A stretch of 32,218 nt of DNA, taken from Patescibacteria group bacterium. GTDB lineage: Bacteria; Patescibacteriota; Patescibacteriia; Patescibacteriales; UBA12465. The notes below the pieces were generated by a model. That model worked only from the letters and a program-made list of their open reading frames with translations. It made no database searches and had not been told where the DNA came from. Numbering within the stretch: the stretch's first letter is position 1; each line of letters begins with the position of its first letter. Shown in pieces: positions 1 to 32,218 of the stretch. The stretch is taken from assembly GCA_028705215.1 (NCBI GenBank), contig JAQWDY010000003.1, positions 22,409 through 54,626 of the forward strand, in the 5' to 3' direction. A program made the translations under genes and the position numbers.

Positions 1-83
1 AAAAAAAGTTGCTAAGAAAAAACCAGCTGTAAAGAAAGCCGTTAAAAAGGTGGTAAAAAAAGTTGCTAAGAAAAAACCAGCTG
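1..83 (+). repeat. 29-bp direct repeat inside the Lys-rich tail
   Basis: Bases 1-29 and 55-83 are identical, a period of 54 bases or 18 codons. Each copy encodes KKVAKKKPA. The array may continue upstream of the window. It is a coding repeat that probably grows and shrinks by slippage or recombination. Confidence 0.85.
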
Positions 84-97
84 CTAAGAAAAAATAA
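2..97 (+). CDS. C-terminal tail of a lysine/alanine-rich histone-H1-like protein (partial)
   Basis: Only the last 31 codons lie in the window; the frame enters at base 2 and ends at a TAA at 95-97. The peptide consists almost entirely of Lys, Ala, Val and Pro, with the unit KKVAKKKPA occurring twice. Such tails occur on bacterial histone-H1-like proteins, on some HU-type nucleoid proteins and on some ribosomal proteins, where they bind nucleic acid non-specifically. The upstream domain is outside the window, so the family cannot be named. A terminator follows 54 bases after the stop, so the gene probably ends its transcription unit. Confidence 0.7.
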   Translation, partial: KKVAKKKPAVKKAVKKVVKKVAKKKPAAKKK

Positions 98-151
98 TTC
101 TTAAAATTTATCATTTATAATAAATTTTATTAATTTGAAAATTATACAAAG

Positions 152-177
152 ATCGCTCTCTTTTGGGGGCGATTTTT
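152..177 (+). terminator. Rho-independent terminator after the Lys-rich gene
   Basis: A nine-pair stem (152-160 with 165-173, including two T-G wobbles) closes a four-T loop and is followed directly by a run of T ending at 177. It lies between the stop at 97 and the promoter at 205-213, as expected for the end of the upstream unit. Confidence 0.8.
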
Positions 178-204
178 GTAATTTAAAAATAGTTTATTCT
201 TCTC

Positions 205-213
205 TGTTATAAT
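205..213 (+). promoter_or_regulatory. Extended -10 promoter for the secreted MBL gene
   Basis: TGTTATAAT forms a perfect extended -10 (TGn plus TATAAT). No good -35 lies 16-18 bases upstream, which is usual for extended -10 promoters. Initiation would be near base 220, leaving a leader of about 15 bases before the ATG at 236. Confidence 0.65.
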
Positions 214-235
214 TTATTTTTTAGTCTATTAAGTT

Positions 236-1048
236 ATGAAAAATAAAATAGCAATATTTTGTTTATTTCTTGGCGCAATGTTATTATTTTTAACTAATGT
301 TTTTGCGCAACAAAATTTTCTTCGTTTATCTATTTTAGATGTGGGGCAAGGTGACGCTTGTCTTGTTAATTTAAATAATGAAAAAATAATTTTGCTTGAT
401 GGTGGTCCGAGTAATATTTTGTTGCGGCGCCTGGGGGAGAGTTTGCCTTTTTATAAAAGAAGAATTGATTTTGTAATTATTAGTCACTTTCATGAGGATC
501 ATATTATTGGCTTGGTTGAATTATTCAGACGTTATCAAGTTGGCACTCTTATATATGGAGCTGGACTAGAGGAATCGCATCCAGCAGAAATTATTTTCGC
601 AGAAGCTGCGCGACAAGGAACTAAAATTTTAGCGATAAAAAATGAGTCATCTTTTATTCTCGGCGATAATTGTTACTTTAAGGTTTGGAATTTGGTTTCC
701 AAATATAGAGTAAATGATAATAATTCTTTAGTAACAAAACTTAAGTGCTCCCATTTTAGTTTTCTTGCGGCTGGTGATAATGAGCTAGCAGCTGAGAAAA
801 CAATACTTGATTTAAAGCTTGATATAGAGTCTGGTATTTTTAAGGCGTCTCATCATGGTGCTGACAATGCTAATAGTCTAAAATTTTTAGAAAAAATTAA
901 TCCTCAGTTGATGATTATTTCTGTGGGAAGTGATAATAAATTTGGTCATCCGAGCGAAGCCTTAATTAGACGTGCTTATGATTTAGATATTAAAGTAAAG
1001 AGAACTGATCTTTTAGGAACTATTAATATTTTTACTAATATAAGGTAA
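236..1048 (+). CDS. Secreted ComEC/Rec2-type metallo-beta-lactamase-fold hydrolase, stand-alone
   Basis: This 270-residue protein has a signal peptide or anchor (residues 5-24, likely cleavage after VFA) followed by an MBL fold. The opening strand LSILDVGQGDA (31-41) is the hallmark of the soluble domain of the competence protein ComEC. The metal ligands are visible: HFHEDH at 84-89, Asp181 in a GD turn, SHHG at 205-208 and His238 in GHPS. In ComEC this domain is joined to a multi-helix DNA channel and has been proposed to act as a nuclease on incoming DNA. Here the channel is missing and the domain is sent across the membrane on its own. A secreted nuclease or phosphodiesterase is a reasonable inference, but the substrate is unknown. 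The start is supported by the promoter 23 bases upstream. Confidence 0.85.
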   Translation: MKNKIAIFCLFLGAMLLFLTNVFAQQNFLRLSILDVGQGDACLVNLNNEKIILLDGGPSNILLRRLGESLPFYKRRIDFVIISHFHEDHIIGLVELFRRYQVGTLIYGAGLEESHPAEIIFAEAARQGTKILAIKNESSFILGDNCYFKVWNLVSKYRVNDNNSLVTKLKCSHFSFLAAGDNELAAEKTILDLKLDIESGIFKASHHGADNANSLKFLEKINPQLMIISVGSDNKFGHPSEALIRRAYDLDIKVKRTDLLGTINIFTNIR

Positions 1049-1111
1049 ATAATTAGAAGGGAAAATAAAAAAATAAGCATTTTCTAAATTATTATTAAAG
1101 CTTAAGATTGG

Positions 1112-1140
1112 TTGACCACTCGCCTTTGCTCTGTTATAAT
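1112..1140 (+). promoter_or_regulatory. Strong sigma-70-type promoter for the cytoplasmic MBL gene
   Basis: TTGACC (1112-1117), a 17-base spacer and TATAAT (1135-1140), with a TGn extension at 1132-1134, form a near-consensus promoter. Transcription would start near 1147. This excludes the longer reading frame opening at the TTG at 1108 and supports the ATG at 1180. Confidence 0.85.
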
Positions 1141-1179
1141 TATTTTAGGGTATATAAGCCCCTTTTTATTGTTTTATAT

Positions 1180-1824
1180 ATGATAATTACATGGCAAGGA
1201 CATTCTTGTTTTAAAATTCAAGACAAAATTGGACCAGATGGCGTGACGGTGATTTGTGATCCTTTTAATAAAGATGTTGGTCTAAAGCCACCAAATTGTG
1301 AAGCTAATATTGTCACTATCTCTCATAATCATAGCGATCATAATAACGTTTCCTCCTTGCGAGGCAAGCCTTTTGTGGTTGATTGCGCAGGTGAATATGA
1401 TCATCAAGGAGTTTTTATAGAGGGAATTGATTCTTATCATGATGCAAAAGAGGGCAAAGAGAGAGGAAAAAATATTATTTTTCGATTAGAAGTAGATGAT
1501 ATTTCAGTAGTGCATCTAGGTGATCAAGGTGGCGCCTTAAATGATGATCAGATTGAAAAATTAGCGGGAACGGATATTCTTCTTATTCCTGTTGGTGGTA
1601 AATATACATTAGATGCAAAAATGGCGGTTGAAGTTATTTCTCAAATTGAACCTAGAATAGTTATTCCTATGCATTATAAAGTTGAAGGGCTAACTTTAGA
1701 TATTGATCCCGTCGATAAGTTTATAAAGGAGCTGGGCATAGAGCCAATGCGAGAAGAAAAACTAAAAATTTCAAAAAAAGATCTTCCACAAGAAGATATG
1801 GAGTTAGTAATATTAAGTTTTTAA
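1180..1824 (+). CDS. MBL-fold metal-dependent hydrolase, UPF0173 (YtkL-like)
   Basis: The protein has 214 residues from ATG 1180. The N-terminus WQGHSCFKI is typical of the UPF0173/UlaG-like branch of metallo-beta-lactamase-fold hydrolases. The ligand motif HNHSDH is at residues 49-54, a GD turn follows in HLGDQGG, and a late His sits in IPMHYK. There is no signal peptide, so it acts in the cytoplasm. The substrate of this family is not known; UlaG, a distant relative, opens the lactone of ascorbate 6-phosphate. An in-frame TTG at 1108 would add 24 residues, but it precedes the -35 box and the extension does not resemble the family. The ndk-like gene follows after 10 bases, probably in the same transcript. 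It is not a close copy of the MBL gene at 236: the two differ in family and location. Confidence 0.88.
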   Translation: MIITWQGHSCFKIQDKIGPDGVTVICDPFNKDVGLKPPNCEANIVTISHNHSDHNNVSSLRGKPFVVDCAGEYDHQGVFIEGIDSYHDAKEGKERGKNIIFRLEVDDISVVHLGDQGGALNDDQIEKLAGTDILLIPVGGKYTLDAKMAVEVISQIEPRIVIPMHYKVEGLTLDIDPVDKFIKELGIEPMREEKLKISKKDLPQEDMELVILSF

Positions 1825-1834
1825 AGAAAATTAT

Positions 1835-2437
1835 ATGGTAAATATTAAAAAAGAAAGAACTTTAGTAATTCTTAAGCCAGATTCGGTGCAACGCGGCTTG
1901 ATTGGAGAAATAATTAAAAGAATAGAAAGCACTGGTTTAAAGATGGTTGGTCTTAAGATGATTATAGCTCAGGAAGATCAATGTTGGCAGCATTATAATA
2001 AAGATGAGGCCTGGTTTTTAAGCAAAGGAGAAAAGGTGGTTGAGAATCGTAAAGAAGCTGGCTTGCCTATTGAAAAAGAGACCATTGAGTATGGCCGTGA
2101 TATTATTGGCGCTCTTGTTAAATTTATGACCTGTAGTCCAGTTGTGCCCATGGTTTTTGAAGGTAATCAAGCGGTGGGAATTGTAAAAAAATTAGTAGGC
2201 TCAACTGAACCTCTTTCTTCTGATGGGGGAACTATTAGAGGGGATTATACCATTGATTCCTTTGGGTTGGCTAATTTTGATGGTCGCGCGGTTCGTAATT
2301 TAATCCATTGTTCTGATCAAGTAGATGAGGCAAAAAGAGAAATCTCAATTTGGTTTGATGAAAAAGAGCTACTTCATTATAGCTTAATTAATGAGAAGAT
2401 TCTTTATGATATTAATCTTGATGGTTTAAAGGAATAA
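1835..2437 (+). CDS. ndk: Nucleoside diphosphate kinase with insertions
   Basis: NDP kinase transfers the gamma phosphate of ATP to other NDPs through a phospho-histidine. The family core is plain: ERTLVILKPD at 7-16, the GTIRGDY loop at 132-138, and catalytic His158 in NLIHCSD, where most bacteria have HGSD. At 200 residues it is about 60 longer than the usual 135-150. Extra sequence is visible between about residues 56 and 92, in place of the short HKGKPFF-type segment of the Kpn loop region. There is a second, smaller insert between GDYTI and the His motif (about 141-152) and a C-terminal extension after residue 174. All catalytic elements remain, so the enzyme is probably active, perhaps with altered oligomer contacts. 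It lies 10 bases after the MBL hydrolase. Confidence 0.93.
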   Translation: MVNIKKERTLVILKPDSVQRGLIGEIIKRIESTGLKMVGLKMIIAQEDQCWQHYNKDEAWFLSKGEKVVENRKEAGLPIEKETIEYGRDIIGALVKFMTCSPVVPMVFEGNQAVGIVKKLVGSTEPLSSDGGTIRGDYTIDSFGLANFDGRAVRNLIHCSDQVDEAKREISIWFDEKELLHYSLINEKILYDINLDGLKE

Positions 2438-2451
2438 TTAATTATTTTTTT

Positions 2452-2838
2452 ATGGCCAAGTCTACAAAAAAAAGCAATGAAGTCTTGATTATGCAGATTA
2501 GTATATTTGTTATCATGACTCTTATTTTTATTTTTTGGGTATTTAATTTAAAAAATATTTGGCAATATCAGGAGGGAGGTTCTACTAATGAAGTCGAAGA
2601 GATAAAAAAAATTATTAATGAAGATCCTCTTAACAAAGAGCCAATTAATGATTTTAAGGATGAGACTGGTAAAATTATCGAAGATTTAACAGAAAGCGAA
2701 AAAATGACAGCAAGTAGCTCAGAAGAAATAAAAAGAAATAATTGTCCCGAGTGGATAAATTGTATGCCGACGGTTGGTGAAGCTAGGCCTTGTCAAATTC
2801 CGCCCGGCTGCGAGGGGATAACTCAAATTGCTTATTAG
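2452..2838 (+). CDS. Small membrane-anchored protein with a four-Cys C-terminal motif
   Basis: This 128-residue protein has one membrane helix (about 12-31) after a short basic N-terminus, so the rest should lie outside the membrane. An acidic, low-complexity linker (about 44-92) leads to a conserved-looking tail in which Cys98, Cys104, Cys114 and Cys120 are spaced 5-9-5. The protein ends in PPGCEGITQIAY. I believe similar Cys-Pro-rich tails ending in this way occur in other Patescibacteria, but this is recollection and not a search result. The Cys pattern could form two disulfides or bind a metal. The function is unknown. It sits between ndk and gyrA with gaps of 14 and 12 bases, and no Shine-Dalgarno is visible. 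Confidence 0.75.
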   Translation: MAKSTKKSNEVLIMQISIFVIMTLIFIFWVFNLKNIWQYQEGGSTNEVEEIKKIINEDPLNKEPINDFKDETGKIIEDLTESEKMTASSSEEIKRNNCPEWINCMPTVGEARPCQIPPGCEGITQIAY

Positions 2839-2850
2839 CTTAATTTATTT

Positions 2851-5394
2851 ATGTCAAAAAAAGAAAAAATTGAAAAAGAAGAAGCTGATTTAGAAAAAGA
2901 CTTAGAAAAGCAAACACCAGTTGAAGGCTCTCTTAAACGTCGGCAAACAGAGTTTGGCTTAGTTGAAGAACAACCCATTGTTGAAGAAATGAGTAAGTCT
3001 TATTTAGATTATGCCATGAGTGTTATTGTTTCACGTGCTCTGCCAGATGTCAGAGATGGAATGAAGCCGGTTCATCGTCGTATTTTGTATGCCATGTGGA
3101 GTATAGGACTTAGATCAAGCGGAAAATTTAGAAAATCAGCAACTGTTGTTGGTGAAGTTTTAGGTAAGTATCATCCGCATGGCGATAGCGCGGTTTATGA
3201 TTCTATGGTGAGAATGGCGCAAGACTTTTCTATGCGTTACCCCCTTGTTAGAGGTCAAGGAAACTTTGGCTCTATGGACGGCGATGGAGCAGCGGCAATG
3301 CGTTACACAGAAGCTAAACTATCTGCTATTTCTGAGGAAATGTTGTTTGACATTGAAAAAAACACGGTTGATTTTACCCCAAACTTTGATGGCAGTCATA
3401 AAGAGCCAGCAGTTTTACCTGCTAAACTTCCCAACCTACTTCTTAATGGAACCATGGGGATTGCGGTTGGCATGGCAACGAATATTCCGCCACATAATCT
3501 TCAAGAATTAGCAGACGCGATTGCTTATTTAGCTGATAATCCAGAAGCAAGCACTGAGGATCTTTTGCAATTTGTTAAAGGTCCAGATTTTCCAACCGGA
3601 GGAATTATTTATAACAAGAAAGATATAAATACCGCCTATGCTACTGGTAAAGGGGGCATAGTTTTACGTGGTAAAGCGGAGATTAAAGAGCAGAAAAATG
3701 GTAGCTTTATGATTGTTATCTCAGAAATTCCTTATCAAGTAAATAAGGCTGATTTAGTAGAGAAAATTGCTGATTTAGTAAAAGATAAAAAGTTAGACGG
3801 AATAAAAGCTTTACGCGATGAATCAGATAAAGACGGTGTAAGAGTAGTAATAGAGTTAAAAAAGGATTGTTATCCGAAAAAAGTATTAAATTCTTTATAT
3901 AAGAATACCTCTTTACAAACTACATTTCATTTAAATATGTTAGCCTTAGTTGATGGCATACAGCCGAAGGTATTAACATTAAAAATGATTTTAGAAGAAT
4001 ACATTAAACATCGACAAGAAATTGTGCGTCGTCGCGTTCAGTTTGATCTTGATAAGGCAAAAGACAGGGCGCATATTTTAGAGGGCTTAATGATTGCTCT
4101 GCGTCATATTGATGATGTTATTAAAACAATTAAAGCTTCAAAAGATAAAGAAACGGCGAAAATAAATTTAATAAAAAAGTTTAAATTATCCGAAAAACAG
4201 GCAATTGCAATTTTGGAAATGCGTCTTCAGAATTTAGCCAACTTAGAACAGTTGAAGATTGAAAATGAGTTAAAAGAAAAGACAATTTTAATTAAAGAAT
4301 TGGAAGGAATTTTAAGTTCAAAAACAAAAATCAGAAATATTGTAAAAAAAGAATTAAAAGAACTGGCAGAAAAATTTGGCGATAAGCGTAAGACGGCGGT
4401 TGTGGCTAGCCCAGTTGGCGAATTTAGTGTAGAAGATTTAGTGCCAAATGAAGAAACAGTGGTAATGATGACTCGAGATGGCTATGTGAAGCGTTTAGAG
4501 CCAGATACCTTCAAAGTGCAGGCACGTGGGGGCAAGGGCGTTATGGGATTAACTACTAAAGAAGAGGATACGGTGCAATTTATGTTTACCAGTCTGACCC
4601 ATAATGATATTCTGTTTTTTACAACCAAAGGGCGTGTTTTTCAGTTAAAAGTTTATGAAATACCCACCTCATCACGTATTGCCAAGGGAACGCCAGTTGT
4701 TAACTTTTTGCAACTTATGAGTGGTGAACAGGTTTCTTCTATATTACCTCTTGATAAAACTGTATTTAGTAAATATTTATTCTTTGCTACTGAAAAAGGG
4801 GTTGTTAAAAAAGTAGAAATTGAAGCCTTTAAAAATTTAAGAAAAAATGGCCTTATTGCTATAAAGATAAAAGATAACGATCGTTTAATATGGGTAAAAC
4901 CTACATCAGGTAGTGATCATATTCAACTTATAACTGCTCAAGGACAAGCTATTCGTTTTAAGGAAACTGATGTTAGAAAGATGGGAAGAGGAGCATCTGG
5001 AGTAAATGGCATTAGGCTACATACTGATGACATGGTTATTGGTATGGGTGTCGCAAAAACAGATAAGGATAAAAAAAGAAACTATCAAATTTTAACAATC
5101 ATGGATAACGGTTATGGTAAGCGCACCGATTTAAACTCGTATAAGATTCAGGGTAGAGGGGGTAGCGGTATTAAGACGGCGAAAATAACTACTAAAACAG
5201 GAAATATCGTTAATGCCTTTTTAGTTAACTCCGATCACATGCAAGACCGTGATTTAATTATTATTTCACAAAAGGGTCAAGTTATAAGAACGCCATTTAA
5301 GGCAATCAGTGTGTTAGGGAGAGCTACTCAGGGGGTAAGAATCATGCGTTTTAAAGTGGACAATGATAAAGTTGGTGGCGTGACTTGGGTTTAA
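2851..5394 (+). CDS. gyrA: DNA gyrase subunit A
   Basis: GyrA (847 residues) is the DNA-cleaving and rejoining subunit of gyrase, which introduces negative supercoils. The catalytic tyrosine is Tyr152 in [10 protein letters not shown]. The quinolone-determining segment reads [10 protein letters not shown] (108-117), so Ser113 and Asp117, equivalent to E. coli Ser83 and Asp87, are both of the susceptible type. The C-terminal beta-pinwheel carries a GyrA-box-like sequence, QARGGKGV, plus later RGxxG blade motifs (GRGASG, GRGGSG), favouring GyrA over ParC. A charged N-terminal extension of about 40 residues precedes the usual start of the family. Alternative starts inside it cannot be excluded, because no Shine-Dalgarno marks the ATG. 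The gyrB gene is not in the window. Confidence 0.96.
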
Positions 5395-5414
5395 TCGTTC
5401 TTATTAATAAACAT

Positions 5415-5855
5415 ATGAAAAAACTTTTACAAGAATTTAAAGAGTTTGCTATTAAAGGTAATGTAGTGGACTTAGCTGTGGCTGTAATCATTGGTGGCGC
5501 TTTTGGAAAAATTGTTTCTTCTTTTGTTAGCGACATTGTAATGCCTTTAGTAGGAGTAGTTTTAGGTGGGGTTGATTTTACAACTTATAAATGGGTGTTA
5601 GTAAAAGCAAGCCTGGATGAGACGGGTGCTGTAGCACAAGCAGAGGTAGCAGTTAATGTTGGTATTTTTTTGCAGAATATAGTTGATTTTATAATTATTG
5701 CCTTTGCAATATTTATGATGATTAAAATTATTTCAAAAAGTAAAGAGAAGATGGGGAAGAAAAAAATTGAAGAAAATGAGGAAAGCGTAGTTGAGCCAAG
5801 TAAAGAAGAGGTGCTTTTGACTGAAATAAGGGATATATTAAAAAACAATAAGTAG
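5415..5855 (+). CDS. mscL: Large-conductance mechanosensitive channel MscL
   Basis: MscL is a homopentameric channel that opens under membrane tension and releases solutes during hypo-osmotic shock. The 146-residue protein matches the family from its first residues: the amphipathic N-terminal helix FKEFAIKGNVVDLAVAVIIG (8-27), first membrane helix about 15-43, periplasmic loop about 53-82, second helix about 83-106, then a charged cytoplasmic helix. ATG 5415 gives the typical family N-terminus. An in-frame upstream ATG at 5385 would add ten unrelated residues and overlap gyrA, so it was rejected. It follows gyrA by 20 bases and precedes rmuC by 8. Confidence 0.95.
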   Translation: MKKLLQEFKEFAIKGNVVDLAVAVIIGGAFGKIVSSFVSDIVMPLVGVVLGGVDFTTYKWVLVKASLDETGAVAQAEVAVNVGIFLQNIVDFIIIAFAIFMMIKIISKSKEKMGKKKIEENEESVVEPSKEEVLLTEIRDILKNNK

Positions 5856-5863
5856 TTTTAGAA

Positions 5864-6982
5864 ATGGAAACAACCTATATTATTTTAATATTAGCGTTAG
5901 TTGTAATTGGCTTTACAACCATAATATTTTTGTTAGCAAGAAAAAAATCTGGTGGCTTAGACGATGAAAGGGTGGGGGCTATGATGGAGCGCTTAAATAA
6001 TATATCAGAACAAAATTCTAATTTAAAAAGAGAATTAGACGCAAAGCTGTCAGAAACACATCGTAGCAATCAAACGCAATTTAGCGAGACTGCAAAAATT
6101 GTGCAAAATATTACTAATCAATCCGCTCGTTTAATCTCTGATGTTAGTGAAAAACTAACCAAGCTTGATGAAACTAACAAGCAGGTGGTTAATTTTTCAT
6201 CGCAGCTGCAAAATTTGCAGGATATTTTAAAGAACCCAAAACAACGAGGAGTTTTGGGGGAATATTTTTTAGAAGAAACGTTAAAAAATGTTCTACCACC
6301 CAACTCATATGCGATGCAATACAGGATGGGCAAAGATGAAAAAACAGGAAAAGACTTAATTGTTGATGCGGTTGTTTTTGTTAAAGATAAAATTATCCCG
6401 ATTGATGCAAAATTTTCTTTGGAAAATTATGAAAGAATTTTGGGAGAAAATGATAAGGAAAGAAGAGGTAAATTGGAACAACTTTTTAAGCAAGATCTTA
6501 AAAATAGAATTGATGAAACTGCAAAATATGTTTTGCCGGAAAAAAAGACAATGGATTTTGCTTTTATGTTTATTCCTTCAGAGGCAATTTACTACGATTT
6601 ATTGGTTAATAAAGTAGGGGCAGTAAAAGTTAATACGCGAGATTTAATTGAATATGCGTTTCGCGACAAAAAAGTCATTATCGTTTCCCCAACTTCTTTC
6701 TTAGCCTATCTACAGACTGTATTACAGGGATTAAAGGCTATGCAAATTGAGGAAAAAGCACAAGAAATCAAGAATAATATTGAAAAGTTAGGAAAACATC
6801 TTCTCAGTTATGATGAGTTTATGAAAAAACTTGGCAACAGCATGTCAACAACTGTCAGTCATTATAATAATGCTTATAAAGAATTTAAAAAAATTGATAA
6901 GGATGTAACTAAAATTGCAGGAGAAAAATCAAAGGTGGAAACTTTGACTATAGATCGCCCTAAAACTCATGGTGACTTCTAA
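5864..6982 (+). CDS. rmuC: DNA recombination protein RmuC
   Basis: RmuC-family proteins limit rearrangements at inverted repeats and carry a PD-(D/E)xK nuclease-like core. The 372-residue protein has an N-terminal membrane helix (about 4-25), a coiled-coil region (about 40-120) and the RmuC domain from about 125 to 345. Family motifs visible are KQRGVLGEYFLEE, VDAVVFV followed by IPIDAKFSLENY (the nuclease-like Asp and Asp-x-Lys) and the late FIPSEAIYYDLL. The membrane anchor is common in this family. Its stop at 6980-6982 lies inside the next gene, which starts at 6969, so translation is probably coupled. Confidence 0.92.
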   Translation: METTYIILILALVVIGFTTIIFLLARKKSGGLDDERVGAMMERLNNISEQNSNLKRELDAKLSETHRSNQTQFSETAKIVQNITNQSARLISDVSEKLTKLDETNKQVVNFSSQLQNLQDILKNPKQRGVLGEYFLEETLKNVLPPNSYAMQYRMGKDEKTGKDLIVDAVVFVKDKIIPIDAKFSLENYERILGENDKERRGKLEQLFKQDLKNRIDETAKYVLPEKKTMDFAFMFIPSEAIYYDLLVNKVGAVKVNTRDLIEYAFRDKKVIIVSPTSFLAYLQTVLQGLKAMQIEEKAQEIKNNIEKLGKHLLSYDEFMKKLGNSMSTTVSHYNNAYKEFKKIDKDVTKIAGEKSKVETLTIDRPKTHGDF

Positions 6983-7838
6983 TTACAATTTAGAGCTTTT
7001 AGAAAAAGTTTTGGAAATACTGATATTTTATGATTTATTTTCCTTTCCGCCAACTGCCTGGGAAATCTGGCAGCATCATAATACGAAGCTGTCTTTTTTG
7101 GAAATAGAGTCAATCTGTAATGATTTAGTAAAAGCAGGCGTTATCTTAGAAAAAGAAGGTTTTTATTTTTTGCCCCAAAGAGAGGATTTAATTGTTACTC
7201 GTAAGAAAAGGTATAACTATTCTGTTAAGAAATTGAAAAAAGCATATTTTTTTAGTCGCTTATTTTCTCGTTTTACAGGAATTAAGGCTATCGCAGCGGC
7301 TAATTATATTGGTAGTCATAATTGGCGATTAGGTAGTGACATTGATCTTTTTATAATAACAAAAAAGGGTTATCTCTGGCGTAGTCGTTTATATTGTGCC
7401 GGATTAGCGCAGCTTCTTCTTAGCCGGCCAACGGAAAAAAAGAAGAGAGATAAAATTTGTCTTAGCTTTTATGTAAGCGAAGAAGCTCTTGATTTAAGAG
7501 ATTTAGAACTTGCCGGCGGTGATCCTTATTTTTATTATTGGCGACAAGGACTTTTACCGCTTTATGCCTCTGGTGATATTTGGAAAAAATTTATAGAAGC
7601 TAATAAGGGGGAAAAGAAGCAACGGAAAGGAGAAATTTTAAAGTTAGGATTTTGGGAAAATATAGCTAAGAAAATTCAGCTTAAAATTATGTCGCCCCGA
7701 TTACAAGGAGCGCTAGGTAACTCTTCGGGAGTATTAATAAATGATAATATATTAAAACTGTATGTCAGAGAAAGACGTCAGGAATTCCGTGATAAGTTTA
7801 ATTTAAAAAAGTATGAAATTTTTAAGACTATTAACTGA
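6969..7838 (+). CDS. Winged-helix plus nucleotidyltransferase-like protein
   Basis: This 289-residue protein begins with a segment resembling a winged helix (about 8-70: FYDLFSFPPTAWEI, then an LxxLxxxG-type helix and a hairpin ending GFYFLPQRE). From about 105 it resembles a minimal nucleotidyltransferase: IGSHNWRLGSDIDLFII (114-130) holds a Gly-Ser followed by Asp124-x-Asp126, the metal-binding signature of the polymerase-beta superfamily. The gap between GS and DxD is shorter than in most members. The substrate is unknown. Proteins of this architecture next to polysaccharide genes might modify nucleotides or sugars, but that is only a guess from the neighbour. It overlaps rmuC by 14 bases and the ligase-like gene by 26, so the three are probably translationally coupled. 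Confidence 0.7.
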   Translation: MVTSNYNLELLEKVLEILIFYDLFSFPPTAWEIWQHHNTKLSFLEIESICNDLVKAGVILEKEGFYFLPQREDLIVTRKKRYNYSVKKLKKAYFFSRLFSRFTGIKAIAAANYIGSHNWRLGSDIDLFIITKKGYLWRSRLYCAGLAQLLLSRPTEKKKRDKICLSFYVSEEALDLRDLELAGGDPYFYYWRQGLLPLYASGDIWKKFIEANKGEKKQRKGEILKLGFWENIAKKIQLKIMSPRLQGALGNSSGVLINDNILKLYVRERRQEFRDKFNLKKYEIFKTIN

Positions 7839-9093
7839 GGGCCTTTTACTTCTATTTATTTTCTTGTTGCCCTGGCAAACAAAATTAATTATTTTTGCAG
7901 CTAATAATAATTTTAATGAAATTAGCTTATACGGCAGTCACTTAGTTTTGAGTTTAGCCTTAATTTCTTTTTTTGTTTATCAAATTAGAAAAAAAAGAGA
8001 AGAAGAGAGAGTGCCTAAAATTTGGTATTTTTTGGGTATAATTGAAGTTTGTTTTTTTATTTCCTTCTTTTTTGCTAGTGATAAAATACTGGCAACTTAC
8101 CATTTTGCTTTATTAATTTTAGGTTTAGCCTTGTTTTATATATTACGAGAAGGATTAAGTCCAGCTTTTTATGCTGATAATATATTTAATCGAAGAAGAG
8201 CAATCTACGCCTTCTTAATTAGCACTTTTTTTCATGCTTCTTTAGGAATATATCAGTTTTTTACTCAAAGCACTTTTGCTAATAAGTATTTAGGATTAGC
8301 TAAGCATGATCCACAAGTTTTAGGGTCTGCAGTAATTGAGACGGTCTCGGGGCGTTGGCTTCGGGCTTACGGGGGCCTAGATCATCCTAATATTTTAGGC
8401 GGAGTCTTGGTTTTTTCACTTTTACTTTCAGTTTTTATTTTAGCTAGTAAAAAAATTATTAATTCACGGATTCAGATATATGGCCTACTTCTTTTGTTTG
8501 TTAATTATTTTGTATCTCTTTTGGCCTTATTTTTCACCTTTTCTCGCGCCTCTTGGCTGGCATTCTTTGTTGGCTTAGTTGTTCTTGCGATAACGTTTTT
8601 TAGAAAGGAAGATAAATGGATAAAAGGACGCTTTTTAACACTACTTTTATTTTCACTTGTCTTTTTTGCGCTTGCCTTTTTCCCTTATAAAGACTTAGCT
8701 TTAACCAGAATTAAAGCTGAAACAAGACTGGAGGTTATCTCAACAACGGAAAGAAAAGAACAGCTAATGGAAGTAAAAAATATAATTCAAAAAAATCCTA
8801 TTTTTGGAGTTGGAACCGGTAATTATGTTACTCATCTTGAAACCGAAGAGATAGGTAATAATTCCTATGTCCAACCAGTTCACAACTCCTTGCTTTTATT
8901 TTTAGCAGAAACTGGCTTAGTTTCATTTTTAGCGCTCATGTTTTTCTTTTTCTTTCTTGTCCGTGATGGCAGGCGAGAAAACTTTTCTTTAGCACTAGCC
9001 GTTTCCCTTTTAGTCTTAATGTTATTTGAGCATTGGTTTTTTTCTCTTCCCTTTGGTATTATTTTTTTCTTTTTTATTCTGGGAATAATTTGA
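7813..9093 (+). CDS. O-antigen ligase / Wzy-like polytopic membrane protein
   Basis: The 426-residue protein has about ten to eleven predicted membrane helices and the landmarks of the O-antigen ligase superfamily. These are an Arg-rich loop SGRWLRAYGGLDHPN, FSRASWLAF at the start of a helix, and the large external loop ending GVGTGNYV then PVHNSLLLFLAETG, with His357 in the position of the conserved catalytic-region histidine. Members join glycans to lipid, polymerise them or glycosylate pilins and other surface proteins. Which of these applies here cannot be read from sequence; a role in decorating the secreted proteins encoded further along is possible. The last 214 bases are opposed by a minus-strand frame. 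A GC-rich terminator follows 53 bases after the stop. Confidence 0.85.
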   Translation: MKFLRLLTEGLLLLFIFLLPWQTKLIIFAANNNFNEISLYGSHLVLSLALISFFVYQIRKKREEERVPKIWYFLGIIEVCFFISFFFASDKILATYHFALLILGLALFYILREGLSPAFYADNIFNRRRAIYAFLISTFFHASLGIYQFFTQSTFANKYLGLAKHDPQVLGSAVIETVSGRWLRAYGGLDHPNILGGVLVFSLLLSVFILASKKIINSRIQIYGLLLLFVNYFVSLLALFFTFSRASWLAFFVGLVVLAITFFRKEDKWIKGRFLTLLLFSLVFFALAFFPYKDLALTRIKAETRLEVISTTERKEQLMEVKNIIQKNPIFGVGTGNYVTHLETEEIGNNSYVQPVHNSLLLFLAETGLVSFLALMFFFFFLVRDGRRENFSLALAVSLLVLMLFEHWFFSLPFGIIFFFFILGII

Positions 9094-9311
9094 TAATTTT
9101 CTTGTAGCCAAACTAAATCTTTTTCTATATTTGTTAATGTTTTTTTAAAATCCGGCGTATAATCTGCCGGATTTTTCTCTATTTTTTGTTTTATTAAAGC
9201 AATGATTGTGGCTATGGTGCCAAAATAATCATCCTGACTGACATGATATTTAACGCTTGTTTTATCCCGGATTAGGAGAATAATGTTTTTGAGATTATAA
9301 TTTTTTGACAT
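8880..9311 (-). CDS. Small hypothetical protein coupled to radC
   Basis: The frame is 143 codons. Residues 1-72 lie outside any other gene and look like an ordinary helical protein (for example DDYFGTIATIIALIKQKI, then TLTNIEKDLVWLQENY). The remaining half is Lys/Arg-rich and runs antisense to the Phe-rich end of the ligase-like gene, so its composition follows from that overlap. Its ATG (9311-9309) shares one base with the radC stop (TAATG), a classic coupling arrangement and the main reason to accept the gene. Codons 46-55 coincide with the plus-strand terminator stem. I do not recognise the family, and no signal peptide or membrane segment is evident. Confidence in the N-terminal half is much higher than in the tail. 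Confidence 0.6.
   Translation of the reverse strand: MSKNYNLKNIILLIRDKTSVKYHVSQDDYFGTIATIIALIKQKIEKNPADYTPDFKKTLTNIEKDLVWLQENYQIIPRIKKKKIIPKGREKNQCSNNIKTKRETASAKEKFSRLPSRTRKKKKNMSAKNETKPVSAKNKSKEL
9147..9176 (+). terminator. Rho-independent terminator of the gyrA-to-ligase unit, inside an antisense gene
   Basis: Perfect ten-base arms (9147-9156 and 9166-9175) with the GC-rich core TCCGGC/GCCGGA close a nine-base loop, and T runs to 9176. On the plus strand it ends the unit whose last stop is at 9093. On the minus strand the stem is followed by T4 and then A6, a poor terminator in that direction. It encodes NPADYTPDF of the minus-strand gene. Confidence 0.8.
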
Positions 9312-10027
9312 TAAATTAGACTAATATATTTATTATTAGCAATAAGAAGGTGGTCTAATAATTCAATATCAAGAATTTTTCCAGCAGCTTTTAATTTGTC
9401 AGTTATTTGCGCATCAGCTTTGGTTGCTTTTAAAACTCCAGAGGGATGGTTGTGGGCAATAATTATTGCCACGGCTCCACACTCTAAAGCTGGACGAAAA
9501 ACGTCGCGAGCTTGTATGATGGCGGCATCAATAGTGCCAATTGAAAGAACTTCGTCATGGATTAACTGGTAGTGGTTATTTAGATACAGGCCACGAATTT
9601 GTTCCTTGTTATAGCGACTCATTTCTTTAAGGTGGTCAAAAGCTTGATTGGAATTTCTTAAAGTAATGAAGCCACCGGGTTTTCTTTGGTAGAAACGACG
9701 ACCTAATTCAAAGCAGGCAACAATTTGACAGGCTTTTACTATAGGGACTTTTAAGTCGCGACTAATAATTTCTGGATTTTTTTGATAAATTATCCCTTTT
9801 TCTCCATATTCACGCAGTATTCTTAAAGACATGGCTAAGACGTCTTCTCTTTTGCTTCCTACTCCAAAAACAATGGCAAGTAATTCTGCCGAGCTAAGTT
9901 TAGCGGGGCCAGATTCAAGTAATTTTTCCCGAGGTTTTTCATTGCTAGGCAAATCTTTTACTCCTGAAATTCGGTAATTTTTACCAGAGCAAAGAATTGT
10001 ATTTTTATCTTTAAGCTGGTAGGTCAT
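9311..10027 (-). CDS. radC: RadC-family JAMM/MPN protein
   Basis: RadC (UPF0758) proteins are widespread and often used as DNA-repair markers, although a direct repair role in E. coli has been questioned. The 238-residue product has the N-terminal helix-hairpin-helix-like segment (LSSAELLAIVFGVG, 44-57) and the C-terminal MPN/JAMM domain, with Glu159 in HDEV, HNHPSG at 192-197 and Asp205. These are the zinc-binding and catalytic positions of JAMM proteases. ATG 10027 was chosen because the frame's upstream extension to 10102 runs across the promoter at 10061-10089 and has no family resemblance. The next gene starts within the stop codon. The M16 peptidase is divergent, with 90 bases between the two starts. 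Confidence 0.93.
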   Translation of the reverse strand: MTYQLKDKNTILCSGKNYRISGVKDLPSNEKPREKLLESGPAKLSSAELLAIVFGVGSKREDVLAMSLRILREYGEKGIIYQKNPEIISRDLKVPIVKACQIVACFELGRRFYQRKPGGFITLRNSNQAFDHLKEMSRYNKEQIRGLYLNNHYQLIHDEVLSIGTIDAAIIQARDVFRPALECGAVAIIIAHNHPSGVLKATKADAQITDKLKAAGKILDIELLDHLLIANNKYISLI

Positions 10028-10060
10028 ATTATTTTGATAAAAATTTTTTTTATGCTTTAA

Positions 10061-10089
10061 ATTATAGCAGAAATGTGCTAGATTTAAAA
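10061..10089 (-). promoter_or_regulatory. Extended -10 promoter of radC
   Basis: Read on the minus strand, TGC plus TATAAT (10069 down to 10061) is a perfect extended -10. A weak -35, TTTTAA, sits at 10089-10084 with a 17-base spacer. Initiation near 10054 leaves a leader of about 27 bases before ATG 10027. Confidence 0.7.
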
Positions 10090-10117
10090 TAACAAGATAC
10101 AAATAACATGATTTTTT

Positions 10118-11383
10118 ATGAATAAATACGAAAATATAGGACTATCAAATGGGAGCAAATTAATTCTTGTTCCTGAGAAAGATGCAAAAACAGCTACTGC
10201 TCTTTTGTTATTTAAAACTGGTTCACGAAATGAAAATAGAGAAAACAATGGTATCTCTCATTTTTTGGAGCATATGTTTTTTAAGGGTAGTAAAAATTAT
10301 TCTAATACATTAGCCCTTTCAAGCGCCTTTGATGCCTTAGGTTGCGAATTTAACGCTTTTACTGGCAAGGAATATACTGGCTATTATGTAAAAGTGGCGG
10401 CTAGTAACTTAGAAAAGGTTTTGACTATTTTCAGCGATATGATGCTTAATCCGAAGCTTGAAAGCAAGGAAATTGAAAGAGAAAAGGGGGTTATAATTGA
10501 GGAACTGAAAATGTATGAAGACAATCCGATGATGCATATTGATGATGTTTTAGAAAACTGTCTTTTTGGCGATACGCCAGTTGGTTGGGACACTATTGGC
10601 ACTAAGGAAAATATTCGTTGTTTTAAAAGAAAGGATTTTGTGAATTATTTAGAAAAACAATATTGCGCTTCTGCCGCTAACTTAGTTTTAGCGGGAGCAG
10701 TAAGTGGCCAGGCGTTAAAAAAGGGTAAAGCTTTGCTTAGCGCATTTAATCAGGGCGATTTCAGGTCAGCGGAAAGATTTAACTTAAAACAAAATAAGCC
10801 ACAGTTAAAAGTAGTTTATAAAGATATAGATCAGACAGTTTTGTCTTTAGCTGTAAGAACCTTTCCCCTTGGCCACCCCGAAGAGCTGAAGGTAAAATTG
10901 TTAGCCTTAATTTTAGGAGGTGCCATGAGTTCACGCCTGTTTATTAGCTTACGGGAACGTAAGGGTTTAGCTTATTCGATAAGAACTAGTACCGAATTTT
11001 ATTTTGATACAGGGTATTTATACACCCAAGCAGGTGTTCCTTTTGACAAGACAGAAGAGGCGATTAAAATAATTTTGCGTGAATACAAACGATTGAAAAC
11101 AACAAAAATTAGTGCCCAAGAATTAAAAAAGGCTAAAGATATTATTTCAGGAAGAATGATAATGCAAATGGAGTCCAGTGATAATTTGGCTAGTTGGTAC
11201 GGTGCACAAAGTTTGTTTCGTTCGAAGGTAAAAACCCCTCAAGAGTATTTAGAGCAGATTAAAAAGATTAATGCCTCATCTTTACAAAAAACTGCACGCG
11301 AGATTTTTAAAGAAACAGATTTAAACTTAGCATTAATAGGAAGGAATAAAGAGGTGAAGTTAAAAGCATTGCTTAAGATATAA
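10118..11383 (+). CDS. M16 (insulinase/pitrilysin) family zinc peptidase
   Basis: The 421-residue protein has the inverted zinc motif HFLEH (48-52; His48, Glu51, His52) and the downstream glutamate in VIIEELKMYEDNP (Glu128 or Glu129), the standard arrangement of active M16B subunits such as the mitochondrial processing peptidase beta chain. The C-terminal half keeps the second M16 fold (GGAMSSRLFISLRERKGLAYSI). There is no signal peptide, so it is probably cytoplasmic. Active M16B subunits often pair with an inactive partner, but none is adjacent. No clear promoter precedes it; TTGATA (10034-10039) with TTAAAT (10057-10062) is a weak candidate that would overlap the radC promoter. Confidence 0.92.
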   Translation: MNKYENIGLSNGSKLILVPEKDAKTATALLLFKTGSRNENRENNGISHFLEHMFFKGSKNYSNTLALSSAFDALGCEFNAFTGKEYTGYYVKVAASNLEKVLTIFSDMMLNPKLESKEIEREKGVIIEELKMYEDNPMMHIDDVLENCLFGDTPVGWDTIGTKENIRCFKRKDFVNYLEKQYCASAANLVLAGAVSGQALKKGKALLSAFNQGDFRSAERFNLKQNKPQLKVVYKDIDQTVLSLAVRTFPLGHPEELKVKLLALILGGAMSSRLFISLRERKGLAYSIRTSTEFYFDTGYLYTQAGVPFDKTEEAIKIILREYKRLKTTKISAQELKKAKDIISGRMIMQMESSDNLASWYGAQSLFRSKVKTPQEYLEQIKKINASSLQKTAREIFKETDLNLALIGRNKEVKLKALLKI

Positions 11384-11399
11384 GTTTAACTTATTAGTT

Positions 11400-12497
11400 A
11401 TGATAAGTAATAAAACAATTTGGCTCATTATTTTTTCAGGATTAATAATTATTTCTGGTGTTTTTTGGTGGAACATTGATCGCTTAAATCAAGGACAGGA
11501 CGTAATATGGAATAAAAATTTAAAAACAGAAGAAAAGGTTGTAGTTAAAACAGAGCTAGAAATAAAAGAAAAAAGGCCACTGAGATTTATGTTCTTTGGT
11601 GATGTCATGTTAGATAGAAATGTAGCCAATGTTTTAGAGAAAAAAAACATGGAAGAATTATTGGCTGGGCTTTCAAGTAAAGATGATTATTTTAAAAAAA
11701 GTGATATAATCAGCGCGAATTTAGAAGGAGCGGTTACCAATGAAGGAAAACATTATGCGCCGGTTAATTTGTATGATTTTGCCTTTCCAGTGGAAAGGCT
11801 TACTGGTTTAGAACAGAGAGGTTTTAATTATTTTACTCTAGCTAATAATCATTTCTTAGATCAAGGGGAGAGGGGGGTTAAGGAAAGCCGAGAGAATTTG
11901 GCTAAAGAAAACTTTTATTTCAGTGGCGCTCCAGATGCTAAAATAGATGATTTTTCACGGATTGATGTAAAAATAGAAGATAAAAAAGTCGCCTTAATAG
12001 GGTTGTCGATGGTGTATAATCATTTTTCGCGTGAGAAGGCTATTGCTTTGCTTTCACAGACAAAAAATGAAGTTGATTTAATAATAGTAAATATTCATTG
12101 GGGAAATGAATATGAGCACTTATTTAATAGATACCAACAAGAAGTAGGACATTATTTGATAGAGGAAGGTGCGGATATAATAATTGGACACCATCCCCAC
12201 GTTGTCCAAGGAATGGAAATTTATCAAGGTAAGCCAATTTTTTATTCTTTAGGAAATTTTATTTTTGATCAATATTTTTCTATTCCCACCCAAACCGGTT
12301 TAGCGCTTTATTTAGAAATAGATGAGGAGGAATTAATTTTTAAATTTTTCCCTTTTTCTTCAAAACAATCAGCGCCAACTTTCAAGGAAGATAAAATCGA
12401 GATAGAAAATTTTTTAAATGATTTTATTTCTTGGTCAGAAATAGATCAAGAATATTCAACTATGCTTAAAAGTGGCGTGTTGGAAGTTAAAAGATAA
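11400..12497 (+). CDS. CapA-family (PGA_cap) metallophosphoesterase-like protein, membrane anchored
   Basis: The 365-residue protein has an N-terminal membrane helix (about 7-24), a short linker and a CapA domain from about residue 60. Visible family motifs are FFGDVMLDR (65-73), NLEGAVT, LANNHFLDQG, NIHWGNEY and GHHPHVVQGMEI followed by YSLGNFIFDQ. The fold is that of calcineurin-like phosphoesterases. CapA itself takes part in poly-gamma-glutamate capsule synthesis or export in Bacillus, but the neighbouring capB/capC genes are absent here. A role in the cell envelope is likely, and the exact reaction is unknown. It starts 16 bases after the M16 peptidase stop. Confidence 0.85.
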   Translation: MISNKTIWLIIFSGLIIISGVFWWNIDRLNQGQDVIWNKNLKTEEKVVVKTELEIKEKRPLRFMFFGDVMLDRNVANVLEKKNMEELLAGLSSKDDYFKKSDIISANLEGAVTNEGKHYAPVNLYDFAFPVERLTGLEQRGFNYFTLANNHFLDQGERGVKESRENLAKENFYFSGAPDAKIDDFSRIDVKIEDKKVALIGLSMVYNHFSREKAIALLSQTKNEVDLIIVNIHWGNEYEHLFNRYQQEVGHYLIEEGADIIIGHHPHVVQGMEIYQGKPIFYSLGNFIFDQYFSIPTQTGLALYLEIDEEELIFKFFPFSSKQSAPTFKEDKIEIENFLNDFISWSEIDQEYSTMLKSGVLEVKR

Positions 12498-12508
12498 TAA
12501 TAAATTTA

Positions 12509-15469
12509 ATGACAGATTTATTAAAAAATTTAAATAGCGCTCAAAAAAAGGCGGTTACTCATTTACAGGGACCACTTTTATTAGTGGCTGGAGCTGGTAC
12601 AGGCAAGACAACGGTTTTAATTAATCGGTTGGCATATTTGGTTTTAAATAAAAAACAAAGCACTGACAACATCTTGTTACTCACTTTTACCGAAAAGGCA
12701 GCAGGTGAAATGGAGGAGCGAGCGGATAGAATACTTCCCTATGGATATACGGATTTATGGATACACACTTTTCATGGCTTCAGTGAGAGAATTCTACGAG
12801 ATCATAGTTTGGAAATAGGACTTAATCCAGACTTTAAATTATTATCAGAAACAGAACAATGGGTTTTTGTAAAAAAAAATTTAGCCGCCTTTTCACTTGA
12901 TTATTATCGTCCTTTAGGTAATCCGACAAAATTTATTTCTGAGTTGCTTAAACATTTTTCTCGTTTAAAAGATGAAAATATTACAGTGGATCAGTATTTA
13001 AAATATGCAGAAAAATTTAAGGTAGAAAAAGAGGGCGACCAGGAAGAGAAGATGAAAATAACAGAATTATCTCAGGCTTATAGTACTTATAATAATTTAT
13101 TGTTAGAGGCTGGTTATTTAGATTTTGGCGACTTAATTACTTATACCATTAAGTTATTTAAGCAAAGAAAAAATATTTTGCAGTTTTATCGACAAAAGTT
13201 TAAATATATTATGGTTGATGAGTTTCAGGATACTAACTTAGCGCAATATCAATTAATTAAATTACTTGCTTCCCCGAAGAACAATTTATTAGTGACAGGT
13301 GATGACGATCAGGCTATATATAAATTTAGAGGCGCTTCGATTTCCAATATTATGCAATTTAAAGAGGATTATAAAGAAGCGCAAGAGGTTGTTTTAACTG
13401 ATAACTATCGTTCTTATCAAGAAATTTTAGATGCTGCCTATCGTTTTATTCAGCATAATAATCCTAATCGCCTAGAAGATAAATTAAAAATAAATAAACG
13501 ACTTTTAGCAAAAGCTAAAAAGGAGGTAAAAAAATATAATGTTACGCCAGTTAACTTTTTAAGCTTTGCTGGTGTGGACGATGAGGTCGCTTTTACTGTT
13601 TCTAAAATTAAAGAGATTTATTTTTCTGAAAATAAAGAAGAGAACAAAATTAGCTTCAATGATTTTGCTATTTTAGTAAGAGCAAATGATACGGCCAATG
13701 CTTATGTAAAAGAGCTGAATCGTCAAGATATCCCCAATCAGTTTATGTCCTGGCGAGGCTTGTATTATAAGCCAATTATTTTAGATATTTTAGCTTATTT
13801 TCGTTTACTTGATAATTATCATGAATCAGCTGCACTATTTCGTATTTTAAGCATGGATTCTTTTTTTATTTCTCACACTGATATGGTGGCAATTAATAAA
13901 TGGGCGCGGCGCAAGACATGCTCACTTTATGAAGCGTTGCAAAATATTGAAAAAATAGTTGAGGTTAGTGGTGCGAGCATAAAAAATTGTCAAAAATTGT
14001 TAACGCTTATAAAAGAACATTCACAGCTTGTAAAATCTACAAAACCAACTAAGCTTTTTCTTCATTTTGTTTATGATTCAGGCCTGTTGGCAAACTTAGA
14101 TAGAGACAGGGACTTAGAGCAGTTTTCTTATTTAAATCAATTTTATCAAAAAATAAAAAAGTTAGAAGAGTCAGGTTCTGATTTAAGATTGAAAGATTTT
14201 TTAGAAGCGATTAATCTAGAGCTAGAGGCTGGAGAAACGGGCGCTTTAAAATTAGATTTTTTAGACAATGATACAGTTAAAGTAATGACTGTTCATGGAG
14301 CCAAGGGCTTGGAGTTTAAATATGTTTTTCTTGTTAATTTAGTTGATAAAAAATTTCCCACAATTGCGCGTAGTGAAAAAATTTCTATTCCTAAAGACTT
14401 GATAAAAGAGAAGGTGCTAGCTGATAAAAATGCACACGTTGAAGAAGAGCGTCGACTTTTTTATGTGGCTTTAACTAGGGCGAAGAAGGCAATTTTTTTA
14501 ACAGCCGCTAAAGATTACGGAGGCGCAAGAGAGAAAAAGCCATCAAGTTTTTTAGCAGAAATGGGGATTGAGCAAGACGCTAAAATGCTAGAGCCAGTAA
14601 GTGTTGAAAATTTGCAGTTTATAAAAGATTTAAAAGGGGAACTAGAAGGTGAAAGAAAAAAGATTACCAATAAAGATGACTATGTTTTACCTGCGAGATT
14701 CTCCTTTTCGCAATTAGCCGCTTTTTCAACCTGCCCCCTGCAGTATAAATTTGCATTTGTTTTAAAAATACCAGTAGTTAGCGATAAGGCGGCCTTTGCT
14801 TTTGGGCGGTCTTTGCATACAACCCTTTGTAATTTTTTACAGCCTTTATTAAGTGATAAATATAAACAGAGTAGTTTATTTGCCAGCACAGAGAGTAAGA
14901 AAAAGATAGAAAATGCATTAAACAAAAAGCGTTTGCAGGATCTTTACTTAAAGTATTGGCAAAGTGATGGCTATCAAAGCAAGGAGGAGAAAGAGGCATA
15001 TTTTGAAAAAGGAAAAAAAGTTTTAAGTGATTTTTTTCAGGATTATCAAGAAAATAGACCGTTTGAAATTATTTTTTTAGAAAAAAACTTTACTTTTAAA
15101 ATCGGATTAGATGTTATAAAGGGGACTATTGATAGAGTAGATCGACTACCTGACAAAACACTAGAAATTATTGATTATAAAACTGGAGGCACTAAAGAAA
15201 AGCTTGTTTTAGCTGACAAAAAACAATTAATTTTATATCAATTATTTTTAGAAGAGTATTTACAAGAAACGGTCTCTAAGCTAACCTATTATTATTTGGA
15301 AAGCGGCGAGAAAAGATCCTTTCTGGCGAGTGAAAAAGAAAAAATTAAAATCAAAGAACAGATTAGAGATGAAATAGCGGCAATAAAAAAAAGGGATTTT
15401 CACCCTTCACCTTCACCACTATGTCAGTTTTGTGATTTTAGAGATATTTGTGAATTTAGGCAAGTTTAA
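12509..15469 (+). CDS. UvrD/PcrA-type helicase fused to an AddB-like Fe-S PD-(D/E)xK nuclease
   Basis: The 986-residue chain joins a superfamily 1A helicase to a RecB-family nuclease. Helicase motifs in order: Walker A AGAGTGKT (27-34), TFTEKAA (59-65), VDEFQD (236-241), [12 protein letters not shown] (264-275), DNYRS (298-302), [11 protein letters not shown] and [14 protein letters not shown]. The C-terminal module (from about 730) shows Asp875 in GTIDRVD, IIDYKTG with Asp889-x-Lys891, and four cysteines, Cys742, Cys972, Cys975 and Cys981. The last three have the CxxCx5C spacing of the iron-staple nuclease of AddB and Cas4. This suggests ATP-driven unwinding and resection of double-strand ends in one polypeptide, in place of a RecBCD or AddAB complex. 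It starts 11 bases after capA and is followed 11 bases later by ruvB, consistent with a recombination-repair run. Confidence 0.93.
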
Positions 15470-15480
15470 ATTTTTATATT

Positions 15481-16500
15481 ATGTCCAAGGAGGAAAGATT
15501 AATAACCCCACAAGAAAAACCAGAAGAAGATGCCTTAGAGACTTCTTTAAGGCCACGTCATTTTCAGGATTATGTGGGGCAAGAGAGAATTAAAAAGAAC
15601 CTGGAAATTGCAATTTTAGCGGCTAAAAAAAGAGGTGAGCCGATTGATCATGTTTTACTTTATGGCGCACCTGGTTTAGGAAAAACTACTCTAGCACATG
15701 TTATTGCAAATGAAACAGGGGCTAATATTCGTGTTACCTCAGGACCAGCAATTGAAAAAAGCGGTGACTTAGCGGCTATCTTAACTAATTTAGAGGCAGG
15801 AGATATATTGTTTATTGATGAAATTCATCGATTACCAAAAACAGTGGAGGAAATACTTTATCCAGCAATGGAGGATTTTGCTTTAGATATTGTAATGGGC
15901 AAGGGGCCCAGTGCGCGTACTTTACGTTTAGATTTGCCCCACTTTACTATTGTTGGCGCAACGACTATGGCTTCATTGTTATCGGCGCCACTTCGTGATC
16001 GTTTTGGATTATCGTATCATCTTAATTTTTATGAAAACAAGGATATCGAAAAGATTATTAGTCGTAGTGCAAAAATATTAGGGATAGAAATTGCGTCTGA
16101 GGCAAAATCGGCAATTTCAAGTCGTTCTCGTCGAACTCCTCGTATTGCTAATCGTTTGTTAAAAAGAGCGCGTGATTACTGTCAGGTTAAAAATGAAGGA
16201 AATTTAACTCTACCTTATTGTTTAGAAGCTTTTTCTCTTTTGGAGATAGATAAGTTAGGACTTGATACCGTTGATAGGCGCCTGTTACAGACTATTGCGG
16301 AAAAATTTAAGGGAGGCCCAGTGGGATTAAACACTTTGGCAGCAGCTACAGGCGAAGAAGCTGATACCATTGAAAATGTTTATGAGCCCTATTTGTTGCA
16401 ACTTGGTTTTTTAGATCGCTCTCCGCGAGGACGGGTGATTACGCATCTTGGTCGAGCACACCTTGGCTTAAATGATGAGCCAGAAAATAGCTTATTTTAA
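15481..16500 (+). CDS. ruvB: Holliday junction branch-migration ATPase RuvB
   Basis: RuvB is the hexameric AAA+ motor that drives Holliday junction migration with RuvA. The 339-residue length is normal. Visible motifs are the N-terminal [13 protein letters not shown], Walker [10 protein letters not shown] (62-70), Walker B FIDEIHR (111-117), the sensor region IVGATT, the arginine-finger region PLRDRFG, and the C-terminal winged helix with [10 protein letters not shown] and [10 protein letters not shown]. The partners ruvA and ruvC are not in this window. The queA start follows the stop by three bases. Confidence 0.97.
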
Positions 16501-16503
16501 TAA

Positions 16504-17565
16504 ATGAAAACAAGTAATTTTGATTATAATTTGCCTACTAGTCTTATTGCGCAAAGGCCGGTAAAAAAACGCGATCATTCGCGTCTTTTGGTTTTAGACA
16601 AAGAAAAAGGAAGCAGAAAGCATCACTTGTTTTATGAGATTTTAGATTTTTTACAGACGGGAGATTTGTTAGTACTGAATAATTCAAGAGTTTTCCCTGC
16701 TCGTTTAATAGGAAAAAAAGAAAAAACACTAGGTACGGTTGAAATTTTTTTACATCAAAAAAAGGAGGTTAAAAAAACCTCAGTTGTTTGGGAATGCCTA
16801 TTGCGAGGCAAGGTAAAAACAGGGGGGCATGTTATTTTATCGAAAAAAATGAAAGCGAGATTATTGGCGCCGATTGAAGATGGGTTGTGGTTAGTAGAAT
16901 TTAATTTACCTGATAAAGATTTTTGGCAAGAAATAGAAAAAATTGGTGCAGTACCTCTGCCACCTTATATAAAAAGAGAAAAGAAAAATGAAGAAGATAA
17001 AAAAAGATATCAAACAGTGTATTGTCGATCTGATAAGGCTGGTTCAGTAGCGGCACCAACAGCCGGCCTGCACTTTGATAAAAGTTTGCTCAAAAAAATA
17101 ATTGCCAAAGGGGTAAAAATAGAATTTGTTACTCTTAATGTTGGTCTGGGCACCTTTGCGGCAGTAAAAACAGAGGATATTGAAAAACATAAAATGCACA
17201 GTGAGTACGTTGAGATAAGCAAGGAAGCAGCGTTATCTGTTTATCGGGCAAAACAAGAAGGGCGTAGAATAATTGCGGTTGGCACCACAAGTTGTCGCGC
17301 TCTTGAATCTGCGGCGGAGGAAATATTGAAGACAAAGGGAAATATTAATGATCCACTTCTTTTTTGGACAGACATTTTCATTTATCCGGGATATAAATTT
17401 AAAATTATTGACAGCTTGCTTACTAATTTTCATTTGCCTAAATCAACTTTACTTATGTTAGTTTCTGCTTTTGCTGGACAAAAAAACATTGAAAAAGCTT
17501 ATCAGGAAGCAGTATCTTTAAAATATCGTTTTTTTAGTTACGGTGATGCGATGTTGATTATTTAA
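16504..17565 (+). CDS. queA: tRNA preQ1(34) S-adenosylmethionine ribosyltransferase-isomerase
   Basis: QueA moves the ribosyl part of SAM to 7-aminomethyl-7-deazaguanine at the tRNA wobble position, giving epoxyqueuosine. The 353-residue protein has the family signatures: FDYNLPTSLIAQRP (6-19), LLVLNNSRVFPARL, VAAPTAGLHFD (about 181-191), VGLGTFAAVKTEDIEKHKMH, AVGTTSCRALE and the C-terminal NFHLPKSTLLMLVSAFAG. This indicates queuosine modification of GUN-anticodon tRNAs, although later-step enzymes are not present here. The ruvB-queA junction (TAA TAA ATG) suggests co-transcription. The next gene has its own promoter. Confidence 0.96.
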   Translation: MKTSNFDYNLPTSLIAQRPVKKRDHSRLLVLDKEKGSRKHHLFYEILDFLQTGDLLVLNNSRVFPARLIGKKEKTLGTVEIFLHQKKEVKKTSVVWECLLRGKVKTGGHVILSKKMKARLLAPIEDGLWLVEFNLPDKDFWQEIEKIGAVPLPPYIKREKKNEEDKKRYQTVYCRSDKAGSVAAPTAGLHFDKSLLKKIIAKGVKIEFVTLNVGLGTFAAVKTEDIEKHKMHSEYVEISKEAALSVYRAKQEGRRIIAVGTTSCRALESAAEEILKTKGNINDPLLFWTDIFIYPGYKFKIIDSLLTNFHLPKSTLLMLVSAFAGQKNIEKAYQEAVSLKYRFFSYGDAMLII

Positions 17566-17583
17566 AGGGACGTATTTTCTTGC

Positions 17584-17612
17584 TTGATTAATCCCTCTTT
17601 TTTTGGTATAGT
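17584..17612 (+). promoter_or_regulatory. Promoter of the lepB-hisS-rpsU unit
   Basis: TTGATT (17584-17589), a 17-base spacer and TATAGT (17607-17612), with TGG directly before the -10 as an extended element. Initiation near 17619 would leave a leader of about 50 bases before the lepB ATG. Confidence 0.75.
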
Positions 17613-17669
17613 AAATTCTGAATTAAAACTCATTATTAGATAAATTTTAAAGTTTTATCTTTTTATTTT

Positions 17670-18233
17670 ATGCGTAAATTTTTTCTCTTTATCTGGGAGA
17701 TTGTAAAAATAGTCAGTATTTCTTTGGCTATTATTTTACCAATTAGATATTATCTAATTCAGCCATTTTATGTTAAAGGGGCTTCTATGGAGCCTAATTT
17801 TCATGATCATGAGTACTTAATAGTAGATGAAATAAGCTATCGTTTTAATGAGCCACAAAGAGGGCAAGTGATAGTATTTCGCTATCCAAGAAATCCACAG
17901 GAATATTATATAAAAAGAATAATTGGTTTGCCAGGTGAAGAAGTGCAAATTAAAGATGGGCAAATATTTATCTACAACGAACAAAGTCCAAAGGGAGAAG
18001 TTTTGGTAGAAGGCTACTTGCCAGAAGATTTAAATACTTACAGCAATAGTGATTTAAGCGTTAAACTAGATAACGATGAGTATTTTGTTCTAGGAGATAA
18101 TCGCTCAGCGTCAAAGGATTCGCGTAGCTTTGGACCTGTGCATGAATCATTTATTACAGGAAAAATATTATTTCGAGGTTGGCCACTTGATAAAATAACA
18201 GTTTTTAATAAAGACTATTGGCCTAAATATTAA
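17670..18233 (+). CDS. lepB: Signal peptidase I
   Basis: LepB removes signal peptides from exported proteins with a Ser/Lys dyad. In this 187-residue protein a single membrane anchor (about 11-29) is followed by box B, KGASMEP, with the nucleophile Ser39, then YYIKRIIGLPGE with the general base Lys82, and finally GDNRSASKDSRSFG (box E). The size and single anchor match the Gram-positive-type enzyme. It would process the secreted proteins of this window that carry AxA-like cleavage sites. It has its own promoter, and hisS starts four bases after its stop. Confidence 0.96.
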   Translation: MRKFFLFIWEIVKIVSISLAIILPIRYYLIQPFYVKGASMEPNFHDHEYLIVDEISYRFNEPQRGQVIVFRYPRNPQEYYIKRIIGLPGEEVQIKDGQIFIYNEQSPKGEVLVEGYLPEDLNTYSNSDLSVKLDNDEYFVLGDNRSASKDSRSFGPVHESFITGKILFRGWPLDKITVFNKDYWPKY

Positions 18234-18237
18234 TTAT

Positions 18238-19569
18238 ATGCCAAGAAGAAAAAAAACGGCGTCTGATGCGCCAGTTGTTAGAACTACAAGAAAAAATGAT
18301 AAATTGCCGACTCGTTTATTGGGAATGAAAGATTTTTCTTATTTTGAGCAAGCTTGTTTTGATTTTGCGCTATCAAGAGCGCGGCACTTGGCTCGGGTTT
18401 ATGGCTTTAAATCAATTAAAACGCCAATTATAGAAAGTTTTGATTTATATAAAAAAACTGTTCGTCACGAAAATGAAAAAGAGATCTACAGTGTCGATGG
18501 TGACAAGGGAGAAAAGCCTGTTCTGCGTCCAGAGCTTACACAAGGAATTATTAGGTCATATTTGGAAAATAATCAGGAAATTGAAAATAAGGTAGCGAAG
18601 CTGTATTCAATTGGGCCAGTGTTTCGTCGGGAAAAATTACAAAGTGGATATTATCGTGAATCAACGCAGTTTGACTTAGAGGTGATAGGGGCAAGAAAGC
18701 CAATGACTGAAGCTTTGTTAATTGCTTTAGCGAGTAATTTTTTTGCTGATATGCAAGTAGATGTTCAATTGCAGATAAATAGTATTGGTGATTTAGTTTG
18801 TCGTAAAGAATATTGTGCCAAATTGTCTAATTTTTATAAGGAGAGAGGCAAGAAATCAAAGCTTTGTGTTGCTTGTAAAAATAATTTAACAAAGAACTGT
18901 TTAAGTTTATTAGATTGCAAACAAGAAGCTTGTGTTAAATTAAGAGAGGGCGCACCTCAAATTGCTGATTTTCTATCAGAAGCAAGCCGTGATTACCTTG
19001 CTAAAACATTAGAAATATTAGATGAGCTAAAAATTAATTATAATTTTAACCCCTATTTGGTAAGAGGATTAAATTATTACAATGATATAGTTTTTGAATT
19101 TTGGCCTATTAATAAAGACGATTCAGTTGGAAACCTTGCTTTGGCCGGAGGTGGACGTTATGATAATCTAATTGAAAACCTAGGCGGCTTAAATTTGCCC
19201 GCCTCGGGACTTGCCATAGGTTTAGAAAGGGTTGTGTCACGGGTAAGAGATAAGGCAGCTTTGACAAATGTAGAAGAAAGCGATATAGTATTTATTGCTC
19301 AATTGGGAGATCAGGCTAAATTAAAAGCACTGCAGCTATCAAATGAATTGTTAGCTCTTGGTTATAATGTAAGGCAATCACTTATTACCGATAGTTTAAA
19401 AGAGCAATTAGAAGAAGCAGCGAAATTAAAAGCAAAGGTTTGTCTGATATTGGGCAAAAAAGAAATAATGGATGGCACCATTTTAATGCGTGATATAGAT
19501 TCTGGTGCTCAGGAAACAGTTGTTTTCAAAAAAGTAAAAGAGCGATTGGCAAAAAGGATGAGCTCTTAA
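18238..19569 (+). CDS. hisS: Histidyl-tRNA synthetase
   Basis: HisRS charges tRNA-His. The 443-residue protein has class II motif 1 around YGFKSIKTPIIE, motif 2 GPVFRREKLQSGYYRE, the insertion domain with several Cys (CRKEYC, CVAC, LDCKQEAC), the HisA motif LVRGLNYYND (274-283), motif 3 GLAIGLERV and a C-terminal anticodon-binding domain (from about 348). Asn279 sits where most bacterial enzymes have Asp in RGLDYY, while the catalytic Arg276 is kept. The basic N-terminal extension of about 20 residues is unusual. A HisZ-type regulatory paralogue is unlikely, because the anticodon domain and motif 2 are complete. Confidence 0.94.
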   Translation: MPRRKKTASDAPVVRTTRKNDKLPTRLLGMKDFSYFEQACFDFALSRARHLARVYGFKSIKTPIIESFDLYKKTVRHENEKEIYSVDGDKGEKPVLRPELTQGIIRSYLENNQEIENKVAKLYSIGPVFRREKLQSGYYRESTQFDLEVIGARKPMTEALLIALASNFFADMQVDVQLQINSIGDLVCRKEYCAKLSNFYKERGKKSKLCVACKNNLTKNCLSLLDCKQEACVKLREGAPQIADFLSEASRDYLAKTLEILDELKINYNFNPYLVRGLNYYNDIVFEFWPINKDDSVGNLALAGGGRYDNLIENLGGLNLPASGLAIGLERVVSRVRDKAALTNVEESDIVFIAQLGDQAKLKALQLSNELLALGYNVRQSLITDSLKEQLEEAAKLKAKVCLILGKKEIMDGTILMRDIDSGAQETVVFKKVKERLAKRMSS

Positions 19570-19586
19570 AAATAAATTATTTATTT
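19570..19586. repeat. A/T-only palindrome between hisS and rpsU
   Basis: Eight-base arms (19570-19577 and 19579-19586) around a single base form a perfect inverted repeat made only of A and T. It begins directly after the hisS stop and ends 14 bases before the rpsU Shine-Dalgarno. It could fold in the rpsU leader, but without any G-C pair it would be weak and may be chance in AT-rich DNA. Confidence 0.4.
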
Positions 19587-19600
19587 AATAATTAGAAAGA

Positions 19601-19607
19601 GAGGTGG
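19601..19607 (+). promoter_or_regulatory. Strong Shine-Dalgarno of rpsU
   Basis: GAGGTGG ends six bases before the ATG at 19614. Its first six bases can pair fully with the standard 16S anti-Shine-Dalgarno. Of the 22 start sites I examined in the window, this is the only convincing one. Confidence 0.85.
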
Positions 19608-19613
19608 ATTCAA

Positions 19614-19844
19614 ATGGCTGATTTTAAAAGAAAACCAGGCGAAAGTTTTGAAGGTTTTCTTAGAAAATTCAAAAGAGGCTTAAAAAATAGCAAGCGCTTA
19701 GAAAAAGCAAGATCGAAGCAGCATTTAGAGCCAAAGACAACAAAGCGTTTAAATAAGAAGAAAGCGTTATCAGGAATAGCTTTGCAAAAAAAGAATGAAA
19801 TTCTAAGAAAAACTGGAAAACTACAAGAAACAAGACGTCGTTAA
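19614..19844 (+). CDS. rpsU: Ribosomal protein bS21
   Basis: bS21 is a small, basic 30S protein near the 3' end of 16S rRNA. The 76-residue product has the family core GESFEGFLRKFKRGLKNS (9-26), then a long basic helix and an Arg-rich end. It is slightly longer than the roughly 70 residues usual in E. coli. In Flavobacterium and relatives, bS21 helps to sequester the anti-Shine-Dalgarno tail, and rpsU is among the few genes with a strong Shine-Dalgarno, which allows feedback control; the same pattern of site use is seen here. It lies 44 bases after hisS and is followed by a terminator. Confidence 0.9.
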   Translation: MADFKRKPGESFEGFLRKFKRGLKNSKRLEKARSKQHLEPKTTKRLNKKKALSGIALQKKNEILRKTGKLQETRRR

Positions 19845-19865
19845 ACGTTTAATTTCTTAATGTAT

Positions 19866-19894
19866 AAAAAAGAGTCAAAATTTGACTCTTTTTT
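19866..19894. terminator. Bidirectional terminator between rpsU and rel
   Basis: GAGTC (19872-19876) and GACTC (19884-19888) form a stem that can extend inward through A-T pairs. It is flanked by A6 on the left and T6 on the right, so each strand reads a hairpin followed by a U run. It sits 21 bases after the rpsU stop and 7 bases from the rel stop, serving both convergent genes. Confidence 0.88.
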
Positions 19895-19901
19895 GTTTCC
19901 T

Positions 19902-21377
19902 CTATTTTTTCCCATCTTCCCTTGTTCCGGGAAGAAGTCGTTTTATATTTTCGATAGTTGATTTTTTCGCGTGTTGTTTAATTTGATCACGAGCGCGTTT
20001 AGTTTTAACGAATTTTAGCCAGTCTTTACTTGGATGTTGTCGATTTTTTTCAACAATAATTTCAACCATATCGCCATTTTTTAATTCTTGATCAAGGCGT
20101 CCTAACTTATCATTTACTAAAACTCCCGATGCCTTATTGCCAATATTGCCGTGAACAGCATAAGCAAAATCTATGGGGGTTGATTTTTCTGGTAGCTCAA
20201 AAACGTCACCGCGAGGAGAAAAGACAAAAATACGATCTCGAAATATATCCATTTTTATATTTTTGACCAGCTCTGAGGTATTTGTTATTTCTTTTTGAAT
20301 ATCAACAATTTCTTGAACCCAGTAAGGTTGTTGATATTCACTGCTATTTTTTGCTTTATAATACCAATGGGCAGCAATACCATAAAGCGCTTCTTCGTGC
20401 ATCTCTTTGGTCCTGATTTGAAATTCGGTTGGTTTGCCCTCTGGACCAAAAATTGTTGTATGCAGGGAACGATATCCATTTGGTTTAGGAACGGCGATAT
20501 AATCTTTAAAGCGATTTGGCTTTGGTTTCCAGATAGTATGAATAACACCTAAAACCTTATAACAATTATCAATTGAAGGCACTATCACCCGCAGGGCAAA
20601 AACATCATAAATCTCGTTGAATTTACGATCTTTTTCTTGCATTTTTTTAAAAATACTATAGAGATGTTTAAAACGGGCTTCAATTTGGTATTCAATATTA
20701 GCCTCGTCTAATTTTGGGATAAGAATTTTTTTTACTTTTTGCAAAAAACGCTGCCTTTCTAGTTTTTTTTCAACTTCGTATCTGTATTCTAATTCGTTAA
20801 ATTTTTCCGGATAAAGATATTTAAAACAAATATCTTCCATTTGCCACTTTAAACGTTCTATTCCGAGAAGGCCGGCAATAGGCGCGTATATCTCTAGAGT
20901 TTCAGCGGCGATTCGTCTTCTTTTCTCTTCAGGCAGGGAGTCAAGGGTGCGCAGGTTATTTAAACGGTCGCAGAATTTAATGAAAATTACACGCAAGTCG
21001 CTGGTCATAGCAAGAAACATTTTTTTTAAATTTTCACGATATCTTTCTATGCCGCGATATTTAATTTTTCCTAATTTAGTAACCCCTTTTACTAAGGAGG
21101 CGACTTCAGATCCAAATTTTTCTTCTATATCCTCTAAAGTCCTTTCTGTGTCTTCAGGGACGTCGTGTAATATGCCAGCGGTAACAGTGGGCAGGTCAGC
21201 TCTGATTTCTGCCAAAATATAAGCGGTATGTAAAGGGTGCTGAATATAAGGCTCCCCATTTTTTCGCATTTGCCCCTTATGCGCTTCTTCTGCAAATAAA
21301 AAAGCTTCTTCTAAAATTTTAGCCTTTACCCCCGGGTTATTACTTTCAAATTTTTTTATTATTCTATCTATGTTCAT
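19902..21377 (-). CDS. rel: Bifunctional (p)ppGpp synthetase/hydrolase, Rel/SpoT type without ACT
   Basis: The 491-residue enzyme makes and degrades the alarmone (p)ppGpp. HD hydrolase domain: His47, HDVPEDT (71-77) and Asp137 in FCDRLNN, with all metal and catalytic positions kept. Synthetase domain: RFKHLYSIFKKM (235-246), RFKD (289-292), which is the RxKD signature of bifunctional enzymes, PKPNGYRSLH and Glu318 in EFQIRT. A TGS domain (about 382-443) follows. The protein ends soon after, so the helical, zinc-finger and ACT regions that long Rel proteins (about 730 residues) use to sense stalled ribosomes are missing. The ribosome may therefore be sensed differently or not at all. Its promoter is interlocked with that of the divergent surface-protein cluster. 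Confidence 0.93.
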   Translation of the reverse strand: MNIDRIIKKFESNNPGVKAKILEEAFLFAEEAHKGQMRKNGEPYIQHPLHTAYILAEIRADLPTVTAGILHDVPEDTERTLEDIEEKFGSEVASLVKGVTKLGKIKYRGIERYRENLKKMFLAMTSDLRVIFIKFCDRLNNLRTLDSLPEEKRRRIAAETLEIYAPIAGLLGIERLKWQMEDICFKYLYPEKFNELEYRYEVEKKLERQRFLQKVKKILIPKLDEANIEYQIEARFKHLYSIFKKMQEKDRKFNEIYDVFALRVIVPSIDNCYKVLGVIHTIWKPKPNRFKDYIAVPKPNGYRSLHTTIFGPEGKPTEFQIRTKEMHEEALYGIAAHWYYKAKNSSEYQQPYWVQEIVDIQKEITNTSELVKNIKMDIFRDRIFVFSPRGDVFELPEKSTPIDFAYAVHGNIGNKASGVLVNDKLGRLDQELKNGDMVEIIVEKNRQHPSKDWLKFVKTKRARDQIKQHAKKSTIENIKRLLPGTREDGKK

Positions 21378-21384
21378 AAAGTAT

Positions 21385-21413
21385 TTTATTTTTACCCGTC
21401 TTCATGCTATAAT
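21385..21413 (+). promoter_or_regulatory. Extended -10 promoter of the surface-protein cluster
   Basis: TGC plus TATAAT (21405-21413) is a perfect extended -10; the -35 position (21385-21390, TTTATT) is weak. Initiation near 21420 gives a leader of about 50 bases before ATG 21472. Confidence 0.7.
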
Positions 21414-21434
21414 TTAACTATATTAATTATAGCA
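21405..21434. repeat. Perfect palindrome built from two opposed -10 elements
   Basis: TGCTATAATT (21405-21414) and AATTATAGCA (21425-21434) are exact inverted copies around a ten-base centre. Each arm is the extended -10 of one of the divergent promoters, and the two predicted start points are adjacent in the centre. Confidence 0.85.
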
Positions 21435-21454
21435 ATATAAGAAGCAACTTAAAA
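21426..21454 (-). promoter_or_regulatory. Extended -10 promoter of rel
   Basis: On the minus strand TGC plus TATAAT (21434 down to 21426) forms a perfect extended -10, with a weak TTTTAA at 21454-21449 and a 17-base spacer. Initiation near 21419 gives a leader of about 40 bases before ATG 21377. Confidence 0.7.
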
Positions 21455-21471
21455 GGCTTCTTCAGTTTAAA

Positions 21472-24138
21472 ATGTTAAAAAGAAAAAAAATAATAATCGG
21501 TATTTTACTGGTTTTTTCTATTTTTTTAGTGACACATTTAGTGCAGGCACAAGATTTTGGCTTACAAGAAGTTGACGAGACCATTAATCTCAGCGCCGAT
21601 GATCCGCGTACTATTGTGGGCAGAATTATAAACTTTGTTTTAAGTTTTTTAGGGATAATTTCCTTGGGGCTTATTATTTATGCGGGATTTTTGTGGATGA
21701 CATCTGGCGGCGAAGAAGAAAAGGTCAGGCGAGCACAGAGTATTTTAAAGAATGCAATTATTGGCTTGGTGATTATTTTATCAGCTTGGGGAATAACCAC
21801 TTTTATCATTTCTCGCTTGTGGGGAGCAACTCAAGGCGGTGAAGTTACAGTTAGCCCCATAGGCAATAATTTATCCAATAATTATGGATTAGGTGCTATC
21901 GGTTCTTGCTCGGTTGAATCAGTTTATCCAGAAAATGGGCAAAAAGATGTGGCCCGAAATACTGCTATTATTATGACCTTTAAAGAAGCTGTCGGTTTAG
22001 CCTCAGCTTGTGTTAATGAAAGTGGGACCAGTTGTGCTTGTAATAACGCAGATTGTTCTTATATTAATCCAAATACAATACGTATTTTTACCGAAAACTT
22101 AGGAGATGCTTGTGGTGATACTTGTCCAGAGGTAAATACTAATGTGAGCGATGTTACAGTGTCAGTTTCTTCCGATCAAAAAACCTTAGTGTTAACACCG
22201 CTAGCATATTTAGGTTCAGCTGATAAAAAAACAGATTATGCGGTAAAAGTGACAGCTGATTTAAAAAAATCTAATGGAACCTCAATGTTCGCTTCTTGCA
22301 GTACAAATTATTTAAATTGGGGTTTTGAAGTTAGTACCAAATTGGATTTAACTCCACCTCAGGTTGTCTCCAGAGGTTTGTTTCCGCAACCAGACAATGA
22401 GGCGGATGTGTTTGCGGTAGCAAGCGCCGCTCAAGCGGCTAACGGAGAAATCTTTGTTAAAGATTGTCCGTCTACATTTAAGGCGGCGGAAGTAATCTCA
22501 GTCTCACAAGATGCTCAGGTTAGCCTTAATTATCATGGCAATCTCACCGATTTTAAAGTTTCAGTTCCCGCCGATGCTCCTGGTCGAGCGCAATTGTTTA
22601 ACGCTGCTGATAACTCTTCTTTAGGAGTGGCGGACTTTGATGAAAATATGGTAGTAAGTTTTGAAAACTATTTTTCTTTAAAAGTAGAAAGCACCGATCC
22701 TGGGAATTTATGGGAGATAAAAATTAATCCGGAAAGAAGAGCTGATTCTCTAAAAGTTGGAAATCAAGTTTATATTTTTTCTGATACTGGAGAGAATAAT
22801 AATATTGTTGTAAATGAAGGAAATTGTGATACACGACAACAAGCAGCCAATATTCAGGCAAAATTAAGTGGACACCCTGATATAAATGTTAGCATTTTAG
22901 ATAATCGCGTTATTTTGCAAGCTAAGGTAGCAAATAGCATGGGAAATGAGATTGAATTAGCAACTACTAATAGTCAGGCTTTAGAGCTTATTCCTTTTAC
23001 AGGCGGGACTGATTTAGAGAGTTCGTATCAGGTAAAAGATAAGAGAGATACGGCTATGAATACAGTAATTAAAATAACCTTTAATGAGCCGATGAATCCC
23101 ATTAATATTTCTGGCCCAGCAGCGGTAGTGTCTCCCTTTATTAAAGTGGTTAACGCTCGTACTGATGCTCTAAGTGAAGGCAGTGCTTGTTCTTTAGATA
23201 ATCAATGTAAATCGTATAATTGTGAGGGATCTGTTTGTGTTGGCGATTATTTAAACGGTACTTTTATGGTCAGTAATAATTATAGAACGGTTGAATTTAT
23301 TTCTGATAACGAGTGTGGGATCAATGGCTGTGGTGAAAAAGTATACTGCCTGCCCCCTAGTAGTCAATTAGCGGTAGAATTAAAGGCAGCTGATTTAAAA
23401 AATTGTATTTCAAATCAAGATTGTTTAGGATTTACTCCATTTCAAACTTGTGCACTTGGCGCCTTAGGTTATCGCACTTGTCAAGATAATAGTCAAAGAA
23501 ATTATCCAGCCGCTGATACTATAAATTTAAATGGCGCTACCGATGTTGCTTTAAATTCCTTGGATGGGAATCGCGACACAGTTGTTGATGGCCCCTTATT
23601 ATTTTTTAATGAAAACACAGGTGATGTAAATAATCGTGATAGCTATAGATTTTCTTTTTTTGTAAATGATCAAAAGAATTTACAATCTCCAGCTATTACT
23701 AATATTGTTCCCCTTGGTGGACAAACGGGAATTGTCACTTTAACAACGCCAGTTGAAATATCTTTTAATACCTTAATGATGTCAAGCACCTTACGTTCCG
23801 GAGGGTCTATTTTAAGTAGTGGCACAGAGAGCGTTGCTCATAAGCTTATTAATTTAAAGAGTTCGCAGGAATCTCCTTTAGGTTATTGGTTAACAAATAA
23901 GGACCTTGATACAGGGGCTTTAGATGGTGTTGTTGATGTTACCATAGCTGAAATCCAGCACTCTCCATTTTTAGAGGCCCTTTCTTATAATGCTCAGGTG
24001 GGATCAGGAGTAAAGGATATTTATCAAAATTGTTTTAAACCTAGCGCTGGTCCTGGTTGTGAGGCAAACTGGGAGAATCCTTCTTGTTGTTTTGGAGTAG
24101 CAACTGGTACTTTAAACGAAAATGGTGATTGTAATTAA
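21472..24138 (+). CDS. Large surface protein: TrbC/VirB2-like module plus Ig-like domains
   Basis: The 888-residue protein has a signal peptide (1-26, cleavage after VQA). Next come two hydrophobic helices (about 49-76 and 93-114) around a charged turn, SGGEEEKVRRAQ, a layout like TrbC/VirB2 pilins. The long remainder should be extracellular. A Big_5-like Ig domain runs from about 147 to 295 (VYPENGQKDVARNTAIIMTF). A segment at about 440-515 (NIQAKLSG, then MGNEIELATT and FTGGTD) recalls a domain found in phage tail-sheath and adhesin proteins. Further Ig-like domains follow at about 515-660, with a Cys-rich insert, and at about 740-860. The function is unknown; adhesion or a surface fibre is a reasonable inference. 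It heads a cluster of three giant secreted proteins, and the next gene shares its N-terminal module. Confidence 0.85.
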   Translation: MLKRKKIIIGILLVFSIFLVTHLVQAQDFGLQEVDETINLSADDPRTIVGRIINFVLSFLGIISLGLIIYAGFLWMTSGGEEEKVRRAQSILKNAIIGLVIILSAWGITTFIISRLWGATQGGEVTVSPIGNNLSNNYGLGAIGSCSVESVYPENGQKDVARNTAIIMTFKEAVGLASACVNESGTSCACNNADCSYINPNTIRIFTENLGDACGDTCPEVNTNVSDVTVSVSSDQKTLVLTPLAYLGSADKKTDYAVKVTADLKKSNGTSMFASCSTNYLNWGFEVSTKLDLTPPQVVSRGLFPQPDNEADVFAVASAAQAANGEIFVKDCPSTFKAAEVISVSQDAQVSLNYHGNLTDFKVSVPADAPGRAQLFNAADNSSLGVADFDENMVVSFENYFSLKVESTDPGNLWEIKINPERRADSLKVGNQVYIFSDTGENNNIVVNEGNCDTRQQAANIQAKLSGHPDINVSILDNRVILQAKVANSMGNEIELATTNSQALELIPFTGGTDLESSYQVKDKRDTAMNTVIKITFNEPMNPINISGPAAVVSPFIKVVNARTDALSEGSACSLDNQCKSYNCEGSVCVGDYLNGTFMVSNNYRTVEFISDNECGINGCGEKVYCLPPSSQLAVELKAADLKNCISNQDCLGFTPFQTCALGALGYRTCQDNSQRNYPAADTINLNGATDVALNSLDGNRDTVVDGPLLFFNENTGDVNNRDSYRFSFFVNDQKNLQSPAITNIVPLGGQTGIVTLTTPVEISFNTLMMSSTLRSGGSILSSGTESVAHKLINLKSSQESPLGYWLTNKDLDTGALDGVVDVTIAEIQHSPFLEALSYNAQVGSGVKDIYQNCFKPSAGPGCEANWENPSCCFGVATGTLNENGDCN

Positions 24139-24170
24139 ATTTATAAATAAAAATTTTAAAATATAAATTT

Positions 24171-27100
24171 GTGAGAAAAAAAATTTTTAAAAATTTTTTA
24201 TTATTTTTCTTAATAGCATCAGGTCTTGTAATTTTTCGCTTTGCTTTAGCGCAAGATTTTGGCACTAATGAAGTAAGTCAGGGCTTAGATGGCGCTTTAG
24301 CGCAAGGTGATCCGCGAACAATAGCGGGAAGGATTATTAATATAGTTTTAGGCTTTCTGGGAGTGGTATCGTTAGGAGTTATTATTTATGCGGGTTTTTT
24401 GTGGATGAGTTCAAGTGGAAATGAGGAAAAAATAGCTAAAGCAAAAAAGACTTTAACGAGCGCAGTTATTGGTTTGGCTATAATTTTAGCATCCTGGGGA
24501 ATTGCTACCTTTGTTCTTAATAGATTAAGTGGGGCGACTCAGGGAACATCAAGCGGTGGCGTTTGTAGTGAAGGGGCAAGCCTAGCTTGTGGTTGTGGTG
24601 GTGTTATGTATTGCCAGAATGGTTATTGGGGAGCTTGCTACGGATCAAATTGTGGTTTTGGCGGCGGAACTGGTCCGACAACTTGTGATTCAAGTCCTAA
24701 TCCAGGCTGTCAAGCCAATAGCAATATTTGTGCTTCTGGTTATTATTGTGATAGTGCCTGTCTTTGTCAGCCCCAAGGTAGTATTGGCGACTCCTGCGAT
24801 CTTAATCCAGAGTCTGCAACTTGTAATGCTAGTGACGACTTGTGTGGTGAATTTTTATCATGCGATAGTAGTACCTGTACCTGTTTTGGGCCACCTGTTA
24901 TTACAGGCGTTAGTCCTATGGGTGGTTTTTGTAATGAAGATAAAAATAAATCTTGTAAAAGTGATACTGATTGCGTCTCGGGATGTAATTTAATTACACC
25001 CAATGGTGCAAGTGGTAATTTTATAACAATTTTAGGAAATAGTTTTGGTGAATATGATGCAGCTGTAAGTCGGGTTTATTTTTCTAATAATCAATTAGGA
25101 AGAAATCCAATTGAAGTTAATCCAGTTTGTGTTAATTTTTGGACCAATGATCAAATTGTAATCGCTGTTCCTCCCGGAGCAGTAGATGGGCCAATTAGAG
25201 TTACTCGCTCTGATGGTTTATCAGATTTAAGCAATGATAATTATGGGCCAAAAATTCCTGATTTTATTGCTAATAACATTGTTCGTCCTGGTTTATGTAG
25301 TGTTAGTCCAGAGTCTGGTCTTTTGGGCGAAGAGTTGGCTTATCAAGGCATTAACCTGTATTCGGGCGAGGCTTATTTTGGTAATTATAATTCAAACATC
25401 CAAGCCTTAAATTCTAATTTTGTTCACCCCAGTGGCTTATCAGGACTAGCTTCTTTACCGAATATTAAAACCGGTGAAGCAGATAGTTTTGTGATAAGTA
25501 GTTTAGGTGGAAACAAACAGGCAAGTAATTATATACGTGTAGCTAAAGAAGCTGACCCAAAAGAAGGCGCTTATTTAATTTCTTTTGCGCCGACTGAAGG
25601 AAAAACAGGACAATACGTTACCATTAACGGATCTGGGTTTGGTGGCGCCAAAGGGACGTCTCGGGTTTATTTTGGAAACGTTGAAGCAAATTATGATTTT
25701 CCAGCAATTTGCTCTTCCTCAGTTTGGAGTGATAATCAAATCATTGTGAAGGTGCCAGAGGGGATGGTAAATGGGAGCTATTATATTAAATTAGATATAG
25801 AGGGGAAGACTATAGATAGTAGTAATCTTTCACCTAATATATTTTCAGTTAACAATTCCCTATCTTTGAAAACAAGTCTTTGTAAATTGGAACCTAATCA
25901 GGGAACGGCGGGTACGCCAGTAAAAGTTTATGGCGAATATTTTGGTGATGAGGGTCGTGAGGGTTTAACTAGGTTTCATCGAGAAAAAAATATCTCAGGA
26001 ACGATAAGTAAAGAAAATGATGCTGATGTTTTAAATATTTCTGTGCCTGCGGGAGCAATAACGGGTCCAGTAAAAGTGGTAAAGAATGATCAATGGGGTA
26101 ATGAGCTTAACTTTACCGTTGCTAGTTGCAAGGTCAACAGTGATTGTCCGGGACAAGTTTGTTGTCCCGCTAATACTTATAAGAAGGGGCGCTGTGTTAA
26201 TAGCCTGTCTGAATGTTTAATTGATATCCCTAACTCTGTTTTTGAATGGAGCTTTTCTACTGGCTATACTGGCACAACAATTTCTGATCCAACTGAAACT
26301 TGTGGCACTCTAGCAAGTTATTATGGTTCTTGTCAGACGGGAGTTTCTTGTCCTAACAAACCAGGGGTTTGTTCCCCTTATTCTGGAGGAGGAAAACAGG
26401 TGGTTGCAGATTGTGATTATTCCTGTTCTTCGGTAGCTGGTTGTAGTGGCGGCCTTGGTTCTAGTTCTTGCACCTACGATGAAATGATCAATAAATGTGT
26501 AAAAGATGGAAGCTCTGGTATCTGTAGTTTACCTCAGACTAAAGTCTTTACCATTGCGGGCCAGGAGTATGAACTTAACTTGACCTGTAATGCAGAGGGT
26601 AATTGGCAAACAGTTACCCCCACTTCTTGTCCTGATGGTTACGAAAGAGGACTTAACGATGTTTGTGTTGATAAAGCCTCTGTTTGTAGTTTGTGTGATA
26701 GTAATTTAAGTTGTGAGAAAATAGGAACTGAAGGTCGCTGCGTGTCTAAAACAATTTGTCCTTCTGGTTCAGTTTGTGAAGAAACTGGTCAAGAAAAAGA
26801 TAGTTGTATCGCTTTTTCTGATCCAAGCTGTGATTGTTGTTGTCGTATTGGTAATAGCGCTCAAGATTGTTGCGCTCCTTTAGAATGTACGGGCACTTGT
26901 GGCAGTGACACTACAGATGATGGTGCTGGTTTTGGCGCTTGTTCCGGTTGTGCCCTAGTGGGAACAACGCAGGCAGAACATGATGCTGCCTGTAATTGCG
27001 CTGGTAGTAGTGGTCAGTATTGCAGTATAAGCCCAGAGACTCCAAATGGAATTTGTTCAGATTGTAGTAATTTGAAGATGGCAAGTAGCTGTGCTGATCA

Positions 27101-29924
27101 TAGTTCAGTTTGTTGTTATGATGCTCGTCAAACCGCATCTAATAGTGATGATATTTGTCGTGGTGGCAGTGGCTTGGAGATTAGCAATAATCCGCTCCAT
27201 CCCGATTATGGTTATTGTGCTTATTATAATTGTGATAGTAATGATAGTTCGCTTTGTGCTAGTTCTACTCCGGTTAAATTAGGTTTATTTAAAAATGTTT
27301 ATGATTGTGAAATCGGAGCAGCCGAAGGAAAATGTGATATTTGTGCTCTTTATGACGGGAAAAAGGATGATTGTTCGCAAATTTCTACCTGTTGTTTTGA
27401 TTATAATACAAGCAAGTGTTTAGGCGGAGAACGAATAGTGGATGGTGAAAATAGTGGATATTGTGCTTATTATGACTGTGGCGACTTGCAAGCAACTCCA
27501 CCGCAAAATCCAAATACCTGTATTCCTGAAAAAAAATTAAGTGGAAAATACTCTAATTTTGATTCTTGTGTTGCTGGGTGTTCCTATGGTTCAAGTGGGG
27601 CAGGACAAAACTGCGTGTCTCAGACTACAGCCTCAGTTTGTAATTTCGATATATGTAATTATCCAGGCTCTGATTGCTTAGTCGAAAATGGAGAGCTTGC
27701 CTCAGACGCTTCTGATTGTGGAATTTGTTGTTGTGACCCTGCTAATCCAACCTCTTGTCAGATAGGAGAAGGATCTAGCTTGTATTGTCAGGCAAATGTT
27801 GGAAATTGCACAGGTGAGAATCGTGGTTTATGTTGTGGTTGTCAGCAAGATAGTGAATGCGGAAATGCGGCGGCAGTAGGTTGTGGTTTTGACTCTTGTT
27901 GTGAGGCGAGACCAACCATTGCCTCCTCTTCGCCTTTAAGTGGTGATGAAAATATTTGTCGCAATGCGGTGATGTCATTGAGTTTTAGTCAGACCATGGA
28001 TTTTGCTAGTTTAGAAAATAATATTATTTTACTTCAAGAAATGGAATATGGCAGCAGTGTTTGTCCAATTGGCACCTTCGCCTATGAAACCGAGGGAGTA
28101 AAAGAGAGAAGTAAAATAGTAAAATTATTTTATAATTTAAAAACTAAAATTAATAATTTCTTTAAGGGCAGTATTTTTAAGAATGAGACTGTGTTGGCGC
28201 AATTACCAGACTCTAATCGTTTATACTGCACTACAAATATAAATGTATCAACTGAAAATACTTTAAGCCAAACAATAGTAAACGTCATGCCACGAAAGCT
28301 ATTGGCGCCAGATACAAATTATTTCTTAATCATTAAAGGAGATGAAGAATTAAATAGCCAGACCGGTGTTATTAGCTCAACGGGCATAGGATTTAATGGT
28401 GACGGTTTGGAAAGTGATGGAGTCTTTACTGAGGGTGAGCATCTTAAATTTAATGATAAAAGTTATAAAAACTCTCATATTGTTCAATTTAAAACTTTAT
28501 CAGACAAGATAACCAATTCTGGTGTTTGTGAAATTGATCATACTAGGGTAAGGCCAAGTTCATATCTTTTTAAAACAACTGAAAATGATTTAGATGAAAA
28601 TGATGACAACCCAAAAAGTGGTAACTTTGATACAGCTTTTGATAGGGATAAAGTGTTTACCGCTTGGGCTTATAGCTCTAATAGTCAGCTTTTACAACCG
28701 GTAACTGGCTATTTCTGGAATTGGAATTTTAAGTTAACAGATACTTCCGTTGCAACTATTTTAGAGGTAAATGATTTGGAGGAAAATAAGGTATTTATAC
28801 GTGCTAATGGCGGAATTACTGATGCTAGTACAAAGCTAGAAGCTTCAGTTGATATGAGTAATTTCTTAGGAGGCAGTGCTAACAGTAGCTTAGATTGCAG
28901 TTGTGTTGATGATGTTTGCTCCTCTAATTGTCTGAATGCATTTTCAGCAGGTGATGGAGAAAAGGCAATTAGTAATATTTACGTCTTTATTTGTAACAAT
29001 CCTTGGCCACCGGTTAATCTTGATGGCACCTGGCAGCCATGGAGTGATAATTGTAATGCGGCGCTTGGGGATTGCACAGATTTTAGTTATAAATTTTATT
29101 ATTGTCGTGACTCTGGAGAGCCTGGCACCTTTGATGATTTGCCAGCGATTAGCGATAAAGCTGTTATTAGAGGAGAGAGCTCAGTTTTGGCTTGTAGTTT
29201 AGATGGTTCGCCTTGCAATACTTTAAATTCAGTTTGTGGTAACGATAGAAATGGTGATGGACAACTTGATGGAGTCTGTGTTTGGAGTATTTTAAAGGAA
29301 TCATATTTTTTCCGAGAACAAGTATTGCCACCGGGAAACATCAATTCTATTGTTGATACGAAATTAGGAGGAGAAGTGCTTATAAACTGGACTTCATTTA
29401 GTAGTCAAGTAAAAAGTTATAAAATTTATTATGGTCAAGCAGGTAGAGCAAGTAGTGTTTATAAAGAAGTAACAAAGGAACAAGCACAGTGTCAGACAGT
29501 TGGTGATAAATTTAATTGTCAAACTAAGATCGGCGGTTTAGAGGATGGCAAGCCTTATGTATTTAAATTATCAGTAATTTCAGAAAATAATACGGAAAGC
29601 ATTTTGAGTTCAGAGAGAATGGCTGTCTCTAGTGATCAGACGCCACCATTGGCGCCAACAAACTTTATTATCTCTAGCTCGACTGGTGACAAATTATCTT
29701 TTTCCTGGGAGAAGAATGATGCTAGCACAGTAAGCTATCGCTTATTTAGAGGTATAAATAGCGGAAAGTATGGAGAGTATTTAAATATTGGAAATCAAAC
29801 CGAATTAGTGTTATCAAAAGATACTTTAAATCCTGATAATAATTATTTTGCTCTTTCTGCTTTTGATGATAACGGAAATGAAAGCGTAAAATCAGAAGAA
29901 GTTGTGTTTTTCTATGAAGATTAA
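24171..29924 (+). CDS. Giant Cys-rich surface protein: TrbC/VirB2-like module, IPT/TIG, Cys modules, FnIII
   Basis: The 1917-residue protein starts at GTG 24171; no ATG gives the full signal peptide (1-27, after ALA). Domains in order: TrbC/VirB2-like two-helix module (about 48-120, closely similar to the preceding gene); short Cys-rich region (130-238); about four IPT/TIG-like domains (about 240-650; for example TGQYVTINGSGFGG); a very Cys-rich stretch (about 650-1245) with a tandem duplication at 962-1140; a Big_5-like domain from about 1243; a region recalling Big_2 domains; and two fibronectin type III domains (about 1719-1822 and 1827-1917, TPPLAPTNF). Over a hundred cysteines suggest many external disulfides. 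No enzyme domain is evident. A cell-surface adhesin or part of a pilus-like assembly is inferred. It lies 32 bases after the previous gene. Confidence 0.85.
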   Translation: MRKKIFKNFLLFFLIASGLVIFRFALAQDFGTNEVSQGLDGALAQGDPRTIAGRIINIVLGFLGVVSLGVIIYAGFLWMSSSGNEEKIAKAKKTLTSAVIGLAIILASWGIATFVLNRLSGATQGTSSGGVCSEGASLACGCGGVMYCQNGYWGACYGSNCGFGGGTGPTTCDSSPNPGCQANSNICASGYYCDSACLCQPQGSIGDSCDLNPESATCNASDDLCGEFLSCDSSTCTCFGPPVITGVSPMGGFCNEDKNKSCKSDTDCVSGCNLITPNGASGNFITILGNSFGEYDAAVSRVYFSNNQLGRNPIEVNPVCVNFWTNDQIVIAVPPGAVDGPIRVTRSDGLSDLSNDNYGPKIPDFIANNIVRPGLCSVSPESGLLGEELAYQGINLYSGEAYFGNYNSNIQALNSNFVHPSGLSGLASLPNIKTGEADSFVISSLGGNKQASNYIRVAKEADPKEGAYLISFAPTEGKTGQYVTINGSGFGGAKGTSRVYFGNVEANYDFPAICSSSVWSDNQIIVKVPEGMVNGSYYIKLDIEGKTIDSSNLSPNIFSVNNSLSLKTSLCKLEPNQGTAGTPVKVYGEYFGDEGREGLTRFHREKNISGTISKENDADVLNISVPAGAITGPVKVVKNDQWGNELNFTVASCKVNSDCPGQVCCPANTYKKGRCVNSLSECLIDIPNSVFEWSFSTGYTGTTISDPTETCGTLASYYGSCQTGVSCPNKPGVCSPYSGGGKQVVADCDYSCSSVAGCSGGLGSSSCTYDEMINKCVKDGSSGICSLPQTKVFTIAGQEYELNLTCNAEGNWQTVTPTSCPDGYERGLNDVCVDKASVCSLCDSNLSCEKIGTEGRCVSKTICPSGSVCEETGQEKDSCIAFSDPSCDCCCRIGNSAQDCCAPLECTGTCGSDTTDDGAGFGACSGCALVGTTQAEHDAACNCAGSSGQYCSISPETPNGICSDCSNLKMASSCADHSSVCCYDARQTASNSDDICRGGSGLEISNNPLHPDYGYCAYYNCDSNDSSLCASSTPVKLGLFKNVYDCEIGAAEGKCDICALYDGKKDDCSQISTCCFDYNTSKCLGGERIVDGENSGYCAYYDCGDLQATPPQNPNTCIPEKKLSGKYSNFDSCVAGCSYGSSGAGQNCVSQTTASVCNFDICNYPGSDCLVENGELASDASDCGICCCDPANPTSCQIGEGSSLYCQANVGNCTGENRGLCCGCQQDSECGNAAAVGCGFDSCCEARPTIASSSPLSGDENICRNAVMSLSFSQTMDFASLENNIILLQEMEYGSSVCPIGTFAYETEGVKERSKIVKLFYNLKTKINNFFKGSIFKNETVLAQLPDSNRLYCTTNINVSTENTLSQTIVNVMPRKLLAPDTNYFLIIKGDEELNSQTGVISSTGIGFNGDGLESDGVFTEGEHLKFNDKSYKNSHIVQFKTLSDKITNSGVCEIDHTRVRPSSYLFKTTENDLDENDDNPKSGNFDTAFDRDKVFTAWAYSSNSQLLQPVTGYFWNWNFKLTDTSVATILEVNDLEENKVFIRANGGITDASTKLEASVDMSNFLGGSANSSLDCSCVDDVCSSNCLNAFSAGDGEKAISNIYVFICNNPWPPVNLDGTWQPWSDNCNAALGDCTDFSYKFYYCRDSGEPGTFDDLPAISDKAVIRGESSVLACSLDGSPCNTLNSVCGNDRNGDGQLDGVCVWSILKESYFFREQVLPPGNINSIVDTKLGGEVLINWTSFSSQVKSYKIYYGQAGRASSVYKEVTKEQAQCQTVGDKFNCQTKIGGLEDGKPYVFKLSVISENNTESILSSERMAVSSDQTPPLAPTNFIISSSTGDKLSFSWEKNDASTVSYRLFRGINSGKYGEYLNIGNQTELVLSKDTLNPDNNYFALSAFDDNGNESVKSEEVVFFYED
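27054..27590 (+). repeat. Tandem duplication of a Cys module within the giant protein
   Basis: Residues 962-1054 and 1055 to about 1140 share an ordered pattern: CxxC, then Cys, CC(Y/F)D, C followed by Gly, and GYCAYY(N/D)C, another Cys, and a late (F/Y)xNxxxC. The DNA of the GYCAYY block is nearly identical in both copies (27209 on and 27457 on). Other parts have diverged, so the duplication is not recent. Confidence 0.75.
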
Positions 29925-29954
29925 TTATATATTGAGAATTAAATAATATATTAT

Positions 29955-32218
29955 ATGAAAACTAAATTAGCATGGCGATTTTGTCTTTTGGCAATATTTG
30001 CCATTTTCTCAGTTTTATTTTTTGTCCAAAAAAGCGATGCTCAAAATCAAAATGATGCAATTGGAATTAGAATAGTACCCAATCCTAATCATTACAGCAT
30101 TTATCGCTGGTATCAAAACCAGGGCTTTACGGGGTCGCCACAAGCGCTAACCGTCGATGGTTATGAAGCTTTACGTGATGGGCGCACAGTTTATGTTAAC
30201 GCTGCCCATATAGTTCCTGAATCAAAGCAAATCTATACTAATATTTATTTAATTTCTTATAATCAGGATTCAGAAGATAATACAGTAGATATTTTGGGAC
30301 AAATAATTTCACATTGGAAATTTAATGATAATTTGCCAGACACCGAAGCTACTTGTTCTATCTCTGCACTTAAATGTTCTAGTGATTCTGAATGTTTTTC
30401 TGGTCAAACTTGTTCCTTAGATAGCGGCACCTGTCAATTGGAAGAGGGTAAAGTTTGTCAGGTTGATGCTGATTGTCCAGTGAATTTTTTCTGTGATAGT
30501 CCAAAGGCAAAAATAGTGCGCGATTTAAATCGAGTTGGAAAAATGGAGGAATTAAGAGAGGCTTTATCAAAATACAGGGATAACAATAATCATTATCCTT
30601 TAATATCTTCTGGTAGCTATTTGCCTGGTGTAAGTACTTCTCTTTGGCCATCATGGCAGGAAACATTTTTATCTAATTTATCCTCATCCAGTGTTTTTCT
30701 AGATCCAATTAATCGTTTTGGAGTTTGTTCAGGTTATGATAATAAGACATGTTGGGATAAAGATGCGCAAAAATTTATTTATTCAAAAGAGGGTTTAACC
30801 TTGAAATTGCCAAATGATAGTTATGCCTTTGTTTACACTACCAACGAAAGCGGCTCCGATTATAATTTATGCGCTGTGATGGAAAGCCGGGATAGTTCCG
30901 ATCCATTGCTTGGTTATAGCTTAAATCCTAATGATCCTGCTGGTAGTAGTTGTGTAACGGCAACTGGTATTATGGCTGGAGGTAGCTTGATATCTAACCA
31001 AGCACCTCAAATTTCTGAATTAGTACTAAGTGGTATATCGGGGCAGGAATTTAACGGTTTTATTAAAGCAACAGACAGGGAAAATGATCCCTTGTTTTGG
31101 CGCTTGGAAACAGGGGGCAATTGGTCTGGTTGGTCGGCCGCTCCAATAATTAAGGGGACTAATGATTTGCAGCAAAAGAAAATTTTTGCAGAAAAGGCAG
31201 GCGGGCCTGGCACTTATCCAATTACGATTGTAGTAACAGATAGCAAGGGGGCTAGCACCGCCACCACCACCAGCATTAATATTAGACAGGCTGGGACTTT
31301 AGCTGAGGCAAATGAATATATCTATCGCCTTGATCCGACCTTACCCTTTAATTACGGTTATTATGTTAGCGGTAGCACTAGCGCGCCACAAAATACAGTT
31401 ACTTTAGTTAGTGGGCCCAATGTGTTAAACATGTCAGGTATTGATAAAACGTCTATCGCTGAGGGAATTAATCGTGTAAAGGTGAGTTATAGAGGTATAT
31501 TTTCAACTAATTTGACTTTTAAGGAAGATAGTGAAAGTTATTACAAGCTATCAGCTAGTGGCGCCAATGATGCTGCTACTGAAAATATGTTTGTTATTAA
31601 AATAAAGGTAGAAAAACCAATTTTAGATTTTTCATGTGATACGCAAATTCGTCAAGGGCAAGAATATAATTGTTTTATTGGTCAAAAGAGCCAAGGCAAT
31701 TATAATATTTCATATAGTGCTGATACACCCCTACCTGATGGCTTGGAACTTGTTACAGTAGATAATGAAAGTGGGGGGCAAGATGTGTATTTAAAAGGCG
31801 TTGCTAATGTAATTAACCCTGGTCAGGAAATTAGAATTAAAGCGGTAAATGATTATGGCACTGAAAATATGAAAAGCTTTATTTTACGTATTAATAGTTA
31901 CTGTGGTGACGGGATAAGGCAGGCGCCCAATACTGAAGGAAAGGGAGGTGTTTATAATAATGGATATGAAGCTTGTGATGGATCTTCTTTTGTTGCAAGT
32001 AGCGTGGAGATGAGTGATAAAACAAGGCAATACGCTTGTAATAATCCAGACAGTGGAAGCACGCCAACTCAAATTTCTACATATGATTATTGTATTTTTA
32101 AATCACCTCTAGATGGTGGTGGTTTTTGTGGTGATACTTATTGCCAAACAGAAATAAATAATATTGGTGGAGAGAACAAATCAAATTGTCCCTTTGATTG
32201 CGACCCTAATTACTTAGG
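29955..32218 (+). CDS. Large secreted Cys-rich protein with a pseudopilin-like domain (runs off the window)
   Basis: The frame stays open from ATG 29955 to the end (754 codons), so the C-terminus is missing. A signal peptide or anchor (about 7-29, SDA before QNQN) leads to a novel N-terminal domain. A Cys-rich segment with two CxxDxxC-type motifs (about 134-182) follows. Residues 183-310 resemble the globular part of type IV pilins and GspG: AKIVRDLNRV, ALSKYRDNNNHYP, FLDPIN and GSDYNLCAVME. Next is an Ig/cadherin-like domain (about 350-450, ATDRENDPLFW and VVTDSKG). The end has CGDGIRQ with EACDG and CGDTYCQ with SNCPFDC, resembling repeats seen in large secreted CPR and myxobacterial proteins. 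Unlike its two upstream neighbours it has no VirB2-like helices. It lies 30 bases after the preceding stop and probably belongs to the same unit. Confidence 0.82.
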   Translation, partial: MKTKLAWRFCLLAIFAIFSVLFFVQKSDAQNQNDAIGIRIVPNPNHYSIYRWYQNQGFTGSPQALTVDGYEALRDGRTVYVNAAHIVPESKQIYTNIYLISYNQDSEDNTVDILGQIISHWKFNDNLPDTEATCSISALKCSSDSECFSGQTCSLDSGTCQLEEGKVCQVDADCPVNFFCDSPKAKIVRDLNRVGKMEELREALSKYRDNNNHYPLISSGSYLPGVSTSLWPSWQETFLSNLSSSSVFLDPINRFGVCSGYDNKTCWDKDAQKFIYSKEGLTLKLPNDSYAFVYTTNESGSDYNLCAVMESRDSSDPLLGYSLNPNDPAGSSCVTATGIMAGGSLISNQAPQISELVLSGISGQEFNGFIKATDRENDPLFWRLETGGNWSGWSAAPIIKGTNDLQQKKIFAEKAGGPGTYPITIVVTDSKGASTATTTSINIRQAGTLAEANEYIYRLDPTLPFNYGYYVSGSTSAPQNTVTLVSGPNVLNMSGIDKTSIAEGINRVKVSYRGIFSTNLTFKEDSESYYKLSASGANDAATENMFVIKIKVEKPILDFSCDTQIRQGQEYNCFIGQKSQGNYNISYSADTPLPDGLELVTVDNESGGQDVYLKGVANVINPGQEIRIKAVNDYGTENMKSFILRINSYCGDGIRQAPNTEGKGGVYNNGYEACDGSSFVASSVEMSDKTRQYACNNPDSGSTPTQISTYDYCIFKSPLDGGGFCGDTYCQTEINNIGGENKSNCPFDCDPNYL

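Follow-up and report, generated by a model that had tools for sequence, protein, structure and literature searches.

In Flavobacterium johnsoniae, ribosomes that lack ribosomal protein bS21 prefer the mRNA of its gene, rpsU, owing to an extended Shine–Dalgarno (SD) sequence; when present, bS21 contributes to the hiding of the 16S tail (PMC9976891). Autoregulation of bS21 via the extended SD of rpsU has been described for Flavobacteriales and Bacteroidota (PMC9976891; Jha et al. 2021 as cited there), and the rpsU leader of Bacteroidota forms 9-13 consecutive pairs (PMC9976891). Extended helices between SD and anti-SD (aSD) are also found in Staphylococcus aureus, where SDs precede about 84% of genes and the helix is extended on the start-codon side, and bS21 was inferred to sterically hinder the extended SD helix in Escherichia coli (PMC13009471).

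The window analysed here is a stretch of 32,218 nucleotides from a CPR genome (G000), as the earlier note on this DNA had supposed, and named best matches place it in Candidatus Falkowbacteria. As far as we know, and as far as the literature search reached, only in Bacteroidota has feedback by specialised ribosomes lacking bS21 been shown, and the open-access (PMC) literature contained no report of such feedback in CPR, which is not proof of novelty.

The rpsU leader is predicted to pair with the entire 16S tail

The following features of the window are used below (positions in the window):

1..97, + strand: histone-like gene (Lys/Ala-rich), 3′ end only; the gene starts at window position -256, left of the window
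18238..19569, + strand: hisS, upstream neighbour of rpsU, with a leader lacking an SD (-1.5 kcal/mol)
19592..19599, + strand: TTAGAAAG, the more upstream of the two arms of the extended SD, predicted to pair with CUUUCU in the distal part of the 16S tail and with adjoining bases of the 16S gene
19600..19600, + strand: inserted (bulged) A between the arms, with a placement ambiguous by 1-2 bases within AGAGAG
19601..19607, + strand: downstream arm GAGGTGG, whose predicted partner is UCACCUC of the aSD with a last pair G-U, 6 nt 5′ of the ATG
19614..19844, + strand: rpsU, ribosomal protein bS21, an open reading frame of 76 aa with an ATG start, in single copy

The sequence 5′ of rpsU is TTAGAAAGAGAGGTGGATTCAAATG, and the leader can be written as TTAGAAAGAGAGGTGGATTCAA-ATG. 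A single 16S gene was detected, which ends in ...GGATCACCTCCTTTCTAGGGAG, thus the CCUCC aSD, a point that the earlier note had singled out for checking, is intact. With its own 16S tail, UCACCUCCUUUCU, the rpsU leader forms a duplex of -17.2 kcal/mol (start sites and pairing energies are predictions throughout, and the energies rest on an assumed mature 16S 3′ end), in which 13/13 nucleotides of the tail are paired and one nucleotide of the mRNA is bulged. With wobbles and the adjoining 16S bases included, TTAGAAAG[A]GAGGTGG (19592-19607) gives 15 pairs and one insertion, i.e. 8 + 7 pairs around one inserted nucleotide, so the helix falls short of 9-13 consecutive pairs, and its energy lies below the -13 kcal/mol that goes with rpsU autoregulation of the Bacteroidota type. 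The upstream arm has a counterpart, (C)TAGAAAGG, that is conserved in relatives. As a prediction from sequence, extended pairing between the rpsU leader and the 16S tail is well supported.

Within the window rpsU has the only real SD, just as first claimed, since the second-best start, that of a relA/spoT-like gene, reaches only -3.4 kcal/mol. The GAGGTGG recognised at that time is present, 6 nt from the ATG, but it is only half of the element, because the arm TTAGAAAG pairs too.

The product of rpsU falls in the bS21 family, although its own match to Ribosomal_S21 (PF01165), 21 bits with an E-value of 2.8e-4, is under the 27-bit cut-off: the PF01165 score of a related bS21 is 43 bits, a profile built from relatives matches PDB bS21 chains at 4.8e-7, and orthologues occur across the phylum. 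In the CPR bS21, an LRKxGKL motif is conserved at the C-terminus. The comparison with the aSD-binding pocket of Bacteroidia covered Tyr54, which stacks on A1534 in that platform pocket and for which no aromatic residue was found at bS21 alignment columns 51-55 (mapped to 7jil by coordinates only). Thus, the residue comparison suggested in the earlier note did not demonstrate hiding of the aSD by bS21. On viral contigs, no relative of bS21 was confirmed.

A strong SD in an SD-poor genome

The genome (746 kb, 36 contigs, 99% complete) was read except for 208 bases of contig 27, and 663 starts were called genome-wide without use of SD information. Among these starts rpsU ranked first by number of pairs and third by energy, behind a T4SS pilin (-21.4 kcal/mol) and the histone-like gene starting at -256 (-20.9 kcal/mol, with the uninterrupted extended SD AGGAAGGAGGTGAT), and ahead of a type IV pilin (-15.3 kcal/mol) and the next start (-11.6 kcal/mol). 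A permissive rescan, in which all plausible start codons were candidates, left rpsU in third place and yielded one more convincing SD, that of a membrane protein on contig 20 (-13.1 kcal/mol). At least four other strong SDs, all uninterrupted, are therefore present in the genome, i.e. those of the histone-like gene, the T4SS pilin, the type IV pilin and the membrane protein with its start corrected. The uniqueness of the rpsU SD does not extend beyond the window, and because other genes carry strong SDs too, the SD is not an exclusive signal of bS21 here.

The domain of the small protein with the strongest SD of the genome, T4SS_pilin (PF18895), also occurs at the N-terminus of two large proteins of the window, 888 and 1917 aa in length (21472-24138 and 24171-29924), where it is fused to Ig-like, TIG or fn3 regions.

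Four of the 663 starts reached -12 kcal/mol or lower, compared with 0.2 expected from composition-matched Markov windows and 0.6 from shuffled windows, and 14/663 reached -8 kcal/mol or lower, about six to eight above expectation. Between -4 and -6 kcal/mol, no clear excess of the 663 starts over composition-matched controls was found, and hence most genes appear not to use an SD, in agreement with the earlier note. A similar SD-poor pattern was seen in 20 sampled relatives. An apparent depletion of SDs relative to mock windows was dropped, as the effect vanished against composition-matched controls.

A start context other than the SD was also observed. T precedes the start codon (position -1) in 444/590 ATG starts of this genome (75%) vs 28% of internal in-frame ATGs, A is enriched at -5/-6 and at -11 to -13, and most sampled members of the order have a similar T(-1) preference. 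Perhaps a UAUG start signal replaces the SD in this genome; rpsU itself has A, not T, at -1.

Strength and interruption of the helix are kept in most of the order

The exceptional SD of rpsU is kept in relatives, as the earlier note required of its reading. Among 84 rpsU leaders of the order, which come from related genomes and are not independent data points, 77 reached -13 kcal/mol or lower and 75 fell within -15 to -18.5 kcal/mol, none being stronger; perfect motifs at genes other than rpsU gave -19.6 to -22.3 kcal/mol. The element was missing from rpsU in a few genomes (G052, G076). Neither of the outcomes named beforehand as telling against the reading, many other strong SDs in the genome or rpsU of relatives without one, arose.

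The typical leader of the order is (C)TAGAAAGG N AGGTG(G), i.e. it complements the 16S tail except for a single inserted nucleotide of any letter. Most rpsU leaders of the order have this one-nt insertion, and its position and letter vary: even within the genus of G000 the defect moves (AAAG[A]GAGG, AAAGG[A]AGG, GGAG[A]GTGG, GGAGG[C]TGG) while both arms are kept. In place of the insertion, some families have a two-nt mismatch (AGATCGGAGGTG), and the helix has no interruption in a few leaders (G014, G022); counts by defect class are approximate, since some leaders labelled 'contig' carry two-nt or wobble defects.

Upstream of start codons, the insertion motif AGAAAGGNAGGTG occurred 43 times in 96 genomes: 40 occurrences lie at rpsU (assigned by position), two at other genes and one at a truncated contig end. 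The perfect, uninterrupted motif occurred 24 times in 60 genomes and never at rpsU; its genes encode histone-like proteins, pilins, an HU-like protein, putative terminase small subunits and others. The difference between the two motifs at rpsU is large (Fisher p about 5e-16), with sites that are not phylogenetically independent. A shorter perfect motif gave about 100 sites in 111 genomes, about one per genome, with 0 at rpsU coordinates. In three members of the family (L153, L154, L157), a perfect extended SD precedes near-identical genes that resemble those of terminase small subunits and are probably prophage genes.

Altered 16S tails and leaders outside the order

Three genomes of the order have altered 16S tails (G048, G090, G045). 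In G048 the aSD reads CACUUCC and the rpsU leader contains GGAAGT, which pairs at -15.4 kcal/mol with its own tail vs -11.2 kcal/mol with the usual tail, a preference that is the reverse of the average leader's. The G090 leader gains slightly (-14.9 kcal/mol with its own tail vs -13.7 kcal/mol with the usual one), and in G045 no energy compensation was found in the rpsU leader. With few cases, one clear, one slight and one absent, this covariation lends some support to real pairing between leader and 16S tail.

In samples biased to better bS21 matches and thus non-random, 20/23 rpsU leaders of the class reached -13 kcal/mol, as did 29/49 in the rest of the phylum, where 20/49 had no strong SD. 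Bulged leader forms recur in other classes, and sister lineages attain -16 to -17.4 kcal/mol with uninterrupted helices of 9-10 bp. Outside the class, rpsU starts at a non-AUG codon in 18/29 cases with a strong SD vs 2/20 without (p 3e-4), as expected of SD-dependent initiation. Two class members (L211, L229) have an apparent CTG start of rpsU after an extended SD.

Magasanikbacteria have an uninterrupted AGGAGGTGA, often in a small hairpin with upstream TTCACC. In seven class relatives, from Magasanikbacteria and other groups (L213, L222, L298, L301, L305, L306, L308), an upstream TTCACC-like sequence is predicted to fold onto the rpsU SD and form a short hairpin of about -6 to -10 kcal/mol. 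Such a hairpin is possibly a different means of restraining the SD.

DISCUSSION

SD-dependent feedback by bS21 through an interrupted extended helix is the best reading of these data, and we hold it to be moderately probable; initiation by pairing, the feedback itself and the role of the bulge are what we infer. In such a feedback, the rpsU mRNA would be initiated via pairing of its leader with the whole of the free 16S rRNA 3′ tail, while most other mRNAs would be initiated without SD pairing. On 30S subunits without bS21, either new or damaged, the free tail and the platform could form the long helix and translate rpsU well, and subunits replete with bS21 would disfavour the rpsU leader, so that bS21 would make up its own shortage. 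The strength of the helix is kept between about -15 and -18.5 kcal/mol, and in most of the order a single additional nucleotide interrupts the helix within or beside the GGAGG core; this interruption may tune the strength of the helix or may stop bS21-replete ribosomes from using the leader as an ordinary SD. Hiding of the 16S tail need not follow the Bacteroidia way, and bS21 may instead compete with the extended helix; we favour feedback by this competition because the mode of hiding may differ here and because hindrance by bS21 has been inferred elsewhere (PMC13009471). The feedback loop known from Bacteroidota thus probably exists in this distant group too. As for the Flavobacterium-like feedback proposed in the earlier note, the SD-poor genome, the intact aSD and the conserved strong SD of rpsU are in line with it, but the pocket residue Tyr54 is absent and the helix is interrupted.

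The role of the bulge may be questioned separately from the feedback, with which the following alternative is compatible. Selection may act only on total strength near -16 kcal/mol, and the inserted nucleotide would have no role, being common since imperfect long helices of such strength are numerous. The chances of this are about even. Energies are tightly grouped irrespective of architecture, and the uninterrupted helices of the sister lineages reach the same range; however, strength alone predicts that short uninterrupted helices are common and that the outer arm (C)TAGAAAGG is dispensable, yet both arms persist around the defect.

An explanation without feedback is that a strong SD is a mere high-expression device for a few very abundant proteins (histone-like proteins, pilins and bS21). 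Strong SDs other than that of rpsU, here and in relatives, often do belong to small, probably abundant proteins, such as Lys/Ala-rich histone-like proteins, T4SS pilins and an HU-like protein. However, other ribosomal proteins, whose abundance should be close to that of bS21, do without: no SD was found in the leaders of rpsR and rpsF (the bS18 and bS6 genes, located by family searches), and inspection by eye of the 28 strongest starts, which was non-exhaustive, recognised no ribosomal protein other than bS21. Moreover, the design at rpsU is distinct, as it is interrupted, weaker than perfect sites, narrow in energy range and often combined with a non-AUG start elsewhere in the phylum. We therefore think this explanation unlikely.

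Similarly doubtful is a feedback of the Patescibacteria's own, in which the interrupted helix would be readable mainly by ribosomes without bS21 and specificity would come from the conserved defect rather than from burial of the aSD in a pocket of the Bacteroidia type; sister lineages would reach the same end by a small hairpin at the rpsU SD or by weak start codons.

Binding of an rRNA-like structure lets some ribosomal proteins repress the mRNA that encodes them, and the element might likewise bind another RNA or a protein instead of acting as an SD, but this is very improbable, as the leader complements the 16S tail and does not copy an rRNA site, no unusual RNA fold was found at the rpsU leader here (z 0.25), the element lies at SD distance from the start, and the G048 leader tracks its altered aSD.

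If bS21 feedback through the extended SD operates here, its signature across a CPR order and class suggests that the mechanism is old or has arisen twice, and the minimal genomes of symbionts offer a testable case for it. The conserved one-nt interruption further raises the question whether, and how, bS21 discriminates between a perfect and an imperfect SD helix.

Like Flavobacteriales and Bacteroidota, this group combines an SD-poor genome and an intact aSD with an rpsU leader that is kept in relatives and is predicted to pair, at less than -13 kcal/mol, with almost all of the 16S tail, and as reported for Chryseobacterium, at least one change of the aSD is matched in the rpsU leader (here in G048). 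Unlike in Bacteroidota, the phylum is a different one, the helix is mostly interrupted by one nucleotide, rpsU has neither the sole nor the strongest SD, bS21 lacks Tyr54, and the feedback is a prediction from sequence. The rpsU gene of E. coli also encodes bS21, but it has an ordinary SD (AAAGGTGAGAGG region) of -8.5 kcal/mol without the outer arm. As in S. aureus (PMC13009471), pairing goes past the GGAGG core and bS21 is proposed as a hindrance to the extended helix; unlike in S. aureus, the extension lies mainly on the 16S 3′-end side and is restricted to few genes.
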